The notes under the pieces: model-generated
Told to the model about the DNA's origin: nothing
Database searches by the model: none
What the model saw: only the letters and a program-made list of their open reading frames with translations
Position numbers and translations under genes: made by a program
Source: Hyphococcus sp.
GTDB lineage: Bacteria > Pseudomonadota > Alphaproteobacteria > Caulobacterales > Parvularculaceae
Length of the DNA stretch: 64,000 nucleotides
Assembly (NCBI GenBank): GCA_028289605.1
Contig: JANQON010000006.1
Span: 62,001-126,000, forward strand
Direction of reading: 5' to 3'
In this document: one piece after another, positions 1 to 64,000 of the stretch
How the letters are laid out: the number at the start of each line of letters is the position of its first letter
Position numbering within the stretch: the first letter of the stretch is position 1

Positions 1-1
1 A

Positions 2-1618
2 AAGTCTCTTCGGCGGCCTTCTGCAGGCAATCGCCCGAAGGCTGGGTCCCTTTCGCGCGAAGCGTCAGGAGACCGGGGACCGTTTCCACGGCCGGGCGTC
101 TTGCTGTCGGGAATCACGCTTTGCGCCGATCGCGCGGACATCAACAGCAGCGTCTTTCTCGCGCGGTACAACGAGCGAAACAGCGCCGGCGACGCTCTCC
201 TGTTCGAATCTTTCGGCGAAGTCTCGATGCGACAGACAAGAATAGGCGGCTCCCTGAACTGTCGTCATGCGCAAATGGTTGCCGCAGCCGTTCCAAAAGA
301 GGGCGATGCGCCGGATTTGGGCGTCAATGAAATCGGCCAAAAACACTTTGTCGCGATGGCCTTGTCCGGGTCCGACATCGGCGGAACCGTCTTTCTGTCC
401 GGCGACACAAGCGCCCGCTGCTTCAGATCGGAGGGAGAAATCCGCCTGCGGGGCGCCAATATTAAGGGCAATATCATTTTTTATAACGGCCAATTCACCC
501 ATGTCCCGATTCATCTTTATTATTCCGACAAGCGGCTTATCAAGACTTTCTATGAAAATCGATCAATCCTGAATCTGAGAACGGCCGTTGTCGCCGGTAC
601 AATCTTTTTTGCTCCGGATAAAGAGCTTTTCGACAAGCAGGCGAGCGCCGGAATTCAGGGCGATAAGTCGGCTGTTGTTCGGGGCGGGATCGACTTTCAT
701 CTGGCGGAATGCGCCGCACTCCAGGATTCCGTGCAGAGTTGGCCTTTTTCCGATTACAAACCGCCGCTCTCCCAACCTTTTCGCCGACTGAACTCCGGCG
801 CGCGGAAGCATCCGGCGGCGTGGCTTCGTCTCGACGGGTTTAAATACCGACTGCTGAGCGGTCCGATTTCGGGCTGGTCGGAGCGAAAAAAATGGCTGAA
901 GATGTCGCGCTCAGCGTTCACAAGCAGCAGCGGCGGGAAAAACGCCAACTCTCTTCAGCCCTATGAACACCTGGCGTCAGTGTTGAAGTCCCAGGGTTTT
1001 GTGCACGACGCCTGTCTTGTTCTGTACAGGCGGGGCGAACTCGCCTGGAGCCCCGCGTCCAGGCACAGGAGAACTATCGTCCATCGCATCGGACATGTTG
1101 TCGAGTTACCGCTGCTCGCGTTTGTCAACGCCTTTCGATGGATCTCGTACTTCCCGCAATGGGGCGTCCTCGCGATCTTCGCGGTGATGACGGCGGTGAC
1201 TTTCATTTCGCATGAGTTCTATCGGTTGGGGCTAATGCGTCCGGCCGAAGAGGAAGTGATTATCGGAGAGGACTATGCGGAGTATGGCGAAGTGCCTCTG
1301 GAAATGCGGTTTAACGCGATAACCTACACCATTGATCTTGTCGTTCCGGGGCTTGATTTTCGGCAGGAGAGATATTGGATGCCGAAGGTCGGCATTTCAT
1401 CGGGCGACCAACCCGTAACGCCGGTCGAAACGCCGGAGCATATCGTGTTTAGAGAGAATCAAAGCTTGAAGGCGAGCGATCGCAACAGGATTGATTTTTA
1501 CAACCGACGGCGAATCCCATATTTTGTTGAGTTATTCGCACGGCTGTCCGGGTGGATACTATTTTCCGTCACCATCCTCGGCTATACCGGCGTTCTTCGG
1601 CCTGATCGCGACGTTTAG
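2..1618 (+). CDS. Membrane protein with beta-helix-like repeats, 5' end cut by window edge
   Basis: The reading frame is open to the left edge, so the start is probably outside the window; the first internal candidate is a TTG at 101. The N-terminal half shows a loose repeat of the type L-x-G-x-x-I-x-G (for example LSGSDIGGTVFL and RLRGANIKGNIIF), which suggests a pentapeptide-like or beta-solenoid fold. The C-terminal part has two hydrophobic segments, near 1095-1230 and 1525-1600, so it is probably anchored in the inner membrane. The first 100 bases in this frame are rich in Arg and Pro and look less protein-like than frame 3, so a frameshift near 90-100 is possible. I cannot assign a function. 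Confidence 0.6.
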   Translation, partial: KSLRRPSAGNRPKAGSLSREASGDRGPFPRPGVLLSGITLCADRADINSSVFLARYNERNSAGDALLFESFGEVSMRQTRIGGSLNCRHAQMVAAAVPKEGDAPDLGVNEIGQKHFVAMALSGSDIGGTVFLSGDTSARCFRSEGEIRLRGANIKGNIIFYNGQFTHVPIHLYYSDKRLIKTFYENRSILNLRTAVVAGTIFFAPDKELFDKQASAGIQGDKSAVVRGGIDFHLAECAALQDSVQSWPFSDYKPPLSQPFRRLNSGARKHPAAWLRLDGFKYRLLSGPISGWSERKKWLKMSRSAFTSSSGGKNANSLQPYEHLASVLKSQGFVHDACLVLYRRGELAWSPASRHRRTIVHRIGHVVELPLLAFVNAFRWISYFPQWGVLAIFAVMTAVTFISHEFYRLGLMRPAEEEVIIGEDYAEYGEVPLEMRFNAITYTIDLVVPGLDFRQERYWMPKVGISSGDQPVTPVETPEHIVFRENQSLKASDRNRIDFYNRRRIPYFVELFARLSGWILFSVTILGYTGVLRPDRDV

Positions 1619-1871
1619 GCGGCTACAGGCGTCTCTTCGTATTGCAAATGCGACAGGTGGATAGCCTCCCCTCGCCGCCGGCGCGCGGGGCCGTTTTCGC
1701 GGCGGACCGCCCGCCCCCGATTTCGGTCATGGGCCGAGCGCCCACAGATTAAGCGCCCAAAGATTAAGCGCCTCTAAGCCAAGCGCAATTTGCAGTTGCT
1801 ATCGGCTTTGTGATCATCAAGACTGGGACGGGAGAGTCGCCTCCGGGCCGGCCGTGACAAAGGGCAATCGA

Positions 1872-2306
1872 ATGAAAAGCTTACGTGTCGTCGCGATCGC
1901 CTTTTTTCTGTGCGCCGGCGGGCGCGCGGCCGCCGCGGACGCAGCGCCCACACTCACCGTTTCCATTTCCGGAGCCGAGTCTCAAGACGGCGTGATCATC
2001 GTCGCCATTTTCGACGACGAAGACAATTTTCTGAAACAGCCCATAAGGTTCAGAACGGCCGCGATCGAAACCGACGGATCCGCCGAGGCCGTCTTCACGT
2101 CCGTGCCCGTGGGCCGCTATGCGGTAAGCGCCATTCATGACGCGGACGAGAACGGCGAGCTCACCCTCGGCCTCCTCGGCATACCGCGCGAAGACTACGG
2201 GTTTTCCAACGACGCACGCGGCCGATTCGGTCCGCCTGGATTTGACAGCGCCGCATTCGCGCACGAACAGCCCACGACCATCGAAATCAGTCTAGGCGGG
2301 GTATAA
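1872..2306 (+). CDS. Secreted DUF2141 family protein
   Basis: A 144-residue protein with a clear signal peptide (hydrophobic stretch VVAIAFFLCAGG, then an Ala-rich cleavage region). The mature part has the DUF2141 pattern: an early strand with DGVIIVAIFDDEDNFL, then PVGRYAVSAIHDADENGEL, then a Gly-rich region with P-x-E-x-x-G-F-S-N-D. I chose the ATG at 1872 because an in-frame GTG at 1854 would put polar residues before the signal peptide. The family is periplasmic or exported and has no firm function. It lies 89 bases upstream of crtE on the same strand, so read-through into crtE is possible but not shown. Confidence 0.8.
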   Translation: MKSLRVVAIAFFLCAGGRAAAADAAPTLTVSISGAESQDGVIIVAIFDDEDNFLKQPIRFRTAAIETDGSAEAVFTSVPVGRYAVSAIHDADENGELTLGLLGIPREDYGFSNDARGRFGPPGFDSAAFAHEQPTTIEISLGGV

Positions 2307-2395
2307 CATCCTAAAATTCCCCGTTTTTCCGTGCATGAACCGATTGTCGCAGATACGCGTACCCTTAAGGCGTAAGTTATCGGAGAGTGCGTGAT

Positions 2396-3334
2396 ATGAC
2401 GCGTTTCGAAGTCGACGCCGCGTCTTTTCGAGCCGCCATTGATTCGCGCCTCGAAGAGATTCTCCGCGACTGCCGATCCAATTGCGACATCTTCAATGAT
2501 GCAATGCAATATAGCACACTGGGCGGCGGCAAGCGTCTGCGGCCCTTGATGACGCTGATGACGGCGGAAGCTTTCGGCGCGCCGGTGGAAAACGCACTCG
2601 GGCCGGCATGCGCCATTGAACTGGTGCATGTGGCCTCGCTGATCGTCGACGACCTGCCTTCCATGGACGACGCTGAGACCCGTCGCGGCCGTCCCGCCAA
2701 CCACCTGGTGCATGGCGAATCCACCGCGATCCTCGCCGCCATCGCGCTGATGAACGAAGCCTTCAGCGTCGTTTCACGGTCGGAGTTGATTTCGGCGTCG
2801 CAGCGGCTGGCGATTGTCGAGCTGATCTCCAAGGCTGTGGGCCCGGCCGGTCTTTCCGGCGGACAGAACATGGATCTCGCCTCGGGGTGCGCCGTGGCGG
2901 ACGGGTATGACGCGGAAGCGGCCAATATGGCGAAAACCGGCGCGTTGTTCGTCGCGGCGCTGGAGGCCGGCGCCATTTGCGCCAATGTCCGCGACGCGCG
3001 GCTTAGCGCTCTAAGAGAGTTCGGCCAGCGGTTTGGCCTGACCTTTCAGATATTCGACGATCTCATCGATGTTTACAGCGACGTCGGGGCGGCCGGAAAA
3101 GACGTGGGCCAGGATGCGGCGCGACAGACCATTGTCGCCCAGATCGGCCCGGAAAACGCCGTCGCCCGCGCTCAGGCGCACATTCAAAGCATGTTGCGGG
3201 CGATTGCGCCCTTCGGGCAACAGGCCCGACACTTTCGCGGCCTCCTCAGTTGGCTTATGGATGTTCATCTGAAGAAAATGGCGCCGAGCGCGCCATTGAT
3301 GGAACTGCGCGCGCGGCTCGAAATCGTATCATAG
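2396..3334 (+). CDS. crtE: Geranylgeranyl diphosphate synthase CrtE
   Basis: Makes geranylgeranyl diphosphate from farnesyl diphosphate and isopentenyl diphosphate, the first committed step towards C40 carotenoids. The 312-residue protein has the trans-prenyltransferase fold: GGGKRLRP near residues 43-50, the first Asp-rich motif DDLPSMD at 85-91, and the second, FDDLID, in the C-terminal half. The ATG at 2396 is preceded by GGAG about ten bases upstream, which favours it over an in-frame GTG at 2387. Its position directly before crtZ marks it as CrtE; the FPP-synthase-like paralogue lies at 54967-55854. The role is inferred from family and neighbourhood. Confidence 0.9.
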   Translation: MTRFEVDAASFRAAIDSRLEEILRDCRSNCDIFNDAMQYSTLGGGKRLRPLMTLMTAEAFGAPVENALGPACAIELVHVASLIVDDLPSMDDAETRRGRPANHLVHGESTAILAAIALMNEAFSVVSRSELISASQRLAIVELISKAVGPAGLSGGQNMDLASGCAVADGYDAEAANMAKTGALFVAALEAGAICANVRDARLSALREFGQRFGLTFQIFDDLIDVYSDVGAAGKDVGQDAARQTIVAQIGPENAVARAQAHIQSMLRAIAPFGQQARHFRGLLSWLMDVHLKKMAPSAPLMELRARLEIVS

Positions 3335-3360
3335 CAGCGCGCTATCGGAGCAAGACGCCA

Positions 3361-3828
3361 TTGTCGCCAGCGTTCGGCATTTTAATCACCCTCGCCGCCT
3401 TCATCACGATGGAAGGCGTTGCGTGGACCGTGCACAAATACGTCATGCATGGCTGGCTGTGGTCGCTCCATGAGGACCATCACATTCCCGAAAAACGCGG
3501 CCTGGAGCGTAATGATTGGTTTGCTGTGTTTTTCGCGGCGCCGGCGATTTTGCTGTTCGTCGCCGGGCTTCAGTTTCCGCCGGCGCATTGGGCGGCGATC
3601 GGGGTCACCCTCTATGGCGCGGTCTATTTCGGCTTTCACGACATCATCGTACATCGCCGCTTGAGAGTTCCTTTCAAGATCCGACAACCCTATCTGCGCC
3701 ATATCATCAAGGCCCACCGCTTTCATCACGCCGTGCGCGAAAAAAACGGCGCGGTGTCATTCGGATTCTTGATTGCGCCGTCGATCAGCCATCTTAAACA
3801 GAAATTGCGGCGCAGTTCCGCAGGCTGA
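3361..3828 (+). CDS. crtZ: Beta-carotene hydroxylase CrtZ
   Basis: Adds hydroxyl groups at C3 and C3' of beta-ionone rings, giving zeaxanthin, or astaxanthin together with CrtW. It is a membrane di-iron enzyme of the fatty acid hydroxylase superfamily. The histidine boxes are visible in order: HKYVMH, HEDHH, HDIIVH and HRFHH. Length (155 residues) matches CrtZ when translation starts at the TTG at 3361, which has CGGAG ten bases upstream; an in-frame ATG at 3250 would overlap crtE by 85 bases and add a non-conserved tail. The gap from crtE is 26 bases, so the two are probably one transcript. It converges on crtB. Confidence 0.9.
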   Translation: MSPAFGILITLAAFITMEGVAWTVHKYVMHGWLWSLHEDHHIPEKRGLERNDWFAVFFAAPAILLFVAGLQFPPAHWAAIGVTLYGAVYFGFHDIIVHRRLRVPFKIRQPYLRHIIKAHRFHHAVREKNGAVSFGFLIAPSISHLKQKLRRSSAG

Positions 3829-3875
3829 CGGTTAGTAACGCCGGCTGATCGCGGCGGGCCGAACTCTCAACCTGC

Positions 3876-4832
3876 TCATGCTTCTGAGAGATTCGCTTTC
3901 GTCCACATATCAAGACGCGGATTTGCGTTGTCGTCAGGCTTTGAAACCTGCCGCCAGGCGGCGCGAATGAAGCCGTACGCCACCGCAGCGACTTTCCGCG
4001 CGCCGCTTGTGGATGTGCGCGTATCCCAGGCGGCGGGGCCTCGGGCGATCACTTTTGTTCCGATAGCGCGGTATACGTATTGCGCTGCCGATATCGCCCA
4101 GGCGGAACGAAAACCAAGACGGGCGATCCCGACCGATGCGGAATCGTAATAGCGGTCCGCTTCGCGGATTAATCGCTCGGCGATCCGGTAGACGGCCTCT
4201 CGATTCGCAGGGTCCGCGACTGCGTTGACGGGAACGTCTTCAGCGGCGAGCCATTTGGCGGGTAAATAGACGCGGTCGTTCTCCGCGTCCTCGACAATAT
4301 CGCGGGCGATGTTGGTGAGCTGAAAGGCGAGCCCCAGATCACAGGCGCGCTGCAGCGTTTGCTCATCGCGCACGCCCATAATATGCGCCATCATGACCCC
4401 GACGACGCCGGCCACGTGATAGCAGTATTCGAGCGTATCGCTGAGGGTCTCGTATCGGCGCTCCGCGACATCCATGGCGAACCCATCCAGGAGATCGAGC
4501 GCGTAGCGCAGGGGCAAGTCGTGCTTCTGGACAACCGATTGGAAAGCAGCGAACACCGGATCCGTCATCGCCGCGCCCGCATGGGCCGCTCGGGTTTGCC
4601 GACGCAGCTCGTCCAGACGATCCTGAAGCGCCTGCGGATCGACATCGCCGGGCGCGCCTTGTCGATGGCCCAGCACTTGACCGTCGATCACATCGTCGCA
4701 ATGGCGGCACCACGCATAGAGCATCTCCACATCTTTGCGCGTGGACTTGTCAAACAGGGCGGCCGCAGCGGAAAAACTCCGCGACCCCCGCTGAATCATT
4801 TCACGGCTATGCTGCGCGACCGATTCCATCAC
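3876..4832 (-). CDS. crtB: Phytoene synthase CrtB
   Basis: Condenses two geranylgeranyl diphosphates head to head into 15-cis-phytoene. The 318-residue protein carries the squalene/phytoene synthase signatures: RSFSAAAALF near the N-terminus, the first Asp-rich motif YAWCRHCDDVIDG, and the second, NIARDIVEDAENDRVYLP. Its start overlaps the end of crtI by 26 bases, so it is translated from the crtW-crtY-crtI-crtB transcript. It is distinct from the two related C30 enzymes HpnC and HpnD at the right end of the window. Confidence 0.93.
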   Translation of the reverse strand: MMESVAQHSREMIQRGSRSFSAAAALFDKSTRKDVEMLYAWCRHCDDVIDGQVLGHRQGAPGDVDPQALQDRLDELRRQTRAAHAGAAMTDPVFAAFQSVVQKHDLPLRYALDLLDGFAMDVAERRYETLSDTLEYCYHVAGVVGVMMAHIMGVRDEQTLQRACDLGLAFQLTNIARDIVEDAENDRVYLPAKWLAAEDVPVNAVADPANREAVYRIAERLIREADRYYDSASVGIARLGFRSAWAISAAQYVYRAIGTKVIARGPAAWDTRTSTSGARKVAAVAYGFIRAAWRQVSKPDDNANPRLDMWTKANLSEA

Positions 4833-6354
4833 GTTGCTCTTTACTCAAATCGGTCGCGTTTGGGTAAGCCTTTTTGAAATCCTCGAGCATCAGGCCGGCA
4901 GTCGCCTTGGCCGAGCCGACGACGCCCGGTATGCCGGCGCCCGGATGAGTGCCGGCGCCCGCAAAGTAAAGACCGCCGATCTTGTCGTCGCGATTATGCG
5001 TTCGGAAATACGCGCTCTGGGTCAAAATCGGTTCGAAAGAAAATGCCGATCCGAGATGCGCGTTGAGCTCCGAGCGGAAGTCGAATGGCGTAAAGATGCG
5101 CGATGTAACCAGGTCGGCGCGCAAGTTCGGAATATAGCGCTCTTCGAGATATTGCAGTATCCGGTCGCGATATTTCGGCCCTTCCACATCCCAGTCGATA
5201 TTCGCCGTACCCAGATGCGGCACCGGCGCCAACACATAGAAAGCCGAGCACCCCTCCGGCGCGAGAGACGGGTCGGTGGCCGTGGGCATGTGAAGATAGA
5301 GCGAGAAATCGTCCGCCAATTCCGAACTGCCGTAAATGTCCTTGAGCAGTTCCCGATAGCGCGGTCCGAACATGATGCTGTGATGCTTCAGATGCTTGCG
5401 CTCGCCTTTGAGGCCGAAATAAACGACGAACAGGGACGGACTGAAACGCTTGCCTTTGGACCGCGCCGCCGCGGCGCGGCCATGTTTGTCCCCATTCAGA
5501 AGCGCATCGTACGTATGCACGACATCGGCGTTGGAGGCGACGCAGTCAAATGCTTCCACGCCGCCGCCATCGGTCGCGACGCCCGTAACCCGCCCTTCCC
5601 CGGTTTCGATCCGGCCGACAGGCGCGTTCAGGCGAATCTCGCCGCCCAGGTCCGTGAACAGTTTCACAAGGCCGGCGACGAGGGCGCCCGTCCCGCCTTT
5701 CGGGAACCAAACGCCCCATTTACGTTCCAACGCATGGATCAGCGTGTACACCGATGATGTTGCAAACGGGTTGCCGCCCACTAACAGCGTGTGAAAGCTG
5801 AACGCCTGGCGCAGATGCTCATCTTTCACAAACTCAGAAACCATGGAATAGACGCTGCGATAGCTTTGAAGCCGGGCAAGCTGGGGCGCCGCCCGCACCA
5901 TGCTCCAGAAGCTTAAAAACGGCACGGTCCCCAGTTTGACATATCCTTCCTGGAAAACCTCCTCGGCGTATTTCAGAAAGCGCTCGTGACCCTCAATGTC
6001 GGTTGGATTGAGTTTCTCAATTTCCCGGCGCGTGAGCTCTTCGTCATTGGTGTAATCGAAAGTCGCGCCGTCTTCCCACAGCAGCCGATAAAACGGTTCG
6101 ACCGGCCGAAGGTCGACATAGTCGGACAGCTTGTTGCCGGAAAGGTTGAACAGCTCTTCCAAACTAGAAGGGTCGGTAATCACCGTCGGGCCGGCGTCGA
6201 ACGTGAAACCATCCTGTTCGTACACGTAAGCGCGACCGCCAGGCTTGTCCCGCTTTTCGAAGACGGTTGTTTTAAAGCCGGCGGACTGAAGTCGGATGGC
6301 CAGCGCCAATCCGCCGAAACCGCTTCCAATGACGGCTGCTTTAGGAGCTGGCAT
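4807..6354 (-). CDS. crtI: Phytoene desaturase CrtI
   Basis: FAD-dependent desaturase that converts phytoene to lycopene. The 515-residue protein begins with the dinucleotide-binding motif AVIGSGFGGLALAIRL and has GGRAYVYEQDGFTFDAGPTV. The C-terminal carotenoid dehydrogenase signature GLYFAGAGTHPGAGIPGVVG is also present. I chose the ATG at 6354 because GAAAGGA lies just upstream; longer in-frame starts only add a short non-conserved tail. The gene overlaps crtY by 14 bases upstream and crtB by 26 bases downstream, a tightly coupled operon. Confidence 0.94.
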   Translation of the reverse strand: MPAPKAAVIGSGFGGLALAIRLQSAGFKTTVFEKRDKPGGRAYVYEQDGFTFDAGPTVITDPSSLEELFNLSGNKLSDYVDLRPVEPFYRLLWEDGATFDYTNDEELTRREIEKLNPTDIEGHERFLKYAEEVFQEGYVKLGTVPFLSFWSMVRAAPQLARLQSYRSVYSMVSEFVKDEHLRQAFSFHTLLVGGNPFATSSVYTLIHALERKWGVWFPKGGTGALVAGLVKLFTDLGGEIRLNAPVGRIETGEGRVTGVATDGGGVEAFDCVASNADVVHTYDALLNGDKHGRAAAARSKGKRFSPSLFVVYFGLKGERKHLKHHSIMFGPRYRELLKDIYGSSELADDFSLYLHMPTATDPSLAPEGCSAFYVLAPVPHLGTANIDWDVEGPKYRDRILQYLEERYIPNLRADLVTSRIFTPFDFRSELNAHLGSAFSFEPILTQSAYFRTHNRDDKIGGLYFAGAGTHPGAGIPGVVGSAKATAGLMLEDFKKAYPNATDLSKEQRDGIGRAA

Positions 6355-7552
6355 GGATATTCCTTTCATTAACGTCAAAATCACTGTTCGGCGACAATAC
6401 CCGCAGGGCGCGTGAAATAGGTACAGGCGGAATGCCGACCAACAACCGCGCCTTGTCGCCGCCGGTCAGGGCGTTGGCGTAGAAGCGGTCGATAAGCGGC
6501 GGCGGCAGCGTGTAAAACCGCTGGAGCACGCGATAGCGCAGTTCCGTTCGCGCCGCTTTGAAAAGCATTCTGTTCAGCAGCCGAAAAAAGTCGTGGTCTC
6601 GCGCAACCTGCAGCGCGTGTTTCTTAATCAATGCGGCAACGACCCCGCTCTCAAGTCGCGGCGCCGACGCAATTAGATCCACTGTGCGGACCGCGTCGGG
6701 GAACGAGTATCCCGTAGTCGGATGAAAGAGAGCGGCGCGCAAGCCGACTTGCGGCGGCTGGCGTTCGGCGCCTGCCCAGAAGTCATCCGCGTCAAATGCG
6801 AGCGAGATCGGCAAGACGCCCCGCTCTTCTCGCTCGACACGCTTGATCCGCCAACCTCGCGCTTCAGCGTAGGCGTTCACCCCTGCGCGATAGTCATTCG
6901 CGTCGAAGTCTTTTCCATCTGTATACCGTGTATCTTCAATCAGGATACGGCGCTCGTCAAAAGGAAGAAGGTAGACGAATCTGTAGCCGTCGCGCTGCGA
7001 GACTGTGGCGTCCATAATGGTGGGCGCGGTTTCGCCATGCGGCTCTTCCGTGACAACTTCCAGACCAATAAATTTCTGATAACCGAGCGTCAGATGCGGC
7101 GAGCCCTCAAAGCCGCGTCCGTCGATCACGGCCGGCGCACGAAACGCGCGACCGTCCCGCAAGGAAACGGAGCGGACGCCGACATCGGCGGCTTGCGCCC
7201 CTGTCAGGGCCTTGACATTCGGCAGCGCCTCAACCGCTTTGCGCAGGTTTTCCGAGGGGATCGAATGATAAAATGTCGGAAAGGTTCGCTCATAACGCGG
7301 AAAGCGCACTTTGTTTTCCGGCCAGCTCGTTCCGATCAGCGGCGACACCCATTCCAACTGTTCGGCGGAAAGGTCCGATTCGTAAAACGACCAGGTTTTG
7401 TTGTCGACCAGCTTGTCCCCTGCTTCAATGAGCAGCATCCGCAATTGCGGTCGCCTTTGCAAAAGACGCAACGCTGCAAGGCAGTTCGCTAGACCGCCAC
7501 CGACAAGGATGAGGTCGAACCCGGCGTCGTCGTTTCTCGACGGATCATTCAT
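6341..7552 (-). CDS. crtY: Lycopene beta-cyclase CrtY
   Basis: Cyclises both ends of lycopene to beta-carotene. The 403-residue flavoprotein has the CrtY N-terminus DLILVGGGLANCLAALRL, then NKTWSFYE, and later LFHPTTGYSFPDAVR, all typical of the bacterial CrtY branch. The start at 7552 forms an ATGA overlap with the crtW stop, which favours it over an upstream in-frame start at 7612. Second gene of the crtWYIB operon. Confidence 0.93.
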   Translation of the reverse strand: MNDPSRNDDAGFDLILVGGGLANCLAALRLLQRRPQLRMLLIEAGDKLVDNKTWSFYESDLSAEQLEWVSPLIGTSWPENKVRFPRYERTFPTFYHSIPSENLRKAVEALPNVKALTGAQAADVGVRSVSLRDGRAFRAPAVIDGRGFEGSPHLTLGYQKFIGLEVVTEEPHGETAPTIMDATVSQRDGYRFVYLLPFDERRILIEDTRYTDGKDFDANDYRAGVNAYAEARGWRIKRVEREERGVLPISLAFDADDFWAGAERQPPQVGLRAALFHPTTGYSFPDAVRTVDLIASAPRLESGVVAALIKKHALQVARDHDFFRLLNRMLFKAARTELRYRVLQRFYTLPPPLIDRFYANALTGGDKARLLVGIPPVPISRALRVLSPNSDFDVNERNIHASS

Positions 7553-8289
7553 CTCAATCGCTCCATCGACAAGCCGAGCGCCGCTCGCCGGGCTTTGGGC
7601 AACCGCCACCACGGAACAGACGGGCGGTCATGATGTTCTTCGTGGTAGCCGAAATGATAGCACGTCAAGAAGGAAAGCCAGACCGGATAATCGTTGCTCC
7701 TGGCGCGATGGGGATGGTCATGCCCGCCTTCGGGCGTGCGATGAGGCAAATAGGTCCCGAAATAAAAGAGCTGGAGGGCCGAAATCCACGCCGGCGCGGC
7801 GTAGAATATCAGGATATTTTGAAACGATCCGGCATAGACCCACATCACCAGGATGAGGATATTCATAACGGCGAAGTTTTTCCACGAGTAATACTGCGTC
7901 AGAAATGACCAAAACCAGGGTCCCAGACGCTCATCGCCGGCGGGACCGTAGTCGGGGTCTCCCGCGCTCGCCGGATGACGGTGATGGGCGTGATGCAGGC
8001 GCCGCGTTCGATCGAAGAAGAATCCCGCATAGATCAAAAGCGCGGCGGCCCCGAACGCGTCATTAAGCCGTCTGTGATGCGGCGCCACTGTTCCATGCAT
8101 AGCGTCATGGGCGGTGATGAACAGCCCGACCGACAGATTCGCCTGAATGAGGATATGAACAAGCGTACGCGCCAGGCCCGGGTCGGACAATTGCAGCGTC
8201 CAAAGCAAATGTCCCGACCAAACCGTCATGATCAGTGCGGCGACAACAATACCTTTATACTTATATGGCGTATCGCCGCCCGCCATCAC
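7549..8289 (-). CDS. crtW: Beta-carotene ketolase CrtW
   Basis: Introduces keto groups at C4 and C4' of beta-ionone rings, giving canthaxanthin or, with CrtZ, astaxanthin. The 246-residue membrane protein has the fatty-acid-desaturase-like histidine boxes HDAMH, HHAHHRH and HEEHH and several hydrophobic segments. Two consecutive ATG codons open the gene, with GAGG about six bases upstream. It is first in the crtWYIB operon. The 187 bases between it and the divergent DUF3833 gene should hold the operon promoter; I see no clear operator there. Confidence 0.93.
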   Translation of the reverse strand: MMAGGDTPYKYKGIVVAALIMTVWSGHLLWTLQLSDPGLARTLVHILIQANLSVGLFITAHDAMHGTVAPHHRRLNDAFGAAALLIYAGFFFDRTRRLHHAHHRHPASAGDPDYGPAGDERLGPWFWSFLTQYYSWKNFAVMNILILVMWVYAGSFQNILIFYAAPAWISALQLFYFGTYLPHRTPEGGHDHPHRARSNDYPVWLSFLTCYHFGYHEEHHDRPSVPWWRLPKARRAALGLSMERLR

Positions 8290-8476
8290 TTGCCTCGCTT
8301 TTTCAGCTCAAGCTACGCGACGGCGCCGTTATTGGATCAGGTGCGGCGTTTCCGGACTGGCGGCCGCCGGCGGCCCCTGCGGCGTTCTGTCGATCACATC
8401 CGCCGCCAATGGGCTCGCCGGATCAATCTGAGTCCGATCAGCAGCCGTATCGAACTATGCAGTTACAGGTTTGAGC

Positions 8477-9034
8477 ATGTCGATCACCGTCAGAACATCC
8501 GAAAGGAAACGTCCTGTCCAGGACGCCGGGACGACCCGGTTTGAAGATTCTAGCCGCGACGAAGCGCCGAATCGCGTCAACGCTGACGCCCTCACAGCGC
8601 CGCTTTCGGCGACGATGGACTATGTCGTGCGGTGTTTCGGCGGCCCTAAGACCTGGGACGGAAGGGCAAAAGGGCTGTTTGGCCTCATTAACCGCGGCTT
8701 CACGATCGATTCGGTCGGCGAGTGGGAAGAAAACGTCTTTGTCTTTCGCGAGAAACTGACTTTCTCGGACGGGGTGGTGGAGCGCCGGCTATGGCGCTTG
8801 TGGGATGCGCCCGGCGGCGTCGCATTTGAGGCGGACGGCGCTGTTCAGATCGGCCACGGAAAGATGGAACGAGGCGCTTTCAGGCTCGATTATCGGCTGG
8901 CGCTTGGACAGCTCACCGTCACCTATGCGGACCGGTTCTTTGCAGCGAAGAACGGCGAAACCGTCAACGCCGGAACAGCCGCATTTCTCGGGTTCAGGTT
9001 TTTGTCCGTCAACGCCGTCGCCAAAGCCAAATAA
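8477..9034 (+). CDS. DUF3833 family protein
   Basis: A 185-residue protein. From about residue 60 it follows the DUF3833 pattern: an opening GRAKGLFGLINRGFTID, then GEWEENVFVFREKLTFSDG and RRLWRLWD. It continues through a Gly-rich middle and a C-terminal FLGFRFLSV stretch, which suggests a lipocalin-like beta barrel. The N-terminal 45 residues are polar and not conserved. There is no signal peptide or lipobox, unlike many family members. It is divergent from crtW and only 32 bases from the end of the LuxR-type gene on the other strand. Function unknown. Confidence 0.7.
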   Translation: MSITVRTSERKRPVQDAGTTRFEDSSRDEAPNRVNADALTAPLSATMDYVVRCFGGPKTWDGRAKGLFGLINRGFTIDSVGEWEENVFVFREKLTFSDGVVERRLWRLWDAPGGVAFEADGAVQIGHGKMERGAFRLDYRLALGQLTVTYADRFFAAKNGETVNAGTAAFLGFRFLSVNAVAKAK

Positions 9035-9066
9035 AAACGCCCGCCGCCAACCTGCGGCGAAAGGGT

Positions 9067-10758
9067 TCAGCGCATCTCGGCGGAGATAAAGTCCAGCACC
9101 ATTTCCGTCTGCTGAAAGAAGCAAAAACGACCCGCGTCAGGGATAAGCTTGAAAGGGATTCCGGCGGCCTTGCACACCGTTTCCAGTTCCTGATTGAAAG
9201 CCGGCATGGAATCGCGTCCCCGAACCGCCAGCAATGGCTTTTTGATCGACCGAAGTTTGGGATTCTGCAGCGGCTGAATTGACTTTCTAATATTCACCGC
9301 CAACACGGCCGGCGACACATCCACCAAATGCTTGACCGCGGTTAGAACAGATTCTTTGTGCCGGCTGCAAAATTCCCTGTCGACATCGCAGTCCAGGAAA
9401 AGCTTGCTGTAAAAATTGTATGGGCCGACAACTTTGACAAGGTTCTGGATCAACCGGATTCCAAACATCTGGTGACTGTCGTGCTTCGCGGCAATTTCCA
9501 GAAAACTCCGCAACCATCTCGGATTGAATTTCGACAGTTTGTCAAACTCCCCCGGGACAAAGTTCACCATGGCGAGCCCTTTGGCCTGCCGCGCGCTCTC
9601 CAGCAGATGGAGCCCGCCCGGCACGGCGGTATTCTGCGCAACGATGATGCACTCCTTGATCCCCAGCCGCTTGATGAGATTGGCGTAGAGCGTTGCGTCA
9701 TCGCTCAGGGAACTGGTTTGCGAAGACGATCCAAATCCCGGCCGAACCGGGCAACAAATGGCGTAACCGCTTGCTTCAATCTGGTCGATGAAAGCGCTCG
9801 GCGGCGGAAAACGGTTTTCCAGACTATGCAGATAGAACAACGTCGGCGCATCAAAGCTCGTGGACCCCTCATAGTCGATTTGAGCGGGAAACGGTTTCCT
9901 GAAAAACGCCGTTCGCGTGGCGCCGGGCGATTCATCGGCGGTGCGGTACCCGGTCGTCGGCGCTTGAGTAGGAATCTTGTATTCCAACAGTCTGAGCGTG
10001 GCGTTCAGAACACTGTTGGTTTTTGTTTTCTCAAGAATGTTGGCGATGTGTTTTCGCGCCGTCGCAACGGAGATCCGCTTTATCTTCGCAATCTCGGGAA
10101 CGGAAAGCCTCAACAAGATGAGTTCGATGATACCGATCTCCGCCGAGGTCAATGAAAACGCATTCGTGATGCGTTTCTTTTCTTCCGCGCTCAGTGCAAG
10201 GCACTGGAATACAAACAGGTAAAGATGGCGCTTTTTGGATTCGGACCAAACCTGGTAAAGATCCGCGGAATAGCGATTGCCGCCGTCGAACTGCAGCGAC
10301 CATGTCTTCTTTAGCGCGTCATTGTGATCATGAAATCTCGTCTCTGAGTAGCCTTCAAAGTATTTTGACAGGTCCGAATTCCGCCTGAGCTTAAATAATT
10401 CGCGGGCGGAGTTTGTCAGCAGCAGGATTTTGTAGCTTTCGTCAGTGATGACGACGTATTCTGGAATATCAAGATCAATAGCCGCGGGATCTGTCGCCGG
10501 GATCGCTGCATCGCTGTGTGAACTCGACGCAACGGCGGACGAAAACTCCAGTATCCGCGAGAGGAGCTTCTTCGTCTCTTCCGCCTTGCCGTCCTTCGAC
10601 AACGACTTGTCGATGAGTTCCAGCGCCGGCTCGATCCTCCTGACATTGGACGACGCCGCAACGATTTCGAGCTTGAGGCTTTCCTCGCTGGGCAAGGTGC
10701 GTGCGCCGTGGTTATCTTCCTTTGACTTGGACAATGGCGAAGTCCGCCCCCTCCCCAA
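9067..10758 (-). CDS. LuxR-type regulator fused to a degenerate alpha/beta-hydrolase domain
   Basis: A 563-residue protein with three parts. Residues 95-190 look PAS-like (YVVITDESYKILLLTNSARELF). Residues 200-258 are a LuxR/GerE helix-turn-helix (FSLTSAEIGIIELILLRLSV, then SVATARKHIANIL). Residues 290-563 follow an alpha/beta-hydrolase fold. At the nucleophile elbow the protein reads VAQNTAVPG (373-381) instead of G-x-S-x-G, and where the catalytic His usually sits it reads DAGRFCFF (541-548); the acid D517 remains. It is therefore probably a ligand-binding or structural domain rather than an enzyme. The start is uncertain: the TTG at 10758 has no good ribosome site. There is no LuxI-type synthase in the window. 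Confidence 0.75.
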   Translation of the reverse strand: MGRGRTSPLSKSKEDNHGARTLPSEESLKLEIVAASSNVRRIEPALELIDKSLSKDGKAEETKKLLSRILEFSSAVASSSHSDAAIPATDPAAIDLDIPEYVVITDESYKILLLTNSARELFKLRRNSDLSKYFEGYSETRFHDHNDALKKTWSLQFDGGNRYSADLYQVWSESKKRHLYLFVFQCLALSAEEKKRITNAFSLTSAEIGIIELILLRLSVPEIAKIKRISVATARKHIANILEKTKTNSVLNATLRLLEYKIPTQAPTTGYRTADESPGATRTAFFRKPFPAQIDYEGSTSFDAPTLFYLHSLENRFPPPSAFIDQIEASGYAICCPVRPGFGSSSQTSSLSDDATLYANLIKRLGIKECIIVAQNTAVPGGLHLLESARQAKGLAMVNFVPGEFDKLSKFNPRWLRSFLEIAAKHDSHQMFGIRLIQNLVKVVGPYNFYSKLFLDCDVDREFCSRHKESVLTAVKHLVDVSPAVLAVNIRKSIQPLQNPKLRSIKKPLLAVRGRDSMPAFNQELETVCKAAGIPFKLIPDAGRFCFFQQTEMVLDFISAEMR

Positions 10759-10980
10759 GACGCCGTCGGGCGCTGATTAGCGCGATGACAGCGGTATAAA
10801 ACAGCGGCGAAAAATGTGCGTCGAACGCGCTGATTTGCCAAGCAAATTCGCTATGAACGCAAGTAGTTTCCGAACGCTGGCGGGCGCGAACGCGCACCCT
10901 TTTCCGCAGATACCAAAAATTTAGTATAGCTGACGGAAGACGGCCCACCTAGAGTTTTCGGATCGGTTTGTTTTGTGCGC

Positions 10981-11026
10981 CGAAAAAGGGGGCGCCGCAT
11001 TGTCATTCCCCCAATCAGTGCGGCGC
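10981..11026 (-). terminator. Probable intrinsic terminator of hemC
   Basis: An inverted repeat with 8-base arms (GCGCCGCA at 10992-10999, TGCGGCGC at 11019-11026). Read on the minus strand it is followed by CCCCCTTTTT, immediately beyond the hemC stop. The loop is long (19 bases), so the call is moderate. The rest of 10759-10980 holds no gene that I can support. Confidence 0.5.
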
Positions 11027-11042
11027 TTTCCCCTATCCTGAC

Positions 11043-12017
11043 TTACATCTGCGCCGCTGCGTCAATCAACGCCTTCGCGCCGCATTCCAAAAGCTTCAAA
11101 CCTGCTTCGCGCCCTACTTCGCGCGGTCGCGCCGCGTCGCCTTCGGTCGCGGCTTCCAACATGGTTTGACCATCGAGGCTGAGCGCCGCCACGCGCAGAT
11201 GCAAGGTTTCGCCGTCGAGCTGCGCCTGACCGGCGATGGGCGCATTGCAATGTCCGTTCAGTATCCAGAGCGCTTCGCGTTCCGCCAGCGCGCAGGCGCG
11301 CGTTTCGGCGTCGTCGATCGCGCTGAGCAATCGACGCGTGTCCCAATCCCGCTCTGCGCATTCAACAACGACAATTCCCTGGCCGATCGCCGGCAACATA
11401 TCTTCCGCGGCAAACTCATATGTAATCCGGTCCGCGAGCCCCAGCCGCTGCAACCCGCTTTTGGCCATGACAAGGCCGTCCGCCGGCCCGACCTCGCCGC
11501 CCTCAGGCAGTCGCTGTAAGACGCGTTCATCCAGTTTGCGAATCCGGGTGTCGGCGGCGCCGCGATAGTGAATGACCTCGCACGCGGGAAAGAGCCGCTT
11601 CAAATAGGCGACCCGGCGCACTGAGTTGGTGCCGATCTTGTATCCCTCGCCCTTGCGCGTCTGAAAATCAGAGAGCGCATGATCGCGGCGCAGGACCAGC
11701 GCGTCTTCGACAGCTTCGCGTTTCAGATACGCGCCGATAACCAGGTTCGGCGTTTCCTCATCTCCCGGAACATCCTTCAGGGAATGCATCGCCGCTTGCA
11801 GGGTCCCATCCCTGATCGCATCCCGGATCTCCCCGACAAAAGCGCCGCCCTTTCCGCCATGGCGCTCGAGTTTGGAGACCTGATCGACATCGCCGCGGGG
11901 CTTGAACTTCACCACGTCGCACGACGCGTCCGTCGCGGCGCTCAGTTGCGCAACGATTTCATTGGTTTGTGCGAGCGCCATGGCGCTTGATCGGGTTCCA
12001 ATTTTCACGGCGGGCAT
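11043..12017 (-). CDS. hemC: Hydroxymethylbilane synthase (porphobilinogen deaminase)
   Basis: Polymerises four porphobilinogens to hydroxymethylbilane in haem synthesis, in the cytoplasm. The 324-residue protein has IGTRSSAMALAQ at the N-terminus, HSLKDVP near 79-84, an IGTNSVRRVAYLKRLFP segment, and NGHCNAPIAG with C257, the residue that carries the dipyrromethane cofactor. It stands alone; the flanking symporter gene ends 121 bases upstream and is not a haem gene. Confidence 0.95.
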   Translation of the reverse strand: MPAVKIGTRSSAMALAQTNEIVAQLSAATDASCDVVKFKPRGDVDQVSKLERHGGKGGAFVGEIRDAIRDGTLQAAMHSLKDVPGDEETPNLVIGAYLKREAVEDALVLRRDHALSDFQTRKGEGYKIGTNSVRRVAYLKRLFPACEVIHYRGAADTRIRKLDERVLQRLPEGGEVGPADGLVMAKSGLQRLGLADRITYEFAAEDMLPAIGQGIVVVECAERDWDTRRLLSAIDDAETRACALAEREALWILNGHCNAPIAGQAQLDGETLHLRVAALSLDGQTMLEAATEGDAARPREVGREAGLKLLECGAKALIDAAAQM

Positions 12018-12137
12018 TTTATCCGGTTTGAGTGCTGTGGTTGCCGAACTGACTGAACGTCTCGCCGAAACGGGTCAAGCCCGTATCGACGTTTCCGGGC
12101 GCCGTCGGCGCCTGACCAAGACAGCCGGCGCATAGGC

Positions 12138-13586
12138 CTATTCCGCCGGCGCAGGATCGCCGCCGCCAATGGCCAGCGACGCGCGGTTCCCGAAAACCAG
12201 CCGATTGACAAGAAGCGACATGCCGACGCTGAAAATCAGGGTGAAAAACATCGCGTGAATGTAATGCACCGGCGTCCACTGAAAACTCAAAAACCAGTAC
12301 AGCGCGACGCCGCTGATGACGCCGACAATCGCCGCCTTCGCGTCCACATTCTTAAACGCCAGCCCGACAATGAATGCGGAAAGGATGGGCATCGACAAAA
12401 GACCGTAAAGCTGTTGCACAAAGTTGATGATGCTTTCCTGTGCGGCGAATATCGGCACCAGCGCAATCGCCATGATTGTCATGGCGATGGAGACAATACC
12501 ACTGAGGCGGCGCACGTTTTTTGTTTTCCCGACATACGCCTCATGCAGATCGCAGACGTAAAGCGCGGCGGACGCATTGAGAATGCTGTTGAACGTTGTC
12601 AGCACCGCGGCCGCAATACCGGCGGCGAACGCGCCTGCGAGCCAGGGCGGCAGCACCTCGCCAACGATGCGCCCATACGCGGCGTCGTTGATATCGCCGA
12701 ACAACTTATACGCAACGACGCCAGGCACCACGATGATGATCGGAACAATCAACAGGCGGATGCCGGCGGCGGCGATGACGCCTTTTTGGGCTTCCTTGAT
12801 GTTGGGCGCCGCCATGGCGCGCTGCGTGATGGTCTGATTGGTGCTCCAGTAAAACGTCTGAATAAAGATCATGCCGGTCAACAGCGTGTGCCAGGGGATT
12901 GGAGACTCACTATCGCCGATCAAGGTCAGTCGCTCCGGCGGGATCCCGCTGAAATCGAAGTCGATCGCCTGCAGCGACAGGAAGACGACCAACAGCGCCA
13001 GCGACAGCACCAGAACGCCGCTATAGGTGTCGGACACCGCCACCGCGCGCAGGCCGCCTAATATTGCATAGGCGGCGCCGACGATCGCGAATGCGACCGC
13101 CATGACCATGATGGGAACCTCAATATTGGCCATCGACTGCAGGAACAATGATCCGCCATAGAGGATCGCCGGCAGAAAGATGAAAATGTTGCCGAGCAGA
13201 AAGAGAACCGAAATCACCGCGCGGATATGTTTGTCGTTGTACTTTTTCTGGAGAAGCTCCGTCGTCGTCGTGCAGTCGTTGCGGTAGTAAATCGGCAGGA
13301 AAATGAAGGCGAGAATAAACAGCCCGCACACGGCTGCGAGCTCCCACCAGGCAAGCAACAGCATCTGGTTGCCGTTCATGCCCACGAGCTGGTCCGTGGA
13401 CAGATTGGTTAGCGTGATCGATCCGGCCACGAAGTACCAGGAAAGCCCGCCATTAGCGAGAAAGTAGTCATGGCCCGAACTGCGGTCGCCAGCCTCCGCC
13501 TTGCGGCACTGCAGATAGGTGAGAAAACCGATCAGCGCCGTGATCACGATGAAAATCGTCGCCTGGGCGGGATTGGGCACGAACAT
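12138..13586 (-). CDS. Sodium:solute symporter (SSS family), probably for a sugar
   Basis: A 482-residue polytopic protein of about 13-14 membrane segments. It has SSS-family features: the N-terminal stretch SGHDYFLANGGLSWYFVAGS, GGLRAVAVSDTYSGVL in the middle, and FYWSTNQTITQRAMAAPNIKEAQKG, a pattern typical of SglT-like sugar symporters. A strong ribosome site (GAGGAGGAAT) precedes the ATG at 13586. The GH42 beta-galactosidase gene lies upstream on the same strand, 95 bases away, so a galactoside or galactose is the likely substrate. That substrate is inferred from the neighbour. Confidence 0.85.
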   Translation of the reverse strand: MFVPNPAQATIFIVITALIGFLTYLQCRKAEAGDRSSGHDYFLANGGLSWYFVAGSITLTNLSTDQLVGMNGNQMLLLAWWELAAVCGLFILAFIFLPIYYRNDCTTTTELLQKKYNDKHIRAVISVLFLLGNIFIFLPAILYGGSLFLQSMANIEVPIMVMAVAFAIVGAAYAILGGLRAVAVSDTYSGVLVLSLALLVVFLSLQAIDFDFSGIPPERLTLIGDSESPIPWHTLLTGMIFIQTFYWSTNQTITQRAMAAPNIKEAQKGVIAAAGIRLLIVPIIIVVPGVVAYKLFGDINDAAYGRIVGEVLPPWLAGAFAAGIAAAVLTTFNSILNASAALYVCDLHEAYVGKTKNVRRLSGIVSIAMTIMAIALVPIFAAQESIINFVQQLYGLLSMPILSAFIVGLAFKNVDAKAAIVGVISGVALYWFLSFQWTPVHYIHAMFFTLIFSVGMSLLVNRLVFGNRASLAIGGGDPAPAE

Positions 13587-13681
13587 TCCTCCTCAGTGGC
13601 TGGATACTTTTTCGACCGTTTTTGTCTTTTTGAAAAGCGCCTGTGACAGTCACCGTCGACGCATAAGGGTGCAAGACTTTT

Positions 13682-15640
13682 TCATTTCCATACAGTGACG
13701 CTCGACGGCGGCATCGCCGGCGCCCCGATGAGTATGTCAGCGCGCCCGATGCCGGTTGCGTCCGGAAGCGTCGCATCATGTGCGCCATAGTTGAAAGCAA
13801 AGGTCAGCGCACCGCGCCGACGCAGCCTGAGCTCGTCCGGCAAACGCATATGCCCGACGCCGGCGGCGTCCAGCGCTTTGGTCAATATCCTGATGAGAAA
13901 GTCATCGTCCGGAACAGTTGTCAGTAACCAGGCCCGGTCATTGCGATAAACGAGCCCGGTATGGTCATGGGTTGCGGCGAGCGGCGACAATTCTGTCTCG
14001 GCATGATCAAGCCATACGCCGCAGGAAACGCCCAGCCCGTCAAAGACGCCCGCCTCGACATGCTGCGCGGAAAGGCTTTCTGATCTTGCGATCGTGACGG
14101 GCAAAAAGCGTTGCAGCGGCCCCGGCGCCAATGTCGGCGGGATCTGAAAGGACGCCGTTTTTGAACCGCTGCGCGGGCCGAACAAGAGCTGCGCATCGGT
14201 CGTCGTCAACGCCGCCATCGCCGCATCATCGACATGAAACAGCGACGGCGCCGCAACCAGCGAATACTGCGAAAGATCGGCGCCCGGCCGCACGATATCG
14301 ACATCGACGCCGAGGCGCCTGAACGCGGAATACCAGTGATAGAAAAGCGCCGGATAATACCAGCCGGACCCCTGCGGCTGAATCTCCGACATCCACAGCG
14401 TTTCATAGCTGAAGATCATGGCGGCTTTCGCGTGCTCGGTCTCCGCCGGCGCGGCCTCAAGTCGGGACAGGTCGTCCGCCGCCTGACGGACTTCGCCGAA
14501 TCCGGTTGCGGGCTGATCATCGGGGCGCAACAGGCCCGCGTGCATTTGCTCCTGGGCGAACGGGGCCTGACGCCATCTGAAATAGCTGACGAGTTCGGCT
14601 CCGTGCGCCGCCGCTTCAAGCGTCCATAACCGCACCATGCCCGGCAGCGGCGCCGGATTGTTCCTGGCCCAGTTTACAGGTCCCGGCTGCTGTTCGAGGA
14701 CGCCCCAGCGTCCCCTTCCGCATCCGCGATACAGATCGTGATGAAAACCGGCGAAATCGGGATGGCCCTGCCGCATAAACAGCGCCTTCTCAGAATCCGG
14801 GAAATCGCCAATGTCGAGAAAACCGAGCGGATAGCTGTCCCATCCGGCCACATCGATGTCCTCGCCCACATCGAAATGATCGAACTCGAAGTAGAATCCC
14901 ATGAAGTTGTGATAGATGTCCCGACCCGGCGACTCGGTTCGCAAAATCTCCGTTTGCAGACGATTAAACGAAACGACCTGGTCGGACGAAAACCGGCAAA
15001 AATCGAGAACATGTGACGGATTCGGTTCCGTGACCGTTAGATTTGGCAGGTCGATTTCATCGAATGACCGATAGTCCTGAGACCAGAAAACGGCCCCCCA
15101 CGCCTCGTTCAACGCCGCGATTTCGCCGTAACGGTCTTCAAGCCAGGTGTGAAACGCAGCCTGCGCCGCCGGCGAATAGCTTCGCACCGTGTCGTGACAG
15201 CCATATTCATTGTCGGTCTGCCAGGCGACAACGGCGTCATGGCCGCCGTAACGGCGCGCCATCGCCGTGACAATCCGCTTTGACTGCTCGCGATAAACCT
15301 CGGACGAAAAACAGTAATGACGCCGGGAGCCGAACCGTCTCGGACGCCCCTCCGCATCACAGGCCAGGATCTCCGGATGAGCGTCAATCAGCCATTTTGG
15401 CGGCGTCGCCGTCGGCGTGCCGAGAATGACTTTGAGGCCAGCTTCAGAAAGCGCTTCAATCGCCTCGTCGCACCAATCCCAGGTGAAGGCGCCCGGCGAC
15501 GGTTCGAACCTCGACCATGCGAATTCGCCGATGCGAACGCACGACAGTCCAAGATCAGCCATGCGAAGGGCGTCTTCACGCCAGAGGCTGCGGTCCCAAT
15601 GCTCAGGATAGTAACAAACGCCGAGTTTGGTTGGGTTCAT
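13682..15640 (-). CDS. GH42 beta-galactosidase
   Basis: Hydrolyses terminal beta-galactosides. The 652-residue protein starts [10 protein letters not shown] and has the GH42 layout: a TIM barrel of about 390 residues, a Rossmann-like trimerisation domain, and a small C-terminal beta domain. The acid/base is E145 in QTDNEYGC and the probable nucleophile is E316 in [11 protein letters not shown]; both are present. No signal peptide, so it acts in the cytoplasm on sugars taken up, probably by the adjacent symporter. No LacI-type regulator is adjacent. Confidence 0.92.
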
Positions 15641-15736
15641 CGTTCGGACCGCCGCTCAGTCTGCTTATGATTCAAAAGGTCAGATCGGCAACGCTACGCT
15701 ATTGTCGCCCGAATGACGATAGCGGCGGCGGCGGGG

Positions 15737-15757
15737 GCGGCCCCGGTGCAGGGCCGC
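15737..15757 (-). terminator. GC-rich hairpin after the small membrane peptide gene
   Basis: Seven-base arms (GCGGCCC and GGGCCGC) around a 7-base loop, five bases past the stop of the 32-residue peptide gene. There is no U-tract on the minus strand, so it may be a processing or rho-assisted end rather than an intrinsic terminator. Confidence 0.35.
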
Positions 15758-15762
15758 TTTGA

Positions 15763-15861
15763 TTACGCGATCAACGGCGCGCCGAGCAGCGCCTGGCTGG
15801 CGCAAAGCACGACGCCGATCATCACCAGCCCGGCGGCCGCGAGTTCGACAATACGTTCCAT
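15763..15861 (-). CDS. Small single-pass membrane peptide (32 residues)
   Basis: The peptide begins MERIVELAAAGLVMIGVVL and ends QALLGAPLIA: an acidic/basic start followed by a single hydrophobic helix. A very strong ribosome site, AAGGAG, lies about nine bases before the ATG at 15861, and a GC hairpin follows the stop. Both point to a real gene. It is divergent from the GAF histidine kinase gene and lies upstream of the beta-galactosidase gene on the same strand. I know no family for it. It could be a small regulator or a structural membrane peptide. Confidence 0.6.
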   Translation of the reverse strand: MERIVELAAAGLVMIGVVLCASQALLGAPLIA

Positions 15862-16052
15862 TTTTGGCTTCTCCTTTTCTTTTTTGTTTTGTCTTCTCCC
15901 CGAACGATATTGTCCGGGGGACGGGATGTAGGCATGGTCGTTTTGATCTTCGCCTTGCGATCGGCCCATCCCGGTGCTGCAATTTGGCGAGATATCCCCT
16001 AACTTTCGACAGGCGGCGCAAGGCGCTGAGGGATAGTGGCGCAGGAACGCTC

Positions 16053-17198
16053 ATGGACAAGAATCGTATTCCCATGAATGACCAGGATCATCTGCGCGAG
16101 ATGATTGAGGTGATCTCGGGCGAACTTGAACTACGCCCTCTGCTCACCGTGATTGTCCAAAAGGCATGCGAACTGTTGCGCGCCGATCGTGGTTCAATCG
16201 GACTGGTCGATGCGCGGCGCGATGTTGTCCGTATCGAGGCCGTTTACAAAATGCCGCCTGAAGAACTCGGCTCCACCTCTCGCCCGGGCCAGGGCCTCGC
16301 CGGCGCAGTCTATCGCGACTGCAAGCCGGTGCTGGTTGATCGCTATGGAGACGTACCGTTGCGGTCTTTGGATTCAATGGATGACGACAGCGTCGTCGGC
16401 ATGCCGATCATGTGGCGCGGGGAGATCATCGGCACATTTGGAATCGGCGCTGCACCGCCGAAGCGGTTCGGCGACAACGACCTTATCCGGCTGGAGGTTT
16501 TCGCGCGTCACGCCGCCATCGCCATCCACAACGCCCGCTCCTATGAGCGCGAGAAAAGATACGCCGCGCTGAAAGAACGGCAGCGGCTCGCTAGAGACCT
16601 CCATGATAATGTCAGCCAGCTGATTTTCTCCATGTCGCTGGTCGCACAATCCGTCGGCGCAGGGTTCGCAAAGAGCCCTGACGAAGGAGAGGCCCGAATC
16701 GCAAGACTTCTTGACATCTGCGGCCTCGCCCAGACGGAAATGAAGGCGTTGCTTGCCGAGTTGAGAAGTCCGGGCGACGACGATGCAGGGCCAATGGCCG
16801 CCTTCGCCCGCAAAGCCGGCCTGGCGGCGGCGCTGCGCCGTCACGCGGGACTGGTCGCGCCGGACGGGGCGCGGGTGGAAATCAACGCCAGCGAAAACGA
16901 CCTGCTCAGCCCGGGACACCGTGAAATCCTGCTGCGCATTGCTCAAGAAGCGATGGCCAACGCATTCCGCCACGGCTGCGCCGAAACTGTTGCGTTTACT
17001 CTTACGGAAGCGCCGAAACAGGTGCGTTTCTCCATTTGCGACGACGGCGCCGGGCTTGAAGCGGCTTCGCAGGGCGGCGCCGGCCATATGGGGCTCGCAA
17101 CCATGCGATCCCGGGCCGAAGGCGTCGGCGGCGCGATTACGGTCAAAAACCGTCCAAGCGGCGGCGTATGCGTTGAGGTCGTTCTCCCAGTGGCGTAA
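16053..17198 (+). CDS. GAF-domain sensor histidine kinase (NarX/LiaS-like, HisKA_3)
   Basis: A 381-residue kinase. Residues about 25-165 form a GAF domain (LLTVIVQKACELLRADRGSI, then GQGLAGAVY). Then comes the HisKA_3 box ERQRLARDLHDNVSQ with phosphoacceptor H184, and a C-terminal HATPase with ILLRIAQEAMANAFRHG and DDGAGL. It has no membrane segment, so it senses a cytoplasmic signal, perhaps a small molecule or redox state bound to the GAF domain. I chose the ATG at 16053, preceded by AGGA; the frame is open upstream to 15759 but that part overlaps the small peptide gene. The NarL-type regulator follows 24 bases later. Confidence 0.9.
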   Translation: MDKNRIPMNDQDHLREMIEVISGELELRPLLTVIVQKACELLRADRGSIGLVDARRDVVRIEAVYKMPPEELGSTSRPGQGLAGAVYRDCKPVLVDRYGDVPLRSLDSMDDDSVVGMPIMWRGEIIGTFGIGAAPPKRFGDNDLIRLEVFARHAAIAIHNARSYEREKRYAALKERQRLARDLHDNVSQLIFSMSLVAQSVGAGFAKSPDEGEARIARLLDICGLAQTEMKALLAELRSPGDDDAGPMAAFARKAGLAAALRRHAGLVAPDGARVEINASENDLLSPGHREILLRIAQEAMANAFRHGCAETVAFTLTEAPKQVRFSICDDGAGLEAASQGGAGHMGLATMRSRAEGVGGAITVKNRPSGGVCVEVVLPVA

Positions 17199-17222
17199 AC
17201 TTGGACCCGGGAGAGAGAGGGC

Positions 17223-17879
17223 ATGGCCCATCGAGTCGTGAAACCGCAGGCCGTTCGGCTGGTGATTGCGGACGATCACGCGATCGTCCGAGAGGGTTTG
17301 CGCACGCTGCTTGGCGACGAAGACGACGTTGCGATCATCGGCGAGGCCGATAACGGCGAAGACGCGGTGAACCTGGTTGCGCGCGACTCGCCCGACGTCG
17401 TGCTCATGGATATCGCCATGCCCGGTCTCGACGGCATCGCCGCTGCTGACCGGATCCGAAAAGCGGACCTGCCGACAAAAGTCATTCTGCTTACAAGCAC
17501 GATCGGCGACGATTTGCGTCTACAGGAAGCCTTGGACGCGGGGATCATGGGATACCTGTTGAAGGACGTGCAAAAAGAAGAGCTGCTGTCGTCCATCAAG
17601 AGCGCGCATAGCGGGGCGCCGGTGTTTCATCCCAGCATCCAGAAAATGCTGTTGCGGCGCGCAACCGGGGAACGATTGCCTCACGAAGACTTAACGCCGC
17701 GCGAGCTCGACATCCTGAAGGAAATTGCGCGCGGCAAATCGAACAAGGCGATCGCATTTGATCTCGGCCTGACCGAAGGAACCGTCAAAGGGTATGTCAG
17801 CGTTGTTCTGTCTAAGCTGGGCGTTAGCGACCGGACGCAGGCGGCGCTCTACGCCGTCAAGCACGGCCTCGGCGCATAA
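17223..17879 (+). CDS. NarL/FixJ-type response regulator
   Basis: A 218-residue two-domain regulator. The receiver domain has D17-D18 and phosphoacceptor D63 (VVLMDIAMPG), with LLKD carrying the conserved Lys. The C-terminal LuxR-type helix-turn-helix runs LTPRELDILKEIARGKSNKA, then GLTEGTVKGYVSVVLSKLGV. It is almost certainly the partner of the GAF kinase upstream. A GGGAGAGAGGG tract lies just before the ATG. Targets cannot be read from sequence; the membrane gene pair that converges on it is a candidate by position only. Confidence 0.92.
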   Translation: MAHRVVKPQAVRLVIADDHAIVREGLRTLLGDEDDVAIIGEADNGEDAVNLVARDSPDVVLMDIAMPGLDGIAAADRIRKADLPTKVILLTSTIGDDLRLQEALDAGIMGYLLKDVQKEELLSSIKSAHSGAPVFHPSIQKMLLRRATGERLPHEDLTPRELDILKEIARGKSNKAIAFDLGLTEGTVKGYVSVVLSKLGVSDRTQAALYAVKHGLGA

Positions 17880-17899
17880 CCTCGTTGCATTGCAGAATG

Positions 17900-18724
17900 T
17901 CAGGCGGGCCAGAACGGCTGACCGGACAAGGCTTGCACGAACAACGCCACCGCCTGCGCGCCCTGAAGCAAGGCGGCGACCCACACGATAATGACGGACG
18001 GCCCGCCCGCGCGGTCCGAAAGCCAGCCGATCAGCGGCAGCGTCTGCATCATATGAAGACTGACGAAATGTGCAGGCCTGAGATCGCCGACCTCGCGCGA
18101 CCAGCCGAACAACGGCACGACCGCGCCGCCTTCAGGATGGACGCCGACCCACCGCGACGCATTGGAGGACATGTAGCCCGACATCACGAGCGTCAGGACC
18201 CCGCCGAGGATTAGGCCAGCCGCGGCGCCCGTTTTCAGACCGGCGGACGCTTCGCTCCTGCGCCAGATCTGTACGCCCAGCACGATCGCGACGAGCACCA
18301 GCAACAACGCGCCGACGCCCATCGCCGCATAAAGGGCCGCCTCAAGACCGGTATCGTAATTGAAATGGGACCGTCGCCCGCGCGCCGCCTGGATGACGAT
18401 GTAAACGGTCTCCAGCACCAGCGCGCCAATGGCCAGATATGTTGTGATCGAGAGGCTGGGGCCCGTTCGAAAGTTGCGCGGCAGTGTCTGTGCGAGAACG
18501 GCGAGCGTCATAAAGTGCACGAACAGCGATACCGCAAACTTCTGCGGCTTGGTCCAGACATTGGCGCCTTCAAGAACCCGATCGTCAATGAACCAGCCGG
18601 GGGTCAACACGACAAACAGCGCGATCATCGAAAACGCGCCGGCAAGCATCGCGCGCGTCACCTGGTCGTCGTCCATGCCCGGGAACGCGGGAGCGTGGGT
18701 CCGCTGTCGGTCGAGAAAGCTCAT
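17900..18724 (-). CDS. Polytopic membrane protein of unknown function, partner of the ABA4-like protein
   Basis: A 274-residue protein with about seven hydrophobic segments. It contains distinctive polar motifs: NVWTKPQKFAVSLFVHF, RGRRSHFNYDTG, and DLRPAHFVSLHMMQTLPL. These carry several His and Asn residues within or beside membrane helices, which could bind a metal, haem or quinone; that is inference. The start ATG at 18724 overlaps the stop of the ABA4-like gene (ATGA), so the two are translationally coupled. Long upstream extension to 18910 is possible in frame but would run through the neighbour. I do not recognise a named family. Confidence 0.7.
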   Translation of the reverse strand: MSFLDRQRTHAPAFPGMDDDQVTRAMLAGAFSMIALFVVLTPGWFIDDRVLEGANVWTKPQKFAVSLFVHFMTLAVLAQTLPRNFRTGPSLSITTYLAIGALVLETVYIVIQAARGRRSHFNYDTGLEAALYAAMGVGALLLVLVAIVLGVQIWRRSEASAGLKTGAAAGLILGGVLTLVMSGYMSSNASRWVGVHPEGGAVVPLFGWSREVGDLRPAHFVSLHMMQTLPLIGWLSDRAGGPSVIIVWVAALLQGAQAVALFVQALSGQPFWPA

Positions 18725-19173
18725 GCGGCGTCTCCAAGCGCCCGGCGATAGAACACGCGAATGCCGAGAAACAGCGCAAGGCCGAAAGGCCCAAACATCA
18801 ACGTTGCAGCGAGGATCGGCGCCTGAATGAGCCGCGACAGCCCGATCGCATCGGCGCGACGCGCGATCCAGGCCCCGATAAAGAGGTCGAATGCAAGATA
18901 GTGGACCCACCCCGCGAACAACGTGGCGTCATTGCCGAAAAGAACTCTCACCTCGGCGAGCGACCCGAAACCGCCGCCGTCCACCGTGAAGATGGTCGGC
19001 AGTATCAGGCCCGCGTACAGCAGGGACAGCCCGAACGGAATAATGAACTGCGGCACGGCGAACAGAAGATCGTACCGCCGCGGCAGGAAGATCAGAATCA
19101 CCCAGCCAATTAACGCTGCGTTTCCCGCCATGGAAAACGCCGTTTCGTATGAAACGCCTGTCTCGCCGATCAT
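18721..19173 (-). CDS. ABA4-like (DUF4281) membrane protein
   Basis: A 150-residue protein with about four membrane helices. The DUF4281/ABA4 hallmark is clear: GGGFGSLAEVRVLFGN, then AGWVHYLAFDLFIGAWIARRA, then FGPFGLALFLGIR. Plant ABA4 is needed for neoxanthin formation; the bacterial members have no established role. It is coupled by a 4-base overlap to the polytopic protein gene. The carotenoid cluster lies about 11 kb away, so a link to xanthophyll chemistry is possible but not demonstrated. Confidence 0.85.
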   Translation of the reverse strand: MIGETGVSYETAFSMAGNAALIGWVILIFLPRRYDLLFAVPQFIIPFGLSLLYAGLILPTIFTVDGGGFGSLAEVRVLFGNDATLFAGWVHYLAFDLFIGAWIARRADAIGLSRLIQAPILAATLMFGPFGLALFLGIRVFYRRALGDAA

Positions 19174-19248
19174 GCTGCTTAGCCCCGCCTTACCCTATCC
19201 ATAATGGTGCACCAGGTCGGCGACCGCTTCAATCCGCAGCGACAGCGC

Positions 19249-19920
19249 CTAGCGTCCCGGATACCGGGCCTTGGCGAGCCAGGACAGCGGCGCAGCGGGA
19301 TCGATCCCGAGCTTGCGGATTTGCGCCTTGGCCTTCTCAATCTGCATGACGTTGTCGATCCGGGCGGCGAGGAAGGCCTCGGTGGGCGCGCCGTCCGGGC
19401 TGTCGTCCGCAAGCCAGCGCGCCATGGTAGAGGTGAGCACCCCGGTCAGGATCGCCCGTTTTGAGTAGAAATTGAAATCTGTGGACGCATCCCCCAGCCC
19501 GCGCCAGACGGCGTCGGCGGTCGCCCATGTCAGCTTGGCGGCGAGCGGCGCCATATGCGGCGCGGCCAGGACCGCGGCTGCGCGGCGCGCCGCCTCTTTG
19601 TGCTGCGAAAGCGCCTCGATTCTGGCGCGAACGGCGTCAGCCACCTTGTCGCGGACCCGCTTGTCGGCGAAGCCGGGCGCCGCCATTGCTGCTGTCATCG
19701 CCGCATCGGCCTCGCCCGACCAATAGCGCAGGACATCGGAAACGCCCCGCGGGAAGGCGGCTTTGGCCGCGGACGGCTCCTCGCCTGCGGCGGCCGCGGC
19801 GTTTCTGAGCATCACGCTTGTCCAGCCCTCAAACGGCGCCAGCATCAGACACTCGGCGAGAATGGCGCGCCGAGCCTGCTCGAACCCATCGGTTTCATTA
19901 AAGTTTTCAGTATCTTCCAT
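19249..19920 (-). CDS. COQ9 family protein (ubiquinone synthesis)
   Basis: A 223-residue homologue of COQ9, a lipid-binding, TetR-fold protein that helps COQ7-type hydroxylation in ubiquinone synthesis. The N-terminal helical part has ILAECLMLAPFEGWT. The C-terminal signature is DFNFYSKRAILTGVLTSTM, followed by W-L-A-D-D-S and FLAARIDNVMQIEKAKAQ. I prefer the ATG at 19920; a TTG at 19947 is in frame. It is divergent from rpsU, as is common in alphaproteobacteria. Confidence 0.9.
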   Translation of the reverse strand: MEDTENFNETDGFEQARRAILAECLMLAPFEGWTSVMLRNAAAAAGEEPSAAKAAFPRGVSDVLRYWSGEADAAMTAAMAAPGFADKRVRDKVADAVRARIEALSQHKEAARRAAAVLAAPHMAPLAAKLTWATADAVWRGLGDASTDFNFYSKRAILTGVLTSTMARWLADDSPDGAPTEAFLAARIDNVMQIEKAKAQIRKLGIDPAAPLSWLAKARYPGR

Positions 19921-20112
19921 GGTTTTTTCTTGCGCCGCGGCTGTCAATTTCTCGAACGATCTTTATATAGACACTGAAGTCGGCCTTTGGTAATAGGCCC
20001 CTTCGTCTCACGGCCCCGAATGAAACGGGGCGCGGTGGGCTGGCTCATCAATTCGTACGTCATGGGACCAGCATCCCCGTGACGTTTTTATTTGAAAGGG
20101 AGGCGATCCGCC

Positions 20113-20322
20113 TTGGTCCAGATTTTTGTCCGCGACAACAATGTCGAGCAGGCCCTGAAAGCGCTCAAGAAAAAGATGCAGCGCGAAGGGACGTTCCGGG
20201 AAATGAAACGCCGGAAATTCTACGAAAAACCTTCTGAAAAGCGCGCCCGCCAAAAGGCGGAAGCCGTGCGCCGCGCAAGAAAGCTGATCCGCAAGCGACA
20301 GCAGCGCGAAGGCCTTATTTAA
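20113..20322 (+). CDS. rpsU: 30S ribosomal protein S21
   Basis: A 69-residue S21. From the TTG at 20113 the protein reads [20 protein letters not shown], the normal S21 N-terminus, and ends in a basic helix. GGGAGG at about 20098-20103 is the ribosome site; an in-frame start at 20092 would place that site inside the gene, so the TTG start is decisive. Divergent from the COQ9 gene. Confidence 0.95.
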
Positions 20323-20712
20323 CAGTCCTTTACGGTGCGCGCCGGCGATGTCCGCGCCTGGCGCGCCTGACTGAGAACGCGCTTATTCGCCGTCGGCGAA
20401 TCAGCGTTTCGCCGATTTTCGGCGACAATCCCCAACACATCCCCGCCTTCAGTTTCGAACGTCCGCCGCGCCCCGCCCGGTGTGACGCAAAAATCACAGA
20501 TTGATGCGCAATGAGCGCATGCCGAGGGGCCCTCATCCAGAATTCCATGTTTGACGCGACTGCGCTCCCGGCACAAATTGCTTTGGCGGCGCGGCGATCA
20601 TAAAATCTCCCTAGAATCGCCGCTCATTGATGTGTCGATGTGAAGCAGGCAAAGTTTTGGGGATGGAAGTCTTTTAACGCGCAAGCGTTACACTCAGGGG
20701 TAATAAGAGGGT
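20323..20712. other. Non-coding gap between rpsU and the MipA gene
   Basis: About 390 bases with no gene that I can support on either strand. It holds a perfect 17-base palindrome at 20385-20401 (arms ATTCGCCG and CGGCGAAT around a single T), which could be an operator or a 7-base-pair hairpin with a GTC loop. The last 100 bases should include the MipA promoter. Confidence 0.5.
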
Positions 20713-21786
20713 ATGAGCGTTATGTGTCGCGGGGTTTTGCGTTCGTTTGTGATGGGTTCGGCCTGCGCCGCAGCCGCCTTCGGAACGGCGGGCGCGCAAC
20801 AGAATATTGACGAGCCGAGCCTCAGCCCCATGATTTTCGGGGAAACCGAACAAGAGCGACGCGACAAAATCGAGAAAGAGCGCGAAGATCAGCGCCGCGC
20901 AATTGAAATCTCCCAGGAGCAATCCTCCGACGGCCAGAAGCTGGACGAACCACGGCTTGATCCCCTTCTCTTTGGGGCCCGCTACGAAGACCCGACCGGC
21001 ACGCGCATCACCGACCCCGACGACCAGGAGGAACAGGGCTTTTTCAGTGCGCTCAACTTTCTCGTGCCGGAAGAAACCAATCTCAGTCTCGGCGTCGGTC
21101 CGGTGTACCAGCCGGACTATTTCGGCTCCAACGACTATGAATTCGACGCCGATCCCCAGGTCTTCATCAAGGTTCGAAACTTTCTGTTCCTGGACGACGA
21201 CGGCGCGGATATCGCCCTCTTCGGATTCTCACGCTTTCGAGTTGGTCCCTCGATCAAGATCAGGGGACGGCGCGACCAGGACGACAATCCCGCGCTTCAG
21301 GGTCTCGGCGACGTCGGCACGACGTTTGAGTTCGGCGGCTTCGTGTCCACGACGTTTCTCGATCGCTTTGCAGCGAAAGCCCGGGTGCGTCACGGCCTGA
21401 AAACCGGGCACCGCGGCACGGTCATCGATGGAACGTTGACGACGCTGATCTTTCGCACCAATGCGCTGTCGCTGGCGGCCTCCGGCCAGGCGACATGGGT
21501 GGGCGATCGCTACGCCAACGCTTATTTCTCGGTGACGCCGGAACAATCGTTGCGTTCAGGCGGCGTACTGCCGGTGTATGACGCGAACGCCGGATTTGAG
21601 AGTTTCGGCGGGTCCGTCACCGCATACATCAATATCGCCGACCGATGGTCTTTAAATCCGTATGCCGAGTATCGGTATATTTTCGACGGCATCGCCGACA
21701 CGCCGATTATCGATCAGTTCGGCGACCGCAACCAGATCAAGATCGGCTTCCACCTGATGCGTGAATTCAGCTTCAAGATGCGGTAG
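20713..21786 (+). CDS. MipA/OmpV family outer membrane protein
   Basis: A 357-residue protein with a signal peptide (Ala-rich, cleavage likely near AGA-QQ at 28-30) and a MipA/OmpV-type beta barrel: LSLGVGPVYQPDYFGSNDYE, alternating strands, and a terminal aromatic strand FHLMREFSFKMR. Between the signal peptide and the barrel is a charged linker with two copies of the motif DEPxLxP(M/L)(I/L)FG (residues 33-43 and 78-88). MipA-family proteins sit in the outer membrane and some scaffold murein synthesis; the role here is open. AAGAGG precedes the ATG. Confidence 0.85.
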   Translation: MSVMCRGVLRSFVMGSACAAAAFGTAGAQQNIDEPSLSPMIFGETEQERRDKIEKEREDQRRAIEISQEQSSDGQKLDEPRLDPLLFGARYEDPTGTRITDPDDQEEQGFFSALNFLVPEETNLSLGVGPVYQPDYFGSNDYEFDADPQVFIKVRNFLFLDDDGADIALFGFSRFRVGPSIKIRGRRDQDDNPALQGLGDVGTTFEFGGFVSTTFLDRFAAKARVRHGLKTGHRGTVIDGTLTTLIFRTNALSLAASGQATWVGDRYANAYFSVTPEQSLRSGGVLPVYDANAGFESFGGSVTAYINIADRWSLNPYAEYRYIFDGIADTPIIDQFGDRNQIKIGFHLMREFSFKMR

Positions 21787-21892
21787 CGGGCGAGTTTTCT
21801 GTCCCGGCGCGACTGGCGCTGAGCAGAACTAAAGTCATTGACGTCGCCAAGATCCGAAGGCGGTCAATCTGCAATCTCACTCCTCCAAACAT

Positions 21893-21976
21893 CCGCTCAT
21901 CCCGGCGAAAGCCGGGATCTCATCCAGACTACATCACCAGGCGGCGGGAGATCCCGGCTTTCGCCGGGATGAGCGG
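21893..21976. repeat. Palindromic repeat, family A, copy 1
   Basis: Inverted repeat whose outer ends are CCGCTCATCCCGGC and GCCGGGATGAGCGG, with smaller internal palindromes (GGCGAAAGCC type) in each arm, so it can fold into two hairpins. Related copies lie at 29232, 55864 and 59503, with a half copy at 53548. Confidence 0.85.
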
Positions 21977-21993
21977 TGGTAAAAAAGAGAGTC

Positions 21994-22031
21994 AAAAAAA
22001 GCCGGGTCGACTGACCCGGCTTTCTTTTTTT
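21994..22031. terminator. Bidirectional intrinsic terminator
   Basis: A perfect stem GCCGGGTC/GACCCGGC with a 4-base loop, flanked by an A-tract on one side and a T-tract on the other. It can end both the MipA transcript (+) and the methyltransferase transcript (-), which converge here. Confidence 0.9.
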
Positions 22032-22044
22032 GAATGCGACGTGC

Positions 22045-22989
22045 TTACGCCGGCTTGCGGAAGAGCAACGTCATGCGATCCGATTCGCCGATCGCCTCCA
22101 TTTCTGCGCGCAACTCTTCGTCGTCGCGACTGGTCGCCAGGGCCGGCGGCAGACGCCAGACAAAATCGCCTTCAACCGGCTGATCTTTCGGATTGGCGTT
22201 GATTTCCGATGTGTCCACCAGTTCAAAACCGGCCCCCTCGAACGCTGCAATCAACGCGGACTGTTTGACATAGCCGTTGTCGCCGCTCGCCCACTCGTCA
22301 GGACTGTCTTCCGGCGCGCGGTGTGCGACGACGCCCACATGGCCGCCGGGCTTCAGCAGCGTATTCATATCCGCAAGCGCTTCGGTCATGAAGCCGCCCT
22401 CGTCCTCCAAGCGTGTGAAGTGATGGATCGAACGAACTTGCAGGACGACGTCGACCGTTCCGGCCATCTCAGCAGGCACGTTGCCAAACTGAACGGCGCC
22501 GACAGCTGCGTCCCCGTCGTCGTCGCGCCAGGTTTCCGCATCAGCGGTCCATTCCGCCGGCCAGTTGTCTTTCGAACCTGGCTCCGGCGCAAAGTTACCG
22601 AAATAGGTCCACATCTCCGGCGAGTAATCAGCGCCGACAACTTTGCCCTCCGGACCCAGATAATCGATGAGCATGCCCGAATACCAAGGATTGCCCGGCA
22701 GCGTGTCGACAACTGTCATGCCCGGGGTGATGCCGAAGAAAGTCAGCGTTTCTTTAGGATGACGGTATTCATAGCGCGCCTTTACGTCATCGGGCTGAGC
22801 GGCGAGCACGACGTCGAGCGACGCCGTCTCGCTCATGGCGTCTTCGTCCGCCGCCATATCGACGGTTTCGGATGCGTCCTCGACCGCCTCTTCAACGATC
22901 TCGGCCGGCGCCGCCTCTTCGGCTTCCGGCGCCTCTCCGCCGCAGGCGGCCAGCGCCAGCGCAGACGCGCTTAACAACAGATATCTCAT
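22045..22989 (-). CDS. Lipoprotein with a class I methyltransferase domain
   Basis: A 314-residue protein. The N-terminus is a lipoprotein signal (LLLSASALALAAC, lipobox LAAC), followed by an acidic, Ala/Glu-rich linker to about residue 60. The rest is a SAM-dependent methyltransferase-like domain: TFFGITPGMTVVDTLPG for motif I, PEGKVVGADYSPEM, and LLKPGGHVGVVAHRA. It matches the predicted methyltransferases of the COG4798 kind, many of which are exported. SAM is not expected in the periplasm, so the export is a puzzle. It ends at the bidirectional terminator. Confidence 0.8.
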   Translation of the reverse strand: MRYLLLSASALALAACGGEAPEAEEAAPAEIVEEAVEDASETVDMAADEDAMSETASLDVVLAAQPDDVKARYEYRHPKETLTFFGITPGMTVVDTLPGNPWYSGMLIDYLGPEGKVVGADYSPEMWTYFGNFAPEPGSKDNWPAEWTADAETWRDDDGDAAVGAVQFGNVPAEMAGTVDVVLQVRSIHHFTRLEDEGGFMTEALADMNTLLKPGGHVGVVAHRAPEDSPDEWASGDNGYVKQSALIAAFEGAGFELVDTSEINANPKDQPVEGDFVWRLPPALATSRDDEELRAEMEAIGESDRMTLLFRKPA

Positions 22990-23047
22990 GGTTTCATCCT
23001 TCCTTCGATCTAGCTTGTTCGGACTGCGCCCAATTCGCGTGAGCGCT

Positions 23048-24445
23048 CTATAGCGCTTTCACGATCTCTTCGCACATTTTCTTCGCGTCAGAGAAGAGCA
23101 TCATCGTATTGTCCCGGAAAAACAGCTCGTTCTGGACGCCAGCATAGCCGCTGGCCATGCCGCGCTTGACGAACAAGACTGTCCCCGCGTTTTCCACATC
23201 CAGGACCGGCATCCCGTAAATGGGCGACTGCTTGTCGGTTTTCGCCGCCGGATTGGTGACGTCGTTTGCACCGATCACAAATGCGACATCGGCGGTGCGG
23301 AATTCGGAATTGATGTCTTCCAGCTCGAAGACCTCGTCATAGGGCACCTGCGCTTCGGCGAGCAGGACGTTCATATGCCCCGGCATCCGGCCGGCAACCG
23401 GGTGGATGGCGTATTTCACCTCAACGCCTTCGGCCTTGAGTTTGTCGCACATCTCTTTCAAGGCGTGCTGGGCCTGGGCCACCGCCATGCCGTAGCCCGG
23501 CACGATGATGACCTTGTTGGCGTTCTTCATCACAAAGGCGGCGTCGTCTGCAGAGCCCTGCTTCACGGGCCGCTCTTCCACATCGCCGCCGCCGGCGACA
23601 TCCTCGCCGCCGAAGCCGCCCAGAATGACGGAAATGAACGACCGGTTCATGCCCTTGCACATGATGTAGGAGAGGATGGCGCCGGAAGACCCGACCAGCG
23701 CGCCGGTGATGATCAGCGCCATGTTTTCCAGCGTGAAGCCGATCCCCGCCGCCGCCCAGCCGGAATAGGAATTGAGCATCGACACGACCACCGGCATGTC
23801 GGCGCCGCCGATCGGGATGATGATCAAAAAGCCGATGGCGAAGGCGAGCAGGGTCAGCAGCATGAACGTCGCCGTCGACTGCTCAAAGGTCATCAGCATG
23901 CCGATGAGAAGCAGCATTGCGAGACCGATGGCCAGATTAATCACATGACGCGCCGGCAGAATAATCGGCTTGCCGGACATATTACCGTTAAGCTTAGCGA
24001 AAGCGATGACGGAGCCGGAAAACGTAATCGCCCCGATGGCGACGCCGAGCGACATCTCAAGGATCGATGCCGTATGAATTTCTCCGGGCGCGCCGATGCC
24101 GAATGCGCGCGGCGCCAGAAACGCAGCCCAGGCGATAAAGACCGCCGCGAGACCGACTAGCGAGTGAAACGCGGCGACCAGCTGCGGCATCGCCGTCATC
24201 GGAATCCGACGCGCGATATAGGCGCCCGGCACGCCGCCGGCGGCGACCGCAAGGGCGATCAGGCCCCAGGTGCCGAGCCCCTTGTTTTCCAGAACAAAGA
24301 AAGTGGTCACGACGGCGATGACCATGCCGATCATGCCGAAACGGTTGCCTTGCCGCGAGGTCTCCGGCGATGACAGACCGCGCAAGGCAAGGATGAACAA
24401 GATGGCGGAAGCGACGTAGAGAAGCGCCGGCAGGTTATGAGCCAT
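23048..24445 (-). CDS. pntB: NAD(P) transhydrogenase subunit beta
   Basis: Membrane and NADP(H)-binding part of the proton-translocating transhydrogenase, which reduces NADP+ with NADH using proton motive force. The 465-residue protein has about nine helices, then the dIII domain with VPGYGMAVAQAQH, PVAGRMPGHMNVLLAEAQVP and VIGANDVTNPAA. Last gene of the pntA-pntAB-pntB operon, ten bases after pntAB. Confidence 0.95.
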   Translation of the reverse strand: MAHNLPALLYVASAILFILALRGLSSPETSRQGNRFGMIGMVIAVVTTFFVLENKGLGTWGLIALAVAAGGVPGAYIARRIPMTAMPQLVAAFHSLVGLAAVFIAWAAFLAPRAFGIGAPGEIHTASILEMSLGVAIGAITFSGSVIAFAKLNGNMSGKPIILPARHVINLAIGLAMLLLIGMLMTFEQSTATFMLLTLLAFAIGFLIIIPIGGADMPVVVSMLNSYSGWAAAGIGFTLENMALIITGALVGSSGAILSYIMCKGMNRSFISVILGGFGGEDVAGGGDVEERPVKQGSADDAAFVMKNANKVIIVPGYGMAVAQAQHALKEMCDKLKAEGVEVKYAIHPVAGRMPGHMNVLLAEAQVPYDEVFELEDINSEFRTADVAFVIGANDVTNPAAKTDKQSPIYGMPVLDVENAGTVLFVKRGMASGYAGVQNELFFRDNTMMLFSDAKKMCEEIVKAL

Positions 24446-24454
24446 GGAGAATGC

Positions 24455-24928
24455 CTACCGTTCTTTCTTCTTGTACATCGCCAGCATGCGCTGAGTGACC
24501 AGGAACCCGCCGAAAATATTGACGCTCGCAAGCGCAACGGCGCCGAAACCCAGCAGCTTCGATGTGCCGCCCGCAGCAGAGGCGGCGAGATCTGCGCCGA
24601 GAGCAATCAAGGCGCCGACAATGACGACCGATGAAATCGCATTCGTCACCGACATGAGCGGGGTATGCAGCGCCGGGGTCACCGACCAGACGACGTAGTA
24701 GCCGACGAAAATGGCGAGAATGAAAATCGTCAGGAGAAAGACGAATTCCGACGGACCGGATGAGGCGACTTCCGCAAGCTGACTGACCAGCCCCGACGCT
24801 TGCTCTGACGCTTCGGCAAGTTGCTGAGACGACTCCTGCGCCCGTTCGGCTGCTTCCTTCAGCTCTTCGGCCGCGCGTTCGACCTCTTCCGCCGTTGCTT
24901 GCGCTTCCTGTTCTCTATCGTCAGCCAT
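24455..24928 (-). CDS. pntAB: NAD(P) transhydrogenase subunit alpha 2, with an N-terminal coiled-coil extension
   Basis: Carries the four membrane helices of the alpha subunit ([20 protein letters not shown], then [19 protein letters not shown]). The 157-residue protein has an N-terminal extension of about 55 residues rich in Glu, Ala and Gln ([20 protein letters not shown]), which should form a coiled coil; this makes it longer than the usual form of this subunit. It shares one base with the pntA stop (TAATG), so the two are coupled. Confidence 0.93.
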
Positions 24929-26130
24929 TATTGGCTCCCTTCAGACGGCGCTTCATCTTCGATTTCCGCAGGTTCGGCGGCGACCGGTTCAGCGTCTTGC
25001 GCTTCCGCAAAGTTCGGGTGAACGATTTTGCCTTCACGCGTCAGACCGACGCCCTTGAAGATGTCGTCATCCCAATCAACGACGAATTCGCCTTTCTCTT
25101 TGTCCCAGAAAGCCGACACGAAATTGTAGATGTTGCGCGCCAAAAGATTGGACGCGTCGGCGGCGAGCCTGCCGGGAACATTGGCGAAACCCAGAATGGT
25201 GACGCCGCCGATTTCGATTGCTTCGCCCGGCCGGGTCAGTTCCACATTGCCGCCCTGCTCGGCGGCGAGATCGACGATCACCGACCCCGCTTTCATGGAC
25301 TGGGCCATTTCCGCCGTCACCAGCAGCGGCGCCGGGCGCCCCGGGATCAGGGCCGTCGTAATGACAATGTCCTGCTTTTTGATGTGTTCGGCGACGAACT
25401 CGCGCTGGCGCTTTTGAAAGTCTTCCGACATTTCCTTGGCGTAACCGCCTTCGGTTTCGGCGTCTTTCATCGCCTCTTCGTCGACCGTGACGAACGTCGC
25501 CCCGAGGCTCTCAACCTGTTCTTTTGCGGCGAACCGCACATCGGTGGCGGAGACGACGGCGCCGAGACGTCTCGCCGTCGCGATCGCCTGAAGACCGGCG
25601 ACGCCGGCGCCCATGATAAACACCTTCGCCGGCGCGATGGTGCCGGCCGCCGTCATCATCAGCGGCAGCGCGCGGCCGAAATACGCGCTGGCGTCAATGA
25701 CGGCCTTGTAGCCGGCAAGATTTGACTGGGACGACAATACGTCCATGGACTGCGCGCGCGTGATGCGCGGCATCAGATCCAGCGCCAGCGCGTCGATGCC
25801 AAGCCGGGCGTAGGAAGAAACCGAGTCCGGATCATTGAACGGCGACATGATCGCCGCAACGCGCGCGCCTTTCGGAAGGAGCCTCAACTCCTCGGTTGTC
25901 GGACGCTGCACTTTGATCACCAGATCGGCGCTTTGCGCGGCGTCCGCCGCGCTCGGGCTGATTTCAGCGCCCGCGTCCTTGAAGTCGGCGTCAGAGAATT
26001 GCGCGCCGCCGCCGGCGCCCGACTGGACAGCAACCGTCGCGCCCAAACCGATAAATTTTTTCACGCTTTCCGGAGAAGCCGCGACGCGCGTTTCGCCCGA
26101 CCGCGTTTCTTTCAGAACCGCAATTTTCAT
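24928..26130 (-). CDS. pntA: NAD(P) transhydrogenase subunit alpha 1 (NAD-binding)
   Basis: NAD(H)-binding dI subunit, 400 residues. Family signatures: [20 protein letters not shown] at the N-terminus, the Rossmann segment [20 protein letters not shown], and the mobile loop region [20 protein letters not shown]. The acidic tail (about 25 residues rich in Glu and Ala) is not part of the domain. Followed by pntAB with a one-base overlap. Confidence 0.95.
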
Positions 26131-26166
26131 TTTAGCTCCCAGACCGGCGCTGTGGCCGCAGGATCG

Positions 26167-26391
26167 TTAGTGCGAGAAAAACGTCTTCACGACGAAATAG
26201 ACAAAGACGTAAACGGCGACGCCCGCGAAAAGCGATAGCCAAATGCCGTTCGCCATCACGAGGCTCGTAAAAAACATGGTCAGCGCGAGCGCGAACGGAA
26301 CGCCGATTTCAGCGGACCCCTTCATGATCGCCTCATAGGATTTCCGGTGCTCTTCAGCGTCTTTTGCGCGCTGTAGTGCTTCTTCGGTCAT
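26167..26391 (-). CDS. Small two-helix membrane protein, possibly aa3 oxidase subunit IV-like
   Basis: A 74-residue protein: a charged N-terminal helix (EEHRKSYEAIMKGSAEIG) followed by two membrane helices. The pattern of a short H-x-x-(S/T)-Y-x-x-(I/F)-M segment before the helix recalls the small aa3-type cytochrome oxidase subunit IV family, members of which also occur next to pntA in other alphaproteobacteria. It lies 36 bases upstream of pntA on the same strand and is probably the first gene of that operon. The family call is tentative. Confidence 0.6.
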   Translation of the reverse strand: MTEEALQRAKDAEEHRKSYEAIMKGSAEIGVPFALALTMFFTSLVMANGIWLSLFAGVAVYVFVYFVVKTFFSH

Positions 26392-26453
26392 CGTCGCCCT
26401 CTTTGCAGCATCGCGCAGTTTGTCGCTGATTTCAAAGCGCTGGGCAAGTCTGT

Positions 26454-27452
26454 TCAGCCACCGACTCGCACCGGCCAGCAGCTTAGCAGCATCCGCAATG
26501 ACGATACGAAGGCGATCGGTTGATCCATCATCAGGTGATGATGGGCGTCCGGCATCAGGATAAAGGGCGAACGCCCTTTCGCCTGCTCACGCAGGTGCTC
26601 GATGCCTTCGCCCTGGGCGAACGCCGACTTTTCCCCATAGATGAACGCCAAAGGACATCGCGATCCCCTGAGGAGATCGCGCTCAAACTGGATCTGAAAA
26701 TTACCCACCTTGTGCGGGTCGAACTTCCAGCGCCAGCCGTCGCCCTCCGGTCCGGAGACCTGACGAATACCCTCTCGCGCAATGAAATCAAGGAGATAGA
26801 GATTTTCCCCGGGCTGATCCGGCAACAATCGGAAGCGCCGCAGCGGCTCCTCCATCGTGTCATACAAGCGCATCTTGCTGCGCGCGGGAGCCGATTTTTC
26901 TTCGCCCCGCGACGGCCGGTTGATGGTGTACCCCTCCGTCGGATCGGGAACGCCGAGAGGGGAGTCAATCACCACCGCGCCGCCCAGTTGATCGCCGGAC
27001 CGCTCAACGGCCCCCAGAGTCACCCAGCCCCCGAAACTGTGCCCGACGACGATGGGCCGGCCGCGCTCGGCGAGCCCGGCGGCCTCGATCACGGCGAACA
27101 CCTCATCGACCAGGCCGGCGATGGAATATTCCTCCCGCCAGTCCGAATCGCCCATGCCCGACAGGTCGAGCGCCGCGACCCGGCGGTCAGCGGCAAAAAA
27201 CGGCGCAAACGGGCGCCACCAGTTGCGGTGGGCCCGGCCGCCATGGACGAAGAGCAGCCCGCGCCGTCCGCGCTCGCCCCAGGCGGAATAGCGGATATTC
27301 GCCCCGTTGACCGAAACGGCGCCCTCCTCGCTGGGAGCCGCAATGGCTTCGGTAAACCAGTCCGGCGCGGGCGGGCGTTTTCCGCCCAGCCCTTCCAGGG
27401 GCCGCGTAAATTGCCGTTCTGCGGAGCCGCTTTTTCCTGTCATGTCAGACAC
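26454..27452 (-). CDS. Alpha/beta hydrolase
   Basis: A 332-residue serine hydrolase. The oxyanion region reads LLFVHGGRAHRNWW, the nucleophile elbow is VVGHSFGGW, and a late PDAHHHLMMDQP stretch supplies the catalytic His. No signal peptide. The GTG at 27452 has AAAAGG six bases upstream; an ATG at 27443 and a GTG at 27482 are alternatives. Substrate cannot be told from sequence. It is divergent from the NtrC-type regulator. Confidence 0.8.
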   Translation of the reverse strand: MSDMTGKSGSAERQFTRPLEGLGGKRPPAPDWFTEAIAAPSEEGAVSVNGANIRYSAWGERGRRGLLFVHGGRAHRNWWRPFAPFFAADRRVAALDLSGMGDSDWREEYSIAGLVDEVFAVIEAAGLAERGRPIVVGHSFGGWVTLGAVERSGDQLGGAVVIDSPLGVPDPTEGYTINRPSRGEEKSAPARSKMRLYDTMEEPLRRFRLLPDQPGENLYLLDFIAREGIRQVSGPEGDGWRWKFDPHKVGNFQIQFERDLLRGSRCPLAFIYGEKSAFAQGEGIEHLREQAKGRSPFILMPDAHHHLMMDQPIAFVSSLRMLLSCWPVRVGG

Positions 27453-27678
27453 CGTACGCCTTTTCTTCAGTGGGTAGCTCACGCTTGCGCGTGCGGCAAG
27501 CGAAGGGCGCAGCGCTGTGAATGCCTCGCGACCTCAATGTCTTAATTCGTAAACGAACTGTTACTGCAGAAAATGTGAGCGCAAATCCGTTTCGATATGA
27601 CACGGATTTAAAGCGTTCTTTACCTGAGCGCGCGATAACCCCGTGAAAACAAGCTTTATTGCAAGGAACCCCTGCGCC

Positions 27679-29163
27679 ATGGGTAAAACCATCCTTCTCG
27701 TTGACGACGATCCCACACAGCGCCGCCTGATGCGCGCGGTCTGCGAAAAAGCCGGCTACCCGGTGCTGCAGGCGGACAACGGCGAAGCGGCTTTGTCGCT
27801 CCTGCGCAGCCAGCAAGGCGCCGAAGTCGGCCTGATGATGCTTGACCTGCGAATGCCCGGTCTCGGCGGTATGGAAACGTTAAAGCGCGCTAAGTCTTTT
27901 CGTGAAGACCTGCCGGTCATCGTGCTGACCGCCCAGGGCGGCATCGAAACCGTCGTTGAAGCCATGCAGCTCGGCGCCGCAGACTTTTTCGTCAAGCCGG
28001 CTTCGCCGGAACGGGTTGTCGTTTCCATTAAAAATGCGCTGTCCATGACAACGCTCCAGGGTGAGGTCTCGCGCCTCAAGCGCAAGCATGAAGGCGCCAT
28101 GGGCTTTAAGGACCTGATCGGCGAGAGCCCTGCCCTGCGCCATGTGATGCAGCTCGGCGAACGGGCCGCCGCATCGAACATACCGATCCTCATCACCGGC
28201 GAATCCGGCACCGGCAAAGAAATGATCGCCCGCGCGATCCAGGGATCTTCGGACCGCGCCGGACGACCGTTCATCACGGTCAATTGCGGCGCCATTCCTG
28301 AAAATCTGGTCGAGAGCATTCTCTTCGGCCATGAGAAAGGGTCGTTCACCGGCGCCACCGGCAAACATGTCGGCAAATTTCAGGAAGCCGACGGCGGCAC
28401 GATCTTTCTTGACGAAGTCGGTGAACTGCCGGCGGAAATGCAAGTCAAACTCCTCCGTGTACTGCAGGAGGGCGAAGTCGATCCGATCGGCGCGAAGCGC
28501 CCCGCCAAGGTTGACGTCCGCGTCATTTCCGCCACGAACCGCGATCTCAGCGAGGAAGTAAAGGCCGGCGGATTCCGGGAAGACTTATTTTATCGCCTTA
28601 ACGTCTTTCCGATTGAGGTTCCGCCCTTGCGCGACCGTCCTGAGGACATTCCGGCGCTCATCAGTCATTTCATCGACCGCTATAACGCCGAAGAACAGCG
28701 CGATGTCCGCGGCGTCCGCCACGAAGTGCTGGAAGTGCTGACAACGCAACCCTGGCCCGGCAATGTGCGCCAGCTGGAAAACACGATTTTCCGTGCGGTT
28801 GTGCTCGCAGACGGCGCCTATTTGTCGGCCGACGACTTCCCCCTCCTCGCCAAGGAGTTTGAAGCGGCCGGGGTCGTATCCGGCCCGCCGATGATCGCTG
28901 TCGAAGAAGAGACCGAGGCGCTGGCGCCGGTGGAAAGTCAAAGTTTCGCTGCGCCGACGGCGATGCCGAGCGAGTCCGTCGCCATCTTCGATCGCGGCGG
29001 TCACCTGCGCTCGCTGCAGGAGATCGAAAAGGACCTGATTGCGCTGGCCATCGAAACCTATGAAGGAAAAATGTCGGAGGTGGCGCGCCGCCTCGGCATG
29101 GGCCGCTCAACGCTGTACCGCAAACTCCGCGAGCATGAGTTGGAGATCAAGCGGGCGAGCTAG
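27679..29163 (+). CDS. Sigma-54-dependent response regulator (NtrC type), orphan
   Basis: A 494-residue regulator with the usual three domains. The receiver domain has D10-D11 and phosphoacceptor D56 (MMLDLRMPG). The AAA+ domain has Walker A GESGTGKE (174-181), the sigma-54 contact loop as GSFTGA (221-226) in place of GAFTGA, and a [13 protein letters not shown] Walker B region. The C-terminal Fis-type helix-turn-helix is [18 protein letters not shown] start it at the ATG at 27679, since the 12 residues before it are not conserved. There is no histidine kinase gene beside it, so its partner is elsewhere. Confidence 0.93.
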
Positions 29164-29231
29164 GACCGGTCTTAGTCTTGCTTCCACCTCCGCCTTGAGG
29201 GCGAGTTTCTCCTAGAACGTCAGCGTTTCAT

Positions 29232-29302
29232 CCGCTCATTCCCGCGAAAGCGGGAATCCACAGCATCCGCTTTTGGATCCCCGCTTTCGCGGGGATGAGC
29301 GG
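29232..29302. repeat. Palindromic repeat, family A, copy 2
   Basis: Outer ends CCGCTCATTCCCGC and GCGGGGATGAGCGG, each arm with an internal palindrome of the GCGAAAGC type. It lies between the NtrC-type gene and gapR, where transcription converges, and could end both transcripts. The remaining bases of 29164-29387 show nothing else. Confidence 0.85.
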
Positions 29303-29387
29303 GGTTCGCACATTAAGCTTGACCAATGTCACGCCAAATCGCGCTTCCACTATGGGCCTTGAAGGGAAGGCGCGTTATCAACGCCAA

Positions 29388-29651
29388 CTACTCCCCAATC
29401 GCCGCCAGATACAGATCAAGCAACGCTTCCTGCTCCTGGCGATCGGCGGTGTCCATCTTCCGTATGCGGACGACCTGCCGCAACGTTTTGACGTCGTATC
29501 CCTCGCCCTTGGCTTCGGCGTAGACTTCCTTGATGTCATTCATGATGGCGGCTTTTTCTTCCTCAAGCCGCTCAACGCGTTCAATAAAGGAACGCAGCCG
29601 GTCCGCAGCAATGGTTGTTGCGCCTTCAACACTCGCCGATCCGTCCGCCAT
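29388..29651 (-). CDS. gapR: GapR family DNA-binding protein (DUF2312)
   Basis: An 87-residue protein with the DUF2312 pattern: [43 protein letters not shown], and [10 protein letters not shown]. Caulobacter GapR is a nucleoid protein that clamps overtwisted DNA ahead of replication and transcription forks; the same role is likely here. The 147 bases upstream, to the TPR gene, hold no other gene. Confidence 0.93.
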
Positions 29652-29798
29652 GTAAGACTACTCCATGAGTTAATCCGTTAACGGACTATATCCGCCCGCA
29701 AGAACGACAGACTAAACGGCGCAGCGCCCGCCATTGCAAGACGCAATACTCATATTGTGGAAAATTAAATGCGGCGCGCGACGCCGCAGACAGAAGCC

Positions 29799-30350
29799 TC
29801 AGATTTCCTGACCTTCAAGCTCGCGGCGCAGGGCGCGGGCGCGTCGACGGATATTTTCGTCGTGCGGGTTCCACTCCAGCGCCTTTTGAAACATGTCGTA
29901 AGCTTCAGGTTTGGCGTTGGAGGCGAGAAGAATGTTGGCGAGCGCTTCACGCACTTCGAAATGGCGCGGTTCGAGCTCCAGCACCTTGGAAAAATCCTCG
30001 ATCGCACCGGCCTGATCGTCGCTTGTCAGCCTGACGGCGCCGCGCAAGGCGTAGCCCTGGGCGAAATTCGGCGCCAGCCCCACTACATGATCAAGGAGCG
30101 CCAGCGCGAGGTCCTGATTATCCGCATCTAGGCTTTGTTGCGCGCGGTCGTAGAGTAAATCGACAGTATCTGACGACGCGTCCGACCATATTTCGATAAT
30201 GCGCGCGACGTTCTCTTCCGCGCGGGTCGCTTCCCCGGTGCGCAGTTCCTCAAACAGGAGGTCAAGCCGCGGATCGGTCTGGTCCGCAGACGCAGCGGCG
30301 AACGGCGACGCCGCGACAACAGCCGCCAGAATCAGAAAAGGCCTTCGCAT
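29799..30350 (-). CDS. Secreted TPR protein
   Basis: A 183-residue protein with a signal peptide (RRPFLILAAVVAASPFAAAS) and about three tetratricopeptide repeats, for example ALALLDHVVGLAPNFAQGYA and AIEDFSKVLELEPRHFEVRE. It probably acts in the periplasm as a binding scaffold. I start it at the ATG at 30350 since upstream residues (to 30386) precede the signal peptide. It lies 57 bases downstream of rpmJ on the same strand. Confidence 0.85.
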   Translation of the reverse strand: MRRPFLILAAVVAASPFAAASADQTDPRLDLLFEELRTGEATRAEENVARIIEIWSDASSDTVDLLYDRAQQSLDADNQDLALALLDHVVGLAPNFAQGYALRGAVRLTSDDQAGAIEDFSKVLELEPRHFEVREALANILLASNAKPEAYDMFQKALEWNPHDENIRRRARALRRELEGQEI

Positions 30351-30407
30351 CAGCGAAAGCCTACCCTGCAAACCCTTAAAATCCAAGGAAGAACGGGACC
30401 GCGTGGG

Positions 30408-30533
30408 TTAACCCTGACGCGCTTTGAAGCGGCGCTGGGTCTTGTTAATCACGTAGACGCGGCCTTTCCGGCGAATGACGCGGCAATCTTTGTGGCGTTT
30501 TTTCAACGACTTAAGGCTGGAACGGACTTTCAT
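30408..30533 (-). CDS. rpmJ: 50S ribosomal protein L36
   Basis: A 41-residue protein read directly from the sequence: it begins [20 protein letters not shown] and ends [11 protein letters not shown]. This is the longer L36 type common in proteobacteria, with the zinc-ligand set reduced to a single Cys. The frame is closed by TAA at 30408-30410. Confidence 0.95.
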
Positions 30534-30603
30534 CGGTCGGGTCTCTCAAAAAGAGGGTCAATTCATTGCGAGCGCGGGGAGATAAGGGAGCGAAGCGCCG
30601 AAG

Positions 30604-31317
30604 TCAACCGGCCCGGCGGGCCCGGTCGATTCGCGCGTCCGGCGCTAGATTTCGGGCAGAAACAGGGTAAACGCCTTCCGCCCCCATCACCCAGGCGACA
30701 GGACCGTTCAGAACCGGCGCAAACGCCTCGTCCAGTACGTTCAGCCCGCCCGTGTAGGCGCCCAGCGCCGGCATGACGACCCGGGTTCCGTCCGCAGCGA
30801 AGCAGCGGCGCCGAAACAGCCTGCCTTCAGAGACCACCCGGGCGCATGGATGCAAATGCCCGGCGATTTCGCCCGGCGCCGGCCCGGCTGCGGGCTCGTG
30901 GCGAAATACGAGTTCTCCAATCCCCACTTCCTGCGCGCAGGCGCCGGCGAACCGGGTCGGCGGCGCGGGATCGTGATTGCCCAGAATCCAGAGCCAGTCC
31001 GCTGCGCGAGTCAGCGCCTCGAGGCGCGCCGCGTCGTCATTGTCAATGCGCGCTTCCGCGGCCTCGTCGTGAAAGGCGTCGCCCAGGGAAATCACGCGCT
31101 TGGGCGCGTGGCGGCGCATCAGCGCCTCCAGCCGCATCAGCGTGGCGCGCGTGTCATAGGGCGGCAGCATGACCCCGCGCATCGCGAAACTAGACCCCTT
31201 TTCGAAGTGCAGATCGGAAACAATCAGGATGTCGCGATCGTTCCAGAATGCCGCGCCCAGCGGGTCCAGGGTCAGGCGTTGACCATTAACGGAAAGAACG
31301 GAAGCGGACGTGTCCAT
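30604..31317 (-). CDS. pdeM: Ligase-associated metallophosphoesterase PdeM
   Basis: A 237-residue calcineurin-like phosphoesterase with the metal-site motifs in order: SDLHFEKG, GDAFHD, GNHD and GHLHP. The ligase-associated PdeM family goes with a helicase, an MBL-fold exonuclease and an ATP-dependent ligase, all of which follow within 6 kb. It is therefore assigned to DNA damage repair by family and context; the exact substrate is not known from sequence. Confidence 0.9.
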   Translation of the reverse strand: MDTSASVLSVNGQRLTLDPLGAAFWNDRDILIVSDLHFEKGSSFAMRGVMLPPYDTRATLMRLEALMRRHAPKRVISLGDAFHDEAAEARIDNDDAARLEALTRAADWLWILGNHDPAPPTRFAGACAQEVGIGELVFRHEPAAGPAPGEIAGHLHPCARVVSEGRLFRRRCFAADGTRVVMPALGAYTGGLNVLDEAFAPVLNGPVAWVMGAEGVYPVSARNLAPDARIDRARRAG

Positions 31318-31440
31318 GCGTCCACCTTACGCCGTTCGCCGCATAGAAAAAGAAAAAACCAAAGGCAGTTTGCCGCGCCCGCGCTTTCGCGCACCGTCTG
31401 AATGGCGTACTCTGCCTGCGTCAATGCGGAGGACCAAGCG

Positions 31441-32034
31441 ATGGGCTTGTTGAGATTGCTGATTGTGCTGTTGCTCGTCCTTGCCGGCGCGGCGGCGGGT
31501 TTCTGGGCCTATATGGGCGGTTTAAAGCCCGTTTCGATCGAACGAGCGAGCTTTGGCCCCGCCGACATTGTCTACACTACCCATCGCGGCTCCTATGCCG
31601 GTCTCGGCGACAGCTGGGAGCGTTTTCAGACGGAATGGCAAGCGGCCGGCGCAACGCGATGCGACAGCCTGGCTATTTATCTGGACTCGCCGCAGGAGAC
31701 CGCGCAAGAGGATCTGCGCTCTGTGCTCGCCTGCCGCGTCGACACGGCGTCGCAAACCGACCGGGCCGCGCTCGAAGGCGCATTCCCGGGCTTCACGATT
31801 CCGCAATCGGACGCTCTGCGGACAACGCATCCGTATAAAAACTACTTTTCTTTCATGTTCGCGCCGATACGCGTCTATCCGGCGATGGAAAAGCGCATGG
31901 CGGAAGACGGTCTTAACGCCTCCATCGCCATCGAGCTCTACGGCAGTGATGCGGCGCCGATGAACGAGATCGGCTTCGCCGTTCCGGTCAGCGGCGAGCG
32001 CAGCGACTATCAGGACCTTATGGACGCCTTTTAG
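31441..32034 (+). CDS. Membrane-anchored GyrI-like domain protein
   Basis: A 197-residue protein with one N-terminal membrane helix (LLRLLIVLLLVLAGAAAGF) and a soluble domain of the GyrI/effector-binding kind: YTTHRGSYAGLGDSWERFQ, a paired strand layout, and IAIELYGS near the end. GGAGG eight bases before the ATG at 31441 fixes the start. The domain probably binds a small ligand outside the membrane. It sits inside the repair gene set, on the opposite strand to pdeM and the helicase. Confidence 0.7.
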   Translation: MGLLRLLIVLLLVLAGAAAGFWAYMGGLKPVSIERASFGPADIVYTTHRGSYAGLGDSWERFQTEWQAAGATRCDSLAIYLDSPQETAQEDLRSVLACRVDTASQTDRAALEGAFPGFTIPQSDALRTTHPYKNYFSFMFAPIRVYPAMEKRMAEDGLNASIAIELYGSDAAPMNEIGFAVPVSGERSDYQDLMDAF

Positions 32035-32066
32035 GTTGTGACGCGCAGACCTATGCGAACAAGGGC

Positions 32067-34541
32067 TCAGCCCATCGCCGTTTCAATGATCTCTTCGGAC
32101 ACCGCTTTCAGCGCCTCTTCGCTCGCTGAACGCGCCACGGTCTCGCGGCCGATCTCAAGCATAACGGGTACGGCGAGCGGCGAGACCCGATCCAGCGCTG
32201 AGTGTTCGATGCGGCCCTGAACCCGGGCGAGCAGGCCCTGCAGCCTGGCGAGATCCAAAAACCCGCCCGCCGCGTCGTCCCAGGCCGCCCGCAGCAACAA
32301 ATGGTCGGGCTGATGTTCGCGTAAGACGTCGAATATGAGATCGGCTGAGAACGCCACCTGGCGCCCCGATTTTTCCTGGCCGGGATGTTTACGTTCGATC
32401 AGCCCGGCGATAACGGCGCAGTTTCGAAAGGTGCGCTTCATCAGGATCGATTCCTGCAGCCAGGTCTCCAGATCATCGCCAAGCATGTCTTCGTGAAAAA
32501 GATCCGCCATGGCGACGTCGCTCATATCCTGGCGCCCCCAGATCGACAGGGCGTATTCGGTCGGGACAAAGCCGATCGGCTGTTTGCCGAGACGTTCCAG
32601 GCGCCGAGTCAGCAGCATGCCGAGGGTCTGGTGGGCCGGCCAGCCGTCAAACGGATAACAGACAAGAAACTGACGGTCTCGATAGGGAAAGGTTTCGACC
32701 AGCAGCGCGTCGGGCGCCGGGATGGTCGCCACCTCAGCCTGTTTAGCAAGCCAGTCGCGCACTTGTTCCGGATACCCGGCCCAGGCTTCCCGGTCGAACA
32801 GCATTTTGCGCACGCGGGCGGCGAGATAGGTCGACCACGGATATTTTACCCCGCCCCAGCTAGGAATGCGCGGAGATTCGTGCACGGCGCGGGTGACGAT
32901 GGCGTCATTACCCTCCATACGTTCAAATTTCAGGGTCTCGCCGGCGAAATAAAACACGCCGCCTGGATCAATGGTTTCGAAGAACCATTCCTCCATCTCG
33001 CCGAGCTTTCGGCCCGGCCGCTTCGGACCCTTCGCGGAGGCGAGGCGAATGTTCACCGCCGGCGCTTCGACGATCGTGCCCACATTCATGCGATAGGCCT
33101 GGGCGGCGCGCCCGTCGCGAATGCGATAGCGGCCGTCTTCCGTTTTCACGATGCGCCGATAGCGCTCATATCGTTTGAGCGCGTAACCGCCGGTGGCGGC
33201 GAAATCGAGCGCAGCGTCGAAGTCCTCGCGCGAAAGATCAGCATAAGGGCTGGCCGAGACAACTTCCCTGTAGAGCGTATCCGGATCGAACGGGCCGGAC
33301 ACCGCCGTGCCGATAATATGCTGCGCCAGAACGTCGAGCGTTCCCTTGCGCGGCGGCTCGCCGTCGAGGACGCCCTCCTCGATCGCCTGTTTGGCGGCGA
33401 TGCATTCCAGCACCTCCATGCGGTTGGCGGGCGCCATCAGCGCGCGGGACGGCTCCGTCATGCGGTGATTGGCGCGGCCAATGCGTTGGGTCAGGCGCGA
33501 AACGCCTTTCGGCGCCCCCATCTGCATGACAAGGTCAACGTCGCCCCAGTCAATCCCAAGATCGAGGGTGGAGGTGCACACGACGGCGCGCAAGCCCCCC
33601 GACGCCATCGCCGCCTCAACCTTGCGTCGCTGCGCGACTTCCAAGCTGCCGTGATGGAGCGCGATCGGCAAATTGTCGTCATTGAGTTTCCAAAGCGCGG
33701 AGAAGGTTGCTTCAGCCTGACTGCGCGTGTTGACGAAAACAAGAACCAGATTGTTTTCCCTAATGCAGCGGTAAACCTCTTCAAAGGAATGCCGCCCGGA
33801 ATGGCCGGACCAGGGAATGCGCTGATCCGAGTACAGAACATCGACCTCCGGCGTCGCGCCTGATTTGCCGTAAATGAGTTTGGCTGATGTCGCGCCAGGC
33901 GCATGTTGCGGGGTCAGGTAGTCAACAAGCGGTCTTGCGTCGGCGACGGTGGCGGACAGACCGGCCAGGCGCAGCTTCGGCGCCAGCCCGCGCAGCCGCG
34001 CAATCGCCAACGACAACAAATGCCCTCGCTTGTTCGGAACCAGCGCATGCAGCTCATCGAGAATTAGCCGCTCTACTCCTTTGAAGTAGTCGCCCGCGCC
34101 TTCCTGGGCCAGCAATAGCGACAGGCTCTCCGGGGTCGTCAGCAGAATATCGGGCGGCGAATATTTCTGCCGCTGGCGCCGCGCCGGGGGCGTATCGCCG
34201 GTGCGCGTTTCAACGGCGATGCTGAGACCCATCTCGTCAATCGGCGCTTTAAGATTGCGTGCGATGTCCACAGCCAGCGCCTTGAGGGGCGAGATATAGA
34301 GCGTGTGGAGGCGGCCCTCTTGCGGCCGCTTGCGATCGGCGAGCGCGATCAGGCTCGGCAAAAACCCGGCAAGGGTTTTCCCGCCGCCCGTGGGCGCGAT
34401 TAAGAGATGCGAGAGGCCGCCGGCGTCGGCTTTCAAACAGTCGAGCTGGTGGTCGCGCGCGGCCCAGCCGCGCGATGCAAACCACGCTTCAAAGCGCACC
34501 GGCAGCGCAGCATCCAACTGGACGGAAACTTGTTTAGTCAC
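32067..34541 (-). CDS. Ligase-associated DEXH-box helicase (Lhr-like)
   Basis: An 824-residue superfamily 2 helicase. Walker A reads APTGGGKTLAG (49-59), motif II is DELH, and motif VI has QRIGRANHRM. The long C-terminal part (Lhr-type winged-helix and DEAD-associated regions) follows. It is the ligase-associated DEXH-box helicase of the repair set that includes pdeM, the exonuclease and the ligase. It is divergent from the exonuclease gene, with 130 bases between for a shared promoter region. Confidence 0.9.
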   Translation of the reverse strand: MTKQVSVQLDAALPVRFEAWFASRGWAARDHQLDCLKADAGGLSHLLIAPTGGGKTLAGFLPSLIALADRKRPQEGRLHTLYISPLKALAVDIARNLKAPIDEMGLSIAVETRTGDTPPARRQRQKYSPPDILLTTPESLSLLLAQEGAGDYFKGVERLILDELHALVPNKRGHLLSLAIARLRGLAPKLRLAGLSATVADARPLVDYLTPQHAPGATSAKLIYGKSGATPEVDVLYSDQRIPWSGHSGRHSFEEVYRCIRENNLVLVFVNTRSQAEATFSALWKLNDDNLPIALHHGSLEVAQRRKVEAAMASGGLRAVVCTSTLDLGIDWGDVDLVMQMGAPKGVSRLTQRIGRANHRMTEPSRALMAPANRMEVLECIAAKQAIEEGVLDGEPPRKGTLDVLAQHIIGTAVSGPFDPDTLYREVVSASPYADLSREDFDAALDFAATGGYALKRYERYRRIVKTEDGRYRIRDGRAAQAYRMNVGTIVEAPAVNIRLASAKGPKRPGRKLGEMEEWFFETIDPGGVFYFAGETLKFERMEGNDAIVTRAVHESPRIPSWGGVKYPWSTYLAARVRKMLFDREAWAGYPEQVRDWLAKQAEVATIPAPDALLVETFPYRDRQFLVCYPFDGWPAHQTLGMLLTRRLERLGKQPIGFVPTEYALSIWGRQDMSDVAMADLFHEDMLGDDLETWLQESILMKRTFRNCAVIAGLIERKHPGQEKSGRQVAFSADLIFDVLREHQPDHLLLRAAWDDAAGGFLDLARLQGLLARVQGRIEHSALDRVSPLAVPVMLEIGRETVARSASEEALKAVSEEIIETAMG

Positions 34542-34671
34542 CCCACGAGACGTAGCGGACGCGCCGCGCCGGTCAAGACTCGCGGAGAATGGCTCGGAAA
34601 CAGGTCCGCGTCCTCTCCCAGCTGTCTCCGGCCCATTTCCGTTTTGCGCAGCGCCGACCTATACAAGCCCC

Positions 34672-35685
34672 GTGCGCTACGACGATCTTCTCCGCCCGAC
34701 GCCGAAAGGCGTTTATTGCCCGCCCGGCGATTTCTATATCGACCCCGTGGGCGCGGTTTCGCGTGCGGTGATCACCCATGGCCACGCCGATCACGCCCGC
34801 GCCGGCCACGGCGCCGTTATCGCGACGCCGGAAACCATCGCCATCATGGAAGCGCGATATGGCGACGACTTTACGACGACGAAAACGCCCCGCGCCTATG
34901 GCGAGCCGATCGATGTTAACGGCGTCAACGTCAGCCTGGCGCCTGCCGGTCACGTCCTTGGCTCGGCGCAGGCGGTAATCGAAAAAAACGGAGTGCGGAT
35001 TGTCTGTTCGGGAGACTACAAACGACGGCGAGACCCGACATGCGCGCCGTTTGAGGTCGTCCCGTGCGATGTATTCATTACCGAAGCGACCTTCGCCCTG
35101 CCAATCTTCAACCATCCCGATACGGGCGAAGAAATCCGCAAGCTGCTAGCGTCCGTCGAACAGTTTCCTGAACGGACCCATGTCATCGGCGCCTATGCGC
35201 TCGGCAAAGCGCAGCGCATCATTATGCATCTGCGCGAGGAAGGATATGACGCGCCGATTTTTCTGCATGGCGCCATGCAGAAGCTCTGCGATCTCTACAT
35301 GAAATTCGGCGTAGACCTCGGCCCCCTTGAGCCAGCGACGATCGAAAACAACGGCGCCAAGCGCGACTTCGGAGGCAAGATCGTGATCGCGCCGCCGGCG
35401 GCTATCCAGGATCGATGGGCGCGCCGCTTCGCCGATCCGTTGCCTGTCTTTGCTTCGGGCTGGATGCGCATTCGTCAGCGCGTGCGCCAACGGGGCGTTG
35501 AACTGCCGCTTATTGTTTCCGATCACGCCGACTGGGACGAACTGACCCAAACGATCAAGGAGATTGCGCCCAAAGAGCTGTGGATCACCCATGGCCGCGA
35601 CGACGCGCTGATGCGATGGGCGGAGTTGAACGGCGTGATGGCAAGGCCGCTGCATCTCGTCGGATACGAAGACGAGAACGAATAG
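34672..35685 (+). CDS. Ligase-associated MBL-fold DNA exonuclease
   Basis: A 337-residue metallo-beta-lactamase-fold nuclease. The metal motif THGHADHARAGH is near the N-terminus, followed by LAPAGHVLGSAQ, VCSGDYKRRRDPTC and a late SDHADW. It matches the exonuclease of the ligase-associated repair set. Translation starts at the GTG at 34672; an upstream in-frame extension to 34303 would overlap the divergent helicase. Its stop shares one base with the ligase start (TAGTG), so the two are coupled. Confidence 0.9.
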   Translation: MRYDDLLRPTPKGVYCPPGDFYIDPVGAVSRAVITHGHADHARAGHGAVIATPETIAIMEARYGDDFTTTKTPRAYGEPIDVNGVNVSLAPAGHVLGSAQAVIEKNGVRIVCSGDYKRRRDPTCAPFEVVPCDVFITEATFALPIFNHPDTGEEIRKLLASVEQFPERTHVIGAYALGKAQRIIMHLREEGYDAPIFLHGAMQKLCDLYMKFGVDLGPLEPATIENNGAKRDFGGKIVIAPPAAIQDRWARRFADPLPVFASGWMRIRQRVRQRGVELPLIVSDHADWDELTQTIKEIAPKELWITHGRDDALMRWAELNGVMARPLHLVGYEDENE

Positions 35686-37277
35686 TGCAAGCTTTCGCTG
35701 CGCTTCTCGATCGTCTGGTGCTGACGCCGCAACGCAACGGCAAGCTGCAGCTCATTGTCGATTATTTCGCCGCAACGCCGGATCCGGATCGCGGCTACGC
35801 CGTCGCCGCGATCACGCGCGATCTCGACTTTCCCTCGGTGAAACCGGCAATGCTCCGATCCCTGATGGAAAAGCGCATGGATCCGGAGCTCTTCGCCCTG
35901 TCATACAATTATGTGGGCGATCTCGCCGAAACCATCTCACTCGCCTGGCCGGGGGAGCGCCGCGCCAATCGCATCCCGCCGCTTTCGGAAGTCGTTGAGC
36001 GCCTCAAGGAAGCAAAAAGGGCCGAGGCGCCGCAACTTGTGGCGTCTTATCTCGACGCGCTTGAACCCCCGTCGCGATGGGCGCTCTTAAAACTCGTCAC
36101 CGGCGGCTTGCGTATCGGCGTTTCCTCTCGTCTCGCCAAATCCGCCCTCGCCCGTTTCGGCGACAAGGACGTCACAGAGATCGAGGAACTCTGGCATGGG
36201 CTAGAGCCGCCTTACGAACAACTCTTCTCCTGGCTCGAAGGCCGCGCGGACAAGCCGATAAACCAAATGGCGGCGCCCTTTCGTCCCGCCATGCTCGCCC
36301 ACCCGCTCGGCGACAAAGACCTTGAGGACATCGCGCCGGAAACCCACGCGGCGGAGTGGAAATGGGACGGGGTGCGTGTTCAGGCCGTCGCTGAAGGCGA
36401 CGCCCGGCGGCTTTATTCGCGCACCGGGGACGATATTGGCGCAGCGTTTCCCGATATCATCGACGCGCTTGATTTCCGCGCCGCCATCGACGGCGAACTG
36501 ATGATTTTTGATCCGGAGGCGGAACGATACCATCCATTGTCGTTTGGCGATTTGCAGCAGCGCCTCAACCGAAAGACAGTATCGAAAAAGCGCCTCGCAT
36601 CGCATCCGGCGTTTATCCGCGCATACGATCTCCTGCATGTAGACGGAGACGATTTGCGCGCGCTGCCTTTCGAAGACCGACGCCAAAAACTGGAGAAATT
36701 TATCAGCAGCCGGCAGCCGGACCGTTTCGACCTGTCGCCATTGGTGAGATTCGCGAACGTCGACGATCTGGCGCAAGCGCGCGCTGCGCCGCCTCATCAC
36801 GCGGTCGAGGGGCTCATGATTAAGCGGCTGGCTGCGCCTTACGTTCCCGGCCGTCCCAAAGGCGAATGGTGGAAATGGAAGCGCGATCCCTTTCTCATCG
36901 ACTGCGTCATGATGTACGCCCAACGCGGACACGGCCGCCGATCAAGCTTTTACTCCGATTTCACTTTCGGCGTCTGGCGCGGCGACGACATCGTTCCCGT
37001 GGGCAAGGCCTATTTCGGCTTTACCGATGACGAGTTGAAACAACTCGACCGCTTTGTGCGCAACAATACGACCGACCGTTTCGGACCGGTGCGGCAGGTC
37101 GCTTTCGGCGCGGATGAGGGGCTGGTGCTCGAAATTGCATTTGAGGGGCTGAACCGTTCGAGCCGCCACAAATCCGGCGTCGCCATGCGCTTCCCGCGCA
37201 TCAACCGTATTCGCTGGGACAAGCCGGCTGCGGAAGCCGACCGCCTAGAATCCCTCGAAGCGATGCTGCCGTCGTGA
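35685..37277 (+). CDS. ATP-dependent DNA ligase (cisATP type)
   Basis: A 530-residue ligase that seals nicks using ATP. Helical N-terminal domain, then the nucleotidyltransferase motif EWKWDGVRVQ with adenylated Lys K226, the motif III stretch AAIDGELMIFD, the late motif GLMIKRLAAPYVPGRPKGEW, and a C-terminal OB fold with MRFPRINRIRWD. The GTG at 35685 overlaps the exonuclease stop by one base. It is separate from the housekeeping NAD-dependent LigA, which is not in view. Confidence 0.92.
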   Translation: MQAFAALLDRLVLTPQRNGKLQLIVDYFAATPDPDRGYAVAAITRDLDFPSVKPAMLRSLMEKRMDPELFALSYNYVGDLAETISLAWPGERRANRIPPLSEVVERLKEAKRAEAPQLVASYLDALEPPSRWALLKLVTGGLRIGVSSRLAKSALARFGDKDVTEIEELWHGLEPPYEQLFSWLEGRADKPINQMAAPFRPAMLAHPLGDKDLEDIAPETHAAEWKWDGVRVQAVAEGDARRLYSRTGDDIGAAFPDIIDALDFRAAIDGELMIFDPEAERYHPLSFGDLQQRLNRKTVSKKRLASHPAFIRAYDLLHVDGDDLRALPFEDRRQKLEKFISSRQPDRFDLSPLVRFANVDDLAQARAAPPHHAVEGLMIKRLAAPYVPGRPKGEWWKWKRDPFLIDCVMMYAQRGHGRRSSFYSDFTFGVWRGDDIVPVGKAYFGFTDDELKQLDRFVRNNTTDRFGPVRQVAFGADEGLVLEIAFEGLNRSSRHKSGVAMRFPRINRIRWDKPAAEADRLESLEAMLPS

Positions 37278-37402
37278 GGCGGCGCCGAAGCGTCCTCACG
37301 CCGACAACTGGCGATCCGCGGCGAAAACCCCTAACGAAAGTCAGTCCGCGTGGCCGTTGGCTGCGCTATAGACCACGGGTTTGATTTCGAAGGACGCAAA
37401 AG

Positions 37403-38749
37403 ATGACGGCGGCGACAACAAACAACACAAGCGGACCTCAAGCGACGCCTGCGAAATGGTCTTCGCAGTTCGCGTTTTTAATGGCCGCTGTAGGCGCGGC
37501 GGTTGGACTTGGCAATCTTTGGCGCTTTCCCTTTCAGGTCGGCCAGAACGGCGGCTCCGCGTTTGTCTTTATCTATCTTCTTTGCATCGTTCTCATCGCC
37601 ACGCCGATCCTGATCGCAGAAGTCAGCGTCGGGCGGCGCAAACGGCTGTCCGTGGTCGGCTCGTTTCGCGAACTCGCGAAAGATGTCGGCGCAACGCCCT
37701 GGTGGGGCGTCATCGGCTTCGTCGCCATCGCCGCCGACCTGTTGGTGTTGTCGACCTATAGCGCCATCGCCGGCCAGATCATGTCGTTTTCAGCGATGAG
37801 TTTTATGGGCGTGTTCGCCAACGGAACCGCCGACGCCGGCCTGCCGCTGTTCAGCGGCCCGGTCCTGCCCGCCGTCTGGTTCTCGCTCTTTCTCGGGATC
37901 ACCATGATCGTCGTCGCGGCCGGCCTTCGCGCCGGCGTTGAACGCATGGTGACCATCCTGATGCCGCTCTTTTTCGTACTGCTGGCCGGGCTCAGCGTTT
38001 ACGCGTTGACGTCGGGCGCGGCGGAGGAAGCTCTCGCCTATCTTTTTGCACCGCGTTTTTCGGAGTTGTCGGGCCAGGTCTTTCTTGCCGCCATGGGACA
38101 GGCTTTCTATTCGGTCGCCGTCGGCGCCGGCGCCATGGTGACCTACGGCGCCTATCTCGACCGAAAGGAGAGCATCGCCGCGAACGCCGGCCTGATCGCC
38201 GGCGCGGACACGATTGTCGCGATAGTTGCCGGACTGATGATTTTCCCGATTGTCTTTGCGTTCGGGCTTAACCCGGGCGCGGGCATGGGACTTATCTTTG
38301 AAGCCCTGCCCAAAACCTTCGCCGGCATGCCGGCGGGTTCGGTCATCGGCGGGCTGTTCTTTTTCCTGGCGTTCATCGCCGCGCTGACATCGTCGATTGC
38401 GATGCTCCTCATCCCCGCCGTGTTCTTTGAAGAATGGCTCGGCTGGAGCCGGCTGAAGACGGTCCTCTTGCTCGGCGGCGGCGCCTGGCTCCTCGGCATG
38501 GTGGGTCTAAACGTCGACCATATGGCCGAAGCCATCGATTTTCTCGCAGGCAACGTGTTCCTGCCGGTCGCCGGCGGCCTCGGCGCCGTCTTTGTGGGAT
38601 GGGTCGTGCCGCGCGCGATCATGCGCGATGAGTTGAGCGATGCGTCAGACGGCGTCTTCAGGCTGTGGCGATTTCTGGTGCGTTGGCTTTGCCCGGCGGC
38701 TGTGGGCGCAATTCTCGTCTTCGGTCTGATTGCGTCGGCCGGGCAATAG
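37403..38749 (+). CDS. Sodium-dependent transporter, NSS/SNF family
   Basis: A 448-residue transporter of the LeuT/MhsT fold, about eleven helices. The NSS signature AAVGAAVGLGNLWRFPFQVG is at the N-terminus, with the unwound TM1 region conserved, and TM6-TM8 features such as AMGQAFYSVAVGAGAMVTYG follow. Substrates of this family are mostly amino acids; the nearby amino acid catabolism genes fit but do not prove it. It lies 125 bases downstream of the ligase gene. Confidence 0.88.
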   Translation: MTAATTNNTSGPQATPAKWSSQFAFLMAAVGAAVGLGNLWRFPFQVGQNGGSAFVFIYLLCIVLIATPILIAEVSVGRRKRLSVVGSFRELAKDVGATPWWGVIGFVAIAADLLVLSTYSAIAGQIMSFSAMSFMGVFANGTADAGLPLFSGPVLPAVWFSLFLGITMIVVAAGLRAGVERMVTILMPLFFVLLAGLSVYALTSGAAEEALAYLFAPRFSELSGQVFLAAMGQAFYSVAVGAGAMVTYGAYLDRKESIAANAGLIAGADTIVAIVAGLMIFPIVFAFGLNPGAGMGLIFEALPKTFAGMPAGSVIGGLFFFLAFIAALTSSIAMLLIPAVFFEEWLGWSRLKTVLLLGGGAWLLGMVGLNVDHMAEAIDFLAGNVFLPVAGGLGAVFVGWVVPRAIMRDELSDASDGVFRLWRFLVRWLCPAAVGAILVFGLIASAGQ

Positions 38750-38762
38750 GCCGAGACCGGTT

Positions 38763-39650
38763 TCAGGCGCAGCGGGCGCGTTCGGCGTATTCCGCCGGAA
38801 CATCGAAACCGTGGCGGCGGACCGCTTCGATGTCTTCCGGGTCGAACGAAGCCGGATCGACATCGAGAAACCGCCGATAGGACGCCGGCAGGCGGGCGAG
38901 CTTCGCCAGGTCTTTCGCCGCCGCCATTTCACCGCCGAAGAAGTCAATGTAGCGTTTAGCGAACGCCAGCGGTTCGCTCACAAAGTCATCATAGCGGGCG
39001 AAGAAAAACCGCTCAGGCCCCAACGCATCGCCCAATTCGGTTACTTCGTCATTCAGACGCACCCAGAATTTCAGCGCCGCCCGCGGTGACGCGTCGCTCT
39101 TCGGGTCAAGCCCGAACAGCGGGCCCCAATTGTGAAACATCTGTTGATTGTCGCTCAACGCCATGTCGAGGCCGTGCCGGGCGACATGCACATACTGCAT
39201 ATCGGGGAAATGCGCCGACAGGGGCTTCAAAAAAATCGAAGCGTTCGGCTCCTTGAAGCAATCCGCTTTCCCGCGCTTGCGGCGGGGCGCATTCAAAAAC
39301 CGGGCAAGGCGCGCAGCCGGCCATTTGCCGCGCCCCGCTCCTAGATGGTTGTTGGCCTTGACAGCTCCTTCAATCGTCCGTGTTAAGAGGAACGGCGCAT
39401 CGAGGGGCGACGGCGGCGTTGCGCCCAGACCTGCTTCGAGCAATCGCAGTTCCGCCGCCATTTCAGTGACGTTTCGATTGAGCGCGCCAAAACGTCCCGG
39501 ACGCTTGAACAGATAGGTGAACCAGAGATTGTCGAGCGCGTGATTGAGATCGCCGTCAAGAGAACGTCCGGCCTCGCGCGCAGCGTCGGCGAACAGCCGC
39601 GTCCCGCTGCCGCCAACCCCGCCGATCACCAAAAGCCTGCGCTCGCTCAT
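38763..39650 (-). CDS. Sulfotransferase family protein
   Basis: A 295-residue protein with the 5'-phosphosulfate-binding loop at its start (LLVIGGVGGSGTRLFADAAR) and a later 3'-phosphate region (VHVARHGLDMALSDNQQM), as in PAPS-dependent sulfotransferases. I start it at the ATG at 39650; nine residues before it are not conserved. It converges on the NSS gene with 13 bases between. The acceptor is unknown. Confidence 0.75.
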   Translation of the reverse strand: MSERRLLVIGGVGGSGTRLFADAAREAGRSLDGDLNHALDNLWFTYLFKRPGRFGALNRNVTEMAAELRLLEAGLGATPPSPLDAPFLLTRTIEGAVKANNHLGAGRGKWPAARLARFLNAPRRKRGKADCFKEPNASIFLKPLSAHFPDMQYVHVARHGLDMALSDNQQMFHNWGPLFGLDPKSDASPRAALKFWVRLNDEVTELGDALGPERFFFARYDDFVSEPLAFAKRYIDFFGGEMAAAKDLAKLARLPASYRRFLDVDPASFDPEDIEAVRRHGFDVPAEYAERARCA

Positions 39651-39772
39651 GCCGTAGTCCCTGCAAATGCAGGCCAAAGGTCAGCGCATTCGCTTAACAA
39701 AGCGTTGCGCGAGCATGCTTAGATTAATCCATCAGCGGATTTGACAGCCCATCCTTCGAGACGCGCAAATTC

Positions 39773-39838
39773 CTTCATCCTGAGGAGGCCGATAGGCCGT
39801 CATGAAGGACGAAGGAATTTGCGCTCCTCAGGATGAAG
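39773..39838. repeat. Palindromic repeat, family B, copy 1
   Basis: Ends CTTCATCCTGAGGAG and CTCCTCAGGATGAAG, with an inner GGCCGATAGGCC palindrome. Nearly the same 66-68 base unit occurs at 44571-44638 in the opposite orientation. The gap 39651-39885 holds no gene. Confidence 0.9.
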
Positions 39839-39885
39839 ATGAGAGGAACCTAATTCACTTCGCGATCGTCGATTCGGCGCAAATC

Positions 39886-41064
39886 CTACTGAAACGCCTG
39901 AATTCCCGTCATCGCGCGGCCGAGGATCAGTGCGTGAATGTCGTGGGTGCCCTCATAGGTGTTGACGGTTTCAAGGTTCGCCGCGTGACGCATGACGTGG
40001 TATTCGTCCGAAATCCCGTTGCCGCCGTGAATGTCGCGGGCGACCCGCGCGATATCGAGCGCCTTGCCGCAGTTGTTGCGCTTCATCAGTGAAATCGCTT
40101 CCGGCACATAGGCGCCTGTATCAAGAAGGCGCCCGAGCTGCAGCGATCCTTGCAGGCCGAGGGCGATCTCGGTTTGCATATCGGCGAGTTTTTTCTGAAC
40201 GAGCTGCGTGCCGGCAATGGGCTTGCCGAAAACGATCCGCTCCATGGCGTAATCGTGCGCCGCGCGCCAACAGAATTCCGCCGCGCCCATGGCGCCCCAG
40301 GATATGCCGTAGCGGGCTTTGTTGAGGCAGGAGAACGGCCCGCGCAGGCCTCGCACATTCGGTAAGAGATTCTCTTCCGGAACGACCGCGTCGTCGAGGG
40401 CGATTTCGCCAGTGACGGAGGCGCGCAGGCTGAGCTTGCCGTCAATCTTCGGCGTTTCGAAACCGTCCACGTCGCGATCGACGATAAACCCGCGAATGTC
40501 GCCGTCGAGCTTCGCCCAGACGACGGCGAGATCGCTAATCGGCGAATTCGTGATCCACATTTTCGAGCCGTTGAGCTTGTAGCCGTCCGACACCTTCTCA
40601 GCCTTGGTGCGCATGGCGCCGGGGTCCGATCCGCCGTCGCTTTCGGTGAGGCCGAAACAGCCGACCCATTCGCCGCTCGCGAGCTTGGGCAGGTATTTTT
40701 TCTTCTGTTCTTCGGAGCCGAACGCCTCAATCGGATACATAACCAGCGACGACTGCACCGACATCGCCGAACGATACCCGCTGTCGACGCGCTCGACCTC
40801 GCGGGCGATGAGCCCGTACGCCACATGGCTGGCGCCGCCGCCGCCATATTCCTCCGCAACCGTAGCGCCCAGAAGTCCCTGCTCGCCCAGTTCGTTCATG
40901 ATCTCGCGGTCAAAACGCTCTTCGCGGTTCGCCAGTAAAATGCGCGGCATCAGCTTATCCTGGGCGTAGCCGCGGGCCGCATCGCGCACCAGGCGCTCCT
41001 CGTCGGTGAGCTGGCTGTCCAGCGATAAGGGATCGGTCCAGTCGAAGGTTACTTTGTCGGTCAT
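39886..41064 (-). CDS. gcdH: Glutaryl-CoA dehydrogenase
   Basis: FAD-dependent dehydrogenase/decarboxylase that turns glutaryl-CoA into crotonyl-CoA in lysine and tryptophan breakdown. The 392-residue protein has acyl-CoA dehydrogenase signatures ([18 protein letters not shown]) and the strongly glutaryl-type stretch [20 protein letters not shown]. The catalytic base is E371 in [16 protein letters not shown], followed by [10 protein letters not shown]. It lies with thiolase and branched-chain amino acid dehydrogenase genes on the same strand. Confidence 0.93.
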
Positions 41065-41079
41065 GTCATCGCCTTCAGG

Positions 41080-41502
41080 CTATATCCTCTTGATCGTTTC
41101 TTCATGGCCGCGCCCTTCGAAAAACGCATCGAGCGCGCGGTTAAAAATCTCATTCTCGTCAACAGCGCGCGCGAACAACGTCAGCGACGCGTGAAACTTC
41201 AGATCGTCCGGCCATCCGAAAATCTCATGGGCCGTTAGCGCCTGATGTTCAAGCGTCGCGGCGACGCATTCGCGCAACCGCGGCCCTAATACCTCGTGGG
41301 CCGCATAGTCCCGGGCCTCGGCGAGCGAGGCCAGCGCAAATCGCTGGGACGTCGCGCTTTTGCCGAGCCCCTCAATCTGCGGAAAGACGTACCACATCCA
41401 GTGTGACGCCTTCCGGCCGGACCGCAGCTCCGCCAGGGCCTGCGGATAGTTGCGATCCTGGGCGGCGATGAAGTGTTCGAATGAACTCGTTTCTGCAGAC
41501 AT
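41080..41502 (-). CDS. DUF1810 family protein
   Basis: A 140-residue soluble protein with the DUF1810 pattern: FEHFIAAQDRNYPQALAELR, SHWMWYVFPQIEGLG, then an HEIFGWPDDLKFHASLTLF region. Function unknown. The ATG at 41502 sits in the outer arm of a family B repeat, so its ribosome site and start lie in repeat sequence. It ends 16 bases before gcdH. Confidence 0.88.
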   Translation of the reverse strand: MSAETSSFEHFIAAQDRNYPQALAELRSGRKASHWMWYVFPQIEGLGKSATSQRFALASLAEARDYAAHEVLGPRLRECVAATLEHQALTAHEIFGWPDDLKFHASLTLFARAVDENEIFNRALDAFFEGRGHEETIKRI

Positions 41503-41620
41503 CCTTCGAGGCTCGCTACGCTCGCACCTCAAGATGAGGATTGAGTCCGCTACAGCTCCATCACAACACGAAAACCTCATCCTGAGGCGCCCGACCGACA
41601 GGTCGGGCCTCGAAGGATGT
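41499..41620. repeat. Palindromic repeat, family B, copy 2 (divergent form)
   Basis: Outer arms ACATCCTTCGAGG (41499-41511) and CCTCGAAGGATGT (41608-41620) are perfect inverted copies. Inside are CCTCATCCTGAGG and CCGACCGACAGGTCGG hairpins. The left arm overlaps the first codon of the DUF1810 gene. Confidence 0.85.
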
Positions 41621-41632
41621 GCGGCAAACTCC

Positions 41633-42820
41633 CTACATCAGCTCCAGCGCCACGCTCGTCGCTTCGCCGCCGCCGATGCACAGCGATGCAACGCCCTTCG
41701 TGCCGCCGGTCGCTTTCAGGGCGCCGATCAGCGTACAAATGATCCGGGCGCCGGACGCGCCGATCGGGTGGCCAAGAGCGATGGCGCCGCCGTGGATGTT
41801 GACCTTTTCGGCGGGCAGCTTGTGTTCGCGCATGGCCGCGAGCGGCACCACGGAAAACGCTTCGTTGATCTCAAACAGATCCACCTCGCCCGCAGACCAG
41901 CCGGCTTTTTCCAGCACAGTTGCGATCGACGCGACCGGCGCGGTGGTAAACCATTCCGGCTCCTGAGCGTGGGTCGAGTGCGCCAGGATCCGCGCCACGA
42001 CATTGGCGCCCTTTTTATCCGCCATCGACTGGCGCATCAGCACCATCGCCGCGGCGCCGTCTGAAATCGCCGAGGCGTTGCCCGCCGTGACGGTGCCGTC
42101 TTTTTCAAAGGCGGCGCGCAGGTTCGGGATTTTCGCCGCGTCAACGAGGCCCGGCTTTTCATCGTCGCAAACAACAACCGTGTTTTTGCGGCCCTTGACT
42201 TCGACTTTGACGATTTCGTCCGCAAAGGAACCGTTTTTTATCGCTTCCTGGGCGCGCGTGACTGAGCGCATGGAGTATTCGTCCTGGTCCTCGCGGGAGA
42301 ACTGCCATTCGCGGGCGCATTTTTCAGCAAAGACGCCCATGGCCTTGCCGCGGTCGTAGGCGTCTTCGAGACCGTCGACCGCCATGTGGTCCTGGACCAC
42401 GCCCTGCCCGTATTTGATGCCGGTGCGGCCCGTGGGCAGCAGATGCGGCGCGCGGGTCATCGATTCCATGCCGCCCGCGACGACGATGTCGCTGGCCCCG
42501 GCGAGGATCGCGTCATGGCCCTGCATCACGGTTTTCATACCGGAGCCGCACATCTTGTTGACGGTGGTGCAAGCAGCCTTGATCGGCAGGCCGGCGCCCA
42601 ACGCCGCCTGGCGCGCCGGCGCCTGGCCGATGCCGGCCGGCAAGACGCAGCCCATCAGCACCTCGTCGATATCGTCTTTCGCAACGCCGCCCCGCTCCAG
42701 GGCTGCCTCGATCGACTTGGCGCCTAATTCGGGCGCGGGCACGCCGGTAAAGGCGCCCAGAAAATTGCCGATAGGCGTCCGGGCGGCGCCGGCGATGACG
42801 ATGGGATCTTGTTGGCTCAT
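41633..42820 (-). CDS. Acetyl-CoA acetyltransferase (thiolase)
   Basis: Thiolase of 395 residues that interconverts two acetyl-CoA and acetoacetyl-CoA. The acylated Cys is C91 in TTVNKMCGSGMK; the second pair of catalytic residues lies in NIHGGAIALGHPIGASG and SLCIGGGEATS. It may act in amino acid or short-chain acyl-CoA breakdown with GcdH, or supply acetoacetyl-CoA for storage polymer. Twelve bases downstream of the dehydrogenase gene, so likely co-transcribed. Confidence 0.93.
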   Translation of the reverse strand: MSQQDPIVIAGAARTPIGNFLGAFTGVPAPELGAKSIEAALERGGVAKDDIDEVLMGCVLPAGIGQAPARQAALGAGLPIKAACTTVNKMCGSGMKTVMQGHDAILAGASDIVVAGGMESMTRAPHLLPTGRTGIKYGQGVVQDHMAVDGLEDAYDRGKAMGVFAEKCAREWQFSREDQDEYSMRSVTRAQEAIKNGSFADEIVKVEVKGRKNTVVVCDDEKPGLVDAAKIPNLRAAFEKDGTVTAGNASAISDGAAAMVLMRQSMADKKGANVVARILAHSTHAQEPEWFTTAPVASIATVLEKAGWSAGEVDLFEINEAFSVVPLAAMREHKLPAEKVNIHGGAIALGHPIGASGARIICTLIGALKATGGTKGVASLCIGGGEATSVALELM

Positions 42821-42832
42821 TTACGTGCTCCT

Positions 42833-43882
42833 TCAAGCGGCGTCGCGGCCGCGCGCGATAACTTCAAGCGCCATGGCGTCGGCGATTTCGCCGGTCGGCT
42901 TGCCTGTTTCATCCGCGCGCCGGAAAATCTCGGTCAATGTATCACCGATCAGGTCGATGCGGCGGGTCATTTCCTGCTTGGTCCAATCGCCTAGGATCTC
43001 AAGACCGACGCTGATGACGCCCGCCGCGTTGATAACATAATCGGGCGCGTAAAGAACGCCGCGCTCCTTCAGCGCCAGATCCATGTCCGGCGTCGCAAGC
43101 TGGTTATTCGCCGCGCCGGCGATGATTTTCGCCTTGAGACCGCCAATGCTGCCGGCGTTGATCGATCCGCCGAGAGCGCAAGGAGCGAACACGTCAACGT
43201 CGGCCGCCGCGGCTTCTTCAGGCGCGACCGCTTGCGCGCCGAAACGATCTTGAGCCTCCGCGACCGCATCCTTGTTCACGTCCGCCACGACGAGTTTGCC
43301 CCCCTCCTCGTGGATCAGCCGGGCGAGTTCCATGCCGACAGCGCCGACGCCGAGGATGGACACGCGCACATCCTTCAGGGAATCCGCGCCGAGAACGCGT
43401 CGGGCGCCCGCCTGCATGCCGCGCCAGACCCCGCGCGCGGTGAACGGCGACGGATTCCCGCCGATGCCGTCCTTGCCGATGCCGGCGGCGTATTTGGTCA
43501 CCGTCTGCATGATCTCGATATCACGCTCGGTTACGCCGGAATCTTCAGCCGTGTAGTAAAGTCCGTCGAGGCTGTCGACGGCGCGGGCGAAGGCGCGGAT
43601 CATGTCCGGCGTCTTTTCCGTCTTGGGGTCAGCGAAAATCACCGCTTTGCCGCCGCCGAATGGAATCCCGCCCAGGGCGTTCTTGAAGGTCATGCCGCGG
43701 GAGAGCTTGTTGACGTCTTCCAGGCCGGCTTCAAACGAGGGATAGGCAAAAATGCGCGTGCCGCCGCAGCCGGGGCCTAACGTTGCATCATGAACGGAAA
43801 TAATGGCGTTGAGGTTCGCGTCGTCATCTCTGAAGTGAACAACTTTGCGCCAACCCTCGACCGGCAATTCCCGGTGTTCCAT
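42833..43882 (-). CDS. Branched-chain amino acid dehydrogenase (leucine/valine type)
   Basis: A 349-residue member of the Glu/Leu/Phe/Val dehydrogenase family that deaminates an amino acid with NAD+. The catalytic Lys region reads GGIPFGGGKAVIFADP, the NAD fold has VSILGVGAVGMELARL, and AEDSGVTERDIEIMQTVTKY is typical of leucine dehydrogenases. Substrate among Leu, Val, Ile and Phe cannot be fixed from sequence. Divergent from the Lrp-type gene, with a palindromic site between them. Confidence 0.9.
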   Translation of the reverse strand: MEHRELPVEGWRKVVHFRDDDANLNAIISVHDATLGPGCGGTRIFAYPSFEAGLEDVNKLSRGMTFKNALGGIPFGGGKAVIFADPKTEKTPDMIRAFARAVDSLDGLYYTAEDSGVTERDIEIMQTVTKYAAGIGKDGIGGNPSPFTARGVWRGMQAGARRVLGADSLKDVRVSILGVGAVGMELARLIHEEGGKLVVADVNKDAVAEAQDRFGAQAVAPEEAAAADVDVFAPCALGGSINAGSIGGLKAKIIAGAANNQLATPDMDLALKERGVLYAPDYVINAAGVISVGLEILGDWTKQEMTRRIDLIGDTLTEIFRRADETGKPTGEIADAMALEVIARGRDAA

Positions 43883-44019
43883 AACGCGACGTCCTCCTCG
43901 ATCCCGGGCGCGACTATGCGCCCATTTTCATAAAGCGCTCTTAGCAGCGCTTCGGAATTCGCATATAGCGGATATCGCGAAGCGCTTTCGGTCAAAAGTG
44001 CGGGCTTGGCGCTTGACGC

Positions 44020-44036
44020 TTAGCAGAAAATGCTAA
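44020..44036. promoter_or_regulatory. Probable Lrp-type operator
   Basis: A perfect inverted repeat TTAGCA-GAAAA-TGCTAA in the 183-base divergent gap between the dehydrogenase gene and the Lrp/AsnC gene, 30 bases before the regulator start. AT-rich, about 17 bases long with 6-base arms, as expected for this family. Its position suggests autoregulation and control of the dehydrogenase gene. Confidence 0.7.
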
Positions 44037-44065
44037 ATACTTGCATTATTCTTGGAAAGAGGCCC

Positions 44066-44542
44066 ATGAAGCTCGATCATATCGACCACAAGATCCTGCG
44101 GCATTTGCAGGAAAACGCACGCATCACAAACGCGGAACTCGCCGACCGGGTCGGGCTTTCCCCGACCCCATGTCTGCGGCGGCTGCGGCGGCTCGAAGCG
44201 GACGGCGTCATTAAAGGTTACCATACGGAGATTGATCGCGAGGCGCTGGGCGTGAACGTGACGGTGATCATTCTCGTCAAGCTTGAGCGCGAAGACGACA
44301 AAACCCTGCGCGAGTTTGAAAAAGCGATTAAAGACCGCGACGAAGTGATGGAATGCTACCTCGTTACCGGCAAGTTCGACTACTTCATTCGCGTTGTCGT
44401 GCCGTCACTCGCCACCTACGAAACCTTTCTGTCTGAAACAATGCTCCGTATGCCGAATATCGCGACGGTGGAATCGAGTTTTACGCTTCGGGAAGTGGAG
44501 CGAAAAGTCGTCATGCCGCTGCCGGAGAATGCAGGGCGGTAA
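44066..44542 (+). CDS. Lrp/AsnC family transcriptional regulator
   Basis: A 158-residue regulator. The N-terminal helix-turn-helix reads ILRHLQENARITNAELADRV then GLSPTPCLRRLRRLEADGVI; the C-terminal RAM domain has VMECYLVTGKFDYFIRVVV and is likely to bind an amino acid. GGAAAGAGG before the ATG at 44066 fixes the start. Its neighbour is a divergent amino acid dehydrogenase gene, so it probably controls that pathway, with leucine or a related amino acid as signal. Confidence 0.92.
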   Translation: MKLDHIDHKILRHLQENARITNAELADRVGLSPTPCLRRLRRLEADGVIKGYHTEIDREALGVNVTVIILVKLEREDDKTLREFEKAIKDRDEVMECYLVTGKFDYFIRVVVPSLATYETFLSETMLRMPNIATVESSFTLREVERKVVMPLPENAGR

Positions 44543-44570
44543 AGCCGGTTGTTTTCACAAACAGTCTGAG

Positions 44571-44638
44571 CCTTCATCCTGAGGAGAAATTTCGCCTTCG
44601 TCCTTCGTGACGGCCTATCGGCCTCCTCAGGATGAAGG
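44571..44638. repeat. Palindromic repeat, family B, copy 3
   Basis: Ends CCTTCATCCTGAGGAG and CTCCTCAGGATGAAGG. Reverse-complemented it matches copy 1 almost base for base, including the inner GGCCGATAGGCCGTCA and GAAGGACGAAGG segments. It sits just after the Lrp gene and may end its transcript. Confidence 0.9.
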
Positions 44639-44704
44639 CGAAATTTCGTCTCGGAGGACTGAAGGCTTCACCAAACGGAGCGAGCTTCGAGATATTCTAG
44701 CGAC

Positions 44705-45457
44705 CTACGCCGGCTTCAAAAACAACAGCCGTTCCCGCTCCCGGCGCTCGACCAGATGCGGCACCGGGCCGTCGCGACCGGTGTGATTGCGGAAATCGTC
44801 TGCCGCGCCCGCTTTGTCGCCCGCGTTGAGTTTCGCCAGCACGCCCGTCGACGAAAAACCGCCGAGCCCCTTGTTGTAGGCGAGGGAAACCATGGCGGAG
44901 AATTCGTTCTCATTGGCGCGGACGGTCAGCAGGTCTTTCACGCCCTCCTCGAAAAAGGCGATGTCATCGCGCAGCAGCGCCTCGGCTTCGGATTCGGTGA
45001 TGGATGTGAATGACTCGCCCGGCTGGATCTGATGGCCGTAGCCGATATAGCTGCGCCCGCCTGCCGAATACGGCTCCAGCCTCAGCCCTTCGCTGTCTTT
45101 GATAATCGTCAGGCCCGCGTCGTTGATGGACAGATTGCGGTTCGCCGCAAGACCGCCCGCCGGGGCGTCGGAACCGCCGGCGCTCGCCGCGGCGGACCCG
45201 CTGTTATCCCCACCGGACGCGGCGTCGTCGCCGTTTTCCCCATCCGCGTCGTCAGCTTCGCCCTCCGTCCCGGGCACGGGCTGCGATACGCGCTCGAACA
45301 AGTCGCCAAAAACGCCGCCCGCCGCGGTTTCAACCGCACTGAAACCCCGATCCGCTAAACCGGACGCCCATCCCGGCGCGCCGTACCGATCGCCCGACAT
45401 CCAGCCGAGACCAAAAATGACAATCCACGGCAAAATGTGCCTGAAAATCGCGCTCAT
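44705..45457 (-). CDS. Membrane-anchored lysozyme-like protein (GH24 type)
   Basis: A 250-residue protein: one N-terminal membrane helix (HILPWIVIFGLGWM), a long low-complexity linker rich in Gly, Ala, Asp and Ser (to about residue 105), then a GH24-like domain. That domain has IIKDSEGLRLEPYSAGGRSY with the catalytic Glu and IGYGHQI. Where classical phage lysozymes have an Asp and a Thr after this Glu, it has Ser/Ala and Tyr, so activity may differ. It is probably held in the inner membrane facing the wall. No phage genes are near. Confidence 0.82.
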   Translation of the reverse strand: MSAIFRHILPWIVIFGLGWMSGDRYGAPGWASGLADRGFSAVETAAGGVFGDLFERVSQPVPGTEGEADDADGENGDDAASGGDNSGSAAASAGGSDAPAGGLAANRNLSINDAGLTIIKDSEGLRLEPYSAGGRSYIGYGHQIQPGESFTSITESEAEALLRDDIAFFEEGVKDLLTVRANENEFSAMVSLAYNKGLGGFSSTGVLAKLNAGDKAGAADDFRNHTGRDGPVPHLVERRERERLLFLKPA

Positions 45458-45563
45458 GCCCCTCACCACCAATACTGTTACGCCCCAGGCGGCGGAGGAT
45501 ATTCTTGCGAATTCGTTTCCACAACCGCCTTGTGGAAAATCTGCACATTACATTTTCTGGAAG

Positions 45564-46907
45564 TCAGATTTTCTGGAAGTCGTAGAACGCGCCCAGCTTG
45601 AGAATCTTGGTTAACGCGTCCATGGCGGCCAAACTTTCCTCCATCAGCTTCGGATCGCGCAAGTCGTCCGGGTGGAGGCGATCGCGATAATGGTCCTCCA
45701 CCCAGGCTTCGAGCGGCCCGATGCGCTCATCGTTAAGGATAAAGTGCTGATCCGCGGCCGCGGCCTCTTCGTCGGACAAGACGACGCGCAACCGCAGACA
45801 GGCGGGACCGCCGCCGTTGCGCATGGATTCCCGTACATTTTTATAAACGACGCGATTGATCGGATTGTTCCGCGCCGCCGTTTCGTCGACGAAGGTTTTG
45901 ACGCGCTCCGCGGATTCTGATTCCGTGGGCAGCAGAAGCGCCATTTCCCCGCCCGCCGCGCCGGCGTCCGGCAATGTCAGAAGCTGGGAGTTGAAGAGGT
46001 ATGATTTGATGCAGTCGCTGAGAGAGACCTTATCTGCAGGCGCTTCGACGATTTCGACAAAGGGCGCTTTCTCCCGGATCTCGGCGTAGGCCGCATCTCG
46101 ATCGGCAAAGCTTTGTTCGTGTAGGAACAAAACATTTCCGTTGGCGACGCCGACAACGTCATTATGGAACGCGCCGGCGTCGAGGGCGGCTTTCGACTGT
46201 TCAATGAAAATGGTCTTGTCCGGATCAAGCTGGTGATTGCGCGCCACCGCCTGGCTCGCCCTCAATTTCTGGCGCGCCGGGAACCGGTCGCCGTCCTCGC
46301 CGTAAACAAAGAGATGAACGCCTTTTTCGCCATGGGTCTCGCACAAACGCCCGTGATTGGCCGCGCCCTCGTCGCCGAAATGCACGCCCCCGGGCAGCGG
46401 CGCGTGGTGAACGAAGAAACGATCATCGTTGAAGATGTGGCGCAGCGTGCGCGCCGTGGTGTCGGCCTCAATAGAGCGATGGAAATTCGCCGCAAGATTG
46501 GCGGGCGTGAAATGCACTTTGCCGTCTGAGGTGTCGGGCGACGGCGCGATCGTCGCCGCATTCGCCGTCCACATGGATGACGCCGCATAGCAGTTGGCGA
46601 GAAGGTCCGGCGAGGCCGCCGCGGCTTTTTCGATGATCTGCTTGTCCGTCCCCGCGAAGCCGAGCGCACGGAGCGTTTTCAACGCCGGGCGGTCCTGGGG
46701 CGGCAGGAAGCCCTGTTTCAGACCAAGCGCCATCGCGGCGCGCATCTTGGCGAGCCCCTGAAGCGCAGCCTCTTTCGGATTGGACACTGCACCCTTGTTC
46801 GACGCCGACGCGATATTGCCAAAGGAAAGGCCCGCATAGTTATGGGTCGGCCCGATGAGGCCGTCGAAGTTGTATTCGTGGAAGTCAGTCAATTTGTTCT
46901 CCTTCAT
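45564..46907 (-). CDS. astB: N-succinylarginine dihydrolase AstB
   Basis: Second enzyme of the arginine succinyltransferase (AST) pathway: cleaves N2-succinylarginine to succinylornithine, ammonia and CO2. The 447-residue protein begins EYNFDGLIGPTHNYAGLS and has GVHFGDEGAANH and the catalytic Cys region NGGGPACLRLRVVL. Last gene of the AST operon. Its ribosome site and ATG are inside a perfect hairpin. Confidence 0.95.
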   Translation of the reverse strand: MKENKLTDFHEYNFDGLIGPTHNYAGLSFGNIASASNKGAVSNPKEAALQGLAKMRAAMALGLKQGFLPPQDRPALKTLRALGFAGTDKQIIEKAAAASPDLLANCYAASSMWTANAATIAPSPDTSDGKVHFTPANLAANFHRSIEADTTARTLRHIFNDDRFFVHHAPLPGGVHFGDEGAANHGRLCETHGEKGVHLFVYGEDGDRFPARQKLRASQAVARNHQLDPDKTIFIEQSKAALDAGAFHNDVVGVANGNVLFLHEQSFADRDAAYAEIREKAPFVEIVEAPADKVSLSDCIKSYLFNSQLLTLPDAGAAGGEMALLLPTESESAERVKTFVDETAARNNPINRVVYKNVRESMRNGGGPACLRLRVVLSDEEAAAADQHFILNDERIGPLEAWVEDHYRDRLHPDDLRDPKLMEESLAAMDALTKILKLGAFYDFQKI

Positions 46908-46928
46908 CTCTCCCCAACGGGGAGAGAT
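46906..46928 (-). promoter_or_regulatory. Hairpin over the astB ribosome site and start codon
   Basis: Perfect 10-base-pair stem (ATCTCTCCCC and GGGGAGAGAT) with a 3-base loop. In the mRNA the 3' arm contains GGGGAGAG, the ribosome site, and the first two bases of the ATG. A second perfect hairpin (TCGAAATC-TTA-GATTTCGA) lies directly upstream at 46928-46946. Together they look like a small mobile palindrome placed at a translation start. Confidence 0.7.
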
Positions 46929-46977
46929 CGAAATCTTAGATTTCGAGTGAGGGGGAAGAAAGGCCGGGGATTCACTC

Positions 46978-48435
46978 CTATCTCACCCCAACTTGTTCCT
47001 CCGCCATCGGAACAACGCCCTCGCCTTCCATCGACGCCACCGGATAGGCGCAGTAGTCCGCAGCGTAATACGCCGCCGGCCGGTGATTGCCCGACGCGCC
47101 GATCCCGCCGAAGGGCGCTGAGCCGGCGGCGCCGGTAGTCTGGCGGTTCCAGTTGACGATGCCGGCGCGGGAGAGCGCCAGGAACTTCTCCCATTTCGCC
47201 TTGTCGTCGGAGAGGAGCCCGGCGGAGAGGCCGAATTTGGTGGCGTTGGCGCGCGCGATTGCAGCGTCGAAGTCCTTAACCCGCCAGACTTTGAGGAGCG
47301 GCCCGAAATGTTCTTCGTCGGGCACGGCGTTGGAGCGCGTCACATCGACGATGCCGGGCGTCACGAAGGCGGCGCCTTCATCGCGCACCGACAGGTTGCG
47401 GATCGCCTCGCCGTCGTCTTCGGTGAGCCGGTCAAACGCTCGCTCTAGGTTTTCCGCAACGCCCGGCGAGATGACCGGGCCCATGAAGGGCTGCGGATCG
47501 GCGAAGGGCTGGTCGATGATGAGCCTGTCCGTGAGCTTGACGAGAGCGTCGATCGCTTTGTCGCCCGCCGCGCCTTCGGGGACGATGAGGCGCCGCGCGC
47601 AAGTGCAGCGCTGACCGCTGGTCAAAAACGCCGACTGCACGACGGCGAACGCCGCCGCGTCCACATCGTCCGTGTCCCACCAAATGAGCGGATTGTTGCC
47701 CCCGAGTTCCAGCGCAAGAATCACATCGAGACGGTCGGCGAACATCTTGTGGATGGCGAGCCCGGTCCTGGCGCCGCCAGTGAACAAAATGCCGTTGACG
47801 TCTGCGCGCGTCAGCGCCTCGCCCGTTTCGCGCGCGCCCTGCACCATGTTGACGACGCCGGCGGGAACGCCCGCCTCGACCATGCGTTCAACAATGAAGG
47901 CGCCCGGCCCCGGTGTCTGCTCCGACGGTTTAAAGACCACCGTGTTGCCGGCGATCAGCGACGGGACCATGTGGCCGTTCGCCAGATGCGCCGGAAAGTT
48001 GTAGGGGCCCAGCACCGCCATGACCCCATGGGGCTTGTGGCGCAGCACCGCCGTGGTCGCTCCGGGCGTTTCCTTCACGCCGGTGCGCTCGTGATAGGCC
48101 TTGATCGAAATATCGACCTTGCCCGCAACGGCGGCGGCTTCGGTCTTGGTTTCCCAGAACGGTTTGCCGGTTTCGCGCGAGATGAGTTCCGCCAGCGCGT
48201 CGGCGTCGCGTTTGATGAGATCCCGGTAGCGTTCCATGACGGCGATGCGATCGGCGAGCGGGGTCAGCGCCCATTTCGCAAACGCCTCGCGAGCCGCGGA
48301 CACGGCGTTATTGACGTCGTCTCTGGTCGCCGCGGCGCCGGTCCAGATCTCAGCGCCCGTCGAAGGATCAAAACTTGAAAACTGAGCGCCGGCACCGTCC
48401 CGCCATTCTCCGTTGATGAGAATTTTGCTGTTCAT
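46978..48435 (-). CDS. astD: Succinylglutamate-semialdehyde dehydrogenase AstD
   Basis: NAD-dependent aldehyde dehydrogenase, fourth step of the AST pathway, giving N-succinylglutamate. The 485-residue protein starts ILINGEWRDG and has FKPSEQTPG for the cofactor site, LELGGNNPLIWWD with the catalytic Glu, and SGQRCTCARRLIVP with the catalytic Cys. It lies between astA and astB on the same strand. Confidence 0.94.
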   Translation of the reverse strand: MNSKILINGEWRDGAGAQFSSFDPSTGAEIWTGAAATRDDVNNAVSAAREAFAKWALTPLADRIAVMERYRDLIKRDADALAELISRETGKPFWETKTEAAAVAGKVDISIKAYHERTGVKETPGATTAVLRHKPHGVMAVLGPYNFPAHLANGHMVPSLIAGNTVVFKPSEQTPGPGAFIVERMVEAGVPAGVVNMVQGARETGEALTRADVNGILFTGGARTGLAIHKMFADRLDVILALELGGNNPLIWWDTDDVDAAAFAVVQSAFLTSGQRCTCARRLIVPEGAAGDKAIDALVKLTDRLIIDQPFADPQPFMGPVISPGVAENLERAFDRLTEDDGEAIRNLSVRDEGAAFVTPGIVDVTRSNAVPDEEHFGPLLKVWRVKDFDAAIARANATKFGLSAGLLSDDKAKWEKFLALSRAGIVNWNRQTTGAAGSAPFGGIGASGNHRPAAYYAADYCAYPVASMEGEGVVPMAEEQVGVR

Positions 48436-48513
48436 AATGTTGGCTCACCATTTGCCCGGCGCTGTCGCCTCTCCTGTTCAGGGCGAGGCAATGAGGTCGC
48501 GCCGGCTCGAAAA

Positions 48514-49530
48514 CTACCACTCCACCGCGCGGATCGTGTCGCCTTTCTTGACGCCGAGCACTTTCGCGGCTTCGTCGCCGATCTTGATCGCGTCGCCGTC
48601 CAGCATCGCCGGCGCGCGCACGACGCGGAAATCATTCAATCGGCCCGCCGACATCAGCATTTCCGGTGCGTTTTGTTGATCGGCGATCGCGCTCACTGTC
48701 GCAACGCGGCTGTCCTGCACCGTCTTGATATCGTCGATCCTCGCATCGACCAGCGGGCCGGCGTCAAAAACATCGATATAACCGCGGAAGGCGAAGCCTT
48801 CTTTGAGCAGCATGTTGAACGCCGGCGCCGCGCTGTCATGGGGACGGCCCAGGCAGTTTTTCGCCGCTTCGGTCAGCATCGCCACATAGATCGGATGGCG
48901 CGGCATCATATCGGCGATGAACTGATTGCCGAACGACGCGTTTGCAAGGTCTGCGTCTTCGAACTCCATATCGAAGAAAAGCCGGCCGACCGCTTCCCAG
49001 AACGGTTGTTCGCCGTCCGGCCCGCGCCAGCCGCGGAGTTCGGCGCAAACGGGATCCGCTACGAGGTCGCGGTGATCCGCGATAAAAAGATACCGCGCCT
49101 TGGCGAGATACTTGCCGAAACCGCCGCCGCGCGCATGGGGCGACAGGAACAACGATCCAACCTCGGAGCATCCGGTAAAGTCATGGGTCGGAACCAATAT
49201 GCGCCGCTCAACCCGTTTCTTTAACTGCGTCGAGGCGTGAACGGTTTTATTGATCCGATAGTTGACGAACCCGTGGTCGAGACCGATGGCGGAGAACACT
49301 GCCGACGTGCCTATAACGTCGCCGTCCTGTTCCAAGACCAGCATGTACACTTCGCCCGCCGGTTCAGAAGGGTCGCCGACGAAACTCTCCACAGCGAAGT
49401 CAATGCGCTTTTTCAAGGCGTCGCGGTCGCCCGGCAAATTGGTCATGCCGCCGCCGGACTGTTTGGCGAGCGCGAGAATGGCTTCGAAGTCTTTCGCCGC
49501 AACGGGACGCATGAAAGGCAGCGACATCAC
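48514..49530 (-). CDS. astA: Arginine N-succinyltransferase AstA
   Basis: First step of the AST pathway: transfers succinyl from succinyl-CoA to arginine. The 338-residue protein has RPVAAKDFEAILALAKQSGG at the start, EVGSLFLSPHARGGGFGKYL for acyl-CoA binding, and MPRHPIYVAML, all typical of AstA. Its start overlaps the stop of the upstream M20 hydrolase gene (ATGA), so the two are coupled. Confidence 0.94.
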   Translation of the reverse strand: MMSLPFMRPVAAKDFEAILALAKQSGGGMTNLPGDRDALKKRIDFAVESFVGDPSEPAGEVYMLVLEQDGDVIGTSAVFSAIGLDHGFVNYRINKTVHASTQLKKRVERRILVPTHDFTGCSEVGSLFLSPHARGGGFGKYLAKARYLFIADHRDLVADPVCAELRGWRGPDGEQPFWEAVGRLFFDMEFEDADLANASFGNQFIADMMPRHPIYVAMLTEAAKNCLGRPHDSAAPAFNMLLKEGFAFRGYIDVFDAGPLVDARIDDIKTVQDSRVATVSAIADQQNAPEMLMSAGRLNDFRVVRAPAMLDGDAIKIGDEAAKVLGVKKGDTIRAVEW

Positions 49531-50777
49531 GCGGCCTCCCCGTCGTCAAACATGCCCGGGTTGGGCAGCTCGCCCGCGGCGATCTTCAGGAGCAACAGGG
49601 CGGAGAGCTTGGACCGCTCAACAAGGCTGTCGAGTTTTGCGTATTCCCGGGCGGAGTGAATATGCGCGCCCCTCACGCCAAGCGTATCGATCACCGGTAT
49701 GCCCGCCGCCGCAATATTGTTGCCGTCGCAGCACCCGCCCGTGGGCTTCCAGCCGATCTCTATGCCGAGTTCCGCCCCCGTCGCTTTCAGGGCGTCAAAA
49801 AACGCCTGCAGCTTCGGCGTCATCGGCTTGGGCGGGCGAGTGAACCCGCCGGCGAGTTCGGCGCCGTATCCCTCGCGTCCGTCAATCTCGGCAATCACGT
49901 CGCGGACCCGCGCTTCGAAAAACGCCGCGTCTTCGGGCTGCTCGAGGCGCACGTTGAATCGAACGATCGCAAGATCGGGCACCACATTCTCCGGGCCGCC
50001 GCCGTCGACGCGCGCGACATTGACGGTCAGGCCTTCGCGTACCCCGGAAAGCTTGTCGACCTGCGAAATAAAGTCGGCCGCAGCGGCCATGGCGTTCCTG
50101 CCGAGATGGTGTTCGCGTCCGGCATGGGCGCTCTTGCCGCGAATCACAGCGGAAAAATTGCCCGACCCTTTGCGTGCGCCCGCGAGCGTGCCGTCGGCGA
50201 GGGCCGGTTCGTAAACGCAGGCGAAGTGAGCGCGCTTCGCCGCTTCCGTTAACGCGCGCGCCGAGCCGTGGGAGCCGATTTCCTCATCAGCGTTGATCAG
50301 GATCTCGTAGCCGATCTGTTCGGCGAGCGGCGATTGCTCGACCGTCATCAGGGCGTTCAGCATGACGAGCAGGCCGCCCTTCATGTCGGCGGCGCCCGGC
50401 GCGTTGAGCGTGTCTTCATCGAGGAGTTTGCCGGACTGAAACGGATGATCGACGCCGAACACGGTATCCATATGACCGGTCAGCAACACCCGCACCGGGG
50501 CCTGGGGCCGCTTGACGATGCGCAGCATGTCGCCGAGAGGCTGTTCGATGGTTTCGCCCGCCCGCGTCACCACGGTTTTTTTGTCAGAGGGCGCGGTTTC
50601 GACGTCTCCCCCCAGCGCCGCAAACGCCTCGCGCAGCACGCCGTGCATGGCCTTCAAACCATCAAGATTGGCGCTGCCGGAATTGATGGCGCACCAATCC
50701 TGCAGCGTATCGGTCATGATCCCGCGCCGATCGTCGAGATAGGCGAGATCGGCAAAACGTTGGCTCACCGAGGTCAT
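49527..50777 (-). CDS. M20 family metallohydrolase in the AST operon
   Basis: A 416-residue zinc-dependent amidohydrolase. Metal ligands are visible in TGHMDTVFG, GAADMKGGL and INADEEIGSHGS, with a late His in GVRGAHIHSAREYA; a dimerisation domain with GKSAHAGREHHLG lies between. It is first in the operon and coupled to astA by a 4-base overlap. No astE or astC is in view, so it may do the desuccinylation of succinylglutamate in place of AstE; that is inference. I start it at the ATG at 50777. Confidence 0.82.
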   Translation of the reverse strand: MTSVSQRFADLAYLDDRRGIMTDTLQDWCAINSGSANLDGLKAMHGVLREAFAALGGDVETAPSDKKTVVTRAGETIEQPLGDMLRIVKRPQAPVRVLLTGHMDTVFGVDHPFQSGKLLDEDTLNAPGAADMKGGLLVMLNALMTVEQSPLAEQIGYEILINADEEIGSHGSARALTEAAKRAHFACVYEPALADGTLAGARKGSGNFSAVIRGKSAHAGREHHLGRNAMAAAADFISQVDKLSGVREGLTVNVARVDGGGPENVVPDLAIVRFNVRLEQPEDAAFFEARVRDVIAEIDGREGYGAELAGGFTRPPKPMTPKLQAFFDALKATGAELGIEIGWKPTGGCCDGNNIAAAGIPVIDTLGVRGAHIHSAREYAKLDSLVERSKLSALLLLKIAAGELPNPGMFDDGEAA

Positions 50778-50896
50778 GGGCGCAAGCACTAGCGAAGGGC
50801 GCCTGCGGCGGCAAGACGGGCTGGTTCCCAATCGGGCCCGAAGCGACTAAGACAGGGCCTTCGCAATTTTAAAGAACCCCGGACCGCCGCCGCTGC

Positions 50897-53515
50897 ATGC
50901 TGAAGTTCATTGAAAACGCGCTGATCTTTTGGGCGGACGCGGCGCGGCGCGGCGGCGTGATTCTCGCGCTTGCGATATTGGCGCTGACCGGATTCGCTGG
51001 CTGGTACGCAGCGTCCAATCTAAAGGTTAACACCGATACGAGCGCCATGCTCGATCCCGAACTGCCGTTTCAGCAGCGCGCCGCCGAACTGCGCGACGCC
51101 TTTCCCCAGATCAAGACCGACATGATTGTCATCGTCCGGGCCGCGAGCCTGGATGAAGCGGACGCTTACGCCGCAGATCTGCGCGCGGCGATCGATGCGA
51201 ACAAAGACGCATTCCATTCGGTGTTTGCGCCGGCGCAGGAACCGTTCTTCGCCGAGAATGGACTTCTTTATCTAACCGAAGCCGAACTTGAGTCGCGTTT
51301 AACACAGCTGTCTAAAGCCTCGAGTTTGATCGAGACGTTAATCCAGAGCCCGACCGTCGGCACGCTTTTCACAACCCTCGCCGACAACGACGCTCTGGCG
51401 GAGCAATCCGATCTCGGACAGGACACCCTGCAGGCGCTGTATGCGGAAATCAGCGACGTCATTGAGGCGGCGCAACGAGGCGAGGACCGGCCGTTCTCCT
51501 GGATGGGCGCCCTTGATGAAGACACCCGCAACGAAGCCATGCATACGCGGCTGATCTACGCCTCGCCGGTGCTTGATTATTCCCGTCTTCAGCCGGCCAA
51601 GGCCGGCATTGAAGCCCTGCGCATCAAAATCGCCAAGCTCGACGAACAATACGCCGGTCGCGTCGACACCTACATCACGGGCGATCCGGCGCTGCGCGTT
51701 GAGGAACTCGAAGCGGTGACGACGGGCATCGGGCTATCCATGGGTCTGTCGCTGGTGCTGGTCACGATCCTGCTGCTTCTATGTTACCGTTCTGCGACCA
51801 TGGCCGGGCTGACGGTGCTCAGCCTCATTGTGACGTTGACGCTGACGTCAGGCTTCGCCGCGGCGACAGTGGGCGAGCTCAATCTGGTGTCCGTCGCCTT
51901 TACGGTATTGCTGATCGGTCTCGGGCTTGATTTCGCCATTCACCTGTTGCTCCATGTGCAGGAAAGGCGCGTCGCCGGACAAGACAATCAGGCGGCGCTG
52001 AAAGGCGCATTGCATGAAGTGGGACCCGCGCTCGCCCTCGCGGCGCCGACCACATCGCTGGCGTTCCTGTCATTCGTGCCGACCAAATTCGATGGGATTG
52101 CGCAACTCGGCGTCATCGCCGGCGCCGGCGTCATAATCGCGTTCCTGGTCTCCGTGACGTTCCTGCCCGCGGCGCTTGCGCGCCTGCCCGTTCCTAAGAC
52201 GAAGGAGCGCAGCGGGGTCGTCCGCGGCGCCTTCGGCGCGCTTTCAAAAGTGTCCGCGCCGATCGCCTTCGTCACCGTCGTCGCCGGCATGGTCGCCATA
52301 TTGCTGATGCCGCAGGTCCGCTTCGACGCCGACCAGATGTCGCTGCGCAATCCAGCTGCGCCGTCGGTCGTCGGTTTCGATCTCTTGTTCGAAGACGACC
52401 AGACGATCCCCTATCGTCTCACCCGGCTGGTTCAGTCCGAGGCGGACGCGCGCCAGACCGCCGACATCGCCGGCGGCATCGACACCGTCGCCGCCACCCG
52501 ATCCCTTCCCGACTTTGTGCCTGAGAACCAGGATGAAAAACTGGAGCTGATCGATTTCGCCGCCGGCACGCTGGTCTTCGCCTTCGGGGCGACGCCGGCG
52601 AGCGTCGACGGTCCGCCGGCGAAGGACGGTGTTGCGGCATTGAAAACGCGATTGAGCGAAGCCTATGCCGACGGCGCCGGCGCTCGTCTCGCCGCCCTTC
52701 TCGACGATGTTGAGAACGCCGGCGATCCCGAATTGATCGCCCGGGTCGAAGCCAATATCTTTCGCTATTGGTCGGCGCTGACCGACCGTCTCTCGGCGCA
52801 ATTGAATGCGGACTATGTGGAGATCGATACGCTGCCGGCGTCCTTGCGCGAACGCTATCTTTCAGCGGACGGAAAATGGCGCGTCGACATTATGCCGAGC
52901 GCGGATGTGCGCGATCACCGAGCGCTGAAAGAATTCGTCGCCGACGTCGAATCAGAATTCGACGATCTCGGCGGCGGCGCAGCGCAATCGCAAAAGGCGG
53001 GCGAGGTGATTTCCGGCGCCATGCTGCAGGCTACCGGCATCGCGTTCGTGATTGTCGCCGCCATGTTGATCATATTTATCGGTCGCATTCGTCTGGTCGG
53101 GCTGGTCCTGTTTCCGTTGGCGCTGGCGGCCGTCTTGACCGCCGCAACCGGCGTTTTGCTCAACATTCCGTTTAATTACGCAAATGTAATCGTGCTCCCG
53201 CTCCTGATCGGCATCGGCGTTGACTCCGGAATCCACCTTGTCCTGCGCCATGACCAGGTCGCCGCCGGCGAAGGGGTTTACGGCACATCGACGCCGCGGG
53301 CCATTTTGTTTTCCGCATTGACCACGGTGGCGAGCTTCGGCTCGCTGATGCTGTCGCCGCACCGGGGCACGGCGTCCATGGGCGAGCTCCTCTCGATCGC
53401 CATCGCATTTACCCTCGTGTGTACGCTGGTGGTGCTGCCCGTCGCCTTCAACTATGCGGAAAGGCGCATCCCGGAAGCCTTAAAGCCGAGCGACAAGATC
53501 AAGTTTAAAGACTAA
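50897..53515 (+). CDS. hpnN: Hopanoid RND transporter HpnN
   Basis: An 872-residue RND/MMPL-type transporter that moves hopanoids to the outer membrane. N-terminal helix then KVNTDTSAMLDPELPFQQRA, a typical HpnN opening; two bundles of membrane helices (about 51730-52200 and 53020-53480), each preceded by a large periplasmic loop. LLIGLGLDFAIHLLLHVQER and LLIGIGVDSGIHLVLRHDQ are the paired TM4-like motifs of the two halves. The hpnM-type gene follows on the same strand, 208 bases on. Confidence 0.9.
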   Translation: MLKFIENALIFWADAARRGGVILALAILALTGFAGWYAASNLKVNTDTSAMLDPELPFQQRAAELRDAFPQIKTDMIVIVRAASLDEADAYAADLRAAIDANKDAFHSVFAPAQEPFFAENGLLYLTEAELESRLTQLSKASSLIETLIQSPTVGTLFTTLADNDALAEQSDLGQDTLQALYAEISDVIEAAQRGEDRPFSWMGALDEDTRNEAMHTRLIYASPVLDYSRLQPAKAGIEALRIKIAKLDEQYAGRVDTYITGDPALRVEELEAVTTGIGLSMGLSLVLVTILLLLCYRSATMAGLTVLSLIVTLTLTSGFAAATVGELNLVSVAFTVLLIGLGLDFAIHLLLHVQERRVAGQDNQAALKGALHEVGPALALAAPTTSLAFLSFVPTKFDGIAQLGVIAGAGVIIAFLVSVTFLPAALARLPVPKTKERSGVVRGAFGALSKVSAPIAFVTVVAGMVAILLMPQVRFDADQMSLRNPAAPSVVGFDLLFEDDQTIPYRLTRLVQSEADARQTADIAGGIDTVAATRSLPDFVPENQDEKLELIDFAAGTLVFAFGATPASVDGPPAKDGVAALKTRLSEAYADGAGARLAALLDDVENAGDPELIARVEANIFRYWSALTDRLSAQLNADYVEIDTLPASLRERYLSADGKWRVDIMPSADVRDHRALKEFVADVESEFDDLGGGAAQSQKAGEVISGAMLQATGIAFVIVAAMLIIFIGRIRLVGLVLFPLALAAVLTAATGVLLNIPFNYANVIVLPLLIGIGVDSGIHLVLRHDQVAAGEGVYGTSTPRAILFSALTTVASFGSLMLSPHRGTASMGELLSIAIAFTLVCTLVVLPVAFNYAERRIPEALKPSDKIKFKD

Positions 53516-53547
53516 AGATTTCAATGGATTCAGACAGATGGCTGATT

Positions 53548-53562
53548 CGCCGGGATGAGCGG
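53548..53562. repeat. Half copy of a family A repeat
   Basis: A lone CGCCGGGATGAGCGG arm without its partner, in the gap between hpnN and hpnM. The rest of 53516-53723 shows no gene. Confidence 0.5.
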
Positions 53563-53723
53563 AATCCACCGCACACCGGCTCGCGTAAAAGTGTGGCGGT
53601 TTTAACCCGGCGTCACGTTTTCGTCGCCTTCACGCTGGATAACCACCGCAATCGCCCCATATTGCTCGCCATTCATCATTTTGTCGCGGTTGGGTCCCGC
53701 GTCCAATAAGAGGGTAAACGCAC

Positions 53724-54359
53724 ATGTTCATGTCTCGCGTCCGCATATTCGCCGCGCTGCTCGCCGCCTCATCAATGGCGCCCGCTTACGCCCAGGAGCC
53801 GGCCGAGGCCGAAACCGCGGAATCGGAAGTCAGCCGCATCGACGGCGCTATCGCCTTCGCCAAAGCGTTGAGCGCTGACGCCACCGTCGCCCTCACCGAC
53901 GAGACGGCGAGCGATGCGGAAAAATTGGCGAACTTCCAGACCGTCCTCGCCGACGGCCTCGCGCTTGAGACAATCGGCAAATTCATGCTCGGCGAATCCA
54001 GACGCAAGATGACCGAGGAACAAACGGTGCGGTATGAGAAGATTTTTCCGGACTACATCACCAAGCAATACGCCGAGCAGTTTGACGAGATTGTCGGCAA
54101 GCCGTTGGAAGTGAAAGACGCGAAGGAAATCGGCCGACGCGACGTGATCGTGCGCACGCAGTTTGAACGCAAAGACGATTCGCCGATCCTCGTGGACTGG
54201 CGCGTTCGCCAATTGAAGTCCGGCGACCACAAGGGCATCGACATCATCGTTCAAGGCGTTTCGATCATGCTGGTGAAGCGCGAAGAGTTTTCCGCCTTTA
54301 TCGCGACCAACGGCATCGACGCATTGCTCGACCGACTGGAGCAAGAGGCGGGGGTTTAG
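53724..54359 (+). CDS. hpnM: MlaC/Ttg2D family periplasmic lipid-binding protein (HpnM type)
   Basis: A 211-residue periplasmic protein: signal peptide (FAALLAASSMAPAYAQ), then an MlaC-like domain with LADGLALETIGKFMLGESRR, FPDYITKQYAEQFDE, and VDWRVRQLKSGDHKGIDIIV. Position after hpnN makes HpnM the likely identity, a soluble carrier working with the transporter. Confidence 0.88.
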   Translation: MFMSRVRIFAALLAASSMAPAYAQEPAEAETAESEVSRIDGAIAFAKALSADATVALTDETASDAEKLANFQTVLADGLALETIGKFMLGESRRKMTEEQTVRYEKIFPDYITKQYAEQFDEIVGKPLEVKDAKEIGRRDVIVRTQFERKDDSPILVDWRVRQLKSGDHKGIDIIVQGVSIMLVKREEFSAFIATNGIDALLDRLEQEAGV

Positions 54360-54387
54360 ATTCCCCCAAATTAAACGGGCGACGGCG

Positions 54388-54927
54388 TCAGGCCGTTTGC
54401 TTATCCCGCGCCAACCCGGTTTCAGCGGTTAAATCCTCGGCGCGCGTTTCTGCTTGAGCCGACGGCCATATGCGCCGGGGACGCCATATGCCGAACACGA
54501 CGCTGGCGACCGACAGCGCCATAAAAATCCCGACGGCGGACCATTCAGCGGCCAATGTCGGGATCTGGTGCGCGACCTCTTCTCCCTCAGCGATCAATTT
54601 GGCCGCGTCCGCCGCGCGGTTCGCTTGCACGACCACCAGCAACAAAACGCCTTTGATCATGATCACGCCCATGAGCGCTTTCATCCATACCCAGCCTTTG
54701 TCGAGAAAAGGAGTGTGCACCATCATCGACAGAAGTCCGCTGATGACGGCGACCGCTAGCGACGGAAACAGAACGTAGTTGCCGATAGCGGCGAGCACGG
54801 CGCGCATGCCGGCGTAGGCGACCGGCGTGTCCTGCGGCGCTATGGCGAGGATCAGCATGTAGCAGCCAAGACCGCCAATCAGTCCCGAGGCTGACACAGT
54901 GTGAAGAACTTTCACCAGTTTTCGCAT
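54388..54927 (-). CDS. DUF2269-like integral membrane protein
   Basis: A 179-residue protein with four hydrophobic segments: LHTVSASGLIGGLGCYMLIL, FPSLAVAVISGLLSMM, KALMGVIMIKGVLLLVVV, and FMALSVASVVFGIW. The first His-containing segment and the R-A-V-L-A-A-I stretch are typical of the DUF2269 kind. Function unknown. It ends 28 bases past hpnM on the other strand and lies 39 bases from the ispA stop on the same strand. Confidence 0.65.
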   Translation of the reverse strand: MRKLVKVLHTVSASGLIGGLGCYMLILAIAPQDTPVAYAGMRAVLAAIGNYVLFPSLAVAVISGLLSMMVHTPFLDKGWVWMKALMGVIMIKGVLLLVVVQANRAADAAKLIAEGEEVAHQIPTLAAEWSAVGIFMALSVASVVFGIWRPRRIWPSAQAETRAEDLTAETGLARDKQTA

Positions 54928-54966
54928 AAGCGCGCCTTCAGAACCTCCGCTTGTCGTCTGGTCAGC

Positions 54967-55854
54967 CTAACTCTTCCGTGCAAAAACAAAATCCGCAGCG
55001 CCTTTCAGCGGCGCAGCGGCGTCGCCGAAGCGATCAAGATGCGCTTTGCATGAGTCGACGAGTTCTGCGGCCTTTGCCTTGGCGCCGTCCATACCGAGCA
55101 GCTTAATGAACGTCGCCTTGTCCATCTCCGCGTCCTGCCCGGCGGGCTTGCCGAGGGTTTCCGCATCCTGGGTCGCATCGAGGATGTCGTCGACAATCTG
55201 GAAGGCGAGGCCCAGATCCTCCGCATAGGCTGAAAGGGCCGCGACGTCCGTCTCGGAGCCCTCCCCGACAATGCCGCCGCCGACGGCGCCGAAACGGATC
55301 AGCGCGCCGGTTTTAAGACGCTGCAATTCCTCGATCCCGGCGAGGTCGAAGTCTTTTTGTTCGGCGTAGATGTCGATCATCTGTCCGCCGACCATGCCTT
55401 CCTTGCCGCTGGCCCGGGCCAGTTCCAACGCCAACCGGCAGCGCACGTCGCCGCTCGGATGGGTCGTCTCGTCCGCCAGGACTTCGAACGCCTGGGTCAA
55501 CAGCGCGTCGCCGGCGAGAATCGCCGTCGCGTCGTCGAACTTTTTGTGCACTGAAGGACGGCCGCGGCGCAGATCGGAATCATCCATCGCCGGCAGATCG
55601 TCGTGGATCAGCGAGTAACAGTGGATCATTTCCACCGCGCAGCCGACGCGGATCGAGCGTTCCCGCGGCGCCTCAAACATATCCGCCGCAGCGATCACCA
55701 GGAACGGCCGCAGGCGCTTGCCGCCGTCGAGAGCGCCCCAGCGCATGGCGCCGGCGACCCGGCCCAACGGACCGTTCCCGGCCGGCAGGAACTGATCCAG
55801 CGCCTCTTCGATGAGGCCCGCGGTTTCTTTAATAGTTGATTGGAATTCGGACAT
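54967..55854 (-). CDS. ispA: Farnesyl diphosphate synthase IspA
   Basis: Makes farnesyl diphosphate, the branch point to squalene/hopanoids, carotenoids and quinones. The 295-residue protein has GGKRLRPFLVIAA, the first Asp-rich motif LIHDDLPAMDDSDLRRGRP, and the second, FQIVDDILDATQD, with the two-residue insertion typical of bacterial FPP synthases. It sits among hopanoid genes; CrtE at 2396-3334 is a separate, longer-chain paralogue. Confidence 0.93.
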   Translation of the reverse strand: MSEFQSTIKETAGLIEEALDQFLPAGNGPLGRVAGAMRWGALDGGKRLRPFLVIAAADMFEAPRERSIRVGCAVEMIHCYSLIHDDLPAMDDSDLRRGRPSVHKKFDDATAILAGDALLTQAFEVLADETTHPSGDVRCRLALELARASGKEGMVGGQMIDIYAEQKDFDLAGIEELQRLKTGALIRFGAVGGGIVGEGSETDVAALSAYAEDLGLAFQIVDDILDATQDAETLGKPAGQDAEMDKATFIKLLGMDGAKAKAAELVDSCKAHLDRFGDAAAPLKGAADFVFARKS

Positions 55855-55863
55855 GGTGCTGAT

Positions 55864-55936
55864 CCGCTCATCCCGGCGCAGGCCGGGATCTCCTGCAAAG
55901 TAAAAACCAGATTCCGGCCTGCGCCGGAATGAGCGG
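55864..55936. repeat. Palindromic repeat, family A, copy 3
   Basis: Outer ends CCGCTCATCCCGGCG and CGCCGGAATGAGCGG, with GGCGCAGGCC-type inner palindromes. It lies immediately upstream of ispA, within ten bases of the ATG, so it may affect the ispA leader. Confidence 0.85.
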
Positions 55937-55967
55937 GATTAGTTTGGCCGCAGCAGAAAATCCACCC

Positions 55968-56639
55968 TTACCGGCGCGTTACGAATCCTTCGCCGTCGCA
56001 AGCCTCGCAGGCGCGGGCGATGAGGCCGCGCTTGCCCCGTCCGTCGCAGTCGCCGCAGACGGCGCGGCTCATTTTGCCGGCGCCCATAAACCGCGCGAGC
56101 ATATCCGCGTCGCTTGCGCCGCCGCCTTCGATCCGGGGCGGCGCGACGTTTTTGGCGAACCGGCGGGCCGCTTCCAGTTTGGCGGCTGGAAAAGCGTCCG
56201 TCAGCGATGATGATTCGCCCGTCAGCCCGTGCAGGCAGACAGCGAGATCGCGACGCCATTGCTCAATCAGCAGGTTGAACTGCGTCTCATCGAACGCGCC
56301 CACCACCTGCATGCCGGCCATCAGGAAAAGGTCATTGTTTTCAATTGTTGCGACCGAGATATGAAGGTTTCGGTTTAGCCCCTCAACCGTATCAGCGGTG
56401 ACCGGAAACCCGACGAAACGCGCCAGAAAGCCTAACTCCGCGACCTGTCCCGACCCCGGCGCGGTCTGCATCATCGCAATGACGAAATTCACCCCATGGT
56501 CCTGAACGCCATAAACGCTGAGCGGGCCGTCCTCACCCAGGAGGTCGACGTCCCCGAACCGGGCCGTGAGCGCGGCCACAACTTTTTTCATCGGCCAGGA
56601 CGCCTCGCCCTGGTCGCCGCCGGAAAACAATTTCAGCAT
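55968..56639 (-). CDS. Hypothetical protein with a C-terminal DnaJ-type zinc cluster
   Basis: A 223-residue protein. Residues 1-150 are a soluble alpha/beta domain (a YbjN-like or secretion-chaperone-like fold is possible, from GVNFVIAMMQTAPGSGQVAE and NRNLHISVATIENNDLFLMA). The C-terminus has two CxxCxGxG units, CGDCDGRG (195-202) and CEACDGEG (211-218), which should bind one zinc as in DnaJ. I do not recognise the family. It lies between ispA and ispH in the hopanoid region. Confidence 0.65.
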   Translation of the reverse strand: MLKLFSGGDQGEASWPMKKVVAALTARFGDVDLLGEDGPLSVYGVQDHGVNFVIAMMQTAPGSGQVAELGFLARFVGFPVTADTVEGLNRNLHISVATIENNDLFLMAGMQVVGAFDETQFNLLIEQWRRDLAVCLHGLTGESSSLTDAFPAAKLEAARRFAKNVAPPRIEGGGASDADMLARFMGAGKMSRAVCGDCDGRGKRGLIARACEACDGEGFVTRR

Positions 56640-56888
56640 ATTTTCTACACCACCCCACGCTTAACGCCGTTGCCCCGCGCTGACGCTACACGACCGGGCT
56701 GCGCCCGCCAACATAACCGGGCCGGCGGCGCCCGAAAAAATCGTCGCGCGCCTGTTTTGCATTGCAGCAAATCACGGGCTATATGTCACAAACGAATGTG
56801 ACCAACGATGTGCTTGCGGGGCCCGGCGCCGCATGAAATAACGCGCGCTAAGAGTTTGCGCTGAGAGTTAAAGTAGAGGGGAACGCCC

Positions 56889-57902
56889 ATGACGTCCGGC
56901 CGAAACGAACCAAACGGCGGTCAGATCAAAGTTGTTTTGGCTCAGCCGCGCGGATTTTGCGCCGGCGTGGAACGCGCGATCGATATTGTCGAGCGCGCGC
57001 TCGAGAAATACGGCGCCCCCGTCTATGTTCGTCATGAAATCGTGCACAATAAATACGTGGTCGACACGCTGCGCGAACGCGGCGCCATTTTCGTTGAGGA
57101 AGTGGATGAAATACCGACCGGCGCAGTGACTGTATTTTCCGCCCACGGCGTTGCAAAAAAAGTCGAAGACGGCGCGCTGGTGCGCGAACTCGACGTCATC
57201 GACGCAACCTGCCCTCTCGTCACCAAAGTGCACAAGGAAGGCCGTCGGTACGCTGAGAAAGGCTACGACATCGTCCTCATCGGCCATATCGGCCACCCGG
57301 AAGTGGAAGGCACGCTGGGGCAAATCCCAGGCAAGGTCCATGTCTTGTCCGAAGTGGAGGAAGTGCAGAACCTGGCGGTCGCCGATCCGGAACGCGTCGC
57401 CTTCGTTACCCAGACAACCTTGTCGGTCAACGATACGAAGGACGTTATCGCCGCGCTGAAAGAACGCTTCCCGAGCATCATCGGCCCGGACACGCGCGAC
57501 ATCTGTTACGCCACGCAAAATCGTCAGACCGCTGTCATCGCCATGGCCAAGCAGGTCGATCTGTTGTTGGTCGTCGGCGCGCACAATTCGTCGAATTCCA
57601 ACCGCCTGCGCGAAATCGGCGAAAATTACGGCATTCCGTCTTACCTGATCGAAGACGCGTCCATGTTCGATCCCGCCTGGCTCACCGATTCCGTCAAAAC
57701 CGTCGGCGTCACCGCCGGCGCCTCGGCGCCGGAAAAGCTCGTTCAGGAAACGATCGAGCGCATGAAGAACTATCGCGACGTAAGCGTTGAGACCCTCGAC
57801 GGCGTTGAAGAGAATATTCACTTCAAGCTTCCCCGCGAACTTTCCGATGTTCCGCGATCGGAAGACGCCATGAAAGCCTGGGCCGTCAGCGGCGCCGCAT
57901 AA
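56889..57902 (+). CDS. ispH: 4-hydroxy-3-methylbut-2-enyl diphosphate reductase IspH
   Basis: Last step of the MEP pathway, giving isopentenyl and dimethylallyl diphosphate. The 337-residue iron-sulfur enzyme has the three cluster Cys: C24 in QPRGFCAGVERAI, IDATCPLVTKVHKEG, and RDICYATQNRQ. The family signature VGAHNSSNSNRL is present. The hpnH gene follows 29 bases later, so they are likely co-transcribed. The 249 bases upstream (56640-56888) hold no gene. Confidence 0.95.
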   Translation: MTSGRNEPNGGQIKVVLAQPRGFCAGVERAIDIVERALEKYGAPVYVRHEIVHNKYVVDTLRERGAIFVEEVDEIPTGAVTVFSAHGVAKKVEDGALVRELDVIDATCPLVTKVHKEGRRYAEKGYDIVLIGHIGHPEVEGTLGQIPGKVHVLSEVEEVQNLAVADPERVAFVTQTTLSVNDTKDVIAALKERFPSIIGPDTRDICYATQNRQTAVIAMAKQVDLLLVVGAHNSSNSNRLREIGENYGIPSYLIEDASMFDPAWLTDSVKTVGVTAGASAPEKLVQETIERMKNYRDVSVETLDGVEENIHFKLPRELSDVPRSEDAMKAWAVSGAA

Positions 57903-57931
57903 CCAACAAGAACCGTTCAAGGATTAAAGCC

Positions 57932-59116
57932 ATGTCAGTTTCCCTGCATCAGCAAGCTCGCGTCGGCGCCTATGTGATGAAACAAACGCTGATGGGCCGG
58001 AAGAAGTATCCGCTGGTTCTGTTCCTAGAACCCTTGTTCCGATGCAATCTCGCCTGTCCCGGCTGCGGCAAGATCGATTACCCGGCGCCGATCCTGAACA
58101 AGCGTTTGTCCGTAAAGGAATGCCTGGACGCCGTTGACGAATGCGGGGCGCCGGTCGTGGCCGTCCCGGGCGGCGAGCCGCTGATCCACAAGGAAATCGG
58201 CGAAATCGTCGAAGGCATCGTCAAGCGCAAGAAATTCGTTTCGCTGTGCACCAACGCCCTGTTGCTTGAAAAGAAATTGCATCTGTTCAAGCCGTCGCCC
58301 TTCCTGTTCTTTTCCGTCCACCTCGACGGCCTGGAAGAAGAACACGACAAGGCGGTGGATCAGAAAGGCACGTTCCAGATTGCCGTAAAGGCGATCAAGG
58401 CGGCGCAGGAAGCCGGCTTCCAGGTCAACGTCAACGCAACGATCTTCGACAATATGACGGCGAAACAGGTCGCCGATTATCTTGATTTCGCCACCGATCT
58501 CGGCGTCAATATCTCGATCTCGCCAGGCTACGCCTATGAGCGCGCCGAAGACCAGGACCATTTCCTGTCGCGCAAAAAGACCAAGGAACTCTTCCGCGAC
58601 GTGTTCCGCATCGGCAAGGAGCGCGGACGGGAATGGAACCTGTCGCACTCGTCGCTGTTCCTGAACTTCCTCGCCGGCAATGAACAGTATCACTGCACGC
58701 CCTGGGGCTCGCCGACGCGCAACGTCTTCGGCTGGCAAAAGCCGTGCTACCTCCTGGGCGAAGGCTATGTCTCTTCGTTCAAAGAGCTGATGGAAACCAC
58801 CGAGTGGGATCAGTACGGCACCGGCAAATACGAAAAATGCGCCAACTGCATGGCCCATTGCGGCTATGAGCCGACGGCGGCGATGGATGCTGTGAAGAAT
58901 CCGATGAAGATGTTCCGTATCCCGAACATGTTCAAGATCAAGACTGAAGGACCGATGGCGCCGGAAATCGATCTCTCGAAAGCGCGGCCCGCCGTCGACA
59001 TGCACGAACAGCTCGTCGCCGACGAGATGGACAAGATCCGCCGCGACAAAGAAGAAGCCGCCGAGCGCAAGCAGGCGGCGACGCTGATCGACAAGACCAA
59101 GGAAGCCGCCGCTTAA
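57932..59116 (+). CDS. hpnH: Adenosyl-hopene transferase HpnH (radical SAM)
   Basis: Adds the adenosyl group to diploptene as the first step to the C35 hopanoids. The 394-residue protein has the radical SAM cluster motif FRCNLACPGCGKIDY (C38, C42, C45), AVPGGEPLIHKEIGEIVEG, and a C-terminal Cys region CANCMAHCGYEPTAAMD. The C-terminal 50 residues are a charged tail. It converges on hpnG with a 4-base overlap of the two stops. Confidence 0.94.
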   Translation: MSVSLHQQARVGAYVMKQTLMGRKKYPLVLFLEPLFRCNLACPGCGKIDYPAPILNKRLSVKECLDAVDECGAPVVAVPGGEPLIHKEIGEIVEGIVKRKKFVSLCTNALLLEKKLHLFKPSPFLFFSVHLDGLEEEHDKAVDQKGTFQIAVKAIKAAQEAGFQVNVNATIFDNMTAKQVADYLDFATDLGVNISISPGYAYERAEDQDHFLSRKKTKELFRDVFRIGKERGREWNLSHSSLFLNFLAGNEQYHCTPWGSPTRNVFGWQKPCYLLGEGYVSSFKELMETTEWDQYGTGKYEKCANCMAHCGYEPTAAMDAVKNPMKMFRIPNMFKIKTEGPMAPEIDLSKARPAVDMHEQLVADEMDKIRRDKEEAAERKQAATLIDKTKEAAA

Positions 59117-59901
59117 GGCGCCAACGCCTTTTCAAGCTGCGCAAAAATCGCCGGCAGGTCGCGCCGCAATCGCGCCAGGGCCTTGTTTGAATCCGATCCA
59201 AGCTGCATCAGCGCCGGGAATTGTCCCGGCGCCTTCGCTGCTTCCCACAGCGTTTTGAGAACCCGGGTCGAACCGTCCGGCGCCACTGCGCCAAGCGCCG
59301 CCAGCGGCAACGCCCGGTCCGCCGGATCTGCGATGGCGCGAACTGCAATGAACGGAACGCCAGCCTCCGCCGCCGCTCTTGCGGCGCCGTGACTTTCCAT
59401 GTCGACAGCGACGGCGGCGCTGGAAGCAAACAATTCTGATTTCGCGGCAACGCTGTCGATGATGGCGTCTGAGCCGTAGAGGACGCCTGAGGTCACTCTA
59501 ATCCGCTCATCCCGGCGCCCCGCGCGCGAAGGCGCGCCAACGGAAAAGCCGGGATCTCCATCGGATTTCTCGGTGTGTTGCGCGAGGTCCCGGCTTTTGC
59601 CGGGATGAGCGGAGGTTAACTGAGACAACAACTCCGCATCCGCCTCAAATCGTGAACCCTCTTCCACAACCACCGCCTCACCAATCACCAAATCCCCCGG
59701 CGCCAGCGCAGGATCGAGCCCGCCGGAGACGCCAACGGAAACAACCGCCGCGGCGCCGTTAGCGCACGCCGCCCGCGATAGCTGATAGGCGCGCTGCGCA
59801 TCGGCGCCGGAAATTTCGACACGGATGGATTCGCCGCCAACAGTGTTGCGCACGACGTCGGCTTCGGACTTGAGACCGCAAATGACGGCGATGATTGTCA
59901 A
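59113..59901 (-). CDS. hpnG: HpnG, hopanoid nucleoside phosphorylase, with a repeat-encoded insertion
   Basis: Removes adenine from adenosylhopane. The 262-residue protein has the phosphorylase fold: VSVGVSGGLDPALAPGDLVI, then VAVDMESHGAARAAAEAGVP for nucleoside binding, and AVRAIADPADRALP. Residues about 97-134 (AHPGKSRDLAQHTEKSDGDP and on) are encoded by a family A repeat read in frame; without it the protein would be about 224 residues, closer to normal. Start overlaps the hpnE stop (ATGA). Confidence 0.88.
   Translation of the reverse strand: MTIIAVICGLKSEADVVRNTVGGESIRVEISGADAQRAYQLSRAACANGAAAVVSVGVSGGLDPALAPGDLVIGEAVVVEEGSRFEADAELLSQLTSAHPGKSRDLAQHTEKSDGDPGFSVGAPSRAGRRDERIRVTSGVLYGSDAIIDSVAAKSELFASSAAVAVDMESHGAARAAAEAGVPFIAVRAIADPADRALPLAALGAVAPDGSTRVLKTLWEAAKAPGQFPALMQLGSDSNKALARLRRDLPAIFAQLEKALAP
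59503..59612. repeat. Palindromic repeat, family A, copy 4, inside hpnG
   Basis: Outer ends CCGCTCATCCCGGC and GCCGGGATGAGCGG, with an inner AAAAGCCGGGATCT/GGTCCCGGCTTTT pairing. At 110 bases it is the longest family A copy, with an extra GCGCGCGAAGGCGCGC palindrome in the left half. It is read in frame without a stop within hpnG. Confidence 0.9.
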
Positions 59902-61172
59902 TTTGCGGACGCCTTCAACGCCAACGCCGCCGCCCGGTCTCCCGACCGGATCGACCCCTCGATCGTCGCCGGCACCCCGGTGTTCGTGTGGTCGCCCGCG
60001 AGAAACAGGTTCCGATAGGCCGTTTCCGGCTTCAACCGTTTGCGGATCGCCGCCGGGGACTGATCCGGCGTTGCGCGTTTTTCCCGGATGACACGCACCC
60101 GCTCATATTCCGGTTCGTCAAGGTCGAGGGCGATGCGGGTCTCTTTCCAAATCTGCGCGACCACTTCCTCGTTCGGCGTGTCGTCTGCCCCGAGCGCGTC
60201 GGCGGCCGACGTCGTAACCGAGGCTACATCGTCGCGGGTGAACACCCACTGGCCGAGACTGCCGATAAGGGCGATGAATGCGCTGTCGGACGAGCGGCGA
60301 TTGCGATAGCGCTCAGAGAGACGAAAGTGGACATTGAGGATAGACGCATCGTCCGCTGGCGGATCGAATGCCGGCATCAATTGTTTCAGCCTCGTCGGCG
60401 GAACGGCCAGGATTACGTGATCATCTTCTTCCAGGACGATGCTCTCATCGGCGAAATTGAGCCGCGCCGCAGCGCCGCCTTCGATCCACACTTCGCGCAC
60501 CCGTGCATTAAAACGAACGACCCCGCCGCGTTGCTCCAAAAACGCGAGGGCGGGATCGATAAAGGCGGGGCCAAGCCCGGCGCGGGCGACCAGCGGGGTC
60601 GACGCGGCGCCGCCGAGCAGAAACGTCTCGCGAATGACGCTCCACAAGAGTTTGGCGGAACCGCGCGCCGGCGTCGTGTTCAGGACCGCAAGCGTCAAAG
60701 GCTCCCAGAAGTTTTCAAATAACGGCGAGCTTTTGTCGACAATGTCCGCCACGGTTTTATCGGAGCCCGCGAGCGCGATGCCGGCCGCCTTCACATAGTC
60801 CAAAAGCCCAGTATTGGGCACGCGGGTCTCCTCATTGAAGACCCAGGACGGAAACCATCCGTCATTGATGCGGACCGCCCAGCGCTCTTTGGTCCGTACA
60901 TCAATGAACGGATAGACGGCGCCATCGGGCCAGATGAGGGGCTTTGGCGAGGCGATCCGGTCAAGATAGGACAACGCCGACTTGTTGCCCGACATGATCA
61001 GGTGATTGCCGTTGTCGATATCGCGCTCAAGATGCTTGTCGAAAAAGGTCCGGCAGCGCCCGCCGGCCTGCCCGGCGCTTTCATAAAGCGTCACCGGAAC
61101 GCCCGCCTCGGTCAGGCGGACGGCGGCGGCGAGACCGGATAGGCCGGCGCCGATGATGTGTACGCGCCCCAT
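59898..61172 (-). CDS. hpnE: Squalene-forming FAD oxidoreductase HpnE
   Basis: Reduces hydroxysqualene to squalene in the HpnCDE route. The 424-residue flavoprotein begins VHIIGAGLSGLAAAVRLTEA and has FFDKHLERDIDNGNHLIMSG, a stretch typical of HpnE, and the C-terminal FAD region LFLAGDHTNTGVPATIEGSI. It overlaps the hpnG start by 4 bases and follows hpnD after 5 bases. Confidence 0.94.
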   Translation of the reverse strand: MGRVHIIGAGLSGLAAAVRLTEAGVPVTLYESAGQAGGRCRTFFDKHLERDIDNGNHLIMSGNKSALSYLDRIASPKPLIWPDGAVYPFIDVRTKERWAVRINDGWFPSWVFNEETRVPNTGLLDYVKAAGIALAGSDKTVADIVDKSSPLFENFWEPLTLAVLNTTPARGSAKLLWSVIRETFLLGGAASTPLVARAGLGPAFIDPALAFLEQRGGVVRFNARVREVWIEGGAAARLNFADESIVLEEDDHVILAVPPTRLKQLMPAFDPPADDASILNVHFRLSERYRNRRSSDSAFIALIGSLGQWVFTRDDVASVTTSAADALGADDTPNEEVVAQIWKETRIALDLDEPEYERVRVIREKRATPDQSPAAIRKRLKPETAYRNLFLAGDHTNTGVPATIEGSIRSGDRAAALALKASAN

Positions 61173-61177
61173 TCCCG

Positions 61178-62050
61178 TTATGCTGCGATCTTCGGGGCGA
61201 CAAACCAGCGCGCCGCGATGGCGAGCTTTTCCGCCTTTGAAATCGTCACCCGCTCCTGGCCGTTGGCCCAGCCCCGCGCCGTCATCTTGTCGAGATAGCG
61301 CTCATAGACGCCCATCATCAACAGCGCTGGCCGCAACACCCGCCAATCCAGATGGCGGAGCGCGGCGCGCGTGCGGGCGAATTTTTCCCGCGCCAGTTCG
61401 GCCAGCTCCGCACGCACCGCCGGCAGTGCCGGGTCGGACGAAATTTTGTCCGGCGTCTTGGAGCAGCCGTGTTTCTCCAAAAGTTCGTAGGGCAGATAGA
61501 GCCGCCCTTCCTCAGCGTCCTGTTCAACGTCGCGCAGGATGTTGGTGATCTGCAGCGCATCGCCAAGGCACAGCGCAAAGTCGTCCGCAACAGCCATTTG
61601 CGGCGCGCCGAACACCGGCATCGACAACATGCCGACGGCGCCTGCAGCGCGCCTTGTATAGGCGAGAAGACCGTCCATGGTCGGGGCGACGATCGGCCCC
61701 GCCGCATCCATTTCCATGCCTTCGATGACGAGGATGCATTCGTCCCGCGATACGCCGAAAGCGCGCACGGCCTCTTTCAGCGCGACGCCCGTCGGTGTTT
61801 GCGGCGCGCCGGCGTAGACCCGCTCGACCTCGCGGCGCCATTCGGCGAGGCCGCGCATTTTCTCGTCCGGGGTTCCGCCTTCGTCGGCGATGTCGTCGAC
61901 CTCGCGGCAGAACGCATAGATCGCATACATCGCGTCGCGCCGTTCCCGCGAGAGAATGCGCATGCCTGCGCCGAAGGATGTCTTGGAGCGCTTGACGGTT
62001 TCGGCCGCATGTCGGCGCGCGGCGTCGAGAGACAGCTCGCCCGCGCTCAC
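61178..62050 (-). CDS. hpnD: Presqualene diphosphate synthase HpnD
   Basis: Joins two farnesyl diphosphates to presqualene diphosphate. The 290-residue protein has SFGAGMRILSRERRDAMYAI, the first Asp-rich motif YAFCREVDDIADEGG, and the second, QITNILRDVEQDAEEGRLYL. It follows hpnC with a 4-base overlap and precedes hpnE, so the three are one operon. Confidence 0.94.
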   Translation of the reverse strand: MSAGELSLDAARRHAAETVKRSKTSFGAGMRILSRERRDAMYAIYAFCREVDDIADEGGTPDEKMRGLAEWRREVERVYAGAPQTPTGVALKEAVRAFGVSRDECILVIEGMEMDAAGPIVAPTMDGLLAYTRRAAGAVGMLSMPVFGAPQMAVADDFALCLGDALQITNILRDVEQDAEEGRLYLPYELLEKHGCSKTPDKISSDPALPAVRAELAELAREKFARTRAALRHLDWRVLRPALLMMGVYERYLDKMTARGWANGQERVTISKAEKLAIAARWFVAPKIAA

Positions 62051-62934
62051 GCCGCGCCCTTGCCTGCCTGCAAGAAGCCCGCTACAGCGCCGCGAACGCC
62101 CGCCGATGCGAAATCGAGTTTGGAAAGCGCGACCCGGGACGCCAACGGGTCGCCGCGGCGCAAGAGTGCAATCAATCGAGCCGCAAGGCGTATGATCACC
62201 GCCGATTCCATCGCAAGACTTTTCGACTTCAGCGCCGCCGGCAATTTATGCGCGTCGATCATCAACGCGTCGCAACCGTCGAGCATCCGGTGCTTGACCG
62301 CATCCAGCGCCGCGCTCGACGCCGGTCGGTCTAGATCTTCGACGGCGCCGCCTTTTTCTTGCAACCATGGTTCGATCACATAGACCCGATCGAGGTCGCG
62401 ACGATCGTCGCCGCAATCCTGCAGATGGTTGACGATCTGAAGCACCGTGCACAAGGCGTCGGAATAGCGGTAGCCGGCCTTGTCCTCGCCATGGAGGTCG
62501 AGGAGATAGCGACCCACCGGATTGGCCGATAGCTCGCAATAGCCGAGCAGCTCTTCCCAAGACGCGTAGCGGGTTTTCTCCGCATCAAGCACGAAAGCCG
62601 CGACCAGGTCGGAGCCGTGCTTCGTGGTCACGCCAACCTCGGCGAGGCTCTCGCGCAAGGCGACCGCTTTTTCGTAGCCCGGACCTTCCGGCGCATCGCC
62701 CTGAAGAACGGCGTCGAACGCGCGCAAGCGGCGGATCTTCTCTTCAGGGGCGAGGTCCGCATTGTCGGCGACATCGTCGATCGCCCGCGCAAAGTCGTAA
62801 TACTTCGCTACATGGGGCCGAAGGCGCTTGGGCAACAAAAACGAGCCGACGGGAAAGTTCTCGTCATTGGCGCCCTTGCCGGACGGGGTCTCGGCGCTGG
62901 CGGCGGGCTCTGCAATATCGGCGGTCGTGGTCAT
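62047..62934 (-). CDS. hpnC: Hydroxysqualene synthase HpnC
   Basis: Converts presqualene diphosphate to hydroxysqualene. The 295-residue protein has ENFPVGSFLLPKRLRPHVAK, the first Asp-rich motif YDFARAIDDVADNAD, and QIVNHLQDCGDDRRDLDRVY for the second. I start it at the ATG at 62934, with AGGTG upstream; a longer frame to 63108 would overlap the divergent hpnB. First gene of the hpnC-hpnD-hpnE-hpnG operon. Confidence 0.93.
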   Translation of the reverse strand: MTTTADIAEPAASAETPSGKGANDENFPVGSFLLPKRLRPHVAKYYDFARAIDDVADNADLAPEEKIRRLRAFDAVLQGDAPEGPGYEKAVALRESLAEVGVTTKHGSDLVAAFVLDAEKTRYASWEELLGYCELSANPVGRYLLDLHGEDKAGYRYSDALCTVLQIVNHLQDCGDDRRDLDRVYVIEPWLQEKGGAVEDLDRPASSAALDAVKHRMLDGCDALMIDAHKLPAALKSKSLAMESAVIIRLAARLIALLRRGDPLASRVALSKLDFASAGVRGAVAGFLQAGKGAA

Positions 62935-63048
62935 CTCGCGGCGCACCTTAGCGATTTCCGGCGCCAATCCAAGCGGTCGATAGGCCGCGTTGTTTTCCTC
63001 AGTTTTCGCCTTCCCCGCCGACGCCGCGAAAGGATAGATAGGGCGGCC

Positions 63049-64000
63049 ATGATCTTGTTCCTCGCCACCCTGTCGCTCGCCGCCTGGATCTATCTCGCCC
63101 TGTTTCACGGCCGATTCTGGCGCGCCGACCAGCGGCTCGGGGATGCGCCGGCGCCGGCTTTGTGGCCGCCCGTCGCCATCGTGATCCCCGCCAGAGACGA
63201 AGCCGCCTCAATCGGAGAGGTGATCGCCGCTCATGCGGCGGCTGATTATTCGGGCGAGGTGTCGATTGTTCTTGTCGACGACAATTCGACCGACGGCACA
63301 GCCGATGTTGCTAAGGCCGCCGCCGGCGACGGCGCTGACAAACTCACGGTCATCAACGGCGCCCCGCTCGCTGAGGGATGGACCGGCAAACTGTGGGCCG
63401 TGCGGCAAGGGCTAGCCGCCGCCACAGAAATGAATCCCGCCTATGTCTTGCTTACCGACGCCGACATCGTTCCAGCGCCGGAAACGCTGTCGCGTCTTGT
63501 CGCGAAGGCGGAACGAGAGGGCTTGTCTTTGGTCTCGCTAATGGCGCGCCTCGATGCGCGCGGTCTGTGGGGCGGATTGCTGATCCCGGCCTTTGTCTAT
63601 TTCTTTCAGAAGCTCTATCCGTTCCCCCGCGTCAACGACGCAACGAGCGACGTCGCCGCCGCCGCCGGCGGCTGCATGCTTGTCCGCACCGACGCGCTGA
63701 ACGCCATCGGCGGCGTCGACTCCATCCGCGATGCGCTGATCGATGATTGCGCCCTCGCCCGTCGCATTAAAGACCACAAACCGGGCGCCAAAATTTGGCT
63801 AGGCCTCGCTAGCGACGAAGCCAAAAGCCTGCGCGACAATCGATCGCTGAATTCGGTATGGAACATGGTTGCGCGCACCGCTTACGCGCAACTCGCTTAT
63901 TCGCCGCTGCTGCTCGCCGGCACGGTGATCGGTATGGCGCTCATTTATCTTGTCCCGCCCGGCGTCGCGCTGACGCTCGCAATGCATGGCAATGAACTGG
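63049..64000 (+). CDS. hpnB: Hopene-associated glycosyltransferase HpnB (3' end beyond the window)
   Basis: A GT2-type glycosyltransferase cut by the right edge; 317 codons are visible. N-terminal membrane helix (ILFLATLSLAAWIYLALFHG), then the GT-A domain: VAIVIPARDEAASIGEV, VLVDDNSTDGTAD, NGAPLAEGWTGKLWAVRQG and LLTDADIVPAPETL. Further membrane segments start near 63895. The pattern matches HpnB, found in hopanoid clusters; its sugar or acceptor is not settled. Divergent from hpnC with 114 bases between. Confidence 0.9.
   Translation, partial: MILFLATLSLAAWIYLALFHGRFWRADQRLGDAPAPALWPPVAIVIPARDEAASIGEVIAAHAAADYSGEVSIVLVDDNSTDGTADVAKAAAGDGADKLTVINGAPLAEGWTGKLWAVRQGLAAATEMNPAYVLLTDADIVPAPETLSRLVAKAEREGLSLVSLMARLDARGLWGGLLIPAFVYFFQKLYPFPRVNDATSDVAAAAGGCMLVRTDALNAIGGVDSIRDALIDDCALARRIKDHKPGAKIWLGLASDEAKSLRDNRSLNSVWNMVARTAYAQLAYSPLLLAGTVIGMALIYLVPPGVALTLAMHGNEL

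Follow-up and report, generated by a model that had tools for sequence, protein, structure and literature searches.

A CGTC-REP-like palindrome inserted in frame in hpnG at a recurrently used site, with GIY-YIG nucleases as its likely mobilisers

The hpnG gene of a Hyphococcus species carries a palindromic repeat that is inserted in frame, at a place in the gene where gains or losses of such inserts have recurred across the genus. It was found in the window, by which we mean the whole stretch of 64,000 nucleotides that was analysed (GenBank assembly GCA_028289605.1, contig JANQON010000006.1, positions 62,001 to 126,000). We consider it likely that the insert is a non-autonomous dimer resembling the CGTC-type REPs, which HpnG tolerates, which landed at a recurrent site and which a cognate GIY-YIG nuclease mobilises in trans. 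The relevant features of the window are as follows, in window coordinates.

59113..59901, minus strand: hpnG (hopanoid-associated phosphorylase), 262 aa from a TTG start, from the open reading frame and profile matches
59503..59612, no strand: palindromic insert, a head-to-head dimer of CGTC-REP-like units with tag GCTC, through which hpnG reads in its minus-strand frame
59584..59612, minus strand: right unit of the dimer, first in the reading direction of hpnG, with GCTC tag, 8-bp stem, 4-nt loop and CTC tail
59503..59559, plus strand: left unit of the dimer, in which a nested GC-rich hairpin widens the loop (59517-59547)
21893..21976, no strand: paired copy of the same family as the hpnG repeat, CTC-tail subtype, outside any long frame
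29232..29302, no strand: paired copy, CCCGC / CCA-tail subtype, outside any long frame
55864..55936, no strand: paired copy of the repeat between ORFs 54967-55854 and 55968-56639, outside any long frame

The start of hpnG overlaps the stop of hpnE (59898-61172). An earlier note on this DNA had placed a 110-base palindrome without a stop in the hpnG frame at 59503-59612, and coordinates and frame hold exactly; the inverted repeat encodes HpnG residues 97-133, not 97-134 as that note had it. The insert is probably translated in vivo. The product exceeds the family cut-off of PF01048 and is matched by the HpnG profile TIGR03468 in two separate stretches (182.4 bits, cut-off 187.1). About five host codons are absent to the right of the insert relative to uninserted relatives, and the insertion is therefore not purely additive. 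The unit at 59584-59612 has the stem ATCCCGGC with a 4-nt loop, and because the nested hairpin in the other arm adds 27 nt, the hpnG copy exceeds the commonest length of 84-87 nt. The single-strand fold of the repeat has a z of -5.7. With home-made unit and palindrome detectors, the unit was matched seven times in the window, where chance would give 0.05, and a looser unit pattern gave 272 matches in the genome compared with nine for a reversed control pattern.

In the parts of Di Nocera et al. (2013, PMC3733652) that describe them, CGTC REPs have a terminal unpaired CGTC motif (with TGTC and CCTC variants), an 8-9 bp stem starting with AT, a 4-5 nt loop and a 3-nt tail that is mostly CCA; they are predominantly head-to-head dimers, abundant in Alphaproteobacteria, and include dRS3 of Neisseria and RPE-4/RPE-6 of Rickettsia. 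The same parts place them mostly between genes and sometimes within them, more than half of the intragenic inserts encoding 20-30 residues, mention two Xanthomonas recB genes with CGTC repeats at about one site, and state that these repeats seem to be without a dedicated transposase. The family studied here shares the 8-bp stem beginning with AT, the 4-nt loop, the head-to-head dimers and the mostly intergenic, partly intragenic distribution. It differs in its nested hairpin, in its tag (GCTC instead of CGTC) and, in the hpnG copy, in its tail (CTC instead of CCA). It is this tail that leads us to call the hpnG element CGTC-REP-like rather than a member, CCA being the tail of most CGTC REPs and so not strictly defining.

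The other window copies had been described as intergenic, and indeed no frame around the three paired ones extends beyond 42 codons on each side, compared with 163 and 129 for the hpnG copy. Among 127 merged sites of the genome, 82 were paired and 45 single, the single sites including chance matches; the tag was GCTC in 132 of 133 units, and 94 of the sampled units had a CTC tail and 23 a CCA tail. Further in-gene copies, a search proposed in the earlier note, were sought among the 82 paired elements of the sampled loci, which comprise the zero-mismatch sites and some one-mismatch sites rather than all 272 matches. Of the 75 that were scorable, only two lay in a single open frame that looked coding to the left and to the right of the element, namely the hpnG copy and one flanking a GIY-YIG gene (L146). 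A third (L011) gave weak coding scores on either side and is interrupted by a stop. A Pfam scan of ten candidate in-gene ORFs gave no match for eight, and the GIY-YIG and GNAT matches of the others begin past the element. In-gene copies thereby look rare in this genome, where diverged copies may be missed, and the GIY-YIG case led to the candidate mobiliser discussed below. Several kinds of nested hairpin were seen within the loops of elements of the hpnG family, hereafter family A (L002, L005, L013, L025, L162 and others), so that palindromes seem to insert into palindromes. Of the 76 ends of 38 dimer spacers, 12 carried the inner motif C[AG][TG][GA][AC]GG where about 0.1 would be expected, as did three of four CTC-type cassettes, but since these spacers are a subset fitting one regular expression and the motif was picked after inspection, a shared inner motif is only suggestive.

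To follow the site across the genus we compared 28 Marinicaulis-like genomes of the Parvularculaceae (27 and our own), all but one of which (G005) gave an HpnG match. Over the compared proteins, Marinicaulis flavus (L068) is identical to locus L040 of G022, and the named records with such identity also include Marinicaulis or Parvularculaceae MAGs. The HpnG allele is uninserted in 15 of the 27, with a segment of 100 nt in 13 and 97 nt in two, and a palindromic insert is present in ten (G000, G001, G004, G009, G010, G015, G022, G024, G025 and G027). G003 holds an insert at the same codon that is no longer palindromic as a whole and that we term decayed because a simple palindrome detector gives nothing there; the segment of G008 has a non-palindromic lengthening of 24 nt. 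The codon position at which the insert starts is common to ten family-A alleles, nine palindromic ones and that of G003, and the insert of G024 belongs to a different palindrome family whose unit CCTTCATCCTGAGGAG matches 40 sites in the G024 genome with at most one mismatch. Net insert lengths ranged from 60 to 108 nt, and all ten measurable inserts were divisible by three and free of stops; the locus of G001 (L059) ends at a contig edge and was excluded from this count, and with it in-frame inserts occur in 11 genomes. Most inserted alleles lack some host codons on the right of the insert, which in G010 look complete. A second palindromic element was seen in L059 just upstream of hpnG, at about 410-480.

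The earlier note had proposed to look for a gap at this place in other HpnG proteins. Outside the genus, palindrome arms of at least 12 nt were found at the HpnG site in none of 43 distinct segments (38 of 55-109 nt and five of 118-139 nt), and arms of 10-11 nt in six of the 43 and in two uninserted alleles of the genus. Insertion in frame of a mobile palindrome, as proposed in that note, is supported. On a locus tree built from HpnH, HpnE and HpnG without the insert, the distribution needs five gains or losses, at least four of which are forced by well supported branches, and a single origin was recovered in none of 200 bootstraps. An HpnG-only tree needs seven gains or losses, at least three of them forced, and a single clade of all inserted alleles is rejected (AU p=0.0007). 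That the uninserted alleles are uniform in length speaks for gains, at least between the three main groups. On the locus tree, six inserted species group in one clade, which is explained equally well by repeated insertion and by one insertion whose element changed later.

We then modelled HpnG with AlphaFold2 from 44 aligned HpnG proteins. The model has the fold of MTA/SAH nucleosidase (MTAN) / futalosine hydrolase with a mean pLDDT of 90.6, and residues 111-129, in a loop between helix 88-97 and strand 135-142, fall below 50. The surface loop proposed in the earlier note is thus modelled as a disordered loop on a confident fold, whereas a usefulness of the loop found no support: nothing shows a benefit of the insert to HpnG. 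Species differ in the sequence and length of their inserts and even in the palindrome family, which fits tolerance, and we conclude that the loop is probably tolerated.

Three other readings of the HpnG insert were weighed. A single ancestral gain within the genus followed by several losses, the insert drifting in sequence or being overwritten by conversion from other genomic copies, would account for the common left junction of the ten family-A alleles and for the clade of six inserted species. We regard it as unlikely, since the 100-nt segment shared by 13 of the 15 uninserted alleles would require losses to be precise and repeated, the inserted alleles are rejected as one clade, and one allele carries an unrelated family. 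That the same site recurs, with frame and openness preserved in every measured case, could be read as selection for a loop that gives HpnG a new function or regulation; such an adaptive insertion is quite improbable given that neither sequence, net length nor family is conserved, that the loop is modelled as disordered and that 15 of 27 congeners do without it. Decay of hpnG into a pseudogene in which the insert persists neutrally could be suspected from its TTG start and from a TIGR03468 score slightly below the cut-off, but it is the insert that splits the profile match, the frame of the host part is open, 27 alignment columns are invariant between it and 43 other HpnG proteins, and the inserts are in frame in 11 genomes, so that we give this reading hardly any credence. 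Insertion of a mobile, tolerated dimer at a recurrent site is the reading we retain.

To find what might move the dimer, we searched the genome for the transposases of RAYT-REP systems (REPtrons), which are Y1 enzymes of the HUH type. PF01797 (Y1_Tnp) had no match in this genome and was positive in control genomes, and a RAYT was ruled out as mobiliser of the repeat. The genome has six GIY-YIG genes, three short ones of which have palindromes on both sides, each of another family. The short genes are as follows.

L177: short GIY-YIG gene, flanked by family A, the family of the HpnG insert
L180: short GIY-YIG gene, flanked by family B, the family of the G024 insert
L176: short GIY-YIG gene, flanked by family C
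L179: fourth short GIY-YIG gene, with one weak palindrome on one side

Two units of family B, unrelated to the hpnG repeat, also lie in the window at 39772-39815 and 44595-44638. Across the genus, palindromes were present within 250 bp of short GIY-YIG genes upstream in 34 of 66 cases, downstream in 21 of 65 and on both sides in 13 of 65, compared with 0 of 20 and 1 of 17 for UvrC and 13 of 232 for random windows; the regions L229, L232, L245, L248 and L249, which had no match with the profile, were left out. The repeats follow the protein subfamily. Non-syntenic GIY-YIG pairs have a flank repeat in common in 0.1% of 847 cases below 40% identity, in 84.9% of 73 at 70-80% and in 94.7% of 19 above 80%, and the 242 flank-sharing pairs observed compare with a mean of 89 and a maximum of 129 in 1000 permutations. 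Units of the HpnG subtype (GCTC/CTC) flank a TNKxYGVLYTGMTDD subfamily (L224, L235 and L241, the last with ACTC in place of one tag and CTA in place of one tail, and L300 outside the genus), GCTC/CCA units flank an ASKKNGTLYIG(M/S)TDD type and true CGTC/CCA units a GVTSDL-like type. This association of units with particular GIY-YIG subfamilies is an observation; that the nuclease is the mobilising enzyme is likely. In L224, L235, L300, L311 and L323 the GIY-YIG gene lies inside a single head-to-head pair, so that the HpnG element looks like such a cassette minus its gene. No CTC-type cognate was found in our genome, whose only family-A cassette has CCA-tail units; it does occur in the close relatives G015 and G001. 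Further subfamilies have palindromes of their own, of the GCCTCGAAGGA type at L179, L191, L213, L219, L223 and L287 (also outside the genus), the AGCCGTGGGGAGTCG type at L236 and L247 and the CGGGATCG type at L239 and L240.

Beyond the genus we analysed 44 relatives of the family-A nuclease, made up of 30 loci from a class-wide search (our own copy included) and 14 of 31 records from a plasmid collection. A CGTC-like unit lay within 200 bp of 17 of the 44, on both sides in 13, one of which is our own copy, compared with 8 of 422 control windows and with 0 of 13 and 1 of 27 control ORFs. The strict unit pattern was absent at the remaining 27. A Neisseria gonorrhoeae GIY-YIG gene (L333, NZ_CP119140.1) has dRS3-type units of the CGTCATTCCCGCGAAAGCGGGAATCCA type on either side; its record is as large as a chromosome but bears the label plasmid. 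In Azospirillum lipoferum 4B (L334), a GIY-YIG cassette flanked by dimers separates sufB and sufC, and it is absent in all four relatives compared (A. ramasamyi, A. oryzae, Azospirillum sp. B510 and A. thermophilum). Matching flanks of the suf locus are 90-97% identical between A. lipoferum and these relatives, showing the presence or absence of one whole cassette in Azospirillum; the sequence of the gap differs. In a phylum-wide sample, from which L284, L288, L295 and L296 were left out as having no match with the profile, palindromes accompanied short GIY-YIG genes upstream in 5 of 25 cases and downstream in 4 of 25, against 9 of 118 random windows. With so little enrichment we limit the pairing to certain subfamilies. 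Many GIY-YIG proteins, YhbQ-like ones, are not partners of palindromes, and the YhbQ-like members of this sample are mostly unflanked. The candidate mobiliser belongs to the fold family of UPF0213 / GIY-YIG single-domain nucleases (PDB 1zg2), from whose YhbQ-like members it differs in its flanking palindromes. In literature on GIY-YIG with REPs, palindromes or inverted repeats, on dRS3, RAYT and REPINs, and since 2013 on CGTC REPs and transposases, the pairing was unreported among the matches listed, a coverage that largely leaves out subscription journals and preprints.

GIY-YIG genes and palindromes are both multicopy and mostly intergenic, and many GIY-YIG genes have no units, as would be expected if both merely tended to settle in intergenic junk DNA, with the palindromes spreading by other means, such as replication or repair errors on hairpins. 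Such a coincidence would have to produce the match of family to subfamily over non-syntenic loci, the match of tag and tail, genes inside single dimers and a cassette present or absent as a whole, and we think it improbable. In the mechanism we favour instead, the elements would be mobilised in trans by small GIY-YIG nucleases whose genes lie between cognate units or have them on their flanks, and a dimer would be what remains once the nuclease gene is missing, perhaps through internal deletion. Such a head-to-head dimer of CGTC-REP-like hairpin units would have entered HpnG between helix 88-97 and strand 135-142, where it would be translated as a disordered loop of about 37 residues that the enzyme tolerates. 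Elements would land or be replaced at this position repeatedly, and the palindromes found there differ between related species.

The arrangement resembles REPtrons, in which a small gene for a DNA-processing enzyme is flanked by repeats thought to be spread by the enzyme, and differs in that the enzyme here is a GIY-YIG nuclease and not a Y1 HUH transposase. Rickettsia elements inserted in frame are described in part of a review (PMC10969869), and like those palindromic elements (RPE) the hpnG repeat is a palindrome in frame within a protein gene and read through. The host differs and the families are mostly others, and the likeness to Rickettsia drawn in the earlier note stands through the CGTC grouping, which in the account of PMC3733652 includes RPE-4/RPE-6. 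In-frame palindromes are thus known from Rickettsia. Our elements are set apart from CGTC REPs as published by their GIY-YIG association and by having hit a single coding site repeatedly in one genus; the earlier note missed that recurrent use and the likely role of GIY-YIG genes as mobiliser.

More broadly, and with somewhat less assurance than for the HpnG insert itself, we think it probable that there is a widespread class of mobile element built as unit, GIY-YIG nuclease, unit, in which a single-domain enzyme recognises and spreads its own hairpin family and of which CGTC-type REP dimers (dRS3, RPE-4/6 and the HpnG insert) would be the gene-less offspring. If so, CGTC REPs would gain the mobiliser that they were reported to lack, coding palindromes would be explained, and palindrome families B to F would each have their own GIY-YIG subfamilies. 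What moves palindromes of the CGTC kind has been an open question, and a GIY-YIG gene matched to the palindrome family allows it to be tested directly. At the HpnG site, for its part, a single genus provides empty, filled, nested and decayed alleles as a natural series in which the acceptance of a foreign loop by a protein can be studied.
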